Assembly (NCBI RefSeq): GCF_000328685.1
Contig: NC_019974.1
Location: 2,843,001 to 2,907,000, forward strand
Direction of reading: 5' to 3'
DNA length: 64,000 bases
From: Natronococcus occultus SP4
Lineage (GTDB): Archaea; Halobacteriota; Halobacteria; Halobacteriales; Natrialbaceae
This document shows, in pieces, positions 1 to 64,000 of the stretch (positions are counted from its first letter, which is position 1; the number at the start of each line of letters is the position of its first letter). Under the pieces are notes generated by a model that made no database searches, was not told where the DNA came from, and saw only the letters and a program-made list of their open reading frames with translations. A program made the position numbers and the translations under genes.

Positions 1-1088
1 CGTTCGGCGCCGTCCTCGAGTTCGAGCCCGAGTAGCGCTCGCTCGTTGTAGCCCGGGTAGTAGGGCATCAGAACCGTTTCCCCGACGATCGCGGGATCGC
101 GCCACCCGCTCGTCCCGCCGATCTGCTCCCACCCTTCGTCGGTCTCGTAATCGGTAACTCGAAGCGCGTCGGGACTGGCCGCGATCCGAACCGACTCGGT
201 CGCCGCCGTGGGGAGCACGCTCGGAGCCGTCCCGAGACGGTCGCCGGTCGCCGCGTCGAGGATCGGAAACTCGTCCTCCGGACTCCCGCTGACGAACACT
301 CGCTGGGCGGTCGCCGCGACGCCGGCGAACGACAGCCCCTCGTACTCGCGTCGCCAGTGGGTCCAGGCGGTAGTCCCGTCTTCGGCGTCAAGCGCCGCGA
401 TTCCCGCACCGTCCGCGATCGCGTACACGAGCCCGTTCGCGACGGCAACCGGTACCGATCCGAACGCGGCGTCCTCCGTGCCGGGCTCGGTCACGTCGTC
501 GGCCGCCTCGAACTCGACCGATTCGAGCCCCCAGACCACCGTCCCGTCGTCGACGTCGTAGGCCAGCAGCTCCCCCGCGGCGACGACGTAGGCCGTCCCG
601 TCGACGACGGTCGGGCTCGTGACGGTCTGTTCGTGCTCTCCCTCGTCGAACGGCTCGCTCCAGCGCACCTCGCCGGTGTCGGCCTCGAGGACGGACAGGC
701 TCTCGCCACCGACGACCACCGCGTCGTCGGCAACCGCGGGCGTCCCGTCGGCGCCGACGTCCTCGCGTTCCCAGCGCGCCGAGCCGTCGGTCGCGTCGAG
801 CGCGTGGACCCCACCGTCCGTCCGGAGGTAGACCGTTCCGTCGACGATGGCGGCTCGCCCGCCTCGATCGTACTCCCAGGCGACCGTCTCCGGCACGGGA
901 AACGAGCCGTCGGCCGGAACGGACGCCGTGTTCCCCGGGGTCCCCCGGTACGAGGACCAGCCCGACTCTGCGGGTGCCACGTCCTCGTCGCCGGGTTCCG
1001 CGGCGCCGCGCTCGCTCGTTGCGAGGACGCTCCCGATCGACGTCGCTGCCCCTGTCGCCAGTACCGATCGCCGGCTCCAGCCCGACAT
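1..1088 (-). CDS. Tat-exported PQQ-repeat beta-propeller protein (3' end outside window)
   Basis: The reading frame is open from the ATG at 1086-1088 down to the window edge, so the last residues and the stop are missing; 362 codons are visible. The N-terminus MSGWSRRSVLATG is a twin-arginine signal. After it come repeated blades of the type 'G.VYA.....LDA.DG...W', the signature of PQQ-like/outer-membrane-assembly beta-propellers; no cofactor-binding residue can be assigned. It is the first of four tandem paralogues on this strand, each starting with M-x-x-W-(S/N)-R-R-S-V-L. A TATA-like element about 28 bases upstream suggests a leaderless transcript. Whether it carries the C-terminal PGF anchor of two siblings cannot be seen. 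The ligand is unknown; a cell-surface location is inferred from the signal. Confidence 0.85.
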   Translation of the reverse strand, partial: MSGWSRRSVLATGAATSIGSVLATSERGAAEPGDEDVAPAESGWSSYRGTPGNTASVPADGSFPVPETVAWEYDRGGRAAIVDGTVYLRTDGGVHALDATDGSARWEREDVGADGTPAVADDAVVVGGESLSVLEADTGEVRWSEPFDEGEHEQTVTSPTVVDGTAYVVAAGELLAYDVDDGTVVWGLESVEFEAADDVTEPGTEDAAFGSVPVAVANGLVYAIADGAGIAALDAEDGTTAWTHWRREYEGLSFAGVAATAQRVFVSGSPEDEFPILDAATGDRLGTAPSVLPTAATESVRIAASPDALRVTDYETDEGWEQIGGTSGWRDPAIVGETVLMPYYPGYNERALLGLELEDGAE

Positions 1089-1110
1089 CTCTGTCCCTGC
1101 TGTTCTCGGA

Positions 1111-1121
1111 CACGTATATAG
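1111..1121 (-). promoter_or_regulatory. TATA-like box for the first propeller gene
   Basis: On the minus strand the sequence reads CTATATACGTG and lies about 25-32 bases before the ATG at 1088. This spacing is typical of haloarchaeal leaderless promoters. It indicates that this gene has its own promoter and is not only read through from the upstream sibling. Confidence 0.5.
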
Positions 1122-1229
1122 ATCCCCTGTATACGGCTCCCACGAAGTCGATCCGAGCGCGAGAAGGCCGTGAGCGGGGATCGGAGAACGTCGTGTCGGT
1201 CGAGGACTCGGAACGACCTCCGGCCCGGC

Positions 1230-2453
1230 TCAGTCCTCGAGCTCCCGGAGCGCGACGAGCTGCCCCTCGTAGTCGACGTACATCGTCTCGTCGCTGATCG
1301 CGCGGATCTCGCCGACCGGTGCGGTGTTTCGCGAGAGGGTCCAGTTCTCGGTACCGTCGTGTTTGTCGAAGGCGACGAGCTCCTTGTGGTGTGGGACCTC
1401 GTTCGGGTCGCCGTTCGACCGCAGGTAGACGTAGACGGTGTCGCCACAGATGACGCCCTGGCCGTAGGTGAGCCGTCCGGAAACCTGCCAGCGTTCACCG
1501 CCGCCGTCGATCGAGCCGGCGGCGAACGCCTGTCCCGAGTCGGCGAGGTGGACGTCCGTGCCAACGGCCGGTTCGGCCGGCGACTCCATCGGTGCTGGGC
1601 CACGATATTCGCCGGTTTCCGGATCGTGAATCCCGCAGTCGACGGTCGTGTACCCCTCGACGAGGACGGCCTCGCTCGTCGCGAAGATCTCGTTGTCCCG
1701 TCGGCCCATGTACTGTCGCTGCTCGCGCCAGACCTCGTCGCCGGTTTCGGGGTCGAACGCGAGGAGGCCGCCCCGCGTTCCGGCGTAGACGACGCCGTTG
1801 GCCGCGGCCGTGCCCGTGGTGAACGCGTAGTCTTTCGGCCTGTTGGCGCCGAAGGAGGGGACGAACGCGGCCCCGTCCCGGCGCCACCTGACCGAGCCGT
1901 CCTCGATATCGAGAGCGTACAGGGAGCCGTCCGCGACGACGTAGACGCCGTCGTGGGCGACCGTATGGCTGCTCGTCCACTCTGTGGGCTCGAGGCTGCT
2001 CTCCCAGCGGACGTTCCCGTCCGAGCGATCCAGCGCCACGACCTCCTCGCCACAGAGGTAGACGCCGTCGCCGGCGACCGCGGGATCGCTCGCCGCGACC
2101 GCGTCGGTCTCCCAGACGGGCTCGCCGTCGGCCGCGTCGAGGGCGACGACGCCGTCCTCGGTCGTCGCGTACACGACCCCGTCGGCGACGGCGACGCTCC
2201 CGTCGTGGTCGGCCGCCCAGGCGGTCTCGAGCGAGCCGGGATCGAACTCGGGGCCGTCCTCGAGGTACCGCGCGTGGCCCGCGCCGCCGCGGTAGGAGGG
2301 CCAGTCGGCCTCGCGATCAGGGTCGAGATCGGGATCGGGACGCTCCGTCTCCTCCCCCGCAGCCGAGTCGGCCGCGCCCGAGGACGCGAGCATTCCGCCG
2401 GCCGAAATCGCTGCACCCGCTGCCAGCACCGATCGACGGTTCCAGGTCGACAT
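1230..2453 (-). CDS. Tat-exported PQQ-repeat beta-propeller protein, no C-terminal anchor
   Basis: About 407 residues beginning MSTWNRRSVLAAGAA, a twin-arginine signal that ends near a Ser/Ala/Gly-rich stretch. A GTG two codons upstream is possible, but the ATG at 2453 matches the start of the three paralogues and sits at leaderless distance from a TATA box. The body has repeated 'G.VY....D.V.ALDA.DG...WE' blades. Unlike two of its siblings it stops directly after the propeller (ending ALRELED), with no Asp/Ser linker and no PGF-type sorting signal. It may therefore be released or held by another partner. Tandem duplication with its neighbours is evident from the shared start motif and blade sequences. 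The substrate or ligand is unknown. Confidence 0.88.
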   Translation of the reverse strand: MSTWNRRSVLAAGAAISAGGMLASSGAADSAAGEETERPDPDLDPDREADWPSYRGGAGHARYLEDGPEFDPGSLETAWAADHDGSVAVADGVVYATTEDGVVALDAADGEPVWETDAVAASDPAVAGDGVYLCGEEVVALDRSDGNVRWESSLEPTEWTSSHTVAHDGVYVVADGSLYALDIEDGSVRWRRDGAAFVPSFGANRPKDYAFTTGTAAANGVVYAGTRGGLLAFDPETGDEVWREQRQYMGRRDNEIFATSEAVLVEGYTTVDCGIHDPETGEYRGPAPMESPAEPAVGTDVHLADSGQAFAAGSIDGGGERWQVSGRLTYGQGVICGDTVYVYLRSNGDPNEVPHHKELVAFDKHDGTENWTLSRNTAPVGEIRAISDETMYVDYEGQLVALRELED

Positions 2454-2467
2454 ATTCACAGGATTTC

Positions 2468-2483
2468 ATGATATAATGTATAG
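2468..2483 (-). promoter_or_regulatory. TATA-like promoter of the second propeller gene
   Basis: The minus-strand sequence CTATACATTATATCA lies 15-30 bases ahead of the ATG at 2453, consistent with a leaderless transcript. It supports the ATG over the GTG at 2459. Confidence 0.45.
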
Positions 2484-2634
2484 CGGTTAGGCTTGCAATT
2501 GAATCTCTGGCGCCGGATACTCGGCCTGACGGCGGGAGACACCGTCTCGGAACCGACCTCATCGGATCGGTCGTGAGGTTCAGGTGGCCCGAGAGGCGGA
2601 CGTCGCCACAGCTCGGATCGACGAGGACGTCGTC

Positions 2635-4431
2635 TCAGGGATCGTCCGCCTCACTCGCACGGCGGCGGAGCCACTCGAGGCCGAGCGCACCGCCCGCGAT
2701 GCCGGCACCGGCCGTGAATCCCGGCATTCCATCGGACTCGTCGGCCGCGTCGTCGGCGTCGCCATCCGTGCCGTCGGACCCGGAGTGGGTTGTGTCGTCC
2801 GGGTCGTCATCCGCGGACTCGCGGACGTCGTCGGTGGTGTCCTCGGAGTCGTCGGTCGACTCGGGTTCGGCCTCGCTCCCCTCGTCGTCGCTCTCGGTGG
2901 TACCGTCGTCGACGGTTTCGTCGTCTCCCGATCGCTCGTCGTCCGCGTCTGTCGTTCCGGAATCGGTTTCGTCGCTACCCGTCTCGTCCCCGTCCTCGCC
3001 GTTCGTCTCCTCGTTCTTGCTCTCGTCTTCACTGCCGTCGTTCCGGTCGTTCCCGTCGTCCTCGCTCCCGTCTTCACCGCCATCGTCCCGGTTGCTCTCG
3101 TCGTCCTCGCTCTCGTCGTCCTCACTACTGCCCTCGTCACCGGTTCGGTTGGCTCCGTCGTTCTCGCTCCCGTCGTCCTCACTACTGCCCTCGTCACCGG
3201 TTCGATCGGACCCGTCGCCTTCGCTACTGCTGTCGTCCTCGCTACCGCTGTCGTCCCCGCTATCGCTCCCGTCATCGTCACCGTCGTCCGCCTCGGACCG
3301 GTCCCGAAGCGCGACGAGGACACCGTCGCTGGCGACGTAGATCGCGTCCTCGGTGATCGCCCGGATCGGTCCGAGCGGAACCTCGCCCCCGTCGACCGAC
3401 CACCGTTCGCTGCCGTCGCGTTCGTCCAGCGCGACGAGCCGCCGCCCGTCGTCGCCGACGACGGCGTAGACGGTCTCACCGGCGACGGCGGCCCGTCCGT
3501 GGGTAGTCGCCGCTTCGAGGACCCACTCGGTCTCGCCGTCCTCGAGCGAGCGGCCGCGGTAGGCATCGTCCGTCCGGGTAACGGCCACCGACTCGCCCAT
3601 CGCGACCTCGACAGACGATCCGGACGCCGTTCCGAGGACGGCGCCCGTCTGGGCGTCGTAGCGCCGTCGATCCCCGTCCGGACCGCCCGCGGCGACGACG
3701 GCGGTCGCGTTCGCGTGGATCGCCGGTCCGCGGACGGGGTCGTCGTCGCTGCGCCAGACCTCCTCGCCGGTGTCGGGATCGTACGCGAGCATCGCCTCGT
3801 CGGTCGCAGCGTACACAACCCCGTTGGCCGCCGCGGTTCCGGCGACGAACGCGTCCTCGGGTCCCGGGGCGACGTCCCACCGGACCGTTCCGTCCGCGGG
3901 GTCGAGCGCGTACAGCACTCCGTTGATGACGACGTAGACGCCGCCGTACGCGACCGTCTGCCAGGCCGCGTCCTCGCTCGTGCCGAAGTCGGTCCGCCAG
4001 CGCACGCGGCCGTCCGAACGGTCTAGCGCGACGACCTCCGTCCCGGTGAGAAAGACGCGCTCGCCGTCGACCGAGGGCGCGGTCGCCGCGACGTCGGGGT
4101 TCTCCCAGACCAGCGCGCCGTCGGCCGCGTCGAGGGCGACGACGCCGTTATCGATCGACGCGTACACGACCCCGTCGGCGACGGCGATCTCGTCGTGGTG
4201 GTCGACCGCCCAGTCCGCCTCGAGTTCGGCGGCGTCGATAGCGGGCTCGTTCGCGACGTCCCGAGCCTGTCCGGCGCCGCCGCGGTGGGACGGCCAGGCC
4301 GCGTTCGACTTCGGGTTCGGCTCGATCGCGGGATCCGGAAGCGACTCGCCCGCGGTTTCCGCCGACGCGAGCGCCGCCGTCGAGAGCGCCCCGACCGTCG
4401 TCAGTACCGATCGCCGGCTCCAATCGCTCAT
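2635..4431 (-). CDS. Tat-exported PQQ-repeat beta-propeller with acidic stalk and PGF-type C-terminus
   Basis: 598 residues. It starts MSDWSRRSVLTTVGALS, a twin-arginine signal, followed by beta-propeller blades to about residue 380. Then come roughly 180 residues of Asp/Ser/Glu/Gly-rich low-complexity sequence that would act as an extended acidic stalk. The C-terminus has PGF at about residue 570, a short hydrophobic segment, then RRR. This is the architecture of PGF-CTERM proteins, which archaeosortase A processes and links to lipid. It is therefore predicted to be anchored on the outer surface with the propeller projecting outward. The stalk is longer than that of the fourth paralogue. Its own TATA-like sequence (minus strand, near 4446-4457) precedes the ATG. 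Confidence 0.9.
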   Translation of the reverse strand: MSDWSRRSVLTTVGALSTAALASAETAGESLPDPAIEPNPKSNAAWPSHRGGAGQARDVANEPAIDAAELEADWAVDHHDEIAVADGVVYASIDNGVVALDAADGALVWENPDVAATAPSVDGERVFLTGTEVVALDRSDGRVRWRTDFGTSEDAAWQTVAYGGVYVVINGVLYALDPADGTVRWDVAPGPEDAFVAGTAAANGVVYAATDEAMLAYDPDTGEEVWRSDDDPVRGPAIHANATAVVAAGGPDGDRRRYDAQTGAVLGTASGSSVEVAMGESVAVTRTDDAYRGRSLEDGETEWVLEAATTHGRAAVAGETVYAVVGDDGRRLVALDERDGSERWSVDGGEVPLGPIRAITEDAIYVASDGVLVALRDRSEADDGDDDGSDSGDDSGSEDDSSSEGDGSDRTGDEGSSEDDGSENDGANRTGDEGSSEDDESEDDESNRDDGGEDGSEDDGNDRNDGSEDESKNEETNGEDGDETGSDETDSGTTDADDERSGDDETVDDGTTESDDEGSEAEPESTDDSEDTTDDVRESADDDPDDTTHSGSDGTDGDADDAADESDGMPGFTAGAGIAGGALGLEWLRRRASEADDP

Positions 4432-4602
4432 GTGTCCTCATATTATGTAAAACACAAATACTTTCAGTGTATTTTACCAGCTGTATCGTCCTCGTTCGCA
4501 GACGGAGGTGTCGGAGACCGAGCCCGAACAGCGTCGGGGCCCGGGAGCGGTCAGAACGGAGGGGACGGATGCCGAAGCCGCTGTGTCAGTCGACAGCCCG
4601 TG

Positions 4603-6102
4603 CTACTCCTCGAGATCGGCCTCGTCGTCCGCGCGACGGCGGAGCCACTCGAGGCCGAGCGCACCGCCCGCGATCCCGGCACCGGCGGTAAAGCCGGGCA
4701 TGCCGTCGGCGTCGTCGGTGTCGTCATCGGCCCCATCGTCTCCGCCGTTGGCCTCGTCACCGTTCCCGCTACCGGTCTCGTCGTCGGCGTCCGTCTCGTC
4801 GTCCGAGTCGCCGTCGGCGTCATCGCTCGCTTCCCCGTCGTCCTCGCCGGGTTCGTAGCCGTCCTCGGAGTCGTCGTTGCCGCTCTCGCCATCGGTGTCG
4901 TCCTCGTTTTCGGAACCGCTCTCCTCCCAGCCGTCCGGACGGAGCGCGACGAGGTCGTCGCCCCGCTGGGTGTAGATCGTGTCGTCCTCGACGACGAGAA
5001 AGCCCGCGTCGGCACCGTCCGACCAGCTCTCGTCGTCCTCGAACTCGAAGCGCCACCGTTCGGTACCGTCCCGGAGATCGAAGCCGACGACGCTGTCGCC
5101 CCCCTCCGGTCCGGGGGTCGAGTACGTGACGACGACGGTGTCGTCGGCGATCACGGGGTTTCCGTGGGCGTACGAGCCGTCGTGGCTCTACCCGTCGGTC
5201 GCGTCGGCGTCCTCGAGCGGGGTCGTTTCGAGCTGATACCGACCCTGCGTGACCGCGACGCCGGTGTCGGCGGCGGTGACGTACGCGTCGTTGATCTTGT
5301 GCTCGGTCGATTTCGTCTCCGCGTCGAAGGTGTAGACGGCCTCGAGGCTGTTGTTCTCGACGAGCAGCGTCCCGTCGGTCGCGGCGAGCCCGCCCGTGCC
5401 GGCGTCGACGTACCCGCTCCACCGCGTCTCGCCGGTTTCGGGGTCGAGTTCGGCGAGCCCGTCCGAACCGCTCCCGTCGAGGACGGCCCAGATCGAGCCG
5501 TTCGCCGCGACGAGCTGAGAGGGTGAGGACTGGAGCGACATGGCCTGCCCGTTGACGGTAACGGTGTCGCGCTCCCAGCGATGCGTGCCGTCGCTCGCGT
5601 CGAAGGCGTACAGCGAGCCCCCGTCGAGGACGTAGGCGGTTCCGGACGCGACCACGGGCGGGGAAACGTCGCCGTCGCTTCCGACCCCACTCGACCACTC
5701 CGCGTCGCCGGTTGTGGCGTCGAGCGCGACGAGTTCGGCACCACCGGCGTAGACGGTCCCATCGACGACGGTCAGACCGAGGGTCCGCCCGTCGAGGTCG
5801 GTCTCCCACGCGAGCGAGCCGTCCGCGGTGTCGAGCGCTCGAACCGACTCGCCGCCGAGGTAGGCGGTGCCGTCGACGACGACGGGTTCGTTGCCGTCCG
5901 TCCGCCAGGCGACGGTCGCCGGCGGTTCGATCGCGGACGCGCGTCGAGCGCGCTGTGCCCCCCCGTCGATCGACGACCAGCCGTCGGCCTCGACGAACGG
6001 CGTCGAGCCGTCGGTGCGTTTGGTCTTGCCGGCTGCCACCCCAGTTCCGAGCGTAAGAACCGCGCCAGTCGCGAGCACGGAACGACGATTCCAGTGTTCC
6101 AT
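4603..6102 (-). pseudogene. PQQ-repeat beta-propeller protein split by an in-frame TAG
   Basis: The frame starts at the ATG at 6102 (MEHWNRRSVLATGAV, twin-arginine signal) and is open for 304 codons to a TAG at 5188-5190. The same frame continues straight on with propeller sequence, an acidic stalk and the PGF...RRR C-terminus to the stop at 4603. Without the TAG the protein would be about 499 residues and collinear with the paralogue at 2635-4431, so the TAG is a nonsense mutation, a sequencing error or a read-through site. A GTG at 5154 could in principle restart the second half, but without a signal peptide. The truncated product would lose the last blades and the surface anchor. Confidence 0.85.
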
Positions 6103-6455
6103 ACCCGTTCGAACGGGCAACCGACGCATTACTATCGACCGGATATGTCAACAGTACGTATTCTGAAACAGTTCTGAAAGAGTCTGTTTTCGACACGAGC
6201 GCGGTCGACGTGCCGTGCCGTCGGCGTTCGACCGCGGCGATCGGGGAGAGCTGTCCGGGCAGCCACGAGTCGAGTCCGGGTGAACGACGGCGCCCGCTGT
6301 GGATCTAGGGGGTAGCCAAGGAAACCTAGACGGTGGCCAACACGTGGATGTGCGGTACCTAGCCGGTGGTTAAGACAGTGTGGCCCGTGTCTGTGGCTCG
6401 AAAACTCGGCCCGGCGAGCGGATTCGTTCGACCACCGGAGACGGACGTCCGTCGG
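6103..6455. other. Intergenic region with promoter and three CTAG-headed repeats
   Basis: No credible gene is visible in these 353 bases. The part next to 6102 holds the AT-richer promoter of the fourth propeller gene (minus strand). The rest is GC-rich and contains three imperfect copies of CTAGnnGGTGGCCAA at 6305, 6326 and 6359, listed separately. Confidence 0.6.
6305..6374. repeat. Three direct repeats, CTAGnnGGTgGccAA
   Basis: Copies begin at 6305, 6326 and 6359: CTAGGGGGTAGCCAAG, CTAGACGGTGGCCAAC and CTAGCCGGTGGTTAAG. The spacings of 21 and 33 bases are close to two and three helical turns, which would place bound proteins on one face. They lie between the 3' end of the protease gene and the promoter of the fourth propeller gene. 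Function is unknown; an operator array is one possibility. Confidence 0.5.
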
Positions 6456-7217
6456 CTACCAGAGGGCTGGCAGGAGCCCGACCGTGAGCATCACACCCCA
6501 GGCGTTGATGAGGACGTGCATCAGCCACGGGCCGACGAGGCTGTCGTACCGGAGCCGCAGCCCGGTGAGGACGGTGCCGAGCGCACCGGTGATGAGGATA
6601 CTGACGGGGCCAGCCATGAAGGCGTGGATCAGCGCGAACAGCGCGATCGACAGGGCGCTCGCGGCGAGGACGCTGTAGCCGCGAGCGAGGAGGTGGCCGA
6701 GTACCAGTCCGCGAAACAGGACTTCTTCGGCGATCGGTGCGATCACGACCGTGGCGACCAGCAGCGCCGCGATCCCGCGGGCGTCGGTCACCGGCGCGCG
6801 GGCGTGAGGATCGAGGTCGACACTCGTCGCGATGGCGTTGCCGGCGACGACGATCCCGATCCCGACAGCCGTCGCGACGAGCGCGCTCGCCAGCTCCCGC
6901 CCGGAGGGGCGGCGGACGACCGCGGCCGCTCGCCAGGTGGCCCGGTCCCACCGCCAGTACAGCCAGGCGAGGACGGCGACGTAGGCGCCGCCGAGCGGAA
7001 GCAGGAGCGCCCAGTCGGGCCAGCCCGGATCGGCACCCCGGTGGAGCGTGAAGCCAGCGGTCATCACGAGCGCGGTGGCCGCGATCGGAACCAGCGGGAG
7101 GGTCAGACTCCACAGCAGCGAGCAGTCGGCCAGCGGTTCGACCGTGTTTTCGAGGCGACGGGCCACGTCCTCGCGGGACACTCCCCGGTCCGTCCTCGAG
7201 CGCGTCCCGGTTCCCAT
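6456..7217 (-). CDS. CPBP (CAAX/bacteriocin-processing-like) intramembrane metalloprotease
   Basis: A 253-residue multi-spanning membrane protein. The family's three motifs are present in order: EEVLFR at 164-169 (two Glu and Arg), FALIH at 194-198, and HVLINAW with His at about 234. These form the intramembrane metal site of CPBP-family prenyl-CAAX or bacteriocin-processing-like proteases. Archaeal members mostly have unknown substrates. The start was set at the ATG at 7217; a TTG nine codons upstream would overlap the likely promoter. The gene diverges from the regulator/toxin pair at 7328, so the roughly 110-base gap holds both promoters. There is no sign that it is part of a bacteriocin locus. 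Confidence 0.85.
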   Translation of the reverse strand: MGTGTRSRTDRGVSREDVARRLENTVEPLADCSLLWSLTLPLVPIAATALVMTAGFTLHRGADPGWPDWALLLPLGGAYVAVLAWLYWRWDRATWRAAAVVRRPSGRELASALVATAVGIGIVVAGNAIATSVDLDPHARAPVTDARGIAALLVATVVIAPIAEEVLFRGLVLGHLLARGYSVLAASALSIALFALIHAFMAGPVSILITGALGTVLTGLRLRYDSLVGPWLMHVLINAWGVMLTVGLLPALW

Positions 7218-7327
7218 ATGCTGTGGAATGATATCGAATAGCAAAATAGCTACACTACGATGGCAGGTTGATGCCCAACAGAGCTAATACAGCAGAGATA
7301 GTATCGAATACAGAGCGAGTATATCGG

Positions 7328-7696
7328 ATGCCAGTACGCTTCGACGAATACGACCCGAACGAACACCGGCTCGATCTGAGCGAGGGGACCAACGCGAATC
7401 GAATCCTCTCCTTTCTGGTCGAAAACCCCGAATACGGGTTCACACCGAAAGAGATCCACGAGGCGACGGGAGTCGCTCGAGGGAGCGTCAGCCCGACGCT
7501 ACTTCGGCTCCAGGATCACGGACTGGTACGACACAAAGGCGACCGATGGGCGGCGGCCTCGGAGGAGAAGATCGCTGCCTATCAGAGTATGTACGTGAGC
7601 CTGGAAGCGATATCCGATCGTTATTCGGACGATTGGTACGCGAACACTCCCGACTGGGACGAGGAGATCGAGGATCTTCGGGAACGGAACGAATGA
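7328..7696 (+). CDS. Winged-helix protein, probable antitoxin/regulator of the MazF-like toxin
   Basis: 122 residues from the ATG at 7328; upstream TTG/ATG codons at 7268-7271 are less likely because a TATA-like element lies between them and 7328. Residues about 20-80 form a MarR/IclR-like winged helix (ILSFLVENPEYGFTPKEIHE, then GVARGSVSPTLLRLQDHGLV with RHKGDRW as the wing). The C-terminal tail is helical and acidic, with several Asp/Trp residues, and may be the toxin-neutralising part. The stop overlaps the toxin start as ATGA (7693-7696), so the two genes are translationally coupled, as in type II toxin-antitoxin modules. Autoregulation is expected for such modules but not shown. Confidence 0.8.
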   Translation: MPVRFDEYDPNEHRLDLSEGTNANRILSFLVENPEYGFTPKEIHEATGVARGSVSPTLLRLQDHGLVRHKGDRWAAASEEKIAAYQSMYVSLEAISDRYSDDWYANTPDWDEEIEDLRERNE

Positions 7697-8034
7697 ACGA
7701 GCCATTCCCGCGCGGTGCAGTCGTTGTAAGCGGCGATCTGGTCGGTTCTCGGAGCAAACGGCCGTTCGTACTGATTTCGACCGAAGCGCATCCGTTCTAC
7801 GGTGAGGAGTACACTGCAATCCCGCTGACGACGACGTCGCGGTCGGCAGCTTTCGAACTTACCGAAACGCGTTTTCGCGAGGGCGGACTCCCACGCCGGT
7901 CGTATGCGCTCCCGTGGAACATTGCGACGCTGAAACACGAAGGGGTATCGACCCACGCCGGAACGCTTACCCAGGAAGCGACCGAGACGCTCGTCGAGCA
8001 GGCCATCGGATACCTTCGCGAAGATCCGCCCTGA
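7693..8034 (+). CDS. PemK/MazF-family toxin-like protein
   Basis: 113 residues from the ATG at 7693. The N-terminus (FPRGAVVVSGDLVGSRSKRP followed by FVLIST) matches the first strands of the MazF/PemK fold: a G-x-V-V segment, then R-P-hydrophobic-V-(L/I). Family members cleave single-stranded RNA at short sequences and are neutralised by the adjacent antitoxin. The Arg/Thr residues near 'PLTTTSRS' sit where MazF binds RNA, but activity cannot be judged by eye. The ATGA overlap with the upstream winged-helix gene indicates an operon. The pairing with a full winged helix, instead of the AbrB- or RHH-type MazE, is the unusual point. Confidence 0.8.
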   Translation: MNEPFPRGAVVVSGDLVGSRSKRPFVLISTEAHPFYGEEYTAIPLTTTSRSAAFELTETRFREGGLPRRSYALPWNIATLKHEGVSTHAGTLTQEATETLVEQAIGYLREDPP

Positions 8035-8077
8035 GAACCGCGGCTTTCGACGGAACCGTCGGCGGACCAGGCCGCGA

Positions 8078-9010
8078 TCAGTCAGCCAGCGCGTCGGCGA
8101 GGTCGTCGCCGAGGGTCGCGATCGCCTCGTGGGCGCGGTCGACCTCCTGCATCGTCATGAAGCCGTGAACCTGGTCCTCGTAGTTGCGGTAGCGCGTGGG
8201 GACGCCGTCGCCGACGAGCTGTTCGGCGTAGGCCTTCCCGCCGTCCCGCAGCGGATCGAAGCCGGCGGTGACGACCGTCGCGGGAGCGACCCCGGAGACG
8301 TCCCCGGCGTTCGTCGGGTCGGCGTAGGGATTTCGCTTGTGGACGTCGCTCTCGTAGTAGCAGTCCCGGAACCACTCCATGTCGTCGGCGTCGAGGACGA
8401 CCCCGGCGTGCTCTCGAACCGAGGACTGGTCCTCGTCGATCCCGACGCTGGGGTAGAGCAGCGCCTGGTAGTCGATTTCGGGGCCGTCGCGCTCGGCGGC
8501 CATGAGCGCGGCGACGGCCGCGAGGGAACCTCCGGCGGAGTCGCCCGCGACCGCGAGCCGACCGTCGCCGCCGACCGCGTCGGGGTGGGCGGCCGCCCAC
8601 TCGACCGCGGCGACGGCGTCCTCGACCGCCGCGGGGAAGGGGTGTTCTGGGGCGAGACGATACGCTACCGAGAGGACGGCACACCCGCTCTCCCGGGTGA
8701 GCTGGCGACACAGCCAGTCATGGGTGGCGATGCTCCCCAGCACGTAGCCGCCGCCGTGGAAGAACACGACTGTCGGGAACGGCCCCTCGGCGTCCGGGAG
8801 GTAGAGCCGAGCGTCGAGCTCGCCCGCGGGACCGGGGATCGTGCCATCGAACGTCGCCCCGACGCTCGGAGGATTTCTGTTCTGGACCCACATCGTCGCC
8901 CGGGAGAGCTGCCGGAAGAGCTTCAGCCCGTAGCGGCTGTGTGGCACCGAGAGCCGCTCCTGGCGCTCGAGTGCGGCCTTCGCCTGCGGATCGATCCGAT
9001 CGGCCTCCAT
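8078..9010 (-). CDS. Alpha/beta hydrolase of the hormone-sensitive-lipase (HSL) esterase family
   Basis: 310 residues, the usual length for microbial HSL-type carboxylesterases. The oxyanion motif HGGG is at 85-88, the nucleophile motif GDSAGG has Ser158, and Asp252 (FDPLRD) and His282 (VHGF) complete the triad. There is no signal peptide, so it is a cytoplasmic enzyme hydrolysing short-chain esters or related compounds. The N-terminal cap region (residues 1-60) is intact. The neighbours, a toxin module on one side and a cupredoxin on the other, do not indicate the substrate. Confidence 0.9.
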   Translation of the reverse strand: MEADRIDPQAKAALERQERLSVPHSRYGLKLFRQLSRATMWVQNRNPPSVGATFDGTIPGPAGELDARLYLPDAEGPFPTVVFFHGGGYVLGSIATHDWLCRQLTRESGCAVLSVAYRLAPEHPFPAAVEDAVAAVEWAAAHPDAVGGDGRLAVAGDSAGGSLAAVAALMAAERDGPEIDYQALLYPSVGIDEDQSSVREHAGVVLDADDMEWFRDCYYESDVHKRNPYADPTNAGDVSGVAPATVVTAGFDPLRDGGKAYAEQLVGDGVPTRYRNYEDQVHGFMTMQEVDRAHEAIATLGDDLADALAD

Positions 9011-9210
9011 ACCAGACAGTCCGTCGAGCCGGAAGTAGACCTTCCGGTTCGGACGGTCGGTTCGTCGTCAGTCGGTTCGTCGTCGCGGCCGGCGATCGGA
9101 TCGCGTCGCGGAATTTCGGTCTCCGTCCGATCGAAGACAGCTCCGCTCGGGAACCGGTCCGATCGCGTACTAGTCCGATTGGGAACCTGTTAACGGCGTG
9201 TTATCTACGC

Positions 9211-9220
9211 CTTATCTATA
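9211..9220 (+). promoter_or_regulatory. TATA-like box of the cupredoxin gene
   Basis: CTTATCTATA lies 25-34 bases before the ATG at 9245, the spacing expected for a leaderless haloarchaeal message. Confidence 0.5.
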
Positions 9221-9244
9221 GTAGGTGAGCGTGAAACTCAGATT

Positions 9245-9862
9245 ATGCAACACCAAGGACGCTGCTCCCGACGCCGGGCGCTGGGGCTCGCCGGCGGAGC
9301 GACGACGACCGTCCTCGCCGCCGGCTGTCTGGGCGGTGCCGAAACGGACGACGGAGACCACCCAGCCGACGAGGACTCGGACGAGACCGACGGAGGGGAG
9401 AACGCGACAGGAGCCGAGGACGACGGAACGGACGGTTCGATGGCGGGTCCCGACGACGATCCCGGTTCCGATGGCGACGACGGGACGGAAGATACGGACG
9501 CGACCGAGGACGTCGACACCCGCCCCGAGGCCTGGGCGGACGTCGAGGAGATCGTCGTGAGCGCCACCACCGCCGGCTGGGAAGGGGTCGAACCGGAGCC
9601 GATCGCGGGCGAGGAGAACCCCCCGATCGTGCTGACGGCGGGTCGGGAGTACGTCCTCAGCTGGAAAAACGAGGACGGACGGCCCCACAATATCGAGCTC
9701 TGGAACGAGGACGGCAAGGTCGTCGACGACTACGGAACCGAGCTGATGGAAGAGCGGGACGCGACCCAGTCGCTCGAGTTCGAGGCCAGCGAGGAGATGG
9801 CCGAGTACGTCTGTGAGATCCACGCCGGATGGCAAAAGCGCGGACGGATCGAGATCGTCTAG
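9245..9862 (+). CDS. Tat lipoprotein with cupredoxin (halocyanin-like) domain
   Basis: 205 residues. The N-terminus has twin arginines (CSRRRALGLAGG) and a lipobox LAAGC, so the mature protein should be lipid-anchored outside. An Asp/Glu/Gly-rich linker runs to about residue 90. The C-terminal 100 residues are a cupredoxin fold with candidate copper ligands His in RPHNIELW and Cys/His in YVCEIH. The usual axial Met five residues after the last His is replaced by Lys, with Gln one residue earlier, so the site may be stellacyanin-like or otherwise altered. Its last four bases overlap the last four of the convergent gene at 9859. Confidence 0.85.
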   Translation: MQHQGRCSRRRALGLAGGATTTVLAAGCLGGAETDDGDHPADEDSDETDGGENATGAEDDGTDGSMAGPDDDPGSDGDDGTEDTDATEDVDTRPEAWADVEEIVVSATTAGWEGVEPEPIAGEENPPIVLTAGREYVLSWKNEDGRPHNIELWNEDGKVVDDYGTELMEERDATQSLEFEASEEMAEYVCEIHAGWQKRGRIEIV

Positions 9863-10767
9863 CGGTCGCGCGAGGGAGCCGTTCGAACGCGGGCGATACT
9901 CGAAACCGCAAGCGTCTCGTCGACGGTGAGCCGGAGCCGGGCGTCCTCGAGGCGGTAGGTGACGCGGAACTCCTCGGGGGCGACGCGGGTGGTGTTCCAG
10001 TCGCACGCCGTGACACGCTCCGTGAGGGCGGCGAAGCCGAACGAGCGGACGTCGATCCCCCGATCCCAGTGGAACGCGATCGACGCGGGGTGGGTGACGA
10101 GCCAGATCGACGGCGGGCCGTGAATCGATCGCCGACACTGCAGACAGCGCCCGACGGCGGTCCACTCGAGGGTGTCGACGGACGCGGCCGACTCCTGGAG
10201 GTCGATCGTGACGGCGCCACCGCAGTCGGGACAGGCGTCCTCGCGGAAGCGCCAGTACCGCGTGAGCATCCGCGTGGTCACACTCGCGAGGACGGCGTCG
10301 GCGTCGCGGTCCCGAACCTGGGCGGGCGTAACCGGGAGCCCGCCCATCCGCCGCCCGCAGTCCTCACACTCCCGGAAGAGCAGGCGGTCCTCGACGGCCA
10401 CGCACAGTTGCCCGGCGCCACAGATCGGACACGGGGTGTCGACCGGGACCGGGTCGAAGGCGACGTCGCCGCCATAGGCGCCCGACAGGACGAGCCGGAC
10501 GACGGACTCGCCGGCGAACGTGAACGTCCAGCCGTCGTCGGTGCGCCGGAGGTAGGTGCCGTCGAGCTGCTCGAGGTGATACGACAGCTGCGACGTCGAG
10601 TCCACGTCGACACGGTCGTACACCTCCGAGAACGGGAGCGCGGGGAACGGGTCGCTCGAGTCGACGTCGCCTCCCTCGAGCGCCCGCGCGAACGCCCGCA
10701 GGATCGCGATCCGCGTCGGGTCGGACAGGATGCCGAACGCTGCGGCGGCGTCCTCGTTTACTGTCAT
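9859..10767 (-). CDS. Winged-helix regulator with two C-terminal zinc ribbons
   Basis: 302 residues. Residues 5-90 are an ArsR-type winged helix (AFGILSDPTRIAILRAF, then a recognition region LSYHLEQLDGTYL). Two four-cysteine zinc-ribbon pairs follow: CPICG...CEDCGRR and CPDCG...CLQCRR. This is a common haloarchaeal regulator architecture of unknown effector. It converges on the cupredoxin lipoprotein: the palindrome CTAG at 9859-9862 supplies both stop codons. The 183 bases between its start and the histidine kinase at 10951 hold two divergent promoters, so it could regulate either side; that is inference. Confidence 0.82.
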   Translation of the reverse strand: MTVNEDAAAAFGILSDPTRIAILRAFARALEGGDVDSSDPFPALPFSEVYDRVDVDSTSQLSYHLEQLDGTYLRRTDDGWTFTFAGESVVRLVLSGAYGGDVAFDPVPVDTPCPICGAGQLCVAVEDRLLFRECEDCGRRMGGLPVTPAQVRDRDADAVLASVTTRMLTRYWRFREDACPDCGGAVTIDLQESAASVDTLEWTAVGRCLQCRRSIHGPPSIWLVTHPASIAFHWDRGIDVRSFGFAALTERVTACDWNTTRVAPEEFRVTYRLEDARLRLTVDETLAVSSIARVRTAPSRDR

Positions 10768-10950
10768 GGGTGTATGTCACACACCATCGATCTTAGCGGT
10801 GGGTGGTAGCGGACGGCTCCCGGAGCCGTCGGCCGCGATCGGCCGAGCGTCTCCGTCCTCGACGACGGCGCGTGTCGCGCTGCGATTCGTGACCGGAAGG
10901 GAGAAGCACTTATAGCCACGCTCTAAATCGGCAAAAGAAGAGGGACAGCG

Positions 10951-12726
10951 ATGAGAACGGCTCCAGGGACGATCGACGTGCTCCATGTCGACGACGCGCC
11001 GAACGTTGCGGAAACCACCGCGACCGTTCTCGAGAGCGAGGACGAGCGGCTCGCGGTCGAGACGGCGACGAGCGCCGAGGCGGGACTGGAACGGCTGTCG
11101 ACCGGGACGATCGACTGTGTCGTCTCGGGCTACGAGATGCCCGGTCGGAACGGAATCGAGTTTCTGAACGCCGTCCGCGACGAGTATCCGGAGCTGCCGT
11201 TCATACTCTTTACCGGCAAGGGCAGCGAGGAGATCGCCAGCGAAGCGATCTCGGCCGGCGTCACCGACTACCTCCAGAACGACCGCGGAACGAGCCAGTA
11301 CGCGATCCTGGCGAATCGGATCACGAACGCGGTCGCGGAGTACGACGCGCGACGGCTCGAACGGCTCACGAGCCACGATCAGATGGCGATCCTCGATCGG
11401 ATCGACGACGGCGTCTTCGCGCTCGACGACGACTGGCGGGTCGTGTACGTCAACGAGCGGGCGACGACCCTCTTCGGAGCCCCGGCGGACGAGCTGCGCG
11501 GGAGCCCGCTGTGGGAAGTCTTCTCCGAAGCGGCGGATACCCCGTTCTACGACCACTACCGGGAGGCAAAGGAGACAAACGAGCCAAAGACGATCGAGGA
11601 GTACTTCGAACCGTGGGACCGCTGGTACCGGGAGCACATCTACCCGTCCGAGAACGGACTTACGATTCTTTTCCACGACATCACGGACCAGAAGCAACGG
11701 AAACGGCGGTACCGTGCGGTTTTCGAGAACACCTACCAGTTTACGGGGCTACTAGATCCCGACGGAACGCTCGTCGAGGCGAACGAGACCGCCCTCGAGT
11801 TCGGCGGGCTAGAGCGCGAGAGCATCGTCGGCAAAAAGCTGTGGGAGGTGGCGTGGTTCCAACACTCCAAAGACACCCGCGAGCGAGTGCAGGAGGCCGT
11901 CGAACGGGCGGCAAACGGCGAGTTCGTGCGGAACAGACTCCCAATTCAGGGCGCTGATCGCGAGGCAATCATCGACTTCTCCGTGCGACCGCTGACCGAC
12001 GAACGCGGGACCGTGACGCTTCTCATCCCGGAGGGGCGTGACATCACCGAGCTAGTAGAACGGGAGCGAGCGCTACAGCGAGAGCGGGACCGCCTCGACG
12101 AGTTCGCCAGCGTCGTGAGCCACGACCTCCGGAACCCGCTGAACGTCGCGACGGGACGGCTCGAACTCGCCCGCGCGGAGGACGACAACGAGCATCTCGA
12201 CGAGATCGAGACCGCCCTCGATCGGATCGATCGGATCACCGAGGACGTCCTCTGGCTGGCGCGCGAGGGTCGCGATATCGGGTCCCGGGACGCCGTTCGG
12301 CTCGGCGACGCCGTCGACGCCGCCTGGAAACTCGTCGCCGACGGGAACGCCCGGGCGGAGCTCCGGTACGGCGAGGAGATCGCGTCGGCGACGGTCGAGG
12401 CCGACGACGATCGGTTCCAGCAGCTTCTCGAGAACCTGTTTCGGAACGCCATCGAGCACGGCGGCGAGGACGTCACCGTCACCGTCGGGAGCACCGATCG
12501 CGGGTTCTACGTCGAGGACGACGGTCCCGGGGTTCCAGAGCACCACCGCGAGAACGTGTTCGACGGCGGCTACTCGACGAGCGAAGGGGGAACCGGGTTC
12601 GGGCTGCGGATCGTCGACCGGGTCGCCGACGCCCACGGCTGGGAGGTGCGGCTCGCCGACGGTACTAACGGTGCCCGGTTCGAGATCATGTGTGAGCTCG
12701 ACAGCGTCCGTCCCGTCCGGAGCTGA
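10951..12726 (+). CDS. Hybrid sensor histidine kinase: degenerate receiver, two PAS domains, HisKA, HATPase
   Basis: 591 residues and no transmembrane segment, so cytoplasmic. Residues 5-125 form a receiver domain with the acidic pair D14/D15 and Thr88. Gly60 replaces the phospho-acceptor Asp, and Asn110 stands where the conserved Lys is expected. PAS domains follow at about 145-250 and 255-375. The dimerisation/phosphoacceptor helix contains SHDLRNPL with His391, and the ATPase domain has the N-box (Asn495/Asn499), DDGPGVP and GGTGFGLRIV. The kinase half looks active while the receiver cannot be phosphorylated in the normal way. No cognate response regulator is next to it, as is usual for haloarchaeal kinases. 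Confidence 0.92.
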   Translation: MRTAPGTIDVLHVDDAPNVAETTATVLESEDERLAVETATSAEAGLERLSTGTIDCVVSGYEMPGRNGIEFLNAVRDEYPELPFILFTGKGSEEIASEAISAGVTDYLQNDRGTSQYAILANRITNAVAEYDARRLERLTSHDQMAILDRIDDGVFALDDDWRVVYVNERATTLFGAPADELRGSPLWEVFSEAADTPFYDHYREAKETNEPKTIEEYFEPWDRWYREHIYPSENGLTILFHDITDQKQRKRRYRAVFENTYQFTGLLDPDGTLVEANETALEFGGLERESIVGKKLWEVAWFQHSKDTRERVQEAVERAANGEFVRNRLPIQGADREAIIDFSVRPLTDERGTVTLLIPEGRDITELVERERALQRERDRLDEFASVVSHDLRNPLNVATGRLELARAEDDNEHLDEIETALDRIDRITEDVLWLAREGRDIGSRDAVRLGDAVDAAWKLVADGNARAELRYGEEIASATVEADDDRFQQLLENLFRNAIEHGGEDVTVTVGSTDRGFYVEDDGPGVPEHHRENVFDGGYSTSEGGTGFGLRIVDRVADAHGWEVRLADGTNGARFEIMCELDSVRPVRS

Positions 12727-12782
12727 CTCGAGAGCGCTCCGTCGCGTCCTCGCGCGTTCGAAAACGGTATACGGCGACGATT

Positions 12783-12833
12783 GACCTCCTCCCGCGCCTG
12801 AAGACGCGGGAATCCCGCCACGGGATTTCAGGT
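12783..12833. repeat. Two adjacent stem-loops: solo IS200/IS605-type end or bidirectional terminator
   Basis: CCCGCG (12791-12796) pairs with CGCGGG (12805-12810), and AATCCCG (12811-12817) pairs with CGGGATT (12821-12827). The context, with CCTCC before and TTCAGG after, resembles the hairpin ends of haloarchaeal tnpB elements, but no tnpB is present here. It sits between two convergent genes, so it could equally serve as a transcription terminator for both. Confidence 0.5.
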
Positions 12834-12860
12834 CGAATCACCGCCGAAGTTCGACGCCTG

Positions 12861-14186
12861 CTACAGCGGAATCGCACCCGTGAGCAACGCGACGACGAGG
12901 ATCAGCGTGCAGGGAATGACCATCAGCGGGAGCGTGAACTTGATGTGCTCGCCGAGTTCGACCCCCGCAAGCCCGATCAGGAGGTAGGTCGCTCCGGTGA
13001 ACGGCGAGACGGGGAAGCCGACCGTCTGGCCGACCAGTGAGGCGCGAACGACCGCGACCGGATCGTGACCGTAGGCGGCACTCGTCTCCGCGAGCACCGG
13101 GAGGACGCCGAAGTAGAAGGCGTCGGGACTGAACAGCAGGCGCGCGGGAAGCGACAGGGCCGCGACGATGACCGGCAGCTGGGAGCCGAGGGCGTCCGGA
13201 ATGAGCAACACCATGATGTCGGCCATCCCGGTCACCATCCCGCTTTCCTCGAGGACGCCGATCAGGACGCCCGCAGCGAAGAGGATGCCGACGTAGGTCA
13301 TCACGTCCGGGGCGTAGGATTCGAGGACGTCCTTCTGTTCCTCGTAGTCGGGGACGTTGACGATCAGCGCGACGACGACGCCGATCATAAAGGAGATCTC
13401 CGGCGAGGTGATCCCGGCGATGAGCACGCCAAGCACCGCGATCGTCAGGACGAAATTGAACATCCACTTCCAGTCGAGTTCGATCTCGCGGCCGTCGGTG
13501 GCCTCCTCGATGAGCGAGTCCTCGTCGACGCCCTCGAAGGCCGTGACGGTGTCGATATCCTTGCGGATCTGGCGGCCGAAGTAGCCGCTGATCGCGAACA
13601 CGGACAGCATCCCGGCGGCCTGGGCGGGGATCATCGGGTTGAACACGTTCGAGATCGTCGCGGGGTCGATCGCGGCGACCCCGCGGACGACCTGGCCGCC
13701 CCACGGGACCATGTTCATCGTCCCGGCCGTCAGCGCGACGAGCGCGGCGAGGATCTTTCGATCGACGTCGAGGGCGTCGTAGAGCGGGAGCAGCGCCGGA
13801 ATGGTGATCAGCATCGTCGTCGCGCCCGCACCGTCGAGGTGGGTCACCATCGCGAGCGCGACGGTCCCGACCGTCAACAGCGCGGGTTTGCTGATGATGT
13901 TGTCGACGATCCGGGCGACGAACGGATCGAACAGGCCGCTGTCGCGCATGATGCTGAAGTACCAGACGGCGAAGGCGAACATCGCGGTGATGCCGACGAT
14001 CCCCTGGAGCCCCTCCTCGGCGAACTCCGCGATCTCGTTCGGAGAGAAGCCGGCGACCAGCGCGGCAATGACAGGAACGATAATTAACGTCGGAACGACG
14101 TACAATCGCTTCCGAATGACGAGAAACAGTATGAGAAAGATTGCCGCGTATCCAATGAGGCCGAGTGATATGCCCGATTCTATCAT
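12861..14186 (-). CDS. CitMHS-family (citrate-divalent-metal symporter-like) transporter
   Basis: 441 residues with about twelve hydrophobic segments. Two internally related halves carry polar breaks such as HLDGAGATTML and TAGTMNMVPWGGQ in the first half and SPDAFYFGVLP and SPFTGATYLL in the second; these are typical of CitMHS/ion-transporter-superfamily permeases. Relatives co-transport metal-citrate complexes with protons, but the exact substrate cannot be read from sequence. The start was set at the ATG at 14186 because a TATA-like CTTTATCTA lies about 25 bases upstream; longer starts would add an unlikely hydrophilic leader. No citrate-sensing two-component genes lie next to it. Confidence 0.85.
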   Translation of the reverse strand: MIESGISLGLIGYAAIFLILFLVIRKRLYVVPTLIIVPVIAALVAGFSPNEIAEFAEEGLQGIVGITAMFAFAVWYFSIMRDSGLFDPFVARIVDNIISKPALLTVGTVALAMVTHLDGAGATTMLITIPALLPLYDALDVDRKILAALVALTAGTMNMVPWGGQVVRGVAAIDPATISNVFNPMIPAQAAGMLSVFAISGYFGRQIRKDIDTVTAFEGVDEDSLIEEATDGREIELDWKWMFNFVLTIAVLGVLIAGITSPEISFMIGVVVALIVNVPDYEEQKDVLESYAPDVMTYVGILFAAGVLIGVLEESGMVTGMADIMVLLIPDALGSQLPVIVAALSLPARLLFSPDAFYFGVLPVLAETSAAYGHDPVAVVRASLVGQTVGFPVSPFTGATYLLIGLAGVELGEHIKFTLPLMVIPCTLILVVALLTGAIPL

Positions 14187-14662
14187 ACGGGTCGCTCTCC
14201 CGTCGGGGTAGATAAAGAGTAGCATATATTCCGATATATTTTGGAATAGTCCTGTGCAAGAATTGTGATCGTCGTCCTCGTCCCGCGTAGTGCCAGAGAA
14301 CGACGAACGGGACAAAATACCCTCTGGCGGAATCGGGAAGTAATAACGAACTCGTCCGATCGCGAAGGGAGTTTAAAAGCGGGGGGACTCCCCGCTCGTC
14401 CTCGGCCAGCCCCGTCAGGGAACCGCTCAACGAGCGCGCGCTCGTCGGCTGGACGTCCGACCTCGAGTCGGGTTTCGAACACAAAATCACTTGAGCGATC
14501 GCGGTCGATCGAGGGCGTCACGGTGTCGATCCGACCGTCGTTGACCCGCGAGCGGCCTGGAGCGCTCAAGAATCGTTTTGAAGCGCGTCCGGTATTATAT
14601 CAAAATCTCGATAATACTTATGGTGGGTCGCGGCGACGGTTCGCGTAGGGGTGAGCGATGTA
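14187..14662. other. Non-coding interval with divergent promoters and a short hairpin
   Basis: No convincing gene is visible. The left side has AT-rich TATA-like sequence (14207-14250) for the minus-strand transporter. A compact GC hairpin, GCGGGG...CCCCGC, lies at 14379-14395. The right side has a TATA-like GATAATACTTAT near 14610 for the methyltransferase operon. Confidence 0.5.
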
Positions 14663-15349
14663 ATGACATCACACGCAGCGAGCGAGGAACCGCGCGGGGT
14701 CGACGACGAGTCCTCGGGAATGACGATCGCGGACATCCAGGCGGCGTACGCGGACGCCGCCGACCTGGCCGCCCGGTTCGACCGGGTGAACCGACTACTG
14801 ACGGGCCGGTACCGCCGGCGCCAGTTCGCAGACGCCGAGGGCCGCGTCCTCGAGGTCGCCTGCGGGACGGGGACGAACCTGCGGTACCTGCCCGATTCGG
14901 TCGAGTACGTCGGGATCGACATCAGCGAGGCGATGCTGGCCCGGGCGTGGGAGACCCTCGACCGCGTCGATGTGGACGGCCGGCTCGAGCGGATGGACGC
15001 CCAGGAGCTGTCGTTTGCCGACGACAGCTTCGATACCGTGCTCTCGTCGTTCTCGACGTGTACGTTCCCCGACCCCGTTGCGGCGCTCGACGAGATGGCG
15101 CGGGTCTGTCGTCCCGACGGACGGGTGTTGCTGATCGAGCACGGGCCCAGCGACGTCGACCTGCTCGCGCGCTACCAGGAGTACCGGGCAGCCGCCCACT
15201 ACGAGCGCAGCGGCTGTCGGCTAACCCAGGAGCCACTGGACGTCCTCGAACGGTCGACGCTGGTCTTCGAGGAGAGCGACACCGCCCAGCTCGGACGGAT
15301 CACGACGATCACGGCTCGTCCACCCCGCGACGGGGAGGTGGACCGATGA
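14663..15349 (+). CDS. Class I SAM-dependent methyltransferase
   Basis: 228 residues. Motif I reads VLEVACGTGTNLRYLP, followed by YVGIDISEAML (the acidic residue binding the SAM ribose) and FDTVLSSFSTCTF, the motif IV region; this is the Methyltransf_11/UbiE-like group. The substrate is unknown. The ATG at 14663 was preferred over a GTG at 14651 because a Shine-Dalgarno-like GGGGTGA lies about ten bases before it. The stop overlaps the next start as ATGA (15346-15349), so it is co-transcribed with the membrane protein. Confidence 0.88.
   Translation: MTSHAASEEPRGVDDESSGMTIADIQAAYADAADLAARFDRVNRLLTGRYRRRQFADAEGRVLEVACGTGTNLRYLPDSVEYVGIDISEAMLARAWETLDRVDVDGRLERMDAQELSFADDSFDTVLSSFSTCTFPDPVAALDEMARVCRPDGRVLLIEHGPSDVDLLARYQEYRAAAHYERSGCRLTQEPLDVLERSTLVFEESDTAQLGRITTITARPPRDGEVDR
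15333..15340 (+). promoter_or_regulatory. Strong ribosome binding site for the coupled membrane-protein gene
   Basis: GGGGAGGTG lies immediately before the ATG at 15346, inside the end of the methyltransferase gene. It fits a canonical archaeal anti-16S pairing and supports re-initiation at the ATGA overlap. It also fixes the start of the downstream gene, which could otherwise be read much longer. Confidence 0.6.
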
Positions 15350-15996
15350 GCGCTTGGGAGGACGACGGCGCCGCGGCGTCGCTCGCACGAACCGCCGTCC
15401 TCGTGGGGACGCCGATCGCGCTGGGTGCGGTGCTGTGGGTCCACCCACACGGCGGGGCCTACGAGACGGTCGCGGCGGTCGCCGACGCGTGGCTGGCAGT
15501 CCACCTGCTGCTGTTGCCACTGTTCGCGCTGCTCGGTGCCGCGGTGTACGTCCTGCTGGCGGGGTTTTCGGGGCGGACGGCGACGATCGGACGGCTCGGC
15601 GTTGCGGTGTACGTCATCTTCTACATCGGCTTCGAGGCGATCGCCGGGATCGCCACCGGGCTGGTGGTTCGCGGGACGGGATCGCTCTCCGGAGCCGAGC
15701 AGGTCGGTGCCGCCGCGGCCTACGACGCGATCGTCACCAGCCCCGTCGTGGGTGTGCTAGCGCTGTTGGGGATCGCCGGAATGATCGTCGCGGTCGTGGC
15801 GCTGGCGCTCGAACTCCGGCGGGCCGGCGCGCCGACGGTTCCCATCGTCCTGCTCGCGGGCGTCCCGATCGCGGTCGTCGGCCACGGCGGCGGGTCGATC
15901 GACGCGGTCGGGATGGCGCTGTTTCTGGTCGGCGTCGTCTGGCTCGAGTTCGGGTGGCACCGGGAGTCCACACACCACGAGGGGGTACCCGCCTGA
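15346..15996 (+). CDS. Multi-spanning membrane protein coupled to the methyltransferase
   Basis: 216 residues with six or so hydrophobic helices (for example 17-35, 45-70, 80-105, 130-155, 165-180, 185-205) and a short hydrophilic tail rich in His. There is no recognised catalytic motif. The start at 15346 follows a strong ribosome binding site and overlaps the methyltransferase stop. The pairing with a methyltransferase hints at a shared membrane or lipid substrate, but that is inference from position only. Confidence 0.75.
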   Translation: MSAWEDDGAAASLARTAVLVGTPIALGAVLWVHPHGGAYETVAAVADAWLAVHLLLLPLFALLGAAVYVLLAGFSGRTATIGRLGVAVYVIFYIGFEAIAGIATGLVVRGTGSLSGAEQVGAAAAYDAIVTSPVVGVLALLGIAGMIVAVVALALELRRAGAPTVPIVLLAGVPIAVVGHGGGSIDAVGMALFLVGVVWLEFGWHRESTHHEGVPA

Positions 15997-16349
15997 GGCG
16001 GATCGTCGGCCGGCGTACTCGTTCGGGCTCTCGAACACGAGTCCGGGGTTCGACGCCCGAACGGTACAGCGCTCGAGTCGATCACGAAACTTATACCGCC
16101 CGAACGACAACGAGTACCAGGGACCGAAGGTCGGTACGCGGGACCGCGACGGTTTTTGACACACCCCGTCTGTGCTACCGCGTGTCCCTCGGTCCCACCT
16201 ATTTCAGAAGGAGCGTTGAAAGTATCGTCTGCACTCACGTGGTGAGGTGAGCCTGCAGACTGACGTCCTCGGATGTCGACGAAACGGCAGCCAGTCGACC
16301 GAGCACAGCCTACACAAGAGCTTTATTTCATGGTTAAAGAGTGTTGATA
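15997..16349. other. Non-coding interval, lipoprotein promoter
   Basis: Nothing gene-like is evident in most of this 353-base stretch. The last 30 bases contain CTTTATTTC at 16321-16329, a TATA-like element about 25 bases before the ATG at 16350. Confidence 0.5.
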
Positions 16350-16874
16350 ATGACTCCCGATCGCTCTCCAACGAGGACGCCGTCACGGACGTCCTCGATG
16401 AGTCGCCGCCGCTGTCTCGCAGTCGGAACCGCCGTCGGAACCAGCCTCGTCGCCGGCTGTTCGACCGCCGTCGACTTCCTCGCGGGGATGGTCCTCGAGG
16501 ACGTCAACGTGTTGAACGGGACGGAGACGGCCCTCGCCGGATCGATCGCGGTGACCGATGCCGAGGGATCGGTCGTCCTCGACGATCGGTTCGACCTCGC
16601 CGCGGGCGGTGACGACGCCGACGAGGACGCCCAGGCCACGTACGACGACGCGGTGACCGAGGCGGGCGAGTACACCGTCGCGATCGAACTCGACGACGAG
16701 GACGCAGTCGGCGGTGACCACGTCCTCGAGGACACGGTCGAGGTCGCCGATCCGGACGAAGAACACGTGATCGTCTTCTTCGGGTCCGCAGAAACCGACG
16801 CCGCGGTCGTGACGACCGTGATCGAGGACCTCAGTGATCTCGAAGCGTACGCCGAGTTCGATGACGAGTTCTGA
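16350..16874 (+). CDS. Tat lipoprotein of unknown function
   Basis: 174 residues. The N-terminus contains MSRRRCLAVGTAVGTSL followed by the lipobox LVAGC, a twin-arginine lipoprotein signal. The mature part is about 135 residues, acidic and rich in beta-strand (Val/Thr/Asp), with patterns like LAGSIAVTDAEGSVVLDD and YTVAIELDD. This is consistent with one immunoglobulin-like domain. The ATG at 16350 is at leaderless distance from a TATA box; an internal ATG at 16398 would give a shorter signal. No neighbour suggests its role. Confidence 0.75.
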   Translation: MTPDRSPTRTPSRTSSMSRRRCLAVGTAVGTSLVAGCSTAVDFLAGMVLEDVNVLNGTETALAGSIAVTDAEGSVVLDDRFDLAAGGDDADEDAQATYDDAVTEAGEYTVAIELDDEDAVGGDHVLEDTVEVADPDEEHVIVFFGSAETDAAVVTTVIEDLSDLEAYAEFDDEF

Positions 16875-17027
16875 GCGCCACGTGTCGCTACCGGTCGATC
16901 GGTTCGGTGTCGAACGAGTCGCAGGATGAGTCGGGTCGGCGTCGAACGGGTCGTGGGGCGAGTCCGGGTCGCTCTCAGTCGGCGGGCACTCGGCCGTTCC
17001 ATAGGCTACGTCTGACGAAACAGGTCG

Positions 17028-17465
17028 TCATCGCTCGGCGTCGGCCGTCGAGTCGGCGTCGGGGTCGGGGTCGTCGATCGGGTTCGTACACCAGTGACAG
17101 AAGTCCAGCTCGGGATCGTGTTCCTTCCCGCAGTGGGGACAGGACGGCGCGGCGTCCTCGTCGTCGCCAACGGCCGGCTGGTGGGCGGTGGCGGGCTGGC
17201 GGGCGATCAGGTACGCGTCGAGGACGCTGATCGCGACGACCAGGTACATCGGCCAGACGGCGAGGATCGCGTCGGTGTTGACGCTCCCGCCGGCGAGGGA
17301 CTCGAAGGCCGCCTGATCGACGAGGAAAACCGTGACGAGGATCGAGACGGCGAGCCAGCCGACGGCACGGCGCAACCGTCGGAGATAGAGGTGGCCCAGC
17401 CCGGTAATGAGTGCTGCCAGAAGCGCTGCAAGCCACGGTCGTTTCTGCGACGTCGACTGGGACAT
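17028..17465 (-). CDS. Small membrane protein with C-terminal zinc ribbon
   Basis: 145 residues. The N-terminal half has about three hydrophobic helices, starting with the segment ITGLGHLYLRRLRRAVGW, a G-x-G-H-x-Y motif seen in small haloarchaeal membrane proteins. The C-terminus has a four-cysteine ribbon, CPHCG...FCHWC, and an acidic tail. It is probably inserted with the ribbon in the cytoplasm. It is distantly similar in its first 60 residues to the protein at 35448-35783. Function unknown. Confidence 0.8.
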   Translation of the reverse strand: MSQSTSQKRPWLAALLAALITGLGHLYLRRLRRAVGWLAVSILVTVFLVDQAAFESLAGGSVNTDAILAVWPMYLVVAISVLDAYLIARQPATAHQPAVGDDEDAAPSCPHCGKEHDPELDFCHWCTNPIDDPDPDADSTADAER

Positions 17466-17747
17466 ATCCTGACTAGACGGTCAGTAAGGATAAGTGCTCT
17501 CCCTTCGGTTCGAGAGGTCGGACCGAGGACGCAGGTCGAACACGCCACTGGTTCCGATCGAGCGTCGCCAAGAGCGGCGCTGTCCGTTGATCTCGCCTGG
17601 GCTCCCGAAATCCTGCTCTCGGCAGCGACCTACTCACTACCCATCTCCGGCGAAATTCGCTCTCCGTACATGATTTAAATTCGGCCCCTGCAGGAAAGCG
17701 TCGCTCCTACTCGCGGTTCTTAGTGAGACCGGTGGCGACGGACGGCC

Positions 17748-18233
17748 ATGGAACGACCATCGACCCGACGACGGTACCTGACAGTGCTCGGCAGCGGTCT
17801 GGCGATCGGTCTGGCCGGCTGTGCCGACGACGATGACGAAGCGGAAGACGACGCGGCCGAGGACGACGCCGACGCGAACGATGGAGCCGCTGACGACGGC
17901 GACGACGAGGACGGCGACGTTGAATCTGACGAGGGTGCCGAAACGGAGTACGACGACGACGAGGACGTCACCCTGTCGGGCGACGAGGAGGAAGAGGACG
18001 ATATCTCGACCAGCGGGGACGTCACTCTCGAGGGCGACGCGGAGGTCGAAGGCGACGTCGAGTCGGGCGGTGACGTGACGATGAGCGAGGACGCCGAGGT
18101 CGACGGCGACGTGACCGCGGAAGGCGAGATCACGCTGAGCGACGACGCCAGCATCGACGGCGACGCGACCGGGGCGGCCGTCGAGCTCAGCGAGGACGCC
18201 GAGGTCGACGGCGAGATCGAGGAGACCGACTGA
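17748..18233 (+). CDS. Tat lipoprotein with bactofilin-like repeats
   Basis: 161 residues. The signal has STRRRYLTVLG and the lipobox GLAGC. An extremely acidic region runs to about residue 87. After it lie four 18-residue repeats (88-105, 106-123, 124-141, 142-158) of the form G-D-V-T-L-S-E-D-A-E-V-D-G-D-V-T, with alternating small, acidic and aliphatic residues. This periodicity is characteristic of bactofilin/polymer-forming beta-helix domains, in which each repeat is one coil. Bactofilins are normally cytoplasmic or membrane-associated polymers, so a lipid-anchored extracellular version is noteworthy. Only four coils are present, fewer than in usual bactofilins. Confidence 0.8.
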   Translation: MERPSTRRRYLTVLGSGLAIGLAGCADDDDEAEDDAAEDDADANDGAADDGDDEDGDVESDEGAETEYDDDEDVTLSGDEEEEDDISTSGDVTLEGDAEVEGDVESGGDVTMSEDAEVDGDVTAEGEITLSDDASIDGDATGAAVELSEDAEVDGEIEETD

Positions 18234-18352
18234 CGAGCTCCGGGCGCGAGGACGGCGCCGTCCTCGCGGTCCAGCCGAAGACACGCGAGCGGAGGCGTCC
18301 GAGGGTTCTGGAGGGGCCCGTTGGTGAGAGTGCTCGACGCTGCAGCGGGTCG

Positions 18353-18826
18353 TCAGTCCGCCGTTTCGTCGAGACGGAACGTCTCACGGACCGGTTCCGG
18401 AAGGGGAGGTCGGGGGGCCGCTTCGTGTCGCTCGATCCGCTCCGGCGTGCGCGTTCGCTGATGGACGGCTCGCGCCATCGGGACCCCCTTCAGGTAGTTG
18501 AAATCGCCGAGGACGTCGGCCCCGAACTCGGTGAACCCGTAGAATTTCCACGGCAGGCCGCGCCGCTCCCCGTTCGGGGGGTACTCGTAGACTGCGAGGA
18601 CATCCGCGTCGACGAGCACGTCGAGTTGCTCCTCGACGGTCTTTTTCGACTTGCTTGGAACGAAGTGGTTGATCTCGTCGGCTGACGCGAGGAGTTTCGG
18701 GTGTCCGAGGAGCGCCTGGACGATGCTGTGGCGGGTTTCCTGAGACAGCAGCTCCATCAGCTCACGCTGTCGCTCGAGGGGGTTTTCATCGGTATCGGAT
18801 TTGGAACTCGGGGAGATATCGGCCAT
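18353..18826 (-). CDS. Winged-helix transcriptional regulator, divergent from the gene at 18928
   Basis: 157 residues. A winged helix spans about residues 18-105: RQRELMELLSQETRHSIVQA, a recognition helix around KSKKTVEEQLDVLVDADVL, and a wing RRGLPWKFYGFTEFG. The C-terminal 45 residues are basic then Pro-rich. It belongs to the ArsR-like group of haloarchaeal regulators. A TATA-like ATACTTATCTAT about 28 bases upstream indicates a leaderless message. It shares the 101-base intergenic region with the divergent gene at 18928, where three copies of (A/G)GTATGG surround the other gene's TATA region, so it most likely controls that gene and itself. Confidence 0.8.
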   Translation of the reverse strand: MADISPSSKSDTDENPLERQRELMELLSQETRHSIVQALLGHPKLLASADEINHFVPSKSKKTVEEQLDVLVDADVLAVYEYPPNGERRGLPWKFYGFTEFGADVLGDFNYLKGVPMARAVHQRTRTPERIERHEAAPRPPLPEPVRETFRLDETAD

Positions 18827-18890
18827 TGTTATCCGAGTTTACGGGAGCGGGATAGATAAGTATACGGGCTCGACCTCTTTACGTTAGACC

Positions 18891-18931
18891 AGTATGGTTA
18901 TTTGGCTATATTCCCATACTAGTTGGTATGG
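18891..18931 (+). promoter_or_regulatory. Three-site operator-like array around the promoter of the 18928 gene
   Basis: AGTATGG at 18891-18897 and its exact complement CCATACT at 18914-18920 form an inverted repeat that encloses TTATTTGGCTATATT, the likely TATA region. A third half-site, GGTATGG, lies at 18925-18931 and covers the start codon. The sites are about 23 and 11 bases apart, matching helical spacing. Binding here would block transcription, so this is a plausible repressor operator. Confidence 0.55.
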
Positions 18932-19674
18932 ATCGTATTCCGGAGGAGACCAACGAACTGACGAATTTCATTCTGAATGACGTTCTTTACGGCCTCGAGC
19001 TTGACCCGAAGGATAGTGAACAGCTCCTCTCGTACATGCGGGAGCGACACGAACACCTGTTCGGTCCACACTCGACGTATTTCGTGTTGGGGAGTTACGA
19101 ATCGCCGTTCAAGTATCGCCTCGATGCAGCGCTTAATGTATTGAATTACCGCCATGATGCGTACGCGTATCTGCTCGCTACACAGCCCGAACTCGACGTA
19201 TCGGACGCCGTTCCTGCTCTCAAAGTGAAATTCTTTCTTCATGCCCTCTACGCGGATTCGATTCCGCTGATTCTCGAACACGACACTGGTGGGGCAGTCG
19301 CCGAGTTCGGACGCGTCGAGCGCCCGGCGCTGCTCGACCGCACGTTTCTCTTCCCTCGAGCGCGGGATGAACACTACGGCGACGACTCCCTGCTTACGAC
19401 GCGAGACGCAGTACGTGCCCGGGCCGTCGAGCTGGCGTACCATGCTGACGATCTTTCGGCAGCGCTCGAGACGCTCGCCGAACGGGCTCGCGAAAACGGA
19501 CTGGAACTCTCGGCCGAGGACCTCGACTCGTATCTCGAATCCGAACTCGGCGGTCGCACGCCGTCGTACAGCGGCGTGATCACCGATTCGCTTCGGCACC
19601 TCGAATCCCTGAACCGGTGCTTTTCGTGGACGACAAGGGAGGAACTCGAAGCACAGCTGTCTCACGTTCCGTGA
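18928..19674 (+). CDS. Uncharacterised protein with a nucleoside-deoxyribosyltransferase/TIR-like N-terminal pattern
   Basis: 248 residues, no signal or membrane segment. I do not recognise the family with certainty. Residues about 45-155 look like a Rossmann-type domain. A first strand TYFVLGSYE is followed by a basic Arg-Leu segment, then a strand YAYLLAT. The sequence SIPLILEHDTGGAVAEFGR resembles the D-x-G-x-x-x-E-x-G signature by which nucleoside 2-deoxyribosyltransferases and some TIR/NADase relatives hold their catalytic Glu. The C-terminal 90 residues are helical and acidic. The tight divergent arrangement with a winged-helix regulator and operator-like repeats suggests regulated, possibly toxic or defensive, activity; this is inference. 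Confidence 0.6.
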   Translation: MDRIPEETNELTNFILNDVLYGLELDPKDSEQLLSYMRERHEHLFGPHSTYFVLGSYESPFKYRLDAALNVLNYRHDAYAYLLATQPELDVSDAVPALKVKFFLHALYADSIPLILEHDTGGAVAEFGRVERPALLDRTFLFPRARDEHYGDDSLLTTRDAVRARAVELAYHADDLSAALETLAERARENGLELSAEDLDSYLESELGGRTPSYSGVITDSLRHLESLNRCFSWTTREELEAQLSHVP

Positions 19675-19763
19675 TCGGTGTCAAGCCGCGACGTCTCCAA
19701 CTACTCGGCAATCTGGCCCCGCCGATCAACCGACGAAACCGCCTGAGGACGCGGTCGCTGCCG

Positions 19764-22637
19764 TTAGCGCAGCTCGCCCCAGGTGCCGACGAGTTCGTCC
19801 TCGACGAAGCGCCGCTGCTCGAAGCCGAGGGCGTTACACATCATCGTGTGGCCCATAAAGGACAGCGCGTGGTCGGCCATCCCGAACGGGTGGAGATACT
19901 CCTGGTAGGCCGGCGGGAGCGCCGAGCCGATGAGGTTGATCTCGGCGTCGCCCGCCGACAGCGAGCCGGCGGCGACGCCCGCCGCGTCGGTGCCGTCCAT
20001 CCGGCCCGCGACCTCGCCGCCCGCGGCCTCGAAGGCGTCGTCGTCGATCACGGTGATCGGCTGGTCTGGCTCGTTCGCCGAGTAACCGATCTGCGGGCTC
20101 TTCCAGATCTCCTGTTGGATCTCCCGGAGGTCGGTCAGCAGGTGGTGGTCGAAGTTCCGGTCCTCGAGGTTGGCGATCGTGATCGTCGTCGACGCGAGGT
20201 CGTCGGCGCTCAGGTCGGCTGCGTCGCCGACCTCGAGGACGTCGAGCAGGTACAGGCCCGTGTCGGTCAACACGAGATCGCCCCCGGCCTCGACGAACGC
20301 CTCGACGGCGTCGACGTAGTCGGGGTCGTCGATCCCGTCGTCGTGGGCGATCACGAGCTTGTCGTAGTGGCGCTTGCCGGAGTTGCCCTTGAGCAGGCGC
20401 CCGACGCCGACGTGGTGGACGCTGAGGCCTTCGATCGAGCCGTCCTCGAAGAACGGTTCGAGATCCTCGAAGAACTCCAGGGGGTTGGCTTCGTAGGGCT
20501 GCTGGCTGTAGCCGAGGACGACCTCGGGATCGGGATGGGCCTCGTCGCTGTCGACGACGACGATCTCGACGGCCAGTTCTCCCTCGCCGTCGTACTCGAG
20601 GGTCCACTCGCCCGCCTCGGGGGTGCTGAGGAAGAGACTCGAAGGGTCGGTCATACAGCAGTCGTCGGCGTCGTGCTCCGAGAGGTCGATCTCTCCCGCG
20701 GACTCCCCGTCGGGATCGAAGACGCGGACGACGCCGTCCTCGTCGCCGTGGACGAGGAAACAGACCGACACCGTCTGGGTGTTCTCGGCGACGTCGATGG
20801 ACTTGGGCTCGGCGCCGAGGCGGTCGGTGCGACACCGGACGCTGGTTCCGCCGTCGCCGGACGCGGAGCCGTCGGATCCGTGTTTGCCCTTGCCCGTCCC
20901 GGGACCGTGGTCGTCGGGCGTATGCGAGAGGTCGGCCGAGGAGCGGGTGAGCGAATCGGAGTGGACGTAGGCGACGTCCTGGCCGTCGGTGGCGACGGTC
21001 GCGTCGGTGTCCGCGGCACACATCTCGGCGAACTCGCGCATCGAGAGGTAGTAGGCCGTCTCGAGGTGGCGCTCGACGTAGGGTCGCCAGTGTGTGAAAT
21101 CGCGGAGCCCGAGCTCTGGCGCGACGGTGATCGCGCCGAGCCCGCCCTGTTCTTCCTCGATGCCGGCCCAGCCCAGCAGCCCGCCGGTGATGTTGTACCC
21201 CAGCGAGTCGTAGATCGAACCGTAGTCCTGCAGCGTCTCCGGGACGTAGTCGTCGATGTCGGCCGTATCCTGGCCGGCCCGGATCGTATCCTCGGCGATC
21301 GCCTCGGGCCCGCCCCAGTAGTCGTACATCGCGTCGTTGATCTGGCGGTTGACCTCGTCCAGATTGTGCGTACCGTCGTGTTCGTAGGTGGCGTTCGACT
21401 CGAGGTTGAGCACCATCGAGTCCGCCCACCCCATCATGTGGTAATCACAGAGGTACTCGACGTTCTCGTAGCTGCGGAGGTGTTCGACGGTCGCCAGCGA
21501 GTCGGGGACCATGTCCTCGTAGCCGACGTCGTAGCCGGGACGGGTTCCGGGGAGGTCGTCGGCGGGTTCGGCGGGCCAGAAGGCGGGATCGACCCACCCG
21601 ATCGTCGGATACTGGCGGTTCGTGTCCAGCCCCGTCGAGTTCCCGCGCTCGTGGCTGATCGAGGGCTCGTCCGCGCTCGCACCCACGTGGGGTTTCCGGA
21701 CGAGCCAGCCGTCGGGGTTGATGTACGCGAAGACGATCGCGATGTCGTCCAAAAGCGGGTTGAACTCCTCGGCCTCGCCCTTCGCCGCCTGCTCGAGGAT
21801 GCGGCTCCCGGCCTCGCGGCCCGCCTGCTCGTTGGCGTGGATCCCGACGATGAAGACGGCCTTTTCCTTCTCGGCGAACGCCTCGCGGTCCTGGACGTCG
21901 TTGGTAAGCTCCGCGACGTAGATCTCGCCGGGATCGGGGTCCTCGCCGGTAACGTGGTTCTCGTGGCCGGGGCCGTACCCGATCCGCTCGACGTTGACCA
22001 TGTCGGGGTACTCCGCCTCGAGGTGGTCGAGGGCCCGCCCGGCCTCGCCGTGGGAGACGAAGTCCCGGGCGCTCTCGACGGACGGGAACACGTCGTGTTC
22101 CTCGACGTACTCCGGATAGACGTCGTAGTCGCCGTAGGGCTCCTCGAGCTTCCAGAACGGGTTCGCGCCCGGCGAGAAGTCGACGCGTTCGATCCCATCA
22201 CCCTCGAGGGCGTCCTCGAGCTCCGCGGCGGTGAGCCTGGCGTGGGCGGCCGGGGTCGGCTCCTCGCGGTAGACGACCGTCGGCGCGCGGTCGTCCTCGT
22301 CGATATCCCAGTCGGGTTCGCCAAACTCGTCGTCGAAGGCCTCGAGGGACGATACGTCCGCGAACTCGAGGACGAGAGTCGCCTCGTACTCCTCCTCGGT
22401 CGCGTTGACGACGAACTCGGCGACGTCGGTCAGCGCGTCGTCGGTGACGTCGGCCGAAACGGTCGTCGGCAGCGCCAGCGCGGCTCCGGTTGCGGCCGCG
22501 ACGCTCAGAAAGGTTCGTCGGTCGACGCCGCCGCCGTCGAAGGCGTCGTCCTCGAGGTCGGCGGCCTCCGCGGCGGTGTAGCGGTCGGTCTCGGTCGTTG
22601 CTTCCGTCTCGTCGTGGCGTTGATCGTGTGTCGACAT
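19764..22637 (-). CDS. Tat-exported M14-family zinc carboxypeptidase, multidomain
   Basis: 957 residues. A twin-arginine signal (VDRRTFLSVAAATGAALALP) lies at about 39-57 after a hydrophilic leader. Residues about 190-560 are a zinc carboxypeptidase: the metal motif GIHANEQ has H267 and E270, a third ligand lies in CDYHMMGW, and the catalytic Glu is probably in VAPELGLRDF. The C-terminal 350 residues contain a beta-rich pre-peptidase-like segment and a GATase-like alpha/beta domain (GYSQQPYEANPLEFF onward). It should act outside the cell on peptides or peptide-linked polymers. M14 enzymes of this size are common in halophiles. Next to it, divergently, is a second M14-like hydrolase. Confidence 0.9.
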   Translation of the reverse strand: MSTHDQRHDETEATTETDRYTAAEAADLEDDAFDGGGVDRRTFLSVAAATGAALALPTTVSADVTDDALTDVAEFVVNATEEEYEATLVLEFADVSSLEAFDDEFGEPDWDIDEDDRAPTVVYREEPTPAAHARLTAAELEDALEGDGIERVDFSPGANPFWKLEEPYGDYDVYPEYVEEHDVFPSVESARDFVSHGEAGRALDHLEAEYPDMVNVERIGYGPGHENHVTGEDPDPGEIYVAELTNDVQDREAFAEKEKAVFIVGIHANEQAGREAGSRILEQAAKGEAEEFNPLLDDIAIVFAYINPDGWLVRKPHVGASADEPSISHERGNSTGLDTNRQYPTIGWVDPAFWPAEPADDLPGTRPGYDVGYEDMVPDSLATVEHLRSYENVEYLCDYHMMGWADSMVLNLESNATYEHDGTHNLDEVNRQINDAMYDYWGGPEAIAEDTIRAGQDTADIDDYVPETLQDYGSIYDSLGYNITGGLLGWAGIEEEQGGLGAITVAPELGLRDFTHWRPYVERHLETAYYLSMREFAEMCAADTDATVATDGQDVAYVHSDSLTRSSADLSHTPDDHGPGTGKGKHGSDGSASGDGGTSVRCRTDRLGAEPKSIDVAENTQTVSVCFLVHGDEDGVVRVFDPDGESAGEIDLSEHDADDCCMTDPSSLFLSTPEAGEWTLEYDGEGELAVEIVVVDSDEAHPDPEVVLGYSQQPYEANPLEFFEDLEPFFEDGSIEGLSVHHVGVGRLLKGNSGKRHYDKLVIAHDDGIDDPDYVDAVEAFVEAGGDLVLTDTGLYLLDVLEVGDAADLSADDLASTTITIANLEDRNFDHHLLTDLREIQQEIWKSPQIGYSANEPDQPITVIDDDAFEAAGGEVAGRMDGTDAAGVAAGSLSAGDAEINLIGSALPPAYQEYLHPFGMADHALSFMGHTMMCNALGFEQRRFVEDELVGTWGELR

Positions 22638-22935
22638 CGGTTGATGTATGCCCCCTCAGGACACGATTCAGTTGAACCACGTTTCGATTCAAAACATCGT
22701 CCGTACCCTGTGTCACTCACTGGTACACGAACATTTAACATTGAACACACTCACAGTAATCTGGACAAATCGGGTACGAACGCGGCGCACGACGGTTCGA
22801 TAGGGAAGGAAAACGGCCCGTTCGACCGTCCTCCGGCTCGGACGGGACGGGATCGGGTCGCGGTGAACAGGATTACTTTTAAATTTTAGATTAGCTAATT
22901 TTATATGTAGCGGATTTAATTATTTTGGCGTCACA
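22638..22935. other. Divergent promoter region between two exported metallo-hydrolases
   Basis: About 300 bases without a gene. The right side is very AT-rich (22875-22925) and contains TATA-like sequence for the plus-strand gene at 22936. No repeats or stable hairpins stand out. Confidence 0.5.
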
Positions 22936-23772
22936 ATGACTAATAGATCCTCAGGCGAGCGGGCGACGGCGGGCGGCGTCGTGTCCACACGGCGGTCCCT
23001 GCTGCTGGGAGCCGCGACGACGGTCCTCGGCGGCGGAGCCGTAGCGGGGTCGGCGACTGCCACGGAGCAGCCGTCGATCGAGGAGACGACGTGGACGCTG
23101 CGTTCGGGGACGAGATACGAGACGCCGGTGTACGTCCGCGAGGCAGCCGAGCCCGGCGAGACGGTCGTCGTCCTCGGCGGGGTCCACGGGAGCGAGCTCG
23201 CCGGTATCGAGGCCGCCCACAGCGTCCGCGAGTGGTCTTTCGAGCGCGGCACGGTCGTCGTCGTCCCCGAGGCCAACGCGCCCGCGGTCAGGGAGCAAAC
23301 CTACAGCGGTCCCGACGGCGACCTCAACCAGCAGTTCCCGCCGGAGGGAGAGCCGACGACGCCGATCGCCGACGCGATCTGGTCGCTGCTGGTCGAGCTG
23401 GAGCCGACGGCCGTGATCGACATGCACAGCTCGATGGGCATCTGGGGGTCCTCGCGGGGGCCGAGCGGGTTCGGCCAGGCGATCTTCCCCGGCGTGGCCG
23501 CGGACGCCCGATCGATCGCCGCCCGGGCGAACCGCTCGCTCAACGGACGCGAGATCCGACCCTCGGAGTACGGTTCGGCCTACGAGTTCACGCTGGGGAA
23601 CACGCTCGCGGGCGCCCATCCGCGGCTGATCCACAAGGTCGCGGTCGATCTGGAGTGTGCAGGCTACCTGACCGAGGTCACGCGCCACGACACGACCCTC
23701 GAGACCCGAACCGAGTGGTCCGAGGCGGTCGCGGCGACGCTGCTCGAGCGCCACGGGATCGACGTGGTTTGA
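22936..23772 (+). CDS. Tat-exported AstE/AspA-like M14 metallo-hydrolase, copy 1
   Basis: 278 residues. The signal is VSTRRSLLLGAATTVLGGG. The hydrolase domain has GVHGSELAG (His and Glu zinc ligands), NQQFP, and DMHSSMGIWG with the third His, the pattern of succinylglutamate desuccinylase/aspartoacylase-type proteins. These remove acyl or aminoacyl groups; an exported version probably acts on an extracellular acylated amino compound or peptide. A close paralogue lies at 54379-55218 in the glycan region. The gene is divergent from the large M14 carboxypeptidase at 19764. Confidence 0.88.
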   Translation: MTNRSSGERATAGGVVSTRRSLLLGAATTVLGGGAVAGSATATEQPSIEETTWTLRSGTRYETPVYVREAAEPGETVVVLGGVHGSELAGIEAAHSVREWSFERGTVVVVPEANAPAVREQTYSGPDGDLNQQFPPEGEPTTPIADAIWSLLVELEPTAVIDMHSSMGIWGSSRGPSGFGQAIFPGVAADARSIAARANRSLNGREIRPSEYGSAYEFTLGNTLAGAHPRLIHKVAVDLECAGYLTEVTRHDTTLETRTEWSEAVAATLLERHGIDVV

Positions 23773-23888
23773 GTGGTGCGACGGCGACCGGGATTCACCG
23801 CCGAACTCGTTAACTTTTAGATATATAACGATCCAGTAGATATTACCGAGTAATTTATCCGCGGCTGTTTCCTCTTCTATCCAAGAAA

Positions 23889-25037
23889 ATGCAAGGTAGA
23901 CAACTAACCGATATTCTGGTCGCGTTGCGCGACGGTCGTCGCCGCGCCCTCCACCGGCTCCTCCGGAACCGGACCGCACCGATCCCCATCGAGGAGGCAG
24001 CCGTCCACCTCGCGGCCCGCGGGGAGACCCGACTCGTGGACGTCACCGAGGCCGAGATGCGGTCGCTCCGCGTCTCGCTCGGAACGGCCCATGTGCCCGT
24101 CCTCGTAGCGGCGGGACTCGTCGACCGGGACCGCGAGGACGGAACCCTCGCGGCGTCGGACCACCCGGCGCTCCAGCACCCGAACCTCGAGCGGATCCTC
24201 GAGACGGAGACAGTCGACTGGGACCCGATCCTCGACGCGCTCGCCAGCGACCGCCGTCGCACCGCGCTGTCGGTTCTGGCCGACGCCGAGAGCGCGCTGT
24301 CGCGGGTCGCACTGGCCCGCGCGGTCGCCGACCGGGAGGCCGACGGCGAGCCGACGCCCGACGCCGTCGACGACTGCCGGATCGAGCTCCACCACGTTCA
24401 CCTCCCGAAGCTCGCGGCGGCCGGGCTGATCACCTCCGACCGCCGCGGCGACGCCGTCAGCTACCGCGGCCACCCAGCCCTCGAGGACGGACCGTGGTTC
24501 GACTTCGGAGCCGCCGAGAGCCGGGGGTTCCACCCTGTTGCCAACCCCTCCCAGGACATCCGCCGCATCGACGGTCGGGAGAACGTGATCGAGCGCTGCC
24601 GGGCGCTGTGTGCACACGCCGACGAGGAGCTGTTCCTGATGTACACCGACGAGGACCTCATCGAGGAGGCGTGTCTCCAGTATCTCCAGGACGCCGTCGA
24701 CCGCGGCGTCGAGGTCTACGTCGGCACCCGCACGCAGGCGATCCGGGATCGCGTCCGCGAGCACGTTCCCGCGGTCACGCTCTGGGAGCCCCAGCGCAAC
24801 TGGATGAACATGCCCCCCGAGCGCGAGACGGTCGGGCGACTCGTCTTCGCCGACCGGGAGGCGATCATGCTGGGCACGCTCAGCGAGCGCAACGAGCGCG
24901 GGATCCAGGACGAGACCGCGATCACCGGCGTCGGCGAGAACAACGCGCTGGTCATGCTGATCCGCGAGCTGCTCGGCTCGCGGCTGGATCATCTCGACGA
25001 ACAGAGCGAGGACTTCCTCGAGCAGATTCCGTTCTGA
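23889..25037 (+). CDS. Regulator with two DUF7344-like winged helices and an effector domain
   Basis: 382 residues. Two similar winged-helix units occupy about 10-100 and 115-205; each ends with the typical haloarchaeal motif (THVPVLVAAGLV-like and HHVHLPKLAAAGLI). Residues about 235-382 form an alpha/beta domain (ELFLMYTDEDLIEEACLQYL, VEVYVGTRTQAIRD, RLVFADREAIMLGTL) resembling TrmB/PLD-type sensor domains, although no HKD motif is present. It is likely a ligand-responsive DNA-binding protein. A single-domain relative of the DNA-binding part is at 31304-31669. It starts 116 bases after the AstE-like gene and has its own AT-rich promoter, so co-regulation is not certain. Confidence 0.78.
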   Translation: MQGRQLTDILVALRDGRRRALHRLLRNRTAPIPIEEAAVHLAARGETRLVDVTEAEMRSLRVSLGTAHVPVLVAAGLVDRDREDGTLAASDHPALQHPNLERILETETVDWDPILDALASDRRRTALSVLADAESALSRVALARAVADREADGEPTPDAVDDCRIELHHVHLPKLAAAGLITSDRRGDAVSYRGHPALEDGPWFDFGAAESRGFHPVANPSQDIRRIDGRENVIERCRALCAHADEELFLMYTDEDLIEEACLQYLQDAVDRGVEVYVGTRTQAIRDRVREHVPAVTLWEPQRNWMNMPPERETVGRLVFADREAIMLGTLSERNERGIQDETAITGVGENNALVMLIRELLGSRLDHLDEQSEDFLEQIPF

Positions 25038-25214
25038 TTCGCGGCGTCGTCGGTGGCCCAGGCTGCGTTGGAAGTTCCGTTCTGGGCCGCTCGCCGGGAC
25101 GTGCTCCCGGCGGGATCTCACCCCAGATCTGCCCCGTTCGAGTTTCCTGCGAACCGCGATCGCCGCGTTCTCCACCCCGAGTTTCGCTCCCGCTTCGGCG
25201 AAGGTCGTCGCGGA

Positions 25215-25610
25215 TCAGCCGTCCGCGTAGTAGTCCAACAGATCCTCGAGCAGCAGGTACTCGCCGCGTTCGGGCGGATAGTGGGCGTCGATGTGGTCCT
25301 CGGCGGCCTCGAGTTCGCCGCGGCGGGCGTGACGACGGATCGTCGTCGCCGAGCGGTAGAACGTGCTGCCGGCGTCGTCGTCGCGCTGGACGCCCGGATC
25401 GAGCCCGGGGCCTTCCGTCTGGTTGGTCACCGACTCGAGGAGGCGGTCGTACTTCACCATCTCCGGGTCGTACTCCTCGTCGAGCGCGTTCAACAGCACC
25501 TCGGTCGCAAAGCGGTAGAACTCCGATTTGTGTTCGAACTCGCCGTCCTCGACCAGGTCCTCGACCTCGTCGACGATCGACTCCGAGAACCGGATCGTCT
25601 CCTGGGTCAT
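25215..25610 (-). CDS. Ribbon-helix-helix (CopG-like) DNA-binding protein
   Basis: 131 residues. The first 45 form a ribbon-helix-helix: strand ETIRFSESIVDEVEDLV, then a helix around KSEFYRFATEVLLNALD. The remainder is charged and helical and probably mediates dimerisation or binds an effector (SATTIRRHARRGELEAAEDHI). It lies directly downstream of the 58-residue gene at 25677-25853 on the same strand, 66 bases away, so an operon is likely. The target is unknown. Confidence 0.8.
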   Translation of the reverse strand: MTQETIRFSESIVDEVEDLVEDGEFEHKSEFYRFATEVLLNALDEEYDPEMVKYDRLLESVTNQTEGPGLDPGVQRDDDAGSTFYRSATTIRRHARRGELEAAEDHIDAHYPPERGEYLLLEDLLDYYADG

Positions 25611-25676
25611 TGCCGAGGACGTTCGGAGCGAGCGAGCGTAACTCTACCGGTGGTCGGGATCGCTCCCGCAGGTGGC

Positions 25677-25853
25677 CTAGCGCAACGGTTCGTCCTCGTC
25701 GGCCCACTCGCGTTTGAGCCGCCGGAGCTCGGCGATCTCGGCCGCGTACCCCGGGAGGACGACGCCCCGCTCACACCACAGCCGCCAGGCGACCAACAGC
25801 TCCGGATCGTCCGCGTCCGCCAGCCGGTCGGGCAGGTCGGGGTCCGGATTCAT
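25677..25853 (-). CDS. 58-residue hypothetical protein upstream of the RHH gene
   Basis: The frame starts at the ATG at 25853 and ends with TAG at 25677. The product begins MNPDPDLPDRLADADDPELL and continues with VAWRLWCERGVVLPGYAAEI and a charged helical tail ending DEDEPLR. Codon use is haloarchaeal, with GC-rich third positions, and the protein is acidic with a Trp-rich core, so it looks like a real small protein. It could be an antitoxin-like or adaptor partner of the neighbouring RHH protein; I do not recognise the family. Confidence 0.65.
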   Translation of the reverse strand: MNPDPDLPDRLADADDPELLVAWRLWCERGVVLPGYAAEIAELRRLKREWADEDEPLR

Positions 25854-26004
25854 ACTCGTGTCAGGGGCCCCACGAACGAGTATCCGTCGGCCGTTTCACC
25901 GCCTGCGTCGGCGTTCGCCGCTCGCTGGCTCGCCAATGGTAGCTTACCGCGGTTTCGGTCCCGTCGGCCGTAGCTATTATCATCATCAGAACTAATCAGA
26001 TACT

Positions 26005-26238
26005 ATGAACGAAGGCCTTCGCCTGGTGTTCCTGCTGATCGGGGTCGGGTACGGGCTGGTGTTTTTCATCCTCGCCCGCGAGGTCCTCCGGGCCGTCGTC
26101 GACATGTCCGTCCTCGTGCCGCAGGTCTGGTTCATGGGTATCGTCGCGAACGTCGTCGGACTGCTCGTCGTCCTCGCGCTCATCGGCGGGACGAACCGGC
26201 TGGTGATCAAGCGCCTCGAGATCGACAAGATGGGGTGA
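26005..26238 (+). CDS. 77-residue membrane protein with two helices
   Basis: Two hydrophobic stretches (about 5-30 and 38-62) and a basic C-terminus NRLVIKRLEIDKMG. The ATG at 26005 follows a TATA-like CTATTATCATC about 25-30 bases upstream, suggesting a leaderless transcript. No known motif. Small two-helix proteins of this type are frequent in haloarchaea and uncharacterised. Confidence 0.7.
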   Translation: MNEGLRLVFLLIGVGYGLVFFILAREVLRAVVDMSVLVPQVWFMGIVANVVGLLVVLALIGGTNRLVIKRLEIDKMG

Positions 26239-26794
26239 CGCGACCGCGTTCCGTCCGTAGGGACGTCACTGTCTCGCTGCGGTAACGTCACTGTCTCGCT
26301 GCGGTAACGTCACTGTCTCGCTGCGGTGACGCCACTGCATCGCTGCGGTAACGCCACTGTCTCGCTGCGGTAACGCCACTGTCCCGCTGCGGTAACGCCA
26401 CTGTCTCGCTGCGGTAACGCTACGCCCTCCCGCGGTCGGCAGAACTCGCTTGCAAGCCGCCCTCTTATCGGGTCGTGCGCCCCTCTATGACCCGTCCGGG
26501 CGTCCGAACCAACCGGTCACACAGGCGTCCGGATCACACCCACCACCTACCGTGAGCGGGGCTTTTTCGGCCCCGTTTTCCGACCCCGGCGAGAGCGCCG
26601 TTTCTCGCAGGACAGAAAATATTTGTATGAGTGACCTTCTGGTATGTGTATCTGTACGTGCATCCCGGCAGATCGGCGACTCGGTGGCACGACACACCGG
26701 TCGACGAGTTCCGGCAAAACGGTGTCGGACGGGCTCGTCGGCCCCCGAGTGGAGTTCGACGGCCGAGCGAGACGGGACACGAGGACGGAACACG
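26239..26794. other. Non-coding interval holding a minisatellite
   Basis: Apart from the 22-bp tandem array (26265-26418) I see no supported gene in these 556 bases. An AT-rich segment AAAATATTTGTATG at about 26604-26628 could be the promoter of the glycosyltransferase-like gene. An in-frame ATG at 26627 would give a longer version of that gene, but the extension has no counterpart in its intact paralogue. Confidence 0.5.
26265..26418. repeat. 22-bp tandem repeat, seven copies
   Basis: Seven consecutive units of G(T/C)CACTGTCTCGCTGCGGTAAC, each exactly 22 bases, differing only at a few positions (GTC or GCC at the start; CTGCATC or CTGTCCC variants in the middle). The unit contains no strong palindrome. 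The array begins 27 bases after the stop of the small membrane protein gene. Its near-identical copies indicate recent expansion by slippage or recombination. Confidence 0.9.
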
Positions 26795-27901
26795 ATGTAC
26801 CGAGATCACACGATCGGGGTCGTCATCCCGGCACAGGACGAGGACGGATCGATCGGCGACGCGATTCGGGAGCTGCCCGACTGTATCGACGCGGCGTTCG
26901 TCGTCGACGACTGTTCGAGCGACGAGACGTGGGGCGAGATCCTCAACGCGGCGCGACGGGATACCGGGCACAGCGATCGCGAACTCGCCCGAACCGGCCC
27001 GATCGACCCGAACGAAGTGAAACCGGACACAGGGGGAGCCAAGGACGAGCAGCCGGAGGAACGAGAGGTGCGAACGGACGGCGGGACGTCGGCGCTCGCC
27101 CGTCGGGCCGACGTCCACGACCCGATCGGACGCATGGTGCCGATCGAGCACCGCGAGCGGCGAGGTATCGGAGGGGCGATCACGACGGGGTACCTGGCGT
27201 CGCTGGAACGCGACCTCGACGTCACGATCGTTGCGACCGACGGGCTGACCGAGCGGTCACTGACGGAGCGATTGCTGGATCCGCTCGTCGAGGACGCCGC
27301 CGACTACGCGACGATCGGTCGCTCGCCCATCGCGTCCTCGGGCGAGGCGTCGCGGCGTCACCGCGTCGGGAGCTGGACACGACGCTTCCTGACGAAGATC
27401 GCGTCGGGGTACTGGAAGACGAGGACGCCCCGGAGCGCGACGACGGCGATCTCCCGCGGGGCGCTGGTCGAACTCGACCTGGAGGGGCTCTCCGAGCGTG
27501 GCGGTCACCGGTGTGACCTGCTGACGGCGCTCAACGTCGCGGGGCTGCGCGTGGCCGACGTCGTCTCCCGGGACGTCGTCGCGTCGTCTCGGCAGTGGAC
27601 GTCCTCGGGTGACGCTTCGGCGACCCTGCGGACGGTACTGGGGAACTTCCGCTGGCGACTGCAGGCGCGGCACCTAGTGATGGATTTCCACCCGTTAGCG
27701 CTGTTTTACCTCGCGGGAATCGGGACGACCGCGTTCGGATTGCTGATCGGAGCGTGGGCGCTCTACGCGGGGGGTAGTGAGACGGCGTTCGTTCCCGTCG
27801 CCATGAGCGCAGTGGTGTTCACGATCGGCGTGCTGTTCGTGCTGTTCGCGATGGTGTTCGACATGCGGGCCAGCGAGCGCCTGGAGCTCCGGAGGTCGTG
27901 A
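26795..27901 (+). CDS. Degenerate GT2-type glycosyltransferase paralogue with two membrane helices
   Basis: 368 residues, starting MYRDHTIGVVIPA exactly like the intact gene at 29527. The overall frame and the C-terminal pair of membrane helices are preserved, as is the FLTKIASGYWKT block. Catalytic positions have drifted: the donor/metal motif TVDGDGQMD of the paralogue is replaced by VATDGLTERS, AYNEEG by AQDEDG, and NGYTAIS by RSATTAIS. It is therefore probably inactive as a transferase, yet the frame is intact, so it may have a regulatory or scaffold role or be an early pseudogene. It lies upstream of the nucleotide-sugar dehydrogenase. Confidence 0.8.
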   Translation: MYRDHTIGVVIPAQDEDGSIGDAIRELPDCIDAAFVVDDCSSDETWGEILNAARRDTGHSDRELARTGPIDPNEVKPDTGGAKDEQPEEREVRTDGGTSALARRADVHDPIGRMVPIEHRERRGIGGAITTGYLASLERDLDVTIVATDGLTERSLTERLLDPLVEDAADYATIGRSPIASSGEASRRHRVGSWTRRFLTKIASGYWKTRTPRSATTAISRGALVELDLEGLSERGGHRCDLLTALNVAGLRVADVVSRDVVASSRQWTSSGDASATLRTVLGNFRWRLQARHLVMDFHPLALFYLAGIGTTAFGLLIGAWALYAGGSETAFVPVAMSAVVFTIGVLFVLFAMVFDMRASERLELRRS

Positions 27902-28214
27902 CGCTTCGGAGCGGTGATCGCCTGCTCGCGGCGGGAGTTGGATGATCGTCCCTGAACGATCGTTTCAATTAGAATAGGTTCCGAGAGTGGACGCAAGCAC
28001 GCTCACGAGGGCTAACGGGTTCTTTTCTCATACTCTCATGAAACATTAGTTATTTGTGTTTCGCCAGCTATTTACTGTCCGACAGGGAAACTATGTCCGA
28101 CTTGACTGTCGCCGCCGTCGTATATTAGCTATCCATGAGTCCCCAACCAGTAGCGCGGAGAAACCACGAACCGACCACCGACCGCTCGAGCCAGCGACTG
28201 CGGGGGGTCGACGC
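27902..28214. other. Promoter/leader of the nucleotide-sugar dehydrogenase gene
   Basis: AT-rich sequence with TATA-like GTATATTAG near 28119-28127. A 27-codon open frame (28135-28218) starts with ATG and its stop overlaps the GTG start of the dehydrogenase as GTGA. It could be a leader peptide but is more likely chance. No other gene is visible. Confidence 0.45.
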
Positions 28215-29525
28215 GTGAGCGAGTACCAGTACGAGGAGCCGATCGGGACGACCGCCAGCGTCTGTGTCGTCGGCCTGGGCTACGTCGGCCTGCCGCTTGC
28301 CGCGGCGTTCGACGCGGCCGGCAACGACGTCACCGGGTTCGACGTCGACCCCGACAAGGTCGACACCCTCGAATCGGGCGTCGACCCAACCGGTGACGTC
28401 GGTGATTCGGCGATCGCCGAGGGCGATATCGAGTACACCACGGACAGCTCCGCGATCGCGAACGCGGAGTTCGTCATCGTCGCGGTGCCGACCCCCGTTG
28501 ACGACAACGAGAAGCCCAACCTCGGCATCGTCGAGGGTGCCGCGACCTCCGTCGGCGAGAACATGACCGAGGGGACGACCGTCGTCCTCGAATCGACGGT
28601 GTACCCGGGCGCGACCCGGGAAGTGTTCGTCCCCGCACTGGAGGAGGCCTCCGGACTGACCGCGGGCGAGGAGTTCGGCGTCGGCTACTCGCCCGAGCGG
28701 ATGGTGCCTGGGGACACCGAGCACGGACTCGCGAACGTCGTCAAGATCGTCAGCGCGCTGACCGACGAGACTCGCGACGATCTCGCGGAGCTGTACGGCA
28801 CCGTCGTCGACGCGGGCCTCCACGAGGCGCCGACGATCGAGACCGCCGAGGCCGCCAAGTGTGTCGAGAACACCCAGCGTGACGTCAACATCGCGCTGAT
28901 GAACGAGCTGGCGATGGTCTGTGACGAGCTCGGCGTCGACACCGAGGCGGTGCTCGAGGCCGCGGGCACGAAGTGGAACTTCCATGACTACCAGCCAGGG
29001 CTGGTCGGCGGTCACTGCATTCCCGTCGATCCCTTCTATCTGCTCTACCAGAGCGAGCGCAAAGGGTACGATCCGGAGCTCATCCGAACGAGCCGCGAGG
29101 TCAACGAGTCGGTGCCCGACCATATCGCCGAGATGACGATCCGGGCACTGAACGACAGCGGCAAGGTGCTGAAGGACAGTCGCGTGCTGGTCGCGGGACT
29201 GGCGTACAAACCCGACGTCGACGATATCCGGACCTCGAAGATCGACAACGTCATTCAGGAGCTACGCAGCTACGGGATCGAGGTCGTCGGCTTCGACCCC
29301 CACGCGGAGCCCGACGCGACCCGAGAGATGTTCGACATCGACATCCAGGACGCGTTCGACGTCACCGACTTCGACGGGATCGTCATCGGGACGCCACACA
29401 GCGAGTTCCAGTCGCTGTCGCCCGCGACGCTGGCCGACCAGATGGCCGACGAGCCCGTGATGATCGACGTCGACGGGCTGTTCGAGGACGGAGCGGCCGA
29501 TCTGTTCACCTACAGGAGATTGTAA
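28215..29525 (+). CDS. Nucleotide-sugar dehydrogenase (UDP-GalNAc/ManNAc dehydrogenase type)
   Basis: 436 residues from a GTG start preceded by the Shine-Dalgarno-like GGGGGGT; upstream in-frame sequence is not conserved-looking. The N-terminal NAD-binding motif is VVGLGYVGLPLA. The middle domain follows (VAVPTPVDDNEKPNL, VVLESTVYPGAT), and the active-site loop GLVGGHCIPVDPFYL contains the nucleophile Cys268. The family oxidises C6 of UDP-sugars to uronic acids with two NAD; the sequence is closer to the WbpO/TviB group (amino-sugar uronates) than to simple UDP-glucose dehydrogenase, judged by eye. It is followed one base later by a glycosyltransferase, so the two form an operon for surface-glycan assembly. 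Confidence 0.92.
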   Translation: MSEYQYEEPIGTTASVCVVGLGYVGLPLAAAFDAAGNDVTGFDVDPDKVDTLESGVDPTGDVGDSAIAEGDIEYTTDSSAIANAEFVIVAVPTPVDDNEKPNLGIVEGAATSVGENMTEGTTVVLESTVYPGATREVFVPALEEASGLTAGEEFGVGYSPERMVPGDTEHGLANVVKIVSALTDETRDDLAELYGTVVDAGLHEAPTIETAEAAKCVENTQRDVNIALMNELAMVCDELGVDTEAVLEAAGTKWNFHDYQPGLVGGHCIPVDPFYLLYQSERKGYDPELIRTSREVNESVPDHIAEMTIRALNDSGKVLKDSRVLVAGLAYKPDVDDIRTSKIDNVIQELRSYGIEVVGFDPHAEPDATREMFDIDIQDAFDVTDFDGIVIGTPHSEFQSLSPATLADQMADEPVMIDVDGLFEDGAADLFTYRRL

Positions 29526-29526
29526 C

Positions 29527-30603
29527 ATGTATCGCGATCACACGATCGGAGTCGTCATCCCGGCGTACAACGAGGAAGGGTTCATCGGCGACGTGATTCG
29601 GGAGATGCCCGACTACGTCGACCGCATGTTCGTCATCGACGACTGCTCGTCCGACGGCACGTGGGACGAGGTGCTGCAGGCGGCCCGCGAGGACGCGGGC
29701 GTCAGCGAGTCGTTCGTCGAGGCGGGCGGACAGGAACTCGAGTACGCAAAGGAGGCCCGCACCGACGGCGGGGGGATGCTCGCCGAGCGTGCGCTCGTCC
29801 ACGACGCCGTCGGGCGCGTCGTCCCGATCGAGCACCGCGAGAACCTGGGTGCGGGCGGGGCGATCAAGACAGGTTACCTGGCCGCCCGCGAGGACGGCGT
29901 CGACATCACCGCGACGGTCGACGGCGACGGCCAGATGGACCTCACGCAGATGACGCGACTGCTGGATCCGATCGTGGAGGACGAGGCCGACTACTCGAAG
30001 GCCAATCGGCTGCTGTACAAGGAGTTCCGCGAGGACATGCCGCCGTTTCGCTTTTTCGGCAACTCCATCCTGACCTTCCTGACGAAGATCGCGTCAGGGT
30101 ACTGGAAGACGATGGACCCCCAGAACGGGTATACGGCGATCTCGAACTACGCCCTGGAGAACGTCGGCATCGAGAACCTCTACGAATACTACGGCTACTG
30201 TAACGACCTGCTGATCAAACTGAACGCCAAGGGGATGCGCGTGGCCGACGTCGCGATGCCCGCCCGGTACGGGGACGAGGAGTCCTCGATCTCGTATCCG
30301 ACCTACATCCGAAAGGTCTCGGGGATGCTGTTGCGGGGCTTCCTCTGGCGGCTGAAGACGAAGTACCTCGTGCTGGATTTCCACCCGCTGGCGCTGTTTT
30401 ACTTCTTCGGTGCCGGAACCGCGGGGCTGGGAATCCTGGCCGGACTGTGGGCGATCTACACGAGTATCGTCTACGACGCGGGGATCTTCATGCGTGGCTC
30501 CGCGAGCATGATGCTATTCACGATGGGGAGCATGTTCCTGATGTTCGCCATGCTGTTCGACATGCAGGTCAACAAGGACAGCGAAGTCCAGATTCACGAG
30601 TAA
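29527..30603 (+). CDS. GT2-family membrane glycosyltransferase (dolichol-phosphate sugar transferase-like)
   Basis: 358 residues. The GT-A domain begins GVVIPAYNEEGFIGDVI and carries the donor motif TVDGDGQMD with Asp132/Asp134, plus NGYTAIS and a PARYGDEESSISY segment. Two membrane helices follow the DFHPLALFYFFGAG segment at the C-terminus. This is the architecture of archaeal dolichol-phosphate glucosyl/mannosyltransferases and AglJ/AglD-like enzymes. It starts one base after the dehydrogenase stop, with GGAGAT as ribosome binding site, and is thus co-translated. Its decayed duplicate is at 26795. Confidence 0.9.
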   Translation: MYRDHTIGVVIPAYNEEGFIGDVIREMPDYVDRMFVIDDCSSDGTWDEVLQAAREDAGVSESFVEAGGQELEYAKEARTDGGGMLAERALVHDAVGRVVPIEHRENLGAGGAIKTGYLAAREDGVDITATVDGDGQMDLTQMTRLLDPIVEDEADYSKANRLLYKEFREDMPPFRFFGNSILTFLTKIASGYWKTMDPQNGYTAISNYALENVGIENLYEYYGYCNDLLIKLNAKGMRVADVAMPARYGDEESSISYPTYIRKVSGMLLRGFLWRLKTKYLVLDFHPLALFYFFGAGTAGLGILAGLWAIYTSIVYDAGIFMRGSASMMLFTMGSMFLMFAMLFDMQVNKDSEVQIHE

Positions 30604-30815
30604 GGACCCGGTTCTGTTTTCTGCGATCGTCGTGGCCGGTTGCATCCGACAGCCGCTTGCTTGTGACGGACTCGACGTCGCCGATCGAACTCTCTGGTAT
30701 CGGTTGCGTTGCTTGGGCCCGTTACCACTCGGGAGTTGGTGATCAATGATTATTCATTTCTGATTCCGAAACGATAGTTGCGAATACGTAAATACTCCCC
30801 GCCCCAAACTGCAGT

Positions 30816-30953
30816 ATGGACGAAACCGAACGCAGAGATCCGATCACTAACGTCCCGGTCGAACGCGCCGAACTCGACGTCTACCTCGCGGGGACACCGA
30901 CGCTTTCCGGTATCGAATTCCTCGAGCGGTGTCTCAGCATGCTGCGCAGATGA
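30816..30953 (+). CDS. 45-residue hypothetical protein, leaderless
   Basis: MDETERRDPITNVPVERAEL is followed by DVYLAGTPTLSGIEFLERCLSMLRR and a TGA. A TATA-like TACGTAAATAC lies about 25-30 bases upstream, and codon use matches neighbouring genes. The helix at the end is amphipathic. No family recognised; being so short it could be chance. Confidence 0.45.
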   Translation: MDETERRDPITNVPVERAELDVYLAGTPTLSGIEFLERCLSMLRR

Positions 30954-31303
30954 GGTATTGACGTCCTGCGCACGGCTAACTCGGCACGCACAGTCGCAGG
31001 TCAGCGCAGCGGCTCTCCCGCGGCGTCCCACTCGCGGCTGATCCGGCGATCTCGCCGGGTGCACGCCGAGGGATGGTGTTTCCATATCTCCGCCACCCAC
31101 AATCGACGACTGACACGTCAGTCAGACATGCGCCCGCTGAGAACGATCGAGTCGTCCGCCGTCCTCGTGAGTAGCTGTCCCCGCGTGCGGCTCCCTCGAT
31201 GGCTGGAACCGCCGTGGGCCGGGCACACGCCGTGTCGCGGTTTTCCCCGATCGGTACCCTTATAACCGTTTGTGCCACCAGCACTGAATGTGACTGTCTG
31301 GCA
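30954..31303. other. Non-coding interval
   Basis: No supported gene on either strand. A TATA-like CTTATAA at 31259-31265 is the probable promoter of the next gene. Nothing else stands out. Confidence 0.45.
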
Positions 31304-31669
31304 ATGACGGACGCTGATACGGACGCCACCGCGCTGTCTCACCGGCGTCGACGGGCCGTGCTGGGGTGTGTCGAGCAACACAACGTCGTCACGCTCGCCG
31401 ACCTCGCGGACGAGCTCGCGGTGCAGGAACACGGGACGCCGATCGACGAGATTCCGGCCGACGCGGTCACGGAGCTGTATCTCGAGCTGTACCACAACCA
31501 CGTGCCCGTCCTCGCCGACGCGGGCCTCGTCGCGTACGACCAGGAAGGGGACCTCGTCGCGATCACCGACACCGGGAAGCGGGCGTCCGCCCGTTTCGAG
31601 GAGCGACTGATCGAGTCCGGCAGTGACGACGCCCGGTCGTACAACTGCACGGAAGAAGGCTCGTGCTGA
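31304..31669 (+). CDS. DUF7344-like winged-helix protein
   Basis: 121 residues from the ATG at 31304. The core (HRRRRAVLGCVEQHNVVTLA, then LYLELYHNHVPVLADAGLVA) is the haloarchaeal winged helix with its N-H-V-P-x-L signature; the wing is YDQEGDLVAIT. The acidic C-terminus ends in CTEEGSC with two Cys. It resembles each half of the duplicated regulator at 23889-25037. It is probably a stand-alone transcriptional regulator; target unknown. Confidence 0.8.
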   Translation: MTDADTDATALSHRRRRAVLGCVEQHNVVTLADLADELAVQEHGTPIDEIPADAVTELYLELYHNHVPVLADAGLVAYDQEGDLVAITDTGKRASARFEERLIESGSDDARSYNCTEEGSC

Positions 31670-32006
31670 CGCCCGCGGAGCCGTGGGGCCATCCAGCGCC
31701 ACGCCGTCCGGATACCTGCTGCTAGCGAGGGTGTCATAGTAGCGAGGGTGTCATAGAACGGCTCGCATACCCCTCTCGACTACTCGACGAACGGTACGTA
31801 CAGAATCGAACCTAACGTGACCACTTCCATCAGCTAATAGAGATGTTGAGTGAGCCGTGCTGAATACAGGGCGCGTATCGGTCACCGACTGACCGGATCG
31901 GGATTCGGTTCTGATTCAGACTGTGCAGATGCTGCAGCAGGTGAAGGTTCTGCAGGAGATGGATCCATGTGACTGTACCACACAGTGGAATATGTGGTAT
32001 CCCCCA
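31670..32006. other. Non-coding interval with a 17-bp tandem duplication
   Basis: TAGCGAGGGTGTCATAG occurs twice in tandem at 31723-31739 and 31740-31756. The remainder is AT-richer and holds in-frame upstream ATG codons (31959, 31992) for the next gene; none has a clear ribosome binding site. Confidence 0.5.
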
Positions 32007-32486
32007 ATGGCCGAAGCAATACCAGCGGAAGTACAGGAGTTACTGGACAAGCAAGCAATCAGCGAACTCATTCACAAATTGTTGTATCTATCCGATGAAA
32101 ACGATTGGGACGCGGGATTCGAACTCGTCACCGACGACGTGATTGCGGAAACTCCGTACGGTAGTGCAGACGGAAAAGATGACTTTCGGGAACTGTCTGA
32201 GGAGATTTTTGCAGAGTTTCAATTCAGCCGGCACATGCTGCACAACGGTCTTATCGAGATCGACGGCGGCAAGGCCACTGGGAAGTGGTATGGTGAGATC
32301 CCCATCCTCACGACTGACGGTGAAGCGGAATGGATACTCGGGATATACGAACACGAGTTCCGCCGAGTCGATGGGGAGTGGAAACTCTCGAAATATACGT
32401 TCGATCCGACCTATGTGACCCCGTACGACGAGGGATGGGCCGAACAACCCTTCCCTGAGGAGATGCCGGTTGAACCCGATTGGTAA
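32007..32486 (+). CDS. SnoaL/NTF2-like domain protein
   Basis: 159 residues from the ATG at 32007, which gives the standard family start (MAEAIPAEVQELLDKQAISE, a helix, then LIHKLLYLSDENDWD). Strands such as HMLHNGLIEIDGGKATGKWY and EFRRVDGEWKLSKYTF complete the cone-shaped alpha+beta fold used by hydroxylating/isomerising SnoaL-like enzymes and many orphan proteins. His in SRHMLHN and the Asp after WD are possible catalytic residues. DNA around it is less GC-rich than its neighbours, suggesting more recent acquisition. Substrate unknown. Confidence 0.75.
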   Translation: MAEAIPAEVQELLDKQAISELIHKLLYLSDENDWDAGFELVTDDVIAETPYGSADGKDDFRELSEEIFAEFQFSRHMLHNGLIEIDGGKATGKWYGEIPILTTDGEAEWILGIYEHEFRRVDGEWKLSKYTFDPTYVTPYDEGWAEQPFPEEMPVEPDW

Positions 32487-32687
32487 CTGATCCAGCCGAA
32501 TGACGATCTCGACATGACAAAATCGGCGTTGGATTCGCATGAATAGAACGTTTCCACCGTGCTGAATAGTTGCCCTCTACGTAGCGGTTGGTTCTCCGAA
32601 ATAGGGATGAAAACAACTCCATGAGAATAGTTCTATGACATCCTCGCTGCTACGCGTGGGACGAATCGGGCCGCGACGCCGACCGGC

Positions 32688-33182
32688 CTACTCGGCGGCG
32701 GGCGGCGAGTTGACGGTGACGACGGCCTCGCCGGCGATCGCCGTGGAGCCGTCCTCGTCGGTCACGGTCGTCTCGAGGCGGTACCGGTTCTCGCCGAGCG
32801 CCTCGACGATCTCGCAGGTGGCGGTCACCGTCCCCCCGATCTCGATCGGCGCGTGGAACTCGAGGTCCTGGGAGAGGTAGATCACGACGCCGGGGAACCG
32901 GGCCAGCGCCGCCGAGATCGTCCCGGCGACCAGCCCGCCGTGGGCGATCCGGCCGTCGAACATCGTTTCCGTGGCGTACCCCGTCTCGAGATGCAGGGGG
33001 TTCAAATCGCCGCTCGCGCCGGCGAACGAGGCGACGTCCTCGTCGGTGATCGGTTTGGTGAAGCGAACGACGTCCCCCACTCCGAGATCGTCGTAGCGCT
33101 CGACGGATCGGTCAACCCGCCAGTCCTCGGTAGGGCTCTCGGGCGTTATTCCGGCCGTCTCGGCGGTCAGTGAGCGACTCAT
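32688..33182 (-). CDS. MaoC-like (R)-specific enoyl-CoA hydratase
   Basis: 164 residues from the ATG at 33182; the frame is open further upstream but that sequence overlaps the zinc-ribbon gene and is not conserved-looking. The hydratase-2 motif is clear: FAGASGDLNPLHLETGYA (catalytic Asp and His) followed by FDGRIAHGGLVAGTISA. The hot-dog fold continues with VIYLSQDLEFHAPIEIGGTV. Such proteins hydrate trans-2-enoyl-CoA, for example in fatty-acid breakdown or polyhydroxyalkanoate synthesis in haloarchaea. No acyl-CoA genes adjoin it here. Confidence 0.88.
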   Translation of the reverse strand: MSRSLTAETAGITPESPTEDWRVDRSVERYDDLGVGDVVRFTKPITDEDVASFAGASGDLNPLHLETGYATETMFDGRIAHGGLVAGTISAALARFPGVVIYLSQDLEFHAPIEIGGTVTATCEIVEALGENRYRLETTVTDEDGSTAIAGEAVVTVNSPPAAE

Positions 33183-33307
33183 CTCAGTCACAGTCGGGTC
33201 GCACCGTACTTGAGAGCCCGGCCTTCCATGGCCGCAACGAGCGACGGCGAGCGCGCCAGCGTTCGATCGGGTCACACGCGGATCGTCGGACGCCGACTGA
33301 GGACGGA

Positions 33308-33487
33308 TCAGGTCGACCGGTCCGGTTTCGCCGTCCAGGTGGAGTCGGTTGCGTCCTCGACACCACCACCCTCCTGAAGCTCGCGGTAGGTCGTACAGTC
33401 GGGACAGCCGGCTACCGTCCCGTCGATACCGAACACCCGGACGAAATCTCGGGTAACGTATCCCCCACAGTCCTGACAGCGTGGCAT
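33308..33487 (-). CDS. 59-residue zinc-ribbon microprotein
   Basis: MPRCQDCGGYVTRDFVRVFG is followed by a second pair in CPDCTTYREL and a Gly/Asp/Thr-rich tail. The two CxxC pairs about 25 residues apart fit one zinc site. Many haloarchaeal genomes encode similar MPxCxxCG proteins (the DUF7563-like type). The frame runs from the ATG at 33487 to TGA at 33308. It lies upstream of, and on the same strand as, the MaoC gene. Role unknown; nucleic-acid or protein binding is possible. Confidence 0.75.
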   Translation of the reverse strand: MPRCQDCGGYVTRDFVRVFGIDGTVAGCPDCTTYRELQEGGGVEDATDSTWTAKPDRST

Positions 33488-33710
33488 GCGAGGACCGATA
33501 CTGGCTCACTACTAATAACCGTGGTGACAGAAGCAACGTTTCGATCGCGAACGACGGGCTCGCCGACGATGGGGTCGAGACACACCGCGATCGCGGGCTG
33601 GCGCGCGAGTAGAGCCGCTCGTCCAGCTGTAACTCGTTCAGGGAGCGCCGATCAGCTCGCCGGCTGTCCGACCGAAGCGGTACGACGCTACCGACAGCTG
33701 CCTCGAGCGA

Positions 33711-34256
33711 TTACAGCAGTTCGATCCGATGACTAGATTCCGCGATCAGCTCGTCTTCGGTCAGCTCGCCGTCCGCGTACTTGCGCAGCGTGTCGCCGTC
33801 GAGCCGGGCGGTCGCGAGTTCAGGTCCGGACGTGTGTGCGAGCGTGGTCTTGACCGTCTCGATCTGGTTGAAGAATCCCTCGGCGTCCTCGATCCCGTCC
33901 TCGAGGGTGGCCGGGAGCTCGTCGAGATCGTTGCGGAGCTTCGCCAGGTCCCTCGTCGTCGCGGCGAGCTCGACGACGAGCGTTCGACCGCGGCGCTGGA
34001 ACTCCTCGATGTGGACGTCCGCGTTGTCGAGTTCGACCTTCTCGGGGACGAATCCGGGGACGCCGTTCGGGCCGTCAGGACCCGCTCCGGGATTTGCGTT
34101 GCCACTGTTTCCGGGATTTGCGTTGCCGCTGTTTCCGGGGTGACCACCGCTGGCACCGCGTCCCGCACTGGTTTCCGACTGAAGCTCGCCGACACAGCCG
34201 GCGACGAGCGTCGTGAGGGTTCCGGCACCGCCAAGGAGGATCTTTCGTCTATCCAT
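33711..34256 (-). CDS. Tat lipoprotein with NPGNSGNA repeats
   Basis: 181 residues. The signal MDRRKILLGGAGTLTTL ends in the lipobox LVAGC. Residues about 38-65 are a low-complexity linker with a repeated GNSGNANP unit. The rest is a charged, mostly helical domain (VHIEEFQRRGRTLVVELAAT, then several heptad-like helices). The C-terminal segment LRKYADGELTEDELIAES resembles the end of the lipoprotein at 34414. The two genes diverge, and the gap between them is AT-rich and holds both promoters. Confidence 0.78.
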   Translation of the reverse strand: MDRRKILLGGAGTLTTLVAGCVGELQSETSAGRGASGGHPGNSGNANPGNSGNANPGAGPDGPNGVPGFVPEKVELDNADVHIEEFQRRGRTLVVELAATTRDLAKLRNDLDELPATLEDGIEDAEGFFNQIETVKTTLAHTSGPELATARLDGDTLRKYADGELTEDELIAESSHRIELL

Positions 34257-34413
34257 GTCTGAAAATAACGCTCAGCCAGCCATTAATGCATTACTACATC
34301 TACATCATTTAGTGGAATAAAATATAAGAACTCATGAATTATACGCCGTACAATAGGTAGTCGGTCCGCGTGAGAACGGGAGCCTTCTACTTCCTCGAGA
34401 GCGGGGTCACTGT

Positions 34414-35040
34414 ATGGACGAGACGACGCGACGGACGGCCGTCCTCGGAATCGGCAGCGTGCTGTTGCTCGGCGGCTGTTCGGACGCCGTCGATTCCGGC
34501 GACGAGGACGAGGGGAACGGCACGGACGACGGGAGTGAGACGGACGACGCGAACGGCACGGACGACACGAACGGCGCGTCGGGAGCCGAGTCGGCGGACA
34601 ACGAGAGCGACGGCGACGCGGACGTCAGTGACGACGAGGACGTCGACGACGCCGACGAGGACGAAACGGACGACGAGTACGAGGCGACCGCAGAGGGGAT
34701 GTCGAGCGACGAGTTCGTCGCGCGGGTCGAGGACGTCTACGACGGCGAGGTGGCCGCCTACGACGAGACCGAGACACACGGGGCGCTGACGCTCGTCGGC
34801 GACGCGGACGCCTCGCGGCTCGAGCTCGCGGGGGACGTCCAGGAGCTGCTGGACGTGTACAGCGTGTACGTCGAAGAGGGCGACCCGCCCGCCGAACAGC
34901 TCGCGGGCACGGTCGAGAGCGACGACGGCGGAATGATCGGCAGCGTCACGGTACAGACAGAATGGGTCGAGGCGTACAACCGCGGCGACATGTCCAGGGC
35001 GGAGCTGCGCGACCGCGTCCTCGAGACGGTCGAGACCTGA
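34414..35040 (+). CDS. Acidic Tat lipoprotein
   Basis: 208 residues. The N-terminus MDETTRRTAVLGIGSVLLL ends in the lipobox LGGC. About 70 residues of Asp/Glu/Thr/Gly linker follow. The C-terminal domain (about 95-208) is alpha/beta and acidic, ending YNRGDMSRAELRDRVLETVE, similar in pattern to the end of the divergent lipoprotein at 33711. The two may be distant paralogues or partners. No enzymatic motif is seen. Confidence 0.75.
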   Translation: MDETTRRTAVLGIGSVLLLGGCSDAVDSGDEDEGNGTDDGSETDDANGTDDTNGASGAESADNESDGDADVSDDEDVDDADEDETDDEYEATAEGMSSDEFVARVEDVYDGEVAAYDETETHGALTLVGDADASRLELAGDVQELLDVYSVYVEEGDPPAEQLAGTVESDDGGMIGSVTVQTEWVEAYNRGDMSRAELRDRVLETVET

Positions 35041-35447
35041 GGCGACTCACCTCGGCGCTGGTGTGGCGCTCGCGGTCATCGCTGTTTTGCCCTCCGTTCC
35101 GGACTGGGTGAAGTATCTCGGGGACACGTGGTTCGAGAACCGTCGATTCTCGTCACTGAGCGGGATCGAAGATCCCGCGAGGTCCGCGAACTCGAGAGTT
35201 CGCCTGATCACGAGAGCGCTTCGCTCTCTCGAACGACCCCGAGGCTTCACCGTTTTGTCCATGCCGACCAGTCGTGGCTCGGACAGTGTCGACGAACAAC
35301 AGCGCGCCGTTCGAACCACGGCTGGAGCACTGCGTGCACACCGGTGCCTGGCTGTCCGCCCGGGACCCACCGTGGCCATCGTGCCACCGGGTTGGAGCGT
35401 TGCGGTTCACTCCACCGGGCGAGCGCTCCGGTGTAGCGACGCCGTGC
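35041..35447. other. Non-coding interval with a cluster of stem-loops
   Basis: No supported gene. Four compact inverted repeats lie at 35134-35228 (listed separately). The remainder shows no pattern I can interpret. Confidence 0.5.
35134..35228. repeat. Cluster of four perfect stem-loops
   Basis: Stem pairs are CGAGAA/TTCTCG (35134-35139 with 35147-35152), GCGGGATC/GATCCCGC (35160-35167 with 35171-35178), GCGAACT/AGTTCGC (35186-35192 with 35197-35203) and GAGAGCG/CGCTCTC (35212-35218 with 35222-35228). The GAA-loop hairpin resembles one downstream of tnpB (38804-38824). This may be an IS remnant or a structured RNA. Confidence 0.6.
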
Positions 35448-35783
35448 TCACCGCGGGCGCGACGAAGCGTCCTCGAGGACGGCGAGCCCGTAACAGTCGA
35501 CCACGCTACACACGAGGACGGCAAGCGGGACGGCGACGTCGGCGAACCCGCCGACCCGGAGCAGGGTGAGGAGGGGTGGTTCCGCGAGGACGGGCGCCGT
35601 GCTGAGGACCGCAAGGGTCGCGATACAGAGTCCCGCCCAGGCGAGCCCGCGGCGCCAGTGGCCCATGGCGGCGTGGCCCGCGCCGGGGACGATGATCGCC
35701 AGCGCGTACGCCAGCCAGATGCGGCCGCGGTCGGTGAGGCGCCGTCCTCGCGAGCGGAGCTCGGTCGGTGTTGAGACCGACAT
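35448..35783 (-). CDS. Small membrane protein with G-x-G-H motif
   Basis: 111 residues with three hydrophobic helices; the first contains IIVPGAGHAAMGHWRRGLAW, the same type of turn found in the zinc-ribbon membrane protein at 17028. It lacks the zinc ribbon. The termini are basic. Function unknown. Confidence 0.7.
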   Translation of the reverse strand: MSVSTPTELRSRGRRLTDRGRIWLAYALAIIVPGAGHAAMGHWRRGLAWAGLCIATLAVLSTAPVLAEPPLLTLLRVGGFADVAVPLAVLVCSVVDCYGLAVLEDASSRPR

Positions 35784-36458
35784 CAGCGATTGCCTCCCGC
35801 GGAGTGGCGTCGGAACGGTGCTCGTGACTGCATGCTCGAGTTGCCCACACCGAGACGTATGAAAGTCAGTCAGACGACCGTGTGACGCCCGTCAGAACGA
35901 GTCCTCGTGGCCAGCAGCGATCGGCGTGGAAGCCGGCTGCTGGCGTCGGCTGTGGCAGATCGAGCCCGTTCCGCCGTCGGCGTCCTGGAGCCTCGCTCGT
36001 CGGCGTGGCGCGACGGGCCGATCAAAACAGCTTCACCAGCGCTAGAGACTCCGGTTCGAGTAATACGGGAAACTAACACACGTATATTACATTTGAAGGT
36101 TCGTTCGGCGGGTGTTCGGACCAGCGGGCCGACGGCGAGCTCACCTTCGTCGCAGCCTGTTCGGAGCGAACCGACAGCGTCGGGGCCCGTCTCGACACGC
36201 TCGAGGTCGGGCAGAGCGGCCCGTTTGCAGTATCCCAGGAGGACGCGACGGCGCTCCTCGAGTAGGCGTTAGTCGGTACCGACAGATGCGAACGTACCGC
36301 CGTCCCTTCCAGCAGCTAGTAGCGCCGTCGAGAGAGGCGTGCAGCATACACAACACAGACAGCACCCTGGCAGATGAAGAACCCCCCGAGTGTCGAGGCC
36401 ATCGATTCGCCGAGCAGCCAAACACGGATTTAAGTCTGGTGCTGATGTATTACCTGAT
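35784..36458. other. Non-coding interval with promoter-like copy and coding remnant
   Basis: 675 bases. A promoter-like segment at 36048-36094 resembles that at 38979-39025. It is followed by an open frame without a start codon (36074-36266), listed as a remnant. The TATA-like GGATTTAAG near 36427 serves the antitoxin-like gene. The first 250 bases show nothing I can support. Confidence 0.45.
36074..36266 (+). pseudogene. Coding remnant without start codon
   Basis: The frame ending with TAG at 36264-36266 has haloarchaeal codon use and reads ADGELTFVAACSERTDSVGA, then RLDTLEVGQSGPFAVSQEDA and TALLE. No ATG, GTG or TTG start precedes it before an upstream stop. It looks like the C-terminal end of a lost gene. 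A second coding-like fragment with the shared sequence GGGCCGACGGCGAG occurs at about 37197-37300. Confidence 0.35.
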
Positions 36459-36710
36459 ATGGCCGCCGACATTTCCGACCGGGTTCGAGAGATCGCGGAG
36501 GCACGTGAACTTTCGGAGTCCGAAGTGTTTGAGCGAGCCCTCGAGCGTGGTCTCGAAGACCTCTGGACGGATCTCGTGCTCGCGCAGTACCTCGAGGGGA
36601 ACCTCGAGCGTGAGGGCGCTATCGAGCGCGTCGGTCGGACGAAGGTCGAACGCGTCGAACGGGAGCAAGCGGTTGTCGAGGAGGACGTTGACTGGGGTCT
36701 GAACGCGTGA
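36459..36710 (+). CDS. Antitoxin-like protein of a PIN toxin pair
   Basis: 83 residues. The first 45 (MAADISDRVREIAEARELSE, then SEVFERALERGLEDLW) form a RHH/VapB-like helical DNA-binding segment. The charged C-terminus (ERVGRTKVERVEREQAVVEE) is expected to wrap the toxin. A TATA-like GGATTTAAG about 28 bases before the ATG suggests a leaderless message. The stop overlaps the GTG start of the PIN gene (GTGA, 36707-36710). Confidence 0.78.
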   Translation: MAADISDRVREIAEARELSESEVFERALERGLEDLWTDLVLAQYLEGNLEREGAIERVGRTKVERVEREQAVVEEDVDWGLNA

Positions 36711-37177
36711 CGGTCGCAGCTGTCTCAGATGCGGGACCGATCATTCACCTCGCCGAAATCGATTCGCTCGAGTTGCTCGCGGCGTTCGAGACGCTCTATC
36801 TCCCAGAGACGGTTTACGAGGAGGTGGAGGCCGGTGGGGTTCCGGGCGGGCTAACTGACGTCTCGTACGAACTCGTCGACGGTGACGAACCCGAGACCGG
36901 AGCAGCGGACCTGGACGCTGGAGAACGCGCCGCAATGGCTGTCGCAAAGGAACGCGAGGTCGTTCTCCTGACGGATGATCTCGCCGCTCGGGAAGCAGCA
37001 TCCGACGCTGATATCGAAGTGCACGGATCCATCGGCATTATCGCGCTCGGTTACAGTCGTGGATTGCTCGACAAAGACGAAGCGGCATCGCGTATGCGAG
37101 CACTCCAGCGAGAGACGAGTCTCTTCGTGACCAAGGCAGTCGTGGAGCGCGGTATCCGTCTTTTGGACGAGCAGTAA
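36707..37177 (+). CDS. PIN-domain (DUF3368-like) nuclease toxin
   Basis: 156 residues from GTG. The first conserved Asp is in VSDAGPIIHLAEID, a conserved Glu lies in the LYLPETVYEEVE region, and the later acidic cluster is in VVLLTDDLAAREAA. This is the order of the PIN-domain active site in the DUF3368 branch. Family toxins cut RNA or tRNA and are held by the co-encoded antitoxin. The four-base overlap with the upstream gene supports a VapBC-type module. It sits directly before a tnpB element, a usual setting for mobile modules. Confidence 0.82.
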   Translation: MTVAAVSDAGPIIHLAEIDSLELLAAFETLYLPETVYEEVEAGGVPGGLTDVSYELVDGDEPETGAADLDAGERAAMAVAKEREVVLLTDDLAAREAASDADIEVHGSIGIIALGYSRGLLDKDEAASRMRALQRETSLFVTKAVVERGIRLLDEQ

Positions 37178-37444
37178 CAGAGCGAGACGGATCTGTAGCT
37201 TCGCTGCTCGAGCGCCTCAGCGACGCCGGCCCGTCGATCTCGCTCACGGTCGGTGCGTTCCAGGCGTGGGCCGACGGCGAGGGGGACACGCTTCAGCATA
37301 ATTCGAGGTGGAGCCTCCGACCTCAAGGAGCGAGTGTAGCGAGCGAGTAGGTCGGAGAGGAAACCGACTAAGGACGACGCAACCGCACGACGGTAGCTAC
37401 CCGACTCCCGAGATTATAAGAATCGTCAAGTAGTAATCTGAAAT

Positions 37445-38740
37445 ATGGAGGTGCGTCGAACTGCGCCGGTCAAACTCGTCGTTCCCGATGAGCGGCGCAA
37501 CGACCTCCACGAATCCGCGCGACAGTTCCTTCACTGCGCGAACCGTGCTGCCGAGTTCTGTTGGGACGACCGCTCCTACGCGAACTGCGTTACGGCGAAC
37601 ACGACCGCACGGGACGCACTCTACGCGGAGCTGCGGGAGGAAACTGACCTCACCGCGAACCTCGTTCAAGAGGCCATCCGACGTGCCGTCCAAGCGACGA
37701 AAGGGTGCGTCGAACGGTGGAAACAGGGCAAGCGCGTGAGCCAACCGGAGTTCACTTCGTGGAGCATGGTCTACGACAAGCGAAGCGCAACGTTCTACCG
37801 CGACCGCGTATCCCTCTCGACCGTCAACGGGCGCATTGAGTGCGAGTTTGAACTCCCCACGGACAGCCCGACGCCATACGAGCAGTACGTTCTCTCGGAG
37901 GACTACGAGTTCCGAGCAAGCACACTCCAATACGACAAGGCGACCGACGAGTTCTACTTCCACATCACGACGCGGAAGTACGATTCGGACGATGACGAGG
38001 TTTCGGAAGATACTGAGCACCAAACAGTCCTCGGTATTGACCTCGGCATCAACAGCCTCGCAGTAGCTTCAACCGGCACGTTCTGGCAGGGGAACGACTA
38101 CGATCATTGGTGCCGCGAGTTCGAGAAGCGGCGTAGTGAGATGCAACAGCGCGGCACGCAAGCCGCGCACAACGCCCTGCTTCGCCTTGGCAAGCGCGAA
38201 GAAGCATGGCGGAAACAGTACATCCACACGATCGCCAACGAGATCGTTTCGGAAGCCGTCAAGAACAGATGCGACGTGATCGTGTTCGAGGACCTAACGG
38301 ACATCCGCAAGCGGCTTCCGCAGGCGAAGTGGCACCACATCTGGGCGTTTCGACGCCTTGCCGAGTACGTCGGGTACAAAGCTCCCGAACAGGGCGTCTC
38401 CGTGGAGCAAGTCGCGCCGAACCACACGTCCCAACGCTGTTCTCGGACGGACTGTGGGTTCACGCATGAGGACAACCGCCACGGAGAACACTTCGAGTGC
38501 CAGAAGTGCGGCTACGAGGTGAACGCAGACTACAATGCAGCGAAGAATATCGGGCTACGCTACGCCCGGAAGCGGAAACACAGACTCCGTTCCTCGCCCA
38601 CGTCGGGGAGCGGAGACGTCTTGGAAAGCGGAGCTTTCCAATGGTCAGGAAATCTTCGATTTCCTTCGACACCAGTAGACGTGCGTGTGAATGGTGGGAT
38701 GTTGAACGGCGAGAGTTACCAGGCTATTGCTGGTAACTGA
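37445..38740 (+). CDS. tnpB: TnpB, RNA-guided RuvC nuclease-like protein of an IS1341-type element
   Basis: 431 residues, full length for the family. The RuvC active-site residues are all present: Asp199 in GIDLGINSLAV, Glu282 in VFEDLTDIRK and Asp362 in NADYNAAKNIG. A zinc finger lies between the last two (CSRTDCG...CQKCGYE). The N-terminal region is the wedge/REC-like segment. TnpB proteins use an RNA made from the element's 3' end to cut DNA at vacated sites. No tnpA is present nearby, so this is an orphan tnpB. The gene appears intact and starts at the ATG at 37445. Confidence 0.95.
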   Translation: MEVRRTAPVKLVVPDERRNDLHESARQFLHCANRAAEFCWDDRSYANCVTANTTARDALYAELREETDLTANLVQEAIRRAVQATKGCVERWKQGKRVSQPEFTSWSMVYDKRSATFYRDRVSLSTVNGRIECEFELPTDSPTPYEQYVLSEDYEFRASTLQYDKATDEFYFHITTRKYDSDDDEVSEDTEHQTVLGIDLGINSLAVASTGTFWQGNDYDHWCREFEKRRSEMQQRGTQAAHNALLRLGKREEAWRKQYIHTIANEIVSEAVKNRCDVIVFEDLTDIRKRLPQAKWHHIWAFRRLAEYVGYKAPEQGVSVEQVAPNHTSQRCSRTDCGFTHEDNRHGEHFECQKCGYEVNADYNAAKNIGLRYARKRKHRLRSSPTSGSGDVLESGAFQWSGNLRFPSTPVDVRVNGGMLNGESYQAIAGN

Positions 38741-39073
38741 TTGCCGGGAGTCCACATCAAAGCCCCATCTGCGCACGGGCGCTACGCGCCCGTTCGCATG
38801 GTCCGTGGGACCGAAGGTCCCACGCTACCCTCAAGGACTGAGGCGCGTATGCGCCGAAGGAGTAGGGTGGGGTAGTTTACCCGCCATCCACGGTCTCGCC
38901 GTCGCCACGGGATCCGACCGTCGGACGCGGACAACGTGTGGCGACGGGTCGACCGGAGACAGCTCCCATCCACTACACACTCCGAGCTCGAATAATATGG
39001 TAAATTAACACCCTTATACTACATTAGCTATATGCACGGAGATATTAAGTAGTGGAAGGCCGTTCTCCGGAGT
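38741..39073. other. 3' end of the tnpB element and promoter of the next gene
   Basis: The first 130 bases carry the hairpins listed separately. From about 38979 there is an AT-rich promoter-like stretch similar to 36048-36094, followed by the ATG of the small winged-helix gene at 39074. No other gene is visible. Confidence 0.55.
38775..38855 (+). ncRNA. Candidate tnpB guide RNA (omega/reRNA) region
   Basis: Three consecutive stem-loops immediately follow tnpB: ACGGGCG/CGCCCGT, CGTGGGACC/GGTCCCACG with a GAA loop, and GGCGC/GCGCC. Guide RNAs of TnpB are transcribed from the 3' end of the gene and element, with the guide taken from DNA just outside the right end. Position and structure fit, but the RNA boundaries are not visible from sequence alone. 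Confidence 0.45.
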
Positions 39074-39304
39074 ATGCCACTGAGCACAACGCAGTCGACC
39101 ACGACCGTCCGCAACGTTTCCGCGACGCTGCAGTCCCCTCGGACGAAGCTCGTCTACCTCTACCTCAGCCAGGGGGAGGCGACGGTCGACACGCTGCAGG
39201 CCGACCTCGACATCAACAAGACCACGCTCTACCCGATCCTGCAGACGCTGGCCGGCAACGGGCTCGTCGAGCGCGCCGACGGCGAAACGTTCCGCTGTTG
39301 CTAA
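39074..39304 (+). CDS. 76-residue winged-helix protein
   Basis: The sequence has a helix SATLQSPRTKLVYLYLSQGE, a recognition unit DLDINKTTLYPILQTLAGNG and a wing VERADGETFRCC. Small stand-alone winged helices of this form are common in haloarchaea. Eight bases after its stop begins a 57-residue membrane protein in the same direction, so the pair probably forms an operon. Target unknown. Confidence 0.75.
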   Translation: MPLSTTQSTTTVRNVSATLQSPRTKLVYLYLSQGEATVDTLQADLDINKTTLYPILQTLAGNGLVERADGETFRCC

Positions 39305-39311
39305 CAGCCGG

Positions 39312-39485
39312 GTGGTCGATCCGCTTCCCGCGTCCGTCGAACTCGCGATCTATCTTTACTTCCTCGGGGTTGCAGCCGTCGGGCTCGCGGTCCACGGCCG
39401 GCTCTGGCTTGCGTCCCGCGTGCGACGCCGACTGTACGACGGTGCGTTCGTCTCCGCCGTCGTCGATCGGCGAGAAGAGCCGTAG
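39312..39485 (+). CDS. 57-residue membrane protein after the winged helix
   Basis: It begins with GTG at 39312 and ends with TAG at 39483. The product reads VVDPLPASVELAIYLYFLGV followed by AAVGLAVHGRLWLASRVRRR and a short tail ending DRREEP. One membrane helix and a positively charged inner segment are clear. Codon use and the eight-base distance from the upstream gene support it. Confidence 0.6.
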   Translation: MVDPLPASVELAIYLYFLGVAAVGLAVHGRLWLASRVRRRLYDGAFVSAVVDRREEP

Positions 39486-39486
39486 C

Positions 39487-39553
39487 ACCCACGACGCTGG
39501 ACTCGTCGATTGTCAACAGGAGCAGTAGGACCCACGACGCTGGACTCGTCGAT
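39487..39553. repeat. 24-bp direct repeat, two copies
   Basis: ACCCACGACGCTGGACTCGTCGAT occurs at 39487-39510 and again at 39530-39553, 43 bases apart, and both copies look identical. Just beyond lies a palindromic IS end (39622-39641), so the duplication may be a trace of transposition or deletion. Confidence 0.7.
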
Positions 39554-39621
39554 CGGCGTCCACCTAGATCGCAGCCGCTGCCGGAATCCCCCGTGGGCTG
39601 ATTCAGCAGTGACGGATTCAT

Positions 39622-39641
39622 CCCACGGCTACCGCCGTGGG
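39622..39641. repeat. Solo IS200/IS605-type palindromic end
   Basis: CCCACGGC (39622-39629) and GCCGTGGG (39634-39641) form an eight-base stem with a TACC loop, followed by TTTTCTCC. This is the form of haloarchaeal tnpB-element right ends. There is no transposase here. The stop codon of the HalOD1 gene (39629-39631) lies inside it. Confidence 0.6.
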
Positions 39642-39913
39642 TTTTCTCCTGGATTTCGTGTAAACTCGCACTCTTCTACGGTTAGTTCGCCACCGTTCGT
39701 CACCGTAATCAGATACTCCCCGTACTCGAACGTCACTTCGATCTGTGTGCCCGGCGCGTCTAGTAACACGTTCAGAGCGTTGGTATCGATGGCCTCATAC
39801 AGCGGTTCGAGTTCAGTGATATCGGTCTCTTCCAGCTCTGCGACTGCACGGACGACAGACGTGGTTGGTGTCTCGTAGCTCTGCACGTCTTGTATGACTT
39901 GTTCACTCCCCAT
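39629..39913 (-). CDS. HalOD1-domain protein with C-terminus altered by an IS end
   Basis: 94 residues from the ATG at 39913 (MGSEQVIQDVQSYETPTTSV). The HalOD1 core is present: VVRAVAELEETDITELEPLY, then AIDTNALNVLLDA and strands VTFEYGEYLITVTNGG. HalOD1 is a haloarchaeal output domain of signalling proteins. The last eight residues (NPGENPRR) are encoded by the palindromic IS end, which also supplies the TAG. The native C-terminus was probably replaced, although the domain itself seems complete. Confidence 0.8.
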   Translation of the reverse strand: MGSEQVIQDVQSYETPTTSVVRAVAELEETDITELEPLYEAIDTNALNVLLDAPGTQIEVTFEYGEYLITVTNGGELTVEECEFTRNPGENPRR

Positions 39914-40520
39914 GTGTCTCGCTACCCATGCGCGGTCACAGCCTCGAGACGTATAGTCGTCATCCCAAAGTGTGTGGTGTATCAACAGAAACCATGTACG
40001 AGATATCCGAACGGAGCCAGGAGCCGTCCGCTTCCGTCTCCGACTCGAGACGAGAAAGACGGTCGGCGTTCGCCACCCCGGGCCGTGACCTAACAGTCGT
40101 CGGCGACGTTCGGTGTACTCACAGCCGAAGTGGGCGTACACTCGCTTTTCGGTCCGTCAAGCGGCTTCCACTCGGGGGTCCGATGGATCGAGTGAACGCG
40201 TTTTCGGGATCGGTCCGTCCCGTTCGGTCGTTGCTTCGCCAGCTATGCCAATAGTTGGCACGTCAGGGAGTGATAGCTTCCGCGACAGGCCTCCTCCCGA
40301 GCTAGCCCCGATTCCCGTGGCCGATCTCGCGACGGCAAGCGGGAACGGCGGGAGGGTCTCAGACGCCGACGATGGCGACGGGCTCACGTCCACCTCCAGG
40401 TGCGGAATTCGAGCGGTCAACCAGAATAGCCATTACAACCGAGGCCGCAGTGGAAGCTACCAGCGGCGGACTCTAGCCGACGGTGGGAGATGATCTGGAG
40501 ATGCTATCGACGGTGATTCA
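39914..40520. other. Non-coding interval
   Basis: About 600 bases with open frames that lack haloarchaeal protein character (Ser/Arg/Pro-rich translations without hydrophobic cores). No repeats or TATA-like strings of note apart from weak AT-rich spots. I see no gene I can support. Confidence 0.45.
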
Positions 40521-41486
40521 ATGGAGATAGGGCTCTTGCTCGTCGTCTTTTTGTTAGGTGGGATACTCGGCTTCTTCTCGCCGTTCGAAGGGACGAATCG
40601 GGTCGCAGACGGGATCGTCCTCGTCGGGCTCGCGGTGTTGCTTTTCGCCATCGGTGCACAGATCGGCGGAGACGAGCAGCTGTTTCGAAACATCAACACG
40701 ATCGGCATCTCTGCGGCCATCCTGTGTGTCGGCAGTGTGATCGGCAGCATTGCATGCGTCTACACGAGTGCCTCGTTCGTACTCGTTGACGACGGCTCCA
40801 CCACCTCGTCGTCCGAAGAGTCCACGTCGTCTCCGGCCCGCGGACAACCAGAAACGACAGCCACAGAATCAGCGGGATTCGACTGGAAAACGACCGGGAT
40901 CGTCTTCGGCTCACTCTCGGCGGGATTCGTCCTTTCGTCGGTCGTCCTCTCCGGACGAATCGTTACGGAACTGGAGTCCGTAAGCGTCTCTGCACTCTGG
41001 GTGCTCCTCTTCGGCGTCGGACTCGCGGTCGGAAGCGATACCGGATCGTTAGGATACGTCAAGCGTCTCGGCTGGGGCGTCTTTCTGATTCCCGTTGCAA
41101 TAGCCGTCGGGAGCATCGTCGGCGGCATGCTCGTCGGGCTCGCAATCGGCATGCCAGTCTCCCACGGCGCTGCAGTCGCAGCGGGGTTCGGGTGGTACAG
41201 CTACGCCGGTGTCATCATGTTCGATCTCGGCGGCACAGAGCTCGGCGCGGTAGCGTTCCTCGCGAATCTCTTTCGAGAAGTCCTCACACTCCTCATCGTC
41301 CCAGCCATCGTCGATCGGCTGAACGGGATTACGAGTATCGCTCCGGGCGGTGCCACGACGATGGACGTGACGCTTCCACTCATTCAGAACGCCGCCGGGG
41401 ACGAGTTCGTCGTTCCAGCACTGCTCAACGGATTCGTGCTGTCGGTGTTCGCGGTAGTTCTCATTCCGTTGTTTATGCAAATCTGA
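40521..41486 (+). CDS. lysO: LysO-family lysine exporter-like protein
   Basis: 321 residues with about eight hydrophobic segments and a hydrophilic loop at about 95-125. The two halves match the LysO (YbjE/DUF340) arrangement: an N-terminal pair of helices with IGAQIGGDEQL, and a C-terminal domain containing AAVAAGFGWYSYAGVIMFDL and AFLANLFREVLTLLIVP. In bacteria LysO exports lysine and thialysine. The loop of Ser/Thr/Glu is longer than in bacterial proteins. It stands alone, without an amino-acid biosynthesis neighbour. Confidence 0.85.
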   Translation: MEIGLLLVVFLLGGILGFFSPFEGTNRVADGIVLVGLAVLLFAIGAQIGGDEQLFRNINTIGISAAILCVGSVIGSIACVYTSASFVLVDDGSTTSSSEESTSSPARGQPETTATESAGFDWKTTGIVFGSLSAGFVLSSVVLSGRIVTELESVSVSALWVLLFGVGLAVGSDTGSLGYVKRLGWGVFLIPVAIAVGSIVGGMLVGLAIGMPVSHGAAVAAGFGWYSYAGVIMFDLGGTELGAVAFLANLFREVLTLLIVPAIVDRLNGITSIAPGGATTMDVTLPLIQNAAGDEFVVPALLNGFVLSVFAVVLIPLFMQI

Positions 41487-41674
41487 GTCCACCCGCCACT
41501 GAACTGCTGAGGAGCGACGGCCCTCGGGTCGGGACTCACCGATCCTCGTCACCGCGTTAGACACGGTCGAACGGTTCTGAGAGCCGACCCGGTCGGGACA
41601 GCGGTCTCCGAACCCGACGCGTTGTGTGGGAAAGAGCCACATGATCTGCCGGCGTAGTCGCCCAGAGAGGGGAC

Positions 41675-42466
41675 ATGGAAACCGTCACCGCAGCGGATGG
41701 CACGGCGATCGCATACGAGCGAACGGGGAGCGGGCCGCCGCTCGTGCTCGTCCACGGCTCCACCGCCACCCACACGGCGTGGGAGCCGGTTCGCCCCGCG
41801 TTCGCGGAACAGTTCACGGTCTACGCGATGGATCGTCGCGGCCTCGGCGAGAGCGAGGACGCCGACGAGTACGCCCTCGAACGGGAGGCCGAGGACGTGA
41901 CCGCGCTCGTGGAATCGCTCGCGGCCCCCGCCGTCCTGTTCGGTCACTCCTACGGCGCCCTCGTCTCGCTGGAGGCAGCCCTCCGAACCGACGGGCTCCG
42001 CGTCCTCGTCCTGTACGAGCCGGTGTTTCCCGTCGGCGACGACGAACTCTACGCCGAGGCGCTGCTCGCCGAGATGGGAACCCTCCACGACGAGGGGGCC
42101 TCCGAGGAGCTGCTCGTCGTGTTCCTCGAGGAGATCGTCGAGCTCCCGCCGGCGGAGATCGACGCGCTGCGCTCGGACGCGAGCTGGCCGGCCCTCGTCG
42201 AGACGTCCCGGACGCTGTACCGCGAGACGGCGACCGAACACGAGTACGAGTTCGATCCGAGCCGGGTCGGGGAGCTGCCCACGCCGACGGTCCTGGTGAC
42301 CGGAACCGAGAGTCCGACCGATTTCAGGGCCCCGACGGCCGCACTCGACGAGGCGCTCCCGGACAGTCGCGTCGTCACCCTCGACGAACGGGGCCACGAC
42401 GCGATCCACGCCGCGCCGGAGCTCGTCGTCGAGGAAGTCCTCGCAGCGATCCGGGCGTCGGAGTAG
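41675..42466 (+). CDS. Alpha/beta-fold hydrolase (esterase or similar)
   Basis: 263 residues. The oxyanion strand VLVHGSTATHTAW, the nucleophile elbow LFGHSYGALVSLEAA (Ser in GHSYG) and the late His in DERGHDAIHAAPE are all present; the acid is probably in the VLVTGTESPTDF region. There is no signal peptide. The fold and length match the alpha/beta hydrolase-1 group, whose substrates range from esters to lactones and epoxides. Nothing nearby points to one substrate. Confidence 0.88.
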   Translation: METVTAADGTAIAYERTGSGPPLVLVHGSTATHTAWEPVRPAFAEQFTVYAMDRRGLGESEDADEYALEREAEDVTALVESLAAPAVLFGHSYGALVSLEAALRTDGLRVLVLYEPVFPVGDDELYAEALLAEMGTLHDEGASEELLVVFLEEIVELPPAEIDALRSDASWPALVETSRTLYRETATEHEYEFDPSRVGELPTPTVLVTGTESPTDFRAPTAALDEALPDSRVVTLDERGHDAIHAAPELVVEEVLAAIRASE

Positions 42467-42579
42467 CGCGGTCGATCCCGCGATCGGTCCGTTCGGCCCG
42501 CGGTCGACCGCGACGTCCTCGCGATCGGTCCCGTCGAATCCGCGATCCAGCGGCTCCCAGCAGCCACGGCCTCACCGCG

Positions 42580-42669
42580 CTGCCGACAGTCACTGGACTC
42601 CCGACGGTCACCGGGCTTCCGACGGTCACTGCGTTCCCGACGTTCATCGGACCCCCGACCGTCACCGCA
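42580..42669. repeat. 18-bp imperfect tandem repeat, five copies
   Basis: Five consecutive 18-base units of the form C(T/C)(G/C/T)CCGAC(A/G/C)GTCACTG(G/C)(A/G), exactly in register, lie between the hydrolase gene and the microprotein at 42693. In one plus-strand frame they would read L-P-T-V-T-G, in one minus-strand frame V-T-V-G-S-P, but no start-to-stop gene with signal or domain contains them. They may be regulatory or a remnant of a repeat protein. Confidence 0.7.
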
Positions 42670-42692
42670 CTGCACAGCCACGAGGGGTGTTC

Positions 42693-42815
42693 CTATCGCC
42701 GCTCGAGGACGCGCTTCGCGTTCGCGAACTCGACGCAAAACCCCCACGCCGCGACCCAGAGGATCACGAACAGCGCGATACCCACCGTCCCGACGATGAT
42801 CAGGTCTTCCATCAT
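42693..42815 (-). CDS. 40-residue single-helix membrane microprotein
   Basis: MMEDLIIVGTVGIALFVILW continues as VAAWGFCVEFANAKRVLERR. The ATG at 42815 (or the adjacent one at 42812) follows a GGGGGAG ribosome binding site, and TATA-like TTTTAC sequence lies upstream. One membrane helix with an acidic outside and basic inside end is clear. Function unknown. Confidence 0.6.
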   Translation of the reverse strand: MMEDLIIVGTVGIALFVILWVAAWGFCVEFANAKRVLERR

Positions 42816-43009
42816 CTCCCCCTGCCAGGGAGTAAAACACGACAGTACATGTGAGTTTCAGTTCTACAATACATCCTGAGAACGAGGTATAACTATTTGT
42901 GTTTCGGCCCTCGCAGGCGCTCGTCGGAGCGAGAGACGGCTCCCCGATCGGTTACGAACGCGACTGGTACGATAGAAGAAGCGTCGTCAGCGACGGTACG
43001 GCGTCCGCC

Positions 43010-43744
43010 TCAGTCGGCAGTCGCCGAGAGCTCCGCCTCCTGGAGGCGCTGTTCGGCCTCGTCGCGATCCTCGGGGTAGCCGACGTCGATGCGCCACCCT
43101 TCGAGGCCGATCGCGTCGATGGTCCGGCCCGACTCGATGAGCAGGTCGACGGCGTCGCTGATCTCGTACTCGCCGCGATCGGAGGGCTGGACGAGGTGAC
43201 AGGCGTGGAAGATCGCGGGCGTGAACGTGTAAAAGCCAGTCATCACGAGGTTCGACGGCGGCTCCTCGGGCTTCTCGACGACGTCCGTGATCTCGCCGTA
43301 GGCGTTCGTGTCACAGACCCCGTACCGGGACGCCTCGTCCCAGGGGACCTCTTCGACGAGGAAGGCCGCGTCCGTGCGGTTCTCGCGCTGGCGTCGGACG
43401 ACGTCCTCGAGGTTCGCCTCGAAGACGTTGTCGCCCAGGATCAACATGAAGTCGTCCTCGATGTGTTCCTCGACGCACAGCAGGGCGTGGGCGAGCCCGT
43501 TCTGTTCGCGCTGATGGGTGTAGGTGATCGGCACCCCGCGGTACTCGTCGCCGTAGTGCTCGACGATCCGTTCTTTCAGATACCCGACGACGACGATCAG
43601 TTCGTCCGCACCCAGCTCGACGAGCTGATCGAAGCAGTGCGTGAGGATCGGCTCCTCGTCGATCTCGACCATGCCCTTCGGTTTGTCCTCGGTCAACGGC
43701 CGGAGCCGCGTTCCCTCTCCGGCAGCGAGTACAACAGCTTGCAT
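43010..43744 (-). CDS. Sugar-1-phosphate nucleotidyltransferase (AglF/RmlA-like)
   Basis: 244 residues from the ATG at 43744, which begins with the signature MQAVVLAAGEGTRLRPLTED and KPKGMVEID. Asp in LILGDNVF and VEKPEEPPS further downstream are the other family motifs. It makes a UDP- or dTDP-sugar from sugar-1-phosphate; the haloarchaeal relatives include AglF, which works in S-layer N-glycosylation. A TATA box (43765-43775 on the minus strand) at leaderless distance indicates its own promoter. It follows the epimerase gene and belongs to the same surface-glycan supply. Confidence 0.92.
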   Translation of the reverse strand: MQAVVLAAGEGTRLRPLTEDKPKGMVEIDEEPILTHCFDQLVELGADELIVVVGYLKERIVEHYGDEYRGVPITYTHQREQNGLAHALLCVEEHIEDDFMLILGDNVFEANLEDVVRRQRENRTDAAFLVEEVPWDEASRYGVCDTNAYGEITDVVEKPEEPPSNLVMTGFYTFTPAIFHACHLVQPSDRGEYEISDAVDLLIESGRTIDAIGLEGWRIDVGYPEDRDEAEQRLQEAELSATAD

Positions 43745-43764
43745 AGTACCGACAAATGTAGACC

Positions 43765-43775
43765 TCATATAATAG
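43765..43775 (-). promoter_or_regulatory. TATA box of the nucleotidyltransferase gene
   Basis: The minus strand reads CTATTATATGA, 21-31 bases before the ATG at 43744. It decides for that start over an in-frame codon further upstream. Confidence 0.5.
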
Positions 43776-43805
43776 TTTTTTCCATCTATAAAAATATTTT
43801 AAACA

Positions 43806-43826
43806 GGAAACGTTCCCTCCGTTTCC
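43806..43826 (-). terminator. Hairpin followed by T-rich tract after the epimerase gene
   Basis: GGAAACG (43806-43812) pairs with CGTTTCC (43820-43826). On the minus strand the stem is followed by an AT-rich run ending in five T. It lies about 115 bases after the epimerase stop and just before the promoter of the nucleotidyltransferase, as a terminator would. Confidence 0.45.
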
Positions 43827-43939
43827 CGTCTCGAGGCGGAGCGTGTGTCGGCTCGCGGTGATCGCCGTTCGACTGCAAGTGCGTTCTAGCGTCGCTGGGC
43901 AAATCGAGGACGGAAGTTCCAGAGCCCGTTCGTCGAGGA

Positions 43940-44926
43940 TTAAGACTGGCGCACCAGCGGCTCGTACCACTCGCGGTTGGCCTCGTACCAGTCGATGAAC
44001 TCGCGGACGCCCTCGCGGATGTCCCGCGTGGGTTCGTAGCCAAGCAGGGCGTTGGCTTTCGAGATGTCCGCATGGGTGTGTTCGGCGTCGGCCTCCCGGG
44101 CCTCGGTATACTCGAGCTCGAGCTCGGGTGCGAGTTCGTCGCGAACGACCTCGGCGAGCGTCTGGATGTCGATGTTGTCGGTGCTGCCGACGTTCATAAT
44201 CTCGCCGTCCGCAGCGTCATCGTGAAGGAGCTGCTCGTTCACGTCGACGACGTCGTCGATGTAGGTGAAGTCACGCGTCTGGGCGCCGTCGCCGTAGATC
44301 ACTGGCGGCTCGCCGTTGAGACACCGCGAGACGAAGTTGCTGATCGCCATGTTCGGACGCATCCGCGGCCCGTAGACGGTGAAGTACCGCAGCGACACCG
44401 TGGGGAGTCCGTACACCTCGCTGTAGACGCGCGCGTACTGCTCACCGGCGAGTTTGGAGACGCCGTACGGGCTGACAGGCGTCGTCGGATGCTCCTCGTC
44501 GTAGGGGAGGTACTCGGGCTTCCCATACACCGAGGAGGAACTCGCGAGGACGACCCGTTCGGTCTCGGAGTCCCGCGCCGCGTCGAGGACGTTCAGCGTG
44601 CCGTCGACGTTGATCGAGTTCGGCTTGCGCGGGTTGTCGACGCTCGTGCGAACCCCGGCCTGGGCGGCCTGGTGGTAGATCACGTCTGCGTTGCCGACGA
44701 GGTCCGCCGTGAGGTCGTCGTCACGCACGTCGCCGTCGACGAACTCGTAGGAGCCGTCGGTGGCGGCCGCGGCGTCCTCGCAGATCTCGATGTTCTGCTC
44801 CTTGATCCCCGTATCGTAGTAGGGATCCAGGTTGTCGAGGACCGTGACGTCGTGGCCCTCCCGGGCGAAGGCTTCCGCGAGGTTGCCGCCGATGAAGCCG
44901 GCGCCACCTGTTACCAATATTTTCAT
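43940..44926 (-). CDS. NAD-dependent nucleotide-sugar epimerase (extended SDR)
   Basis: 328 residues from the ATG at 44926 (MKILVTGGAGFIGGNLAEAF, the Gly-rich NAD motif). The catalytic set is Ser in ASSSSVYGKPEYLP and Y-x-x-x-K in VSPYGVSKLAGEQY. The C-terminus GYEPTRDIREGVREFIDWYE is typical of UDP-glucuronate/UDP-GalNAc-uronate 4-epimerases as well as UDP-glucose 4-epimerases. With the WbpO/TviB-type dehydrogenase at 28215 it would form a dehydrogenase/epimerase pair making uronic sugars; the exact sugar is inference. A TATA-like GATATACTTTTTAG lies about 30 bases upstream. Confidence 0.92.
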   Translation of the reverse strand: MKILVTGGAGFIGGNLAEAFAREGHDVTVLDNLDPYYDTGIKEQNIEICEDAAAATDGSYEFVDGDVRDDDLTADLVGNADVIYHQAAQAGVRTSVDNPRKPNSINVDGTLNVLDAARDSETERVVLASSSSVYGKPEYLPYDEEHPTTPVSPYGVSKLAGEQYARVYSEVYGLPTVSLRYFTVYGPRMRPNMAISNFVSRCLNGEPPVIYGDGAQTRDFTYIDDVVDVNEQLLHDDAADGEIMNVGSTDNIDIQTLAEVVRDELAPELELEYTEAREADAEHTHADISKANALLGYEPTRDIREGVREFIDWYEANREWYEPLVRQS

Positions 44927-45029
44927 TGCTTGATGCAAGATCGGTCAATCTAAAAAGTATATCGCTTCAAATAGCTCTTCTCAGTATGGGGAAAACAGGC
45001 AGCCAGCCAAAACATCCGATCGAGTGGCG

Positions 45030-46220
45030 TCAGTCCGCCGAACTACTGCTGGCGACGGGCTGGGACTCTCCAGGGGGTTCGTCCACGATCTCCCGGTAGA
45101 CGGCCGTCGTCTGCTGGACGGTATCCCGCCAGGAGTAGCCGTCCAGAATCTTCTCACGGCCTCGCTTGCCCATCTGCGCTCGTTGTTCCGAATCCATTCC
45201 GAGGAACTCGTCGAGCGCGTCGGCGAGCTCCGCGGGTGACTCGGGCGGGACGAGCTGGCCGACGTCCTCGACGAGCGGCCGGAGCTGTTTGAGGTCCGTC
45301 GTCACGACCGGCGTCTCGCAGGCGAGCGCCTCGAGGACAGTCCGAGGCATCCCCTCGGCGAGACTCGGCAGCGCGAACAGGTCCGCTTCGCCGACGACGC
45401 CGGGGATCGCCTCGTTCGGCATTTCTCCCATGAACTCGACGCGATCGCGGATCCCCGCTTCGCGTGCGAGGTCCTCGAGTTCCTCGCGCTGCGGACCGTC
45501 GCCGACGAGGACGAGCTCGCGCTCCGGGTACGAGTCGGCGATCCGAGCGAACGCGTCGATGAGGTAGTGGGCTCCTTTCCCGGGCTGGAGGCGACCAACG
45601 AACGCGACGTACGGTGCCTCGGTGTTATCGTCGACAGCGTTCGAGGCGGAGCCACCGTCGGTCGCCGTCGGCGCGAACTGCTCGCAGTCGATCCCGTTGT
45701 GGATCACGTCGATCTCGGTGTTGACCCCTCGATCGAGCAGTTCGTTTCGATCCCGCTCGTGATAACAGAGGATTCTGTCCGCGGATTCGAACGCGAGGCG
45801 TCCGACGGTCGGCAGGTAGGTGAGCTGGATCCACTTCGGAACGCTTTGCGATATCAGCCCGTGATTCGTTAGTACCGTTGGCTTGTCGCGTAGCTGCGAC
45901 GCCAGTGCGGCCACGACACTTGAGAAGTAAAGATGCGAGTGAATATGGACGACGTCGTACTGTTCCGCTTCCTTGACGAGATCCGAAACGATTCCGGGCG
46001 TGATCGTGTTGTTCATCGGCCGGGCGACCTGCCGATAGCGCTTCACCTTGTACCCGTCGCGAGTCTCACAGCCCGGGAGCGACGAATCACCGTTGTCGGA
46101 CGTGTAGACGGTGATGTCGTGTCCGTCCTCGGCCTGCAGCCTCGAGAGGTGGTGCGCATGGAGTCCGATCCCCCCCATCTTCTCCGGATAAAGACTTGGG
46201 ACGACACGCATTATGTTCAT
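45030..46220 (-). CDS. GT4-family glycosyltransferase
   Basis: 396 residues from the ATG at 46220 (MNIMRVVPSLYPEKMGGIGL); codons at 46211 and 46250 are alternatives. The N-terminal GT-B domain has GGIGLHAHHLSRL and HIHSHLYFSSVV. The C-terminal donor domain has VAFVGRLQPGKGAHYLIDAF, LVLVGDGPQREELE and the E-x7-E motif in PSLAEGMPRTVLEALACETP. It is a retaining transferase acting on a membrane-linked or soluble glycan in the cytoplasm. It is flanked by the sugar-nucleotide genes and the large repeat protein, inside the surface-glycan region. Confidence 0.9.
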   Translation of the reverse strand: MNIMRVVPSLYPEKMGGIGLHAHHLSRLQAEDGHDITVYTSDNGDSSLPGCETRDGYKVKRYRQVARPMNNTITPGIVSDLVKEAEQYDVVHIHSHLYFSSVVAALASQLRDKPTVLTNHGLISQSVPKWIQLTYLPTVGRLAFESADRILCYHERDRNELLDRGVNTEIDVIHNGIDCEQFAPTATDGGSASNAVDDNTEAPYVAFVGRLQPGKGAHYLIDAFARIADSYPERELVLVGDGPQREELEDLAREAGIRDRVEFMGEMPNEAIPGVVGEADLFALPSLAEGMPRTVLEALACETPVVTTDLKQLRPLVEDVGQLVPPESPAELADALDEFLGMDSEQRAQMGKRGREKILDGYSWRDTVQQTTAVYREIVDEPPGESQPVASSSSAD

Positions 46221-46374
46221 TGTGTCTGATTCCTCATCAAGTAGGGACATACATTTTTCGAATGTTGATTTATCTTGTGAATAATACAGAATCCGGCTTG
46301 CGATAGCCGGGTCCACGTCGAGTCGGGAGAGCGAACCCCTCTCGCGTAGTTCAAAGGGGAGTTAACCCAGACGC

Positions 46375-49300
46375 CTACAGTAAATCGACGTCCTCGAGAT
46401 CCGGATCGTAGGCGCCACCGAGCGTGGGTCGGTACGCGGCGTTGATGACCCCGGAACTCAGCGCGATATCGGGTCGTCGCACTCGAACGCTCGCGTTATC
46501 GTTCGCCGTGGTCACGTCCTCGACGGTGAAATCCTCGATGAGGACGCCGGACGGATCCGTGTCACTGGTGTACGTACACCGGATCGCCGGTGCGTCGACG
46601 GTCGGCCCACAGAAGACGTCGAGGTCGGTGATATACCCGCCGTCGGCGTCGCTGTTGATCCGGACGATGTCGTTCTGGGCGTCACTGCCGTCGACCTCGA
46701 TCCGTTCGGCAAGCGGTTCGCCACCCTGGAGCCAGAGGCCGGCGCCGGGGTAGATCTGCTCGGAGGCCGCGTCCAGCAGGACCTTACAGTCCCGGGCTTC
46801 GTCGGCGGCACCGAGCCGGAGGGTGCCGTTCCCACAGTTGACCGCCGTCCCGTGGACGATGAGGTTCTCGCCCACGCTGTTGCTCACGTAGAACCCGTTG
46901 TCGACGTAGTCCTCGACGTAACACTGCTGCCAGACGTTGATCCCCTCGTGTGGCGGGTCGGCGCTGAACCCGATCGAGTGGCCGACCGAGGGCTCGCTGG
47001 AATCGGCGATCTCGCCGTCGGGGAAGCTGAGGTTGCGGACCAGCGAGAGCATCGCCGGATCGCGCGTGTTGATCAGACACGTGTACCGACCGCCGCCCTG
47101 CGGGCCGTGGCGCCAGCGCTGGCCGACGAGTTCGACGTTGTCGATGAGACAGCGTCCGACGTGGGCCGTAATGAGGCCGGCGTCCCGCTCCGGTTCGTCC
47201 GCGATATCGACGTCGAGATCCTGGAGCACGACGTGCTGGGGCGGGTTGTCGTCGCCCCACAGCCCGAGTTCGAAGGCGATGTCGACGTCGTGGTTCCGGA
47301 TCTGGAGTGTTGCGCGGGGATCGCCCCTGATCTCGAGGTACTCGATCGGCTCGTAGAGAACGAACTCGGTGTTCCAGTCGTAGGTCCCCGCCGGTAGGAC
47401 GAACTCGTGGTTGACCTCGGGTTGGGCGTTGAGGTACGTGAGGAGTTCCGCGGCCAGATCTCCGTTCTCGTTGATCGCGGGCTCGTCGACGACGTCGACG
47501 GTCGTCACGTCAAGCGACCGGTTCTCGAGGGATGACGTTAGTCCACCACCCGCCAGATTCGTCTGGATCTGGTCGATACAGTACCGATAGTTGTTGGAGA
47601 GGGAGGTGCCAGTGTAGACGCCGTGTGTCACCGAGAGGAACTCGCTCTCGAGCGGGTAGTCGGCTGCCGCTCGACCACGGGTGTAGCTGTCACCGTCACC
47701 GTCACACAGCACCCAACAGACTTCTCCAGCCCCGAGGGCGACGTCGAAGACGAACGTATCGCCCGGGTTGTGATTCTCGAGCGACTGCTGGCGGAGCACG
47801 TTTCCGGAATCGTCCGTCAGGTATGCCGTCGTGACGTCTGTCTCCCCTGAGAGGCGACACTGCAGACTGCGAACGGCCTCCGTTGCTTGAATCCGAACAC
47901 CTGACCAGTCCGTAAACCCGGATTGGGCTTCCTCGTCGCTTCCAAGCCCGAGCGTATCAACGCTCGCGCTCGCTTGGACCGTTTGGATTTGATCGATGCA
48001 GTACCGGTAGTCGTCGGAGAACGACTCACCGGTGTAGATGCCGTGCGTTGCCGAGAGATGATCGCTCTCGATCGGGTAGTCGACTGCTGTGCGACCCCGG
48101 GTATAGGAATCACTCCCTCCGTCACACAGAATCCAGTATGCCTCACCGACGCCGAGCCCGGTATCGAACATGAACGTCTCACCCGGGTCCAGATCAGCCA
48201 CCGACTGCTGAGAGAGGACGTTACCGGCGTCGTCGGTGAGGTAGGCAGTAGTAACGTCGGTGTCGGCGGAGAGCCGACACTGCAGGCCGTGGGCCGCTTC
48301 CGTGATCTCGACGCGAACCCCGGACCAACTCGTGAAGCCGGACTGGGCCTCCTCATCGCTGCCTAGGCTTAGTGTATCTACGTCATCCCGGCCCTGAAGC
48401 GTCTCGATCTGATCGACACAGTACCGGTAGCTATCCGAGAGCGACTCGCCAGTGTAGATCCCGTGTGTTGCGACGAAACTGTCGCTCTCGATCGGATACT
48501 CGACTTCCGCCCGGCCACGAGTGTAGCTCTCGCCGTCGCTGTCACAGAGCACCCAGTACGCTTCACCGTCGGCCAGTACATCATCGAAGACGAACGTCTC
48601 ACCCGAGTCGAGATCAGCGACCGACTGTTGGGAGAGGACGTTGCCGGAATCGTCGGTGAGGTAAGCGGTGGTAACGTCCGTTTCGTCGGAAAGCCGACAC
48701 TGGATCCCATGAACGGGGTCTGTGAGCTCGACGCGAACCCCGGACCAACTTGTGAAACCGGACTGGGCCTCGTCGTCCGGACCAAGATCGAGGAGGTCTG
48801 TCATATCTGGCGCGTCCGGCGTCACAACGCTCGTCTGCTGGGGAACGATTCGATCGAGACAGTACCGATAGCTTTCGGTCAGCAAATTGCCGCCGTAGAT
48901 GCCGTGGGTGACCTCCAAGGCGGCCCCCTCGATCGGGTAGTCGGCCGCTGCTCGACCACGAACGTAGCTGCGGCCGCGGGCGTCGAAGACGATGCGGTAG
49001 GCCTCGCCGGGATCGAGCGAACTCTCGAACGCAAACGTCTCACCACCGTCCAGTGTTTCGACGGTCTGTCGCTCGAGGACGTCCCCGTTATCGGTCGTCA
49101 GATATGCCGTCGTAACGTCCTCCGTCTCCGTCGAAAGCCGACATTCGAGCCCGTGGATCGCTTCGGTGACCTGGACCCGAACGCCGGCCCAGTCGTCCAG
49201 ACTGGCCCAGGTCTGGCCCTCGTCGTCGGCCCCGAGGTCCAGTGCCTGCCCGGTTGGCTCGCTGACGTCTGGAATCAGAATCTGGTCGATACAGTAGCGG

Positions 49301-50103
49301 TAGCTTCCGCTCTGCATATCGCCGCTGTAGATCCCATGCGTTGCGATGAGCGAGTTGCTCTCCAGCGGGTAGTCGACCCCAGTGCGACCCCGAACGTAGC
49401 TGTCGCCGTCGGCGTCACACAGGATCCAGTAGGTCTCATCGGCGACGAGCCCGGTATCGAACGAGAAGGTCGCCCCGCTTCCGAGCCCGGCGATCGACTG
49501 CTGGTCGATCACCTCCCCCGAATCGTCGGTCAGATACGCCTCGGTCACGCCGCTGGTCGCTGCAGAGAGCCGGCACTCGAACGCCGCGAGATCCGTGGTC
49601 GCCTGCACGCGAACACCCGAGGGCTCATCCAAACTGCTCCACGACTGGCCCTCTTCGTCGCTGCCGAGGTCAAGCGTCTCGCCACCGAACGCTGGGCTGA
49701 TCCGATCGATACAGTACCGGTAGCTGCCCGTTGTTGCCCCATCACCGGCGAACACGCCGGTCGTCGCGACCAGCGAACTGCTCTCGATCGGGTAGTCGAC
49801 CGCCGCTCGACCCCGGACGTACTCCCGCCCCCGAGCGTCACAGAGCACCCAGTAGGTCTCATCTGCCTCGAGTGCAGTCTCGAACGTAAACGTCTCACCC
49901 GGATCGAGCGTCGCGATCGACTGGCGCTCGATGATGTTACCTGACCCGTCAGTCAGGTAGGCTGTAAGCGCACCCGTCGTCCACGCAGAGAGGCGACACT
50001 CGAGCCCGTTGATGGCCTCGGTCGTCTCGAACTCGAAGCCGGATCGGTTGTTCAGACTCTGTTGATGGTCGTCGTCTGTGAGGTCAAGTACTGCTTCGCT
50101 CAT
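46375..50103 (-). CDS. 1242-residue six-repeat protein with C-terminal parallel beta-helix
   Basis: Six tandem beta-rich repeats (about 5-135, 143-276, 287-420, 437-567, 577-708, 717-848) share the pattern L-x-C-R-L-S, then TAYLTDDSGNVL, GETF-x-F, YW-(V/I)-LCD, SYTRGRA, DYP-(I/L)-ES, THGIYTG and YRYC-(I/V/L)-D-Q-I. Three Cys per repeat are conserved, except that repeat 3 lacks the middle one and repeat 6 has an extra. Repeats 4-6 are almost the same. Residues about 850-1242 form a pectate-lyase-type parallel beta-helix, perhaps glycan-binding or -cleaving. There is no Sec or Tat signal and no membrane anchor, which is odd for such a protein. A GGGGGTG ribosome binding site precedes the ATG. 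The family is not recognised. Confidence 0.8.
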   Translation of the reverse strand: MSEAVLDLTDDDHQQSLNNRSGFEFETTEAINGLECRLSAWTTGALTAYLTDGSGNIIERQSIATLDPGETFTFETALEADETYWVLCDARGREYVRGRAAVDYPIESSSLVATTGVFAGDGATTGSYRYCIDRISPAFGGETLDLGSDEEGQSWSSLDEPSGVRVQATTDLAAFECRLSAATSGVTEAYLTDDSGEVIDQQSIAGLGSGATFSFDTGLVADETYWILCDADGDSYVRGRTGVDYPLESNSLIATHGIYSGDMQSGSYRYCIDQILIPDVSEPTGQALDLGADDEGQTWASLDDWAGVRVQVTEAIHGLECRLSTETEDVTTAYLTTDNGDVLERQTVETLDGGETFAFESSLDPGEAYRIVFDARGRSYVRGRAAADYPIEGAALEVTHGIYGGNLLTESYRYCLDRIVPQQTSVVTPDAPDMTDLLDLGPDDEAQSGFTSWSGVRVELTDPVHGIQCRLSDETDVTTAYLTDDSGNVLSQQSVADLDSGETFVFDDVLADGEAYWVLCDSDGESYTRGRAEVEYPIESDSFVATHGIYTGESLSDSYRYCVDQIETLQGRDDVDTLSLGSDEEAQSGFTSWSGVRVEITEAAHGLQCRLSADTDVTTAYLTDDAGNVLSQQSVADLDPGETFMFDTGLGVGEAYWILCDGGSDSYTRGRTAVDYPIESDHLSATHGIYTGESFSDDYRYCIDQIQTVQASASVDTLGLGSDEEAQSGFTDWSGVRIQATEAVRSLQCRLSGETDVTTAYLTDDSGNVLRQQSLENHNPGDTFVFDVALGAGEVCWVLCDGDGDSYTRGRAAADYPLESEFLSVTHGVYTGTSLSNNYRYCIDQIQTNLAGGGLTSSLENRSLDVTTVDVVDEPAINENGDLAAELLTYLNAQPEVNHEFVLPAGTYDWNTEFVLYEPIEYLEIRGDPRATLQIRNHDVDIAFELGLWGDDNPPQHVVLQDLDVDIADEPERDAGLITAHVGRCLIDNVELVGQRWRHGPQGGGRYTCLINTRDPAMLSLVRNLSFPDGEIADSSEPSVGHSIGFSADPPHEGINVWQQCYVEDYVDNGFYVSNSVGENLIVHGTAVNCGNGTLRLGAADEARDCKVLLDAASEQIYPGAGLWLQGGEPLAERIEVDGSDAQNDIVRINSDADGGYITDLDVFCGPTVDAPAIRCTYTSDTDPSGVLIEDFTVEDVTTANDNASVRVRRPDIALSSGVINAAYRPTLGGAYDPDLEDVDLL

Positions 50104-50619
50104 GCCGCCACCCCCGCGCCTCTCGTCGCATTACTCGTGCCACCCGTTCCGTTCCCGGTGTGTCGGGTTTCCCGTAGTCGTCCCATTGTTGTCTTCTATT
50201 AGTTGTATTGCTGCTAGATTAATTCCTGAAACTATACTATTGTGGCGTTCAGTTAGTGATCTGATCGTCGTTCGGATAGACTATATTACCTAAAGATAGA
50301 ATAACCCATAATATAAAGTATTTGCTCTTCAAGAAACATAGAAGGATATTTATCCTATCACTTTAACAGTACAAGTGAGAGCGACACTGCCTGCGCGAGC
50401 GGTGGATGGCGTCCTCTCCCGTCCGAACTCAGCTGTGGAAGTTGCCGTAGCGCGGTCGCTTTCGCGAGGCGCCCCCGGTAGTTTTGTATAGTATTTCCAA
50501 TCTTTGGTGGAAAAACTTATGTCTCACACTCATCTCTATAAGATAGAGATGACGAGGATCGGTAGCTGTGTTGGGGTTATCGGCGGTGATTCTGGGAACT
50601 CTCTCACGCGTGGTTTTCG
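50104..50619. other. AT-rich divergent promoter region
   Basis: 516 bases with no gene. It is AT-rich with several TATA-like strings (for example CTATACTATTG near 50232) and a small palindrome AGGATATTTATCCT at 50343-50356. Probable promoters for the repeat protein (minus) and the asparagine-synthetase-like gene (plus). Confidence 0.5.
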
Positions 50620-52504
50620 ATGACAGGAGTACATGGTGTGGGTTCTCCCGACGAGGCACTCGAGCAGGGTGTGTTCGAGGAGTGGCTTCCCGAGACGCCA
50701 TCGTCGCAGTACACGACCGCCGACCTCGCAGTTGCAACGACTCGACGGCGCAGTCGTCAGCCGGTAGCCGCCGGTACCGAATCGGTTCGGTGCTGGCTCG
50801 TTGGTGAGGTCTATGGCCGGGAATAACGGTTCGGAGACGTACAGATCCCGGCCCAGCCAACTCAACTCCGCAGAGTTCTGTCTGTCCCTCTATGAACGGA
50901 CGGGCTTTGAGTTCCTCGAGGGGCTCAACGGGAACTATACGTTGTTGCTCTACGATGAGAGTCGCGGACGTTTTACCATCTGTACCGACCGGTTTGGGAC
51001 GGTCCCGATCTACTGGACGCGGACCAACGACGGCGCCGTCGTCTTCTCGACGAACATTCAGTATCTCCCGTTCCATCCGGCCGTCGACACCGCGTATCAT
51101 CCGGCCTACCTGCACGAGTATCTCGCGTTCCGACGCACGTTCGGCGTCAAAACACCGCTCGAGGGGATCGAGACGCTCGAGCCCGGGACGGTCACCGCGA
51201 TCGCGCTCGGCGACGGCGTGATCCGGACCGAACAGTACTGGCGCCCGCGATACCAGCCGCGTGCGGCGTCCTTCGAGTGGTTCGTCGAGGAGTTCACCGA
51301 TCGGTTTCAGACGGTGATCGACGAGTGGACACGCGACGACCACGAGTACGGGGTGTTGTTATCCGGCGGTCGGGATTCGCGACTCATCCTGGCCGCCCTC
51401 GACGACGCGACCGCGTTCCACATGAACGACTGGATCAATCGTGAGGCCCGGATCGCGGTTCAGATCGCCCTCCAGGCCGGTGCTGAGTTCGAGTTGCTCG
51501 AGCGTAGCGCGGCGTATCGGATCGACGCGCTCGAGCGCAACCGGTGGGCCGATTCGTTCAACGGCTGGTTCAGCCAGCCCTACACGAGCGGGTTCGAGGC
51601 CGAGATCACCGATCGGGTCGACGGGCTGCTGTCGGGACTGTACGCCGACTCGCTGTTCAGCGGCTACAGCGTGCCCTCACCGACGCTCTCGCTCGGCCCG
51701 CTGGGTTCGATGACGGTGCCGATCGAGCGTTCGATCGAGAGTCTCGACGCGTACATCGAGCTCCTGCTCGAACGCGCCCACGATGCTCTCGAACTGCCGA
51801 CCGATCTCCGAACGATCCTCGAATCGAACATCTACCGTGACGGTGACCGGATCGTCCACCACGGCGTCACCTACGACTCGCTCGAGGACGTGGTCTACTA
51901 CGGGAACTGCTATCCGCTGTCGAACGACGACGACATGCGGGTGCACGGCAATCTGCGCCGGACGCTCCCTTACCGGTCGCCGTTTCTCGACAACCGACTG
52001 CTGGAGCTCTCGCTGTCGCTGCCACCCCGGTACCGCCTCCGACGGGATCTCGTCGGGCAGGCGGTGGCTCGGCTGGCTCCCGCTCTCGCGGCGGTCCCCC
52101 ACGCCAGTACCGGTGTGGCGCTTTCGCGGCCGTTTCCGGCCCAGTACGTCGGCGAACACCTCCTCGAGTTCTGGCAGAAACAGCTCTCCGCTCACTCACC
52201 GCCGGAGCCGTACCTGACCAACGGGCCGTGGCTGGACGACGCTGCACTGCTTCGCTCGTTCGAGTTCCCGACCGACGTGCTCGACGAGTACGGACGGCTG
52301 GCCGACGCGTCGCCCGGTCCGGACGCGAACGCGATCCGCGAACTGTACCGCGAGCACTGTGCGGGAGAGAACTATATCGGCGAGCTCTACACGCTGTTGA
52401 CGATGTTGACGATGCCGGTAACCGAAACGCTTCTCGACGGCGACGTCAACGCAAAGGAGACAGCAGTTGGCTGCCGGCAGACACAGCCCGACGAGAGCCT
52501 CTGA
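50620..52504 (+). pseudogene. Asparagine-synthetase-like protein, frameshifted near 50801-50826
   Basis: The first segment (50620-50826) starts MTGVHGVGSPDEALEQGVFE and ends WLVGEVYGRE plus a TAA. The next frame, open from 50801, continues with the rest of the N-terminal domain (LNGNYTLLLYDESRGRFTIC, DRFGTVPIYW) and the ATP-pyrophosphatase motif LLSGGRDSRLILAAL to 52504. Together they match the full two-domain layout, so one base has been lost or gained. The catalytic Cys2 of glutaminase is absent, as in many surface-glycan asparagine-synthetase-like proteins. An internal start at 50801 or later would give a shortened protein with an intact synthetase domain (567 codons). Probably used to amidate a sugar or uronic acid. 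Confidence 0.8.
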
Positions 52505-52910
52505 GCAACGTATCTCGGCCGTCTTGCGGTTCGGTCCCGCCAAGGACGCCGTGACGGCGGTTCCTGACGTCCGCCCACGACTGCAGTCGTCTGGGACCCC
52601 TCACAGCCGGGGTTGAGGAGGGTCGCGGGTCCGCTCTCTTCGCCTCCGAGAGCGACCCGCGTTGTGGGTCGCGACAGTACGACCCCCGAGCGCGAGAGCG
52701 GGCTTCATCTACCTCCGTCCCTCGACCTCGGTACGCGAACGTCCGGTTCGAGGTCGCGTCAAGCGTACACGCTTCAGCCCACGACTTCAGTCGTGGGCTT
52801 TCGCGCTGTTCAGCGGTACCGCCGGAGGACGATCGGGAACGAGCGTCACTCAACCGGAGGGAGTGTCCGAAAACGGTCCACAGGACCGTTGCCGATCCGA
52901 TTGGTCTGGT
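52505..52910. other. Non-coding interval carrying palindrome-bounded element
   Basis: About 400 bases without a gene. Most of it is the palindrome-bounded stretch described next; the remaining bases near 52810-52910 are featureless except for proximity to the convergent gene at 52911. Confidence 0.5.
52573..52800. mobile_element. Non-coding palindrome-bounded element (PATE/MITE-like, IS200/IS605 related)
   Basis: One palindromic end CCCACGACT...AGTCGTCTGGG starts at about 52574; the other, AGCCCACGAC/GTCGTGGGCT with a TTCA loop, is at 52776-52799. The roughly 200 bases between have no coding frame. The hairpins share the CCCACG stem type seen at the right ends of tnpB elements. The arrangement fits a non-autonomous element moved by a TnpA/TnpB system elsewhere. 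Confidence 0.5.
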
Positions 52911-53258
52911 CTAGGCGTTGATCGAGACGTCCGAGACCGTCAGTGTAACGTCGTCGAACTGGATATCAACGCTACAGATCTCGTAGGTCGTCTCACCGAA
53001 CTCGACCAGGAATCCGTCGGTTTGGATTTCCGCGGAGTCGAGCTCGAAGGTTCGCTCATCGATGTCGATCGATGGCAGTCCGGGTCCCGATAGTTCGACG
53101 TCTTCGATCGAGGCGTGTCGATCCTCCACTGTGAAGTCGATACTGCTGATCTGTGTTACGTCGGCACTCTGGCCACCAGCGACTGCCCCCATCGAGAGGA
53201 GGCTAATCGCAAGCACCAGTGCGATTCCCGCAGCGCCGACTCGTGTAACTGATCGCAT
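52911..53258 (-). CDS. Small secreted beta-rich protein
   Basis: 115 residues. A Sec-type signal (MRSVTRVGAAGIALVLAISL, then LSMGAVAGGQSA) precedes about 85 residues of alternating strands such as ISSIDFTVEDRHASIEDVEL and FDDVTLTVSDVSINA. Internal similarity between the first and last strands hints at a short duplicated unit. One Cys is present. It lies convergent to the frameshifted synthetase gene. Function unknown. Confidence 0.7.
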   Translation of the reverse strand: MRSVTRVGAAGIALVLAISLLSMGAVAGGQSADVTQISSIDFTVEDRHASIEDVELSGPGLPSIDIDERTFELDSAEIQTDGFLVEFGETTYEICSVDIQFDDVTLTVSDVSINA

Positions 53259-53492
53259 ACCAGTTGATTACAAAACATCAACTGTTATTAATCTGTCCGC
53301 TTCAGGATCATACCAATCAAAAAGTAACACAAAACCTGTCACAAGAGAAGTGAACTACAGCACCTCGATTCACGTCTCACCTTGTACAAATGGAGACCGC
53401 CTCTTCGTATGAAATATGGCATAATACTACTATGATATTATGTTTTCAGTTTTATTGAATAGATTTATTAACCGAGGGAGAAATATACAAGT

Positions 53493-54197
53493 ATGGACAG
53501 ACGACTTTTCACGAAAGTCGCGGGTGCTTCGATGGTTGGAGCCCTTGCCGGCTGTACATCACCCGACGAGGAGGAGTCGGATGAGACTGATGACGAGGCA
53601 ACGGTCGAGGATGACGATGAGCCGGCCGACGATGAAGAACCGGCCGATGACGACGACGAGCCGACCGATGACGAACCCGGAGAGGGGACGGACGAGGACG
53701 TCGATGACGAGGAACCAGCCGACGACGATGAACCGGTCGATAACGAAACCGAGGAGGAGCCGGACGAGGAACCAGCCGACGACGAAGACGCTGACGAGGA
53801 ACCGGAGGACGAAGAAGAGGATGAAACCGACGACACAGACGAGGACGAGGCCGCTGACGACCCCTCGGAGCCGGACGAGCTAGACGCAGAGCTCGTGTTC
53901 GATGACGAACTCGAGGGGTTGCTCGAGGTCGACCACGAGTTCGTCTGGGAGTCCGACGAGGGATCACACCTCTGTAATATCAACGTCGAAATGGAAAACA
54001 CGTCGGCGACCGCCGAGCTCTACTACGAAGGGATCGGTCTGATCACCGACGCCGATGGGAGTCACCTCGCCAGTGATGTTGCCCGGTTCAGTCTGGACCC
54101 GGAGAACAGCTCCGAGCATTCGTTCTCGCTCGATCAGTGTGCTGAGACGGCTGCATACCGCGTCGAGTTCGAAGCGGACCGGATCGTCGAGGAGTGA
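53493..54197 (+). CDS. Tat lipoprotein with long acidic stalk
   Basis: 234 residues. The signal MDRRLFTKVAGASMVGALAG ends at a lipobox Cys (AGC). Residues about 25-130 are Asp/Glu/Pro/Thr-rich and repetitive (EEPADDDEPVD-like units), an extended stalk. The C-terminal 95 residues form a beta domain (LLEVDHEFVWESDEGSHLCN, INVEMENTSATAELYYEGIG, SLDQCAETAAYRVEFEADR) with two Cys, likely a FxLyD/immunoglobulin-like fold. It would display this small domain away from the membrane. Neighbouring genes are convergent or unrelated. Confidence 0.78.
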   Translation: MDRRLFTKVAGASMVGALAGCTSPDEEESDETDDEATVEDDDEPADDEEPADDDDEPTDDEPGEGTDEDVDDEEPADDDEPVDNETEEEPDEEPADDEDADEEPEDEEEDETDDTDEDEAADDPSEPDELDAELVFDDELEGLLEVDHEFVWESDEGSHLCNINVEMENTSATAELYYEGIGLITDADGSHLASDVARFSLDPENSSEHSFSLDQCAETAAYRVEFEADRIVEE

Positions 54198-54378
54198 GTT
54201 GAGACGGACAGCCCAGCGGTAGCCTGTCTTGGGGCTCTCCGTTCAGGCTACGACCTGTGGATCGGTTGGCCTTTGCTACCGAGCGGTATGTGTCTTGACA
54301 CCTCATATATAGTTCTTACTCCCTCCATGAATTGTACTGATTTTATATACTATCATCAATTCACATTGAATTGTTACG

Positions 54379-55218
54379 ATGAAAGATAGACCGGCAACGA
54401 AGCACTCACAGCAGCGATCAACGACCAGCCGACGGGCGCTCATCGTCGGCGGCTCGGCGACGACGCTCGGAGCCGTCACGTTCGGGACGGTCAGCGGCGA
54501 AGAGTCGGTGACGGAGGAGGTCCGGACGCTGCGTTCGGGGACGCGGTATGAGACGCCGGCCTACATCCGCGAGGCACCGGCGGCGGGCGAGACGGTGGTC
54601 GTCCTCGGTGGCGTTCACGGCAGCGAGACCGCCGGTGTCGACGCCGCACATACGGTCCGCGAGTGGGCGTTCGAGCAGGGGACACTCGTCGTGATCCCCG
54701 AGGCCAACGCGCCCGCGGTCAGAGCCCAGACCTACAGCGGTCCCGACGGCGATCTCAACCAGCAGTTCCCGGCCGGCCGGTCGCCGACGACACCGATCGC
54801 CGCGGCGCTCTGGGAGTTCATCACCGAACTGGATCCCGCGGCCGTCATCGATATGCACAGCTCGATGGGGATCTGGGGCTCCTCGCGGGGGCCAAGCGGG
54901 TTCGGGCAGGCGATTTTTCCGTCCGCCGCGGGTGGCTCCCGGGAGATCGCAGGGCGGGTCAACCGCTCGCTGAACGAGAAACTGATCTCCGCGTCCGAGG
55001 AGTACGACAGCGCCTACGAGTTCACGCTCGGGAATACGCTCGGCGGTGAACATCCGCGTCTCATCCACAAGGTCGCGGCCGATCTCGACCGAGCCGGCTA
55101 TCTGACGGAGGTGACCCGTCACGATACCGATCTCGCGACTCGGACCAGGTGGTCCGAAGCAGTCGCCGCGGAACTACTCGAGAACCACGGTATCGAGGTC
55201 GAGTACACGCCGGAATAG
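54379..55218 (+). CDS. Tat-exported AstE/AspA-like M14 metallo-hydrolase, copy 2
   Basis: 279 residues, very similar over its whole mature length to the protein at 22936: RSGTRYETPAYIREAP, GGVHGSETAGVDAAH, NQQFP, DMHSSMGIWGSSRGPSG and LIHKVA are all shared. The signal TSRRALIVGGSATTLG is a twin-arginine type, but differs in sequence from copy 1. The two copies may act on related extracellular substrates. This copy sits between a lipoprotein and a flippase in the glycan region. The ATG at 54379 follows AT-rich promoter sequence. Confidence 0.87.
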   Translation: MKDRPATKHSQQRSTTSRRALIVGGSATTLGAVTFGTVSGEESVTEEVRTLRSGTRYETPAYIREAPAAGETVVVLGGVHGSETAGVDAAHTVREWAFEQGTLVVIPEANAPAVRAQTYSGPDGDLNQQFPAGRSPTTPIAAALWEFITELDPAAVIDMHSSMGIWGSSRGPSGFGQAIFPSAAGGSREIAGRVNRSLNEKLISASEEYDSAYEFTLGNTLGGEHPRLIHKVAADLDRAGYLTEVTRHDTDLATRTRWSEAVAAELLENHGIEVEYTPE

Positions 55219-55344
55219 CGCCCGCTCGCATACGGACCGGAGACACGACAACAGCGGTAACCCGTAAGCTCTCGTCTCGCTTCGTGAGGGCACGGGGTCG
55301 TCTCACGAAACTGAAACCCACTCACGACGTCGTTGTGAATCGCG

Positions 55345-56811
55345 TTACATCACTGCCGAAACACGGCGCAGATCGAGTAACCCGGTCGAATGAACACCGA
55401 GAGCCCAGACAGCAACTCCGGCGAGAATAGCAGGAAGTGCAATCCACGCCGCTGTCGTCAATGCAAGAACAGCAACCACGACACCCGCCATCGCGGCAGT
55501 TATCGCGGTCGTCCGAGCGACGGTCCAACCGATAGTGGAGACGTCAAACCGGATCTCCCGATACATAATCAGGAGATTCACACCCGTGTACAGCGAGTGG
55601 GTGATAATCGTTGCCCATGCTGCACCGACAACACCCATGATCGGGAGCAGGATAACGGTCAGAACGACGTTGGCAACGGCAGCCGATCCACGGGCGTAGG
55701 CACGCGTCTTTGCTCGCCCGAGATAATCCAGTGCCTCGCTCGTGATCCGGAGGACCCCCTGAAACGACGCATACATCGCGAGGATCTGGAGCACAGGTGC
55801 TGCACCGGCGTACTCCGATCCGAACGCCAGTACGATCACCGGCTCGGCGACGAGCACGAGTCCAACGCCGGCTGGGATGTACAACATCAGCATATAGCCA
55901 AGCGCCTCCTCGTAGAGCCGACGGACGGTCTCGGTATCACCCGCAGCGTTATCCGCTGAAAGCGTCGGAGCGATCACGAACCCGAGAATTTTCGCTGGAC
56001 GGTCGACGATCGTGACGACTTGTTTGGCAAGCGAATAGTACGCTACCGCGACAGGGGTCAGAATCGCACCAACGAGGACGGTGTCGACCTGTTTGTCGAG
56101 CTGGTTCGCACCACGGGTCGCTGCTAACGGCAGCGCATACTCGACGATCCGCCTCCGGAGACCGTCCTCGACCGGTCCGACCTCGTCGAGATGGGGCCGA
56201 TACGTCTTGCGATAGAACGTTGTCACCCCGATCAGACAGGCGATAACACCGCCGACAGCAAACCCGGCCAGCGCCCCGATCCCACCCGTGCCAAGGAGTG
56301 CAAAGACCGTCGCGAACAGCAGCCGAAGGAGTCCCTCGAGCCCCTGAACGAGGCCTGCGTACTCGATCTGTTCGGCACCCTGAAACACTGCGCGGAGATA
56401 CGAGATACAGGCGAAAGTCACCAGAACGATCGTCCCGACTTGGAGATAGGGGGCTACGGCGGGCGTTCCGACCAGTGTTGCAAGCGAGTCAGCACCAGTA
56501 TATAGCACAGTCCCAACAAGCGCGACGGAAACGACCGCGACCGCACCGCCGAACTCGAGAATATGACGTATCTGGGTTGGATCATCGATCCGGTACTCCG
56601 AGACGTATCGTGCCGTCGATTTTCCGATCCCCCAGTCACTAATCACCCGTGAAACCTGAACAACCGCGAGCGCAAGGAAAACCAGGCCATACGCATCCGG
56701 TGATAGAAGCCGTGCGAGAACGACATACAACAGTGCCGTTGCTCCAGCGTGTACGAACTGACCGATTGTCTCGGCACGAAGGCGACTCGCGACCACATCT
56801 GCCCGGCCCAT
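55345..56811 (-). CDS. Oligosaccharide flippase (Wzx/MATE-type), copy 1
   Basis: 488 residues and about fourteen hydrophobic segments, the size and layout of Wzx/polysaccharide-transporter proteins. Characteristic features are the early LLYVVLARLLSPDAYGLVFL motif and, in the second half, VLAFGSEYAGAAPVLQIL. It would move a lipid-linked oligosaccharide from the cytoplasmic to the outer face of the membrane. It diverges from the asparagine-synthetase-like gene at 56904, sharing a 92-base promoter region. A paralogue lies at 61287. Confidence 0.88.
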   Translation of the reverse strand: MGRADVVASRLRAETIGQFVHAGATALLYVVLARLLSPDAYGLVFLALAVVQVSRVISDWGIGKSTARYVSEYRIDDPTQIRHILEFGGAVAVVSVALVGTVLYTGADSLATLVGTPAVAPYLQVGTIVLVTFACISYLRAVFQGAEQIEYAGLVQGLEGLLRLLFATVFALLGTGGIGALAGFAVGGVIACLIGVTTFYRKTYRPHLDEVGPVEDGLRRRIVEYALPLAATRGANQLDKQVDTVLVGAILTPVAVAYYSLAKQVVTIVDRPAKILGFVIAPTLSADNAAGDTETVRRLYEEALGYMLMLYIPAGVGLVLVAEPVIVLAFGSEYAGAAPVLQILAMYASFQGVLRITSEALDYLGRAKTRAYARGSAAVANVVLTVILLPIMGVVGAAWATIITHSLYTGVNLLIMYREIRFDVSTIGWTVARTTAITAAMAGVVVAVLALTTAAWIALPAILAGVAVWALGVHSTGLLDLRRVSAVM

Positions 56812-56903
56812 TGGTCTCCGTTCGAGTATCGGGTGTGCTAATTCTACCGATCTGACTGCATCAAAAGGATCAATAGGGCCAGGAATAAATTAACCTCCGA
56901 AGA

Positions 56904-58175
56904 ATGAGAACATCTCATGTGGTTGATGATTTTTTGTTCTATGGGTGTGAAATAGATCCGGAGGTAGTCGGCCTCCCCGAGACTCTACTGGCAAACCCAC
57001 CAAGGGAATCCTATCGTGACGATGTCCCCGAACTCACGTCCCGTGCGACTGATCTTCTGCATACGATTCTCGCCGAGCGGGTAGCAGCGCTTCCCAGAGA
57101 AACCCAACATATTATTCCGTTAAGTAGTGGACTTGATTCACGTATCCTTCTCGAGGCACTCTTAGAACATGTTGCCACAGAGAATATAACGACAGTTAGC
57201 TATGGCTCTCCTGGTACATGGGATTTCGAAATTCCTCGCGCGATCGCTAATGAAGTCGGTGTCGACCACCAGCAAATCGACCTCACAAGCCAACAAACGG
57301 AGTGGTCGCTTTCTACACTTGAGACACATACTACGACGTTAGATACCTATCAAAATATCTTTGAATCGTATCCGAACTCACTACCTGCGGAGAGAATGGA
57401 TGCTGAACGAAGCGTTATCTGGAGTGGGTTTTACGGAGCACTAACTGGCGGAAAGCTGATGAGTAATCGACCAACATCATGGAACGCGGCGCAACAGTAT
57501 TTTGTGGACTGGAACAAGAGCACAGACTCACCACTTCTCAGTCACGAATACACACCGGAGACGGCGCTTCCATCCGAGCCATGGCTTCCCGCCGATGTAC
57601 TTGGATACGATCTGCAACTGAATCTCGGGGTTCGCCAACGATGTAACACTGGACCGGGTGTGATTTGTGATCCAGAACTGTACGAAGCCCCGTATACAGA
57701 CGACAGATGGGTCCAGTTTTGGTGTCGAGTACCGCGTAAGTACCGACAGAACCGCTCTCTGATCGAATCGGTGTTCTACCACATTTGTCAGCGCACGCAT
57801 ACGTACCCATCGGATAGTAACTACGGAGCACCCCTCTCACGCAATAGCTATTTTGCCTTCGCATGCGGCGCTTTCAACGTTCTCTATGCGCGTGCAAAGG
57901 CAGCACTTTTTGACGGGATCCATTACCCTGATCCGCACGAAAATTACGTGAACTACGGCGCCGCTTTCCGATCTGATGGACGATTCCGAAAGATCGGGCA
58001 AGAGGCAATTTCCAGTCTTGAAGACCGCAACCTCTTTGAGCAAGATGTCTCAGATCGGTGGAAGACACATCTCCGGAAAGGTGGCCTCGGTAAGGAAATT
58101 CAGCTTCTGATCTCCCTGGAACTGTTCTTGCGAGTTGAAGACGAGAATCAAAAGCCTCCCAAAGTCCGAGTATAG
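56904..58175 (+). CDS. Asparagine-synthetase-domain protein without glutaminase domain
   Basis: 423 residues. The ATP-pyrophosphatase motif IIPLSSGLDSRILLEAL is at about 70-87, followed by nucleotide-binding strands (ITTVSYGSPGTWDFEIPRAI) and a domain like the AsnB C-terminus. There is no N-terminal glutaminase, so ammonia or an amine would have to come from elsewhere. In glycan loci such proteins are thought to amidate uronic acids or add amino acids. DNA is AT-richer than most of the window. It is divergent from the first flippase. Confidence 0.82.
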   Translation: MRTSHVVDDFLFYGCEIDPEVVGLPETLLANPPRESYRDDVPELTSRATDLLHTILAERVAALPRETQHIIPLSSGLDSRILLEALLEHVATENITTVSYGSPGTWDFEIPRAIANEVGVDHQQIDLTSQQTEWSLSTLETHTTTLDTYQNIFESYPNSLPAERMDAERSVIWSGFYGALTGGKLMSNRPTSWNAAQQYFVDWNKSTDSPLLSHEYTPETALPSEPWLPADVLGYDLQLNLGVRQRCNTGPGVICDPELYEAPYTDDRWVQFWCRVPRKYRQNRSLIESVFYHICQRTHTYPSDSNYGAPLSRNSYFAFACGAFNVLYARAKAALFDGIHYPDPHENYVNYGAAFRSDGRFRKIGQEAISSLEDRNLFEQDVSDRWKTHLRKGGLGKEIQLLISLELFLRVEDENQKPPKVRV

Positions 58176-58209
58176 AAAATCATAAATTAATAGCTAATAC
58201 TCTTGCTAG

Positions 58210-58425
58210 ATGAAGAACGCCGATGTTGAGTCTTTAACGAGTGATGATTGTCGTATCATTAGACTTATTTTTGATCGGTTGTTCGATTGGACTACAACCA
58301 TACTGCTATTACCATTAACGGAAATGAAAACAAAAAAGTTTGGGGAGGTTAGTGGTAGAAGACAGAGCGATGTCTCGGTAACTGGATGGGTTAGACTTAA
58401 CAGGTATACAATTGAAGGAAAGTGA
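58210..58425 (+). CDS. Possible 71-residue protein or leader before a GT2 gene
   Basis: An ATG at 58210 lies about 25 bases after AT-rich promoter-like sequence (ATAAATTAATAGC), and the frame ends three bases before the ATG of the glycosyltransferase. The product (MKNADVESLTSDDCRIIRLI and on) has one hydrophobic patch but no recognisable fold. It may be no more than an untranslated leader. Confidence 0.25.
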   Translation: MKNADVESLTSDDCRIIRLIFDRLFDWTTTILLLPLTEMKTKKFGEVSGRRQSDVSVTGWVRLNRYTIEGK

Positions 58426-58427
58426 TA

Positions 58428-59366
58428 ATGGCTACACCACCACTTGTGAGTGTCGTAATTCCCACGTACAATCGGATAGACCTGCTGCCAAAAGCCATCG
58501 ATAGCGCGCTCAGACAAACATACAACAACCTTGAGATAATTGTCGTTGACGACTGCTCGACCGATGGCACACGAGAGTTACTCGAAGAACGATACGAATC
58601 GGAAATTCAGTACCTACGTCACGAGAAGAACCGTGGCGGGAGTGCAGCGCGGAACACGGGAATCGAAGCGGCGTCCGGAGAATATATCGCATTTCTTGAT
58701 TCGGACGACGAATGGCTGCCACAGAAAGTAGAGAAACAGGTCGCCCGATTAGAGGAACTGTCTGAAGACTGGGTTGCTACGTACTGTGATTTCCATCAAA
58801 CGAGGCGTTCATGGCTGGTCGAAACGTTCGACAATATCTTTCCGCGGACAAGCGGTCAGGAGGGGGGAACGGAGCTAATTGAGGACCTTCTCACCAAACA
58901 GTTCGCCCACGGTGGGTCCTCCTCACTGGTGATCCGCACAGCGACGTTAAACGCACTCGATGGCTTCGACGAACGGTTTCAGCGCCATCAAGATGTCGAA
59001 TTGTTGCTTCGGTTGCTCCAGCATGGAAAGCTGGCATACGTTGACGAGGAACTGTTCCGAAAGCACGATTCCGGGAACCCCTCGCTGGAAGACGTTGTCC
59101 GTTCGGACCGACTCTACAGGGAGCAGTTCTCGTCACTGATCGAGGAGTACGAACAACGGGGTTTCGATATTAGTGGCATTCACAACTATAGATTGGCAAA
59201 GTATTACTTTCGAAACGGACTCTTCAGGAAAGGCGGAACATATCTGCGAAAAGCATCATTTCCGGAATTTAGAGACGCTGTAACAGTAATGTTGGCAGTT
59301 ATAACAGGTATCAAGACAAAAGTCCAGAACGCTTCCATTACAGTGTTTGGAAGCAGTGCCAACTGA
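58428..59366 (+). CDS. GT2-family glycosyltransferase
   Basis: 312 residues from the ATG at 58428 (a GTG two codons earlier is less likely). The GT-A signature is VSVVIPTYNRIDLLPKAIDS, EIIVVDDCSTDGTRELL and the D-x-D region YIAFLDSDDEWLPQKVEKQV; the acceptor side has FDERFQRHQDVELLLRLL. The protein has no membrane helices, unlike the GT2 at 29527. It should add one sugar to a cytoplasmic lipid-linked glycan. The AT-rich coding sequence matches neighbouring glycan genes. Confidence 0.9.
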   Translation: MATPPLVSVVIPTYNRIDLLPKAIDSALRQTYNNLEIIVVDDCSTDGTRELLEERYESEIQYLRHEKNRGGSAARNTGIEAASGEYIAFLDSDDEWLPQKVEKQVARLEELSEDWVATYCDFHQTRRSWLVETFDNIFPRTSGQEGGTELIEDLLTKQFAHGGSSSLVIRTATLNALDGFDERFQRHQDVELLLRLLQHGKLAYVDEELFRKHDSGNPSLEDVVRSDRLYREQFSSLIEEYEQRGFDISGIHNYRLAKYYFRNGLFRKGGTYLRKASFPEFRDAVTVMLAVITGIKTKVQNASITVFGSSAN

Positions 59367-59397
59367 CTTCTTGAATACTACTATATATATATTCTGA

Positions 59398-60348
59398 ATG
59401 AAGGGTGCTCGAGCCTGTAAGCCAATGTCTTATTTAGGTACGGACACAACCAACCGCAAAGAAATGGACGTCTCTGTGATAGTCCCGGTTTATAATGACC
59501 CCTCTGGGATTGAAGGTACGCTGCGGTCGATGACAGCGCAATCTTATAACCCAAACAAATATGAAGTCATCGCTGTTGATAATGGATCCTCGGATGAAAC
59601 GCCAGCGGTTATCAAACACTACGCAAACGAGTATCCGGAGATCGTGGTGGCTGAACAGGAAACGGAAGTTCAGGGATCGTACGCTGCGAGAAATACCGGT
59701 ATAAGCAAATCTTCCGGAGAGATTATAGTATTCGTTGACGCCGACGTAATCGTACCCGAAGAGACGGTAGAAATGATCGTCGAGAAGTTCTCTACCACTC
59801 ATTGTGATTATTTGGGCCTCGATATCGCAGTAACCATCCCGGAGACAGAACAGGGACTCATAGCACGATACAATAAGGCCCGCGCATTTCCTGTAGAGTT
59901 CTATCTAACCCATCACGATTTCGCGCCGACCTGCGGATTAGCAATCAAACGTTCGATTATTGAGGATGTAGGGAGGTTCGACCAGCGGGTAACTTCGGGT
60001 GGTGATTCTGAGTTCGGAAAGCGCGTTGCAAAGGCCGGATACACCCAGTGTTTTGCACCAGAAATTGAACTAAGCCATCCTGCACGAACGACGTTTTCAG
60101 AGATTCTCTCAAAGGGTGTTCGCCTGGGCGAGGGCCGGGCACAGCTCAGACAGAATCATGGTGAGAGTTCCCTCAAATTAAAAGATATTCTTCCCCCCCA
60201 CCCGGTGAAGTATTGGAAGCGGCTTAGCAAGAAGAAGCCAATTATTATGTTTGTCGTCTTCTATATCCTGGAGACAATAATGAAAACCTGTAAACTAAAG
60301 GGAATAATAAAAGAAGGGGTTAAGCATCGGTTTGGCAGTAGCAGATAG
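59398..60348 (+). CDS. GT2-family glycosyltransferase
   Basis: 316 residues. VSVIVPVYNDPSGIEGTLRS, YEVIAVDNGSSDETPAVIKH and IIVFVDADVIVPEETVEMIV carry the donor-binding Asp residues; the later RFDQRVTSGGDSEFGKRVAK is the acceptor-domain motif. A start at 59398, 59425 or 59464 is possible; the TATATATAT run just before 59398 makes 59425 plausible for a leaderless message. A hydrophobic segment near the C-terminus (PIIMFVVFYILETIM) may attach it to the membrane. It is on the same strand as, and close behind, the previous transferase. Confidence 0.88.
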   Translation: MKGARACKPMSYLGTDTTNRKEMDVSVIVPVYNDPSGIEGTLRSMTAQSYNPNKYEVIAVDNGSSDETPAVIKHYANEYPEIVVAEQETEVQGSYAARNTGISKSSGEIIVFVDADVIVPEETVEMIVEKFSTTHCDYLGLDIAVTIPETEQGLIARYNKARAFPVEFYLTHHDFAPTCGLAIKRSIIEDVGRFDQRVTSGGDSEFGKRVAKAGYTQCFAPEIELSHPARTTFSEILSKGVRLGEGRAQLRQNHGESSLKLKDILPPHPVKYWKRLSKKKPIIMFVVFYILETIMKTCKLKGIIKEGVKHRFGSSR

Positions 60349-60439
60349 CACTAATAGCCTACTATTTTAGTGACTAAATGAAGATTATTATCTTTATAGG
60401 AAAGAATATAATAACGTTCATCCTTGTATACCTAACTTC

Positions 60440-61261
60440 ATGAAAGAGAAACTATCCCGGGCCAACGAAATACGGAAGAGTAGTGACGAATCGTTGCTTC
60501 AAAAGGGAATAGGACTCGGTACACGAACCGTAAAGTCAACAGCGAAACGAGCGACATATACGGCTTGTAGAGAGGCCTATCAGTCGCTCCCAAGCCGAGA
60601 CAGTTGGACAGTAGGACGAACTTTGTATCCGCTTGAGGACCAAGATCCAAACTGGACGTACCACAACGAGGAATGGGACCGAGTAGTCGATCGTTGGGAA
60701 CACCGTCGATTGCTGCAAGAGAACCGCTGTCTAACGGTTTTCGACTCGGAGCAACAACCAGACGAGCGGGTCACATGGAACAATAACAGTGAGTTCTCGG
60801 TTGACGTTCCCGCCGGAAAAGCGGATCGGTGGGTCTACCTCTACTTGGACCCTGTTGAACACATCTGGCGCAACTTCAAATGGGAGTTTGTGGTTTCGCG
60901 GCAGTCACAGTTCAAAGAACTCCAGTTCGGATTCCGGTACCATGACTTCTACAATCGATATCGCTTTCGGCATCAAGATAGCCACTTTCACTATGATACC
61001 GTTCTAAATGGTGAGTTCTACAATAGCCAAAATAAAGTTCCATACCCGATGAAGACGGGAGCGGAATACCATGTCACTATTCAGGCGATCGACAATCAGT
61101 TCTCTCTCACCGTTAATGGTCAGACAATCCTCAATGAAGTTGATTTCCTAAGACGGTTTCCTCGTGGTTCGTGTGCAATCATTCTCTGGGAAGACGACGA
61201 TATCACACCGATTCGGGCGAAGATTCATAGTTTAGAGGTTACTGAGATCGTTCCCGAATAG
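60440..61261 (+). CDS. Unknown protein with LamG/concanavalin-like C-terminal domain
   Basis: 273 residues, no signal peptide. The first 60 are basic and helical. Residues about 100-265 are rich in aromatic strands, such as RWVYLYLDPVEHIWRNFKWE, LQFGFRYHDFYNRYRFRHQD and YHVTIQAIDNQFSLTVNGQT, the pattern of jelly-roll carbohydrate-binding or DUF1080-like domains. It lies among glycosyltransferases and a flippase, so binding or processing a glycan is a reasonable guess. I do not recognise a family. AT-rich DNA. Confidence 0.6.
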   Translation: MKEKLSRANEIRKSSDESLLQKGIGLGTRTVKSTAKRATYTACREAYQSLPSRDSWTVGRTLYPLEDQDPNWTYHNEEWDRVVDRWEHRRLLQENRCLTVFDSEQQPDERVTWNNNSEFSVDVPAGKADRWVYLYLDPVEHIWRNFKWEFVVSRQSQFKELQFGFRYHDFYNRYRFRHQDSHFHYDTVLNGEFYNSQNKVPYPMKTGAEYHVTIQAIDNQFSLTVNGQTILNEVDFLRRFPRGSCAIILWEDDDITPIRAKIHSLEVTEIVPE

Positions 61262-61286
61262 TTACCTCTCGGTTCGTAGCTCTAGT

Positions 61287-62750
61287 TTAGAGGGGGACCG
61301 CCGATCGGACTTCCTGTGTTTCTATCAATCCAACTAATATACTAGCTGTAAGCCAGACGAGTCCACCGAACAGGACAACTGCAACCAATGAAACGAGACC
61401 AGTAATCGTAGACGCAACAGGTAGTACGGCTACTGCCATAACTGCAGTGACGGCAGTAATCTTGGCACAGCTTCGACCGATGGAGCGCCAGTTTAGATCT
61501 AACTCGAGGTTCATCAGATACACGTTAAATGCAACATACACTGCGTACGAGCTGGCGGTCGAGATTGCTGCACCAACGATTCCAATAGTAGGAATGAGAA
61601 CAATGTTTAGAAGCAGGTTGGTCACGGCTGTCGTACCTTTTGCGTATGCACGGTACTTTGCTCGGCCGAGATAGTCGAGCCCTCCTTCAGTGATGTAAGC
61701 AACAGCCTGTGCAATCAAATAAACAGTCAAAATTTGTAGAACAACCGTCCCACCAGCGTATTCGGAACCGAACAGAAGGGTAAGCGTTGGCTCTGCAACG
61801 ATAACTAACCCAACCATCGCTGGAATGTAGAACAAGAGGACCCCTGTCAATGCATCGCTGTATAGTTTTGAGGCAGTGTCGAGATTCCCACGCCGCAACT
61901 GCTCGCTGTACCGCGGACTTAGAGAGTAGCCGAGTGATGTTGCAGGTGCCTTCAGAAACGTCATCACCTGTTTGGCAACAACATAATAGCTCACCGCAAG
62001 GGGTGTCAGAAATGCCCCGACAAGGAGAATATCTACGCGTTTGATAACAGTATCACTGTTTTGTGTTAGTGAGATCGGAACTGCATATTCAGCAACTTGT
62101 CGACGAAGCCCGGGTTTTATTTCCCCTCTCTCAAATCCAGAATATTGGTAATAAACGAAACCGACTGCAAGGGCTGCTGCACTGAGAGAGCCAATAACGT
62201 GGCCTGTTAGGGCACCAACTGCACCAAATCCAGCGAGCACTAACCCGATTGCAACGACTGGTCGGATTACGGCCCCCAGAATCATAATATATGCCGACCA
62301 ATTGATTTTCTTAAACCCCTGGCATATTCTTCGTCCGCTGCTGACAACACCGCTTGCAAAGACGTATGCCGCTCCGGCGAGGAGCAACGGCTCCAAACCT
62401 GGCTCGCCAAAAATCACTACGAGGTGTTCGCGGGCAACAATCAGTCCGATGGTAACTGCTCCCAGCGTTATTACTAACGCTATAGCTGCGGTTTCAATAA
62501 TATGGGGTATTTGTTGGGGGTCGTCCTCGATGTACTCTGTCACATAGCGAGCGGCAGATTTCCCGAGTCCCAATTTCCCTGCCAGTGTCGCTATCGTGAA
62601 TATTGAGATTGAGAGGTACAACAGTCCGTACTCCGAAGGCTCCAACAAACGAGCCAGAACAATAGCAAGTAGGCCACCAGATATTGTTTTAGAAAATCTA
62701 GATAGCAAATCTATCCTAAATCCAGAGAGTATTTTATTAGTTATCGACAT
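61287..62750 (-). CDS. Oligosaccharide flippase (Wzx/MATE-type), copy 2
   Basis: 487 residues, same length and order of motifs as the protein at 55345: LLAIVLARLLEPSEYGLLYL, KSAARYVTEYIEDDPQQIPH, LLFGSEYAGGTVVLQILTVY and DYLGRAKYRAYAKGTTAV. About fourteen membrane helices. The two flippases may serve different glycans or be an acquired duplicate; the DNA of this copy is AT-richer. It ends about 25 bases from the convergent unknown gene at 60440. Confidence 0.88.
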   Translation of the reverse strand: MSITNKILSGFRIDLLSRFSKTISGGLLAIVLARLLEPSEYGLLYLSISIFTIATLAGKLGLGKSAARYVTEYIEDDPQQIPHIIETAAIALVITLGAVTIGLIVAREHLVVIFGEPGLEPLLLAGAAYVFASGVVSSGRRICQGFKKINWSAYIMILGAVIRPVVAIGLVLAGFGAVGALTGHVIGSLSAAALAVGFVYYQYSGFERGEIKPGLRRQVAEYAVPISLTQNSDTVIKRVDILLVGAFLTPLAVSYYVVAKQVMTFLKAPATSLGYSLSPRYSEQLRRGNLDTASKLYSDALTGVLLFYIPAMVGLVIVAEPTLTLLFGSEYAGGTVVLQILTVYLIAQAVAYITEGGLDYLGRAKYRAYAKGTTAVTNLLLNIVLIPTIGIVGAAISTASSYAVYVAFNVYLMNLELDLNWRSIGRSCAKITAVTAVMAVAVLPVASTITGLVSLVAVVLFGGLVWLTASILVGLIETQEVRSAVPL

Positions 62751-62857
62751 GAGGTTTTATAGACATCTCAGAATAGATAATTCTATTGGTGTGAGATAGA
62801 ACTCTTTATGGGATCTGACCGTCGTGTCACCCTTCAGTGGGGGATCTCGGTGTGCGT

Positions 62858-63592
62858 TCACCGCTGATACCGTGTCACTTCCTCACTCACTGCTTGGATC
62901 GCTTCATCCACAGTTGCGTCCTCGGTATCGATGGTGAGTGTACAGATAGAACAATCCCTTCTCGAAAAGGTTTCGATGATCCTAGCCACCTTTCCAGCGA
63001 CTTCATCGCAGATCTCAGCCGCGTTCGTGTCTCGGTCTCGTGCAATCTCCTCGAGTCGGCTCTCGTTTGTGTTCCGCTGTTGAAGTCGCGAAACGACTTT
63101 CGTGCCGTCAGTCTCGACGAATACGACGATGTGGGTCGTCGGGCTTGGGAACTGATCGAGGAGTCGATAGAGAACTGTCCTATCGCAGTCTGAGCCAGTG
63201 AGCAGTATCGACCACAGCAACTGGAACAGTCCTTGGTCAAGAATCTCGATCTCTGTTGTCGCACTCGACCGACTGTAGATGGTACGCAGGTATAGTGCGT
63301 ATACACTCAGTTTCAGGAGATCGACGTAGGAACGTTGGTTCGTCCTACAGAGCAACCAAAGGATCTTCGTTGACTGAATCGGATGACGAATCAGTGCTAT
63401 CAGGGCTAATTTAATAATAATCCCGTAACGTGTGAGATCAGACTCCGTTTGATGGGTTACCGAATAGGTCCGGTTATTAGCCGGAAGGGCGGTTGCCGTG
63501 AGATCGTCTTCAAGTCCGCGAGCAATCGTTGATTTTCCTGAAGCTGGGTTTCCAGCGAATTCAATAACAGCCGAAGAGGAAGATTTCGTCAT
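62858..63592 (-). CDS. P-loop kinase-like protein
   Basis: 244 residues. The Walker A motif GNPASGKSTIARGLEDD is at about 14-30, and IEILDQGLFQLLWSILL may hold the Walker B-like acidic residue. The layout resembles thymidylate- or adenylylsulfate-kinase-like proteins found in polysaccharide loci, often annotated as AAA-type or sugar kinases. The substrate is unknown. It is next to the polysaccharide pyruvyl-transferase-like gene on the same strand, 51 bases apart, so they are probably co-transcribed. Confidence 0.72.
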   Translation of the reverse strand: MTKSSSSAVIEFAGNPASGKSTIARGLEDDLTATALPANNRTYSVTHQTESDLTRYGIIIKLALIALIRHPIQSTKILWLLCRTNQRSYVDLLKLSVYALYLRTIYSRSSATTEIEILDQGLFQLLWSILLTGSDCDRTVLYRLLDQFPSPTTHIVVFVETDGTKVVSRLQQRNTNESRLEEIARDRDTNAAEICDEVAGKVARIIETFSRRDCSICTLTIDTEDATVDEAIQAVSEEVTRYQR

Positions 63593-63643
63593 AAGTGTAC
63601 AAAACTAGGTGGGTGAAATAATACCACCGATACGAAAGCAGGG

Positions 63644-64000
63644 CTATTTCTCAAAGAGGTCGGTGATCAGATCGTTCCGAAGGATTTCCGCCCGCTTTCG
63701 TTCGACCGTGGCTGCCTCATCCTTCCTGTTTTTGATCATTTGAGAGATCGCGGTCTCCAGCTCCTGTGTACTGAGAGTCTCTCTTCCGTCAAAATAGTAC
63801 TGTGCCTGGCCAAACTCGGCTAGGAGTTCTTTATACTTTATTGCCCACCCGATTGCAATAACTGGCGTGTTGTTTTTATACGCATGAACGAGCGAGTGAT
63901 ACCGCGAACCGATCAAGAATTCGAACTGGTCGATGATCCGTTCCAATTCGAGCGCCGAGAGGTCGTCATCTACCAAGTGAACTGCCTCCGTGTCATCGAA
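63644..64000 (-). CDS. Polysaccharide pyruvyl-transferase-family protein (5' end outside window)
   Basis: The frame is open from the window edge to the stop at 63644; only the C-terminal 118 residues are present. The segment FEFLIGSRYHSLVHAYKNNT and PVIAIGWAIKYKELLAEFGQ is the typical C-terminal region of CsaB/WcaK-type pyruvyl transferases, which add pyruvate ketals from phosphoenolpyruvate to polysaccharide sugars. An apparent TTG start inside the window is not the true start because coding continues upstream of it. The protein would give the surface glycan an acidic decoration. Confidence 0.82.
   Translation of the reverse strand, partial: FDDTEAVHLVDDDLSALELERIIDQFEFLIGSRYHSLVHAYKNNTPVIAIGWAIKYKELLAEFGQAQYYFDGRETLSTQELETAISQMIKNRKDEAATVERKRAEILRNDLITDLFEK

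Follow-up and report, generated by a model that had tools for sequence, protein, structure and literature searches.

What do two divergently transcribed genes on a haloarchaeal chromosome do together, when one encodes a small protein with a motif resembling the catalytic glutamate region of nucleoside deoxyribosyltransferases (NDT) and TIR domains and the other a candidate DNA-binding regulator? The pair lies in the window (i.e. the whole stretch of 64,000 nucleotides that was analysed), which is part of a 4.01 Mb haloarchaeal chromosome. Both of the back-to-back open reading frames named in the original prediction are found at their predicted positions (Table 1), with start codons 101 nt apart in a divergent layout. 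Because close orthologues with 77–84% identity keep this arrangement in at least 10 other genera, the comparison identifies both frames as real genes. A further open reading frame on the opposite strand of the enzyme gene (18919–19665) has a basic, non-haloarchaeal composition and was set aside as a shadow ORF. The locus is flanked by a gene for a lipoprotein-like protein with a bactofilin-like repeat domain (17748–18233, + strand; Pfam Bactofilin, E 2.9e-8) and by one for an M14 zinc carboxypeptidase of 957 aa that matches a TAT signal weakly (19764–22637, − strand); the latter gene converges on the enzyme gene and lies about 90 nt from the enzyme stop codon.

Table 1. Coordinates of the enzyme–regulator locus, counted along the window
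Feature	Position	Strand	Description
Enzyme gene	18928..19674	+	248 aa, ATG start; from the ORF list and homologues
Regulator gene	18353..18826	-	157 aa, ATG start; from the ORF list, a weak HTH_20 match and linkage
Motif HDTGGAVAEFGR	19279..19314	+	Residues 118-129; codon of Glu E126 at 19303-19305
E117 codon	19276..19278	+	Acidic residue, likewise invariant (126/126), closing predicted strand 3
Putative operator 1, ACCAGTATGGT	18888..18898		Perfect ACCA-N3-TGGT dyad at −40 of the enzyme ATG
Putative operator 2, CCCATACTAGT	18913..18923		Degenerate dyad (2 mismatches), 25 nt past operator 1

A profile built from long and short forms of the enzyme has matches in 265 of 391 Halobacteria genomes; a single genome holds as many as 8, and the source genome has three copies. 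Among the matches listed for a phylum sample of 295 genomes, all fall in Halobacteria and in the same order as the window. The homologues come in two sizes, a long form of ~250–290 aa and a short form of ~190 aa; the long forms, including the window protein, carry a helical insert of ~60 aa in the C-terminal half that is absent from the short ones. Searches of the family libraries return no usable Pfam, NCBIfam or PADLOC family for the window protein and a PHROGs match at chance level only. Specifically, neither PF05014 (NDT) nor the TIR families match the window protein and six homologues at E ≤ 1 or 45 homologues at E ≤ 0.1, in keeping with the proposal that the rest of the protein is not a known NDT or TIR, and PADLOC has no match to the window protein (E ≤ 1) or to 45 homologues (E ≤ 0.01). 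Sub-threshold family matches (e.g. Nocobactin PKS and RFC1 lid) and the single match of a PDB sequence search (E 0.047) were taken as chance. The family is absent from the phage collections and IMG/VR searched, and its members are annotated as "hypothetical protein" in the records inspected. Since no library searched names the family and no description of the pair was found in a literature coverage that leaves out most subscription papers, the label "undescribed" fits: this is a previously unnamed enzyme–regulator pair of haloarchaea, and often a plasmid-borne one.

The evidence on fold comes from structure prediction. As the model of the window protein (alignment of 45 sequences) reaches a pTM of 0.63 and finds no match in a structure search, a short homologue from Halalkalirubrum was folded instead (53 sequences), giving a pTM of 0.76 with a well-predicted core; paralogues from the source genome were left out of the structure-prediction alignment. 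Foldseek searches of the PDB with this short-form model place TIR-STING, NDT (7o62 and 9emx) and DNPH1 (4kxm and 4p5e) near the top at probabilities of 0.99–1.00, the two best matches being the TIR-STING chains 9lmq and 9lmr (E 4e-3, at probability 1.00, and 6.7e-3). The best NDT match has an E-value of 1e-2 (probability 0.99) and DNPH1 one of 1.4e-2 (probability 1.00, TM 0.62 by target), while NDT and DNPH1 matches overall have probabilities of 0.90–1.00, E ≥ 1e-2, and TM scores of 0.39–0.47 by query and 0.50–0.65 by target. LOG/DprA and the TIR domain of TLR1 (E 6e-2) follow lower down, no Foldseek match of the short-form model falls below E = 1e-3, and many of the named matches in a BFVD search are nucleoside 2-deoxyribosyltransferases.

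Comparisons at the level of sequence do not confirm homology. Profile–profile comparison (hhalign) of the family with haloarchaeal NDT, TIR and TIR/NDT-like alignments stays at the level of 41 decoy clusters, in a run in which NDT and TIR each matched the bridging TIR/NDT-like family well, and a profile of NDT/DNPH1/TIR active-site motifs run over 526 neighbour proteins does not enrich the enzyme family above background. The NDT-like motif, on which the original prediction leaned, was accordingly dropped as proof of homology by itself. The fold that had been proposed fares better, in part: the short-homologue model meets TIR, NDT and DNPH1 structures first, at modest E-values, but the model of the window protein itself matches nothing. 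With no E-value below 1e-3 and unsupportive sequence methods, we regard a TIR/NDT-type Rossmann-like fold as likely for the predicted structure and make no claim of membership in either family.

At the putative active site, E126 is a glutamate in all 126 aligned homologues and is therefore no chance motif, which upholds the conservation expected of it, and E117, G55 and G128 are invariant in the same 126 sequences. W234 is invariant in all 123 sequences aligned at that column, and R64, Y57, Y51 and R144 are nearly invariant among the 126 aligned homologues. In the short-homologue model, strands 1, 3 and 4 end in the equivalents of the Gly-Ser-Tyr stretch, E117 and R144, and that of E126 lies within the helix after strand 3. 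NDT/DNPH1 and TIR enzymes carry their catalytic Glu in this same helix. The modelled placing of the conserved residues thus resembles, by general knowledge of these enzymes, the active-site layout of Rossmann-like glycosidases, and E126 is probably catalytic, a prediction we hold with somewhat less assurance than the fold.

Some haloarchaea, including the source genome, also encode DNPH1-like proteins with GS-start and GVGYELGRAV motifs (L148, L150–L152, L154–L161). Set by eye against ADSIPLILEHDTGGAVAEFGRVE, the haloarchaeal DNPH1-like ADVVVAEVTTPSLGVGYELGRAV aligns without gaps and matches at D, G, E, G and R. The counterpart of E126 in human DNPH1 is E104, through which the glycosyl-enzyme intermediate arises, with D80 acting as general acid (PMC10603095). 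The gap-free equivalent of D80 in the enzyme is F102, and residues 85–105 hold no invariant Asp; since F102 occupies the D80 position, the catalytic Asp of NDT and DNPH1 is missing.

These observations bear on the possibility that the pair serves inducible nucleotide salvage or sanitation, with a DNPH1/NDT-like housekeeping glycosidase that is not toxic and a regulator that responds to its substrate. DNPH1 and NDT are among the nearest solved folds, catabolic switches classically have their regulator gene divergent from that of the enzyme, and presence in 265 of 391 genomes would suit a housekeeping role. However, such an enzyme would be unusual in its patchy, multi-copy (up to 8) and plasmid-enriched spread and in its frequently broken copies; it would lack the general-acid Asp of NDT and DNPH1, and a separate DNPH1-like protein exists in some haloarchaea, including the source genome. 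We consider salvage unlikely, albeit the strongest of the alternatives.

The regulator follows the enzyme with few exceptions. Coordinate matching in 12 genomes places a divergent regulator next door to 29 of 29 enzyme genes, and an enzyme gene beside 29 of 30 regulators taken at E ≤ 1e-10, the lone one being G088:C1:2340784; further lone regulators occur on plasmids (L218, L219, and L221). Among the named loci L031–L109, the divergent regulator accompanies 76 of 78 enzyme genes; of the two exceptions, L067 lies at a contig edge and L042, whose regulator is 1.7 kb off, is disrupted. Short-form enzyme genes likewise carry a regulator. Linkage to a regulator, a feature on which the proposed two-gene module depends, is seen at every intact, fully sequenced locus examined, and by these counts is close to absolute. 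The proposed winged-helix identity of the partner is less secure: a divergent neighbour is indeed present, but the winged helix rests on a match to Pfam HTH_20 (E = 0.0025, 18.2 bits) below the 27-bit cut-off. An APRP motif is conserved at the C-terminus of the regulator. One clade and a Haloplanus plasmid have regulators with a similar extra C-terminal domain (~370–390 aa in total; L045:4717–5880, L050:3436–4554, and L220:2465–3568).

The sequence between the two genes holds a putative operator. In the intergenic alignment, the ACCA-N3-TGGT dyad is perfect and at exactly −40 of the enzyme ATG in 13 of 13 close (clade-A) orthologues, against a background of perfect dyads in 0.2% of random 110-nt stretches from the same loci, and the second copy of the dyad is perfect in the orthologue L034. 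Clades B and D have the same dyad or mismatched versions of it, often paired 24–25 nt apart, and clade C apparently has a different dyad, ACTnAGT, at similar spacing. Taken together, comparison of the homologous loci shows the pairing of the genes, their co-inheritance, a conserved candidate operator and an invariant Glu, and we hold with high confidence that the enzyme, the regulator and the operator form one module.

What the regulator does at this operator is a matter of position. It could activate the enzyme gene rather than repress it, as operator 1 is found immediately ahead of the presumed TATA region, a site that archaeal activators can occupy as well, and the dyads of clades B and D lie further upstream. 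In clade A, by contrast, the dyads flank the presumed TATA box near the presumed start, which is the usual place of an archaeal repressor. Given that the dyads lie over the presumed promoter, and with start sites that are likewise presumed, we infer repression and view activation as improbable.

The two proteins also appear to have evolved together, with enzyme and regulator distances correlated across 75 pairs (r = 0.95, compared with at most 0.17 in 1000 permutations). Such co-evolution and the one-to-one linkage would also suit a noncatalytic sensor, i.e. a TIR/NDT-like domain that detects a nucleotide signal by binding it and then influences the regulator, e.g. as an anti-repressor, and relatives of the SLOG/LOG type, some of which are sensors, are among the fold matches. 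The two invariant Glu, the near-invariant Arg, the invariant Trp and the strand-end residues resemble an active site, however, and make a pure sensor quite improbable.

The family is often found on secondary replicons, which carry 13 of 29 copies in 12 genomes (counting all but the largest contig), compared with about a tenth of the sequence by a rough estimate from the contigs seen. The short-form cassette adjoins orc1/cdc6 on plasmids of Haloarcula, Halanaeroarchaeum, Halobaculum, and Natrinema, and lies beside parA in Haladaptatus; for long forms, orc1 is within ~6 kb in 10 of 78 loci. Beyond the pair itself, no neighbours are conserved across the family. Raw counts over the 108 nearest neighbours are led by TnpB-like transposon and HTH proteins, with some AbiEi, UvrD/PD-DExK, and Orc1; most are mobile-element and varied genes, and no defence genes recur consistently among them. 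Two local arrangements were seen. On a Halobiforma plasmid, clade-A modules lie upstream of AddAB-like PD-(D/E)XK nuclease and UvrD helicase genes, and large ORFs that take this place at two further loci are probably of the same kind (L042:6856–10596, L043:6799–10428, and L144:6760–13000 in all); three neighbours of the AddAB/UvrD type are listed among the 108. One long-form clade has an AbiEi-like gene just beyond the regulator (L060, L062, L064, L071, L072, L074, L078, L109, and others).

Plasmids that have lost the regulator offer a natural comparison. The regulator is missing in seven plasmid records from six genera (L207–L210, L214, L216, and L217), and in each of them a decaying enzyme gene persists beside orc1/cdc6. 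In the four that were aligned in full, one common replacement extends up to the enzyme ATG, and the remaining three agree with them in gene order and coordinates. The enzyme is broken in all seven, and the copies show no fewer than three distinct lesions among them: frames shifted by +1, by −1 or twice, or interrupted by an in-frame TAG, with a Gly-to-Cys change in the motif region. Programmed frameshifting of these split copies was considered and rejected, because the lesions vary among plasmids and one is an in-frame TAG. The regulator, for its part, is kept where the enzyme is broken (L211 and L215) or gone (L218), and no intact enzyme without a regulator was found at any fully sequenced locus examined. 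Dead enzymes on regulator-less plasmids may reflect the loss of a harmful gene, and they may also reflect decay without a promoter: they represent one deletion lineage, and because the shared deletion removed the promoter too, missing expression may be their whole cause. The adjacency of short-form cassettes to orc1/cdc6 in several genera, and to parA in Haladaptatus, could suggest a plasmid replication or maintenance factor that senses or controls copy number or segregation with Orc1/Cdc6, but this is the least probable of the alternatives, since long forms including the window copy are mostly away from orc1 (10 of 78 within ~6 kb), many copies are chromosomal, and plasmids are maintained even where the module is broken or absent.

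We favor, tentatively, a repressor-locked enzyme that acts on the N-glycosidic bond of a nucleotide and inhibits growth. In this two-gene accessory module of Halobacteria, a dedicated winged-helix repressor made from the divergent gene would bind the paired ACCA-N3-TGGT dyads over the enzyme promoter and keep the enzyme off, until some signal relieves the repressor or the repressor is lost with its replicon and the enzyme is made. The product would be a TIR/NDT-type Rossmann-like enzyme, with E126 together with E117, R144 and the strand-end residues G55-S56-Y57 probably at work, that cleaves or transfers the N-glycosidic bond in a nucleotide, e.g. NAD+ or (d)NMP. Growth inhibition would be the most likely cellular outcome, making the pair a toxin-like effector under its dedicated repressor. 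Toxicity is, on its own, a possibility we hold slightly more loosely than the scheme as a whole. A broader reading, in which haloarchaea possess their own set of TIR/NDT-fold nucleotide-degrading effectors that belong to none of the named families searched, each with a co-evolving repressor, that serve as plasmid addiction or antiviral switches and are controlled by transcription instead of by protein sensing, is rather doubtful. Both the toxin and the defence readings are ones that we infer.

How the module relates to known systems depends on which of its parts is compared. With NDT (PF05014) and DNPH1/RCL the enzyme would share its predicted fold; it has the Glu in the helix after strand 3 in common with them, as well as Tyr and Gly-Ser where strand 1 ends, and it matches DNPH1-like sequences without gaps over D-x11-G-x3-E-x-G. 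It differs in having no profile match to them and no general-acid Asp (D80 of DNPH1), and adds the invariant E117, the near-invariant R144 and a dedicated regulator gene. TIR NADases (PF13676; e.g. Thoeris ThsB and TIR-STING) likewise have a single conserved catalytic-type Glu after strand 3, and TIR-STING chains are the two best Foldseek matches of the short-form model. Unlike them, the enzyme has no profile match to the TIR families and no fused sensor or oligomerisation domain, and it is paired with a DNA-binding regulator instead of an effector or sensor. A separate haloarchaeal family of ~210 aa (L183–L206, e.g. L195 and L196) combines a TIR_2-like domain with a Cys-rich, zinc-ribbon-like C-terminal part; its match to the TIR_2 profile is accompanied by a weak one to NDT, it bridges both in hhalign, and it is usually present in one copy per genome, in Natrialbaceae.

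A precedent is offered by DUF4062 (Swarozyc), a TIR-like NADase family found through sequence and structural similarity in a 2026 preprint, whose members were shown to defend against phages (PMC13174449). In both cases a divergent family of TIR/NDT-like character comes to light in part through structure, keeps a conserved Glu and shows horizontal spread. The window protein differs in lacking a Pfam match at E ≤ 1 and an auxiliary domain, and the enzyme family, which is predicted from genes, is restricted to Halobacteria in these searches; DUF4062 is a precedent for it and not evidence. Toxin–antitoxin modules with a repressor antitoxin (AbiEi/AbiEii) have in common with the pair the two genes, the mobile replicons, a shared promoter region with (here putative) operators and an effector-side gene that is broken where the repressor is lost, which here concerns one deletion lineage. 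The haloarchaeal pair is, by contrast, divergent and not co-transcribed, and no sequence relation to known toxins or antitoxins was found.

The enzyme family occurs in about two-thirds of the sampled Halobacteria genomes, and its near one-to-one regulator, conserved candidate operator and invariant Glu open the module to direct tests in standard haloarchaeal hosts. A toxic enzyme would bring a TIR/NDT-fold module controlled at transcription into the biology of archaeal plasmids, and perhaps into archaeal immunity; if the enzyme is not toxic, a widespread enzyme–regulator pair is still defined.
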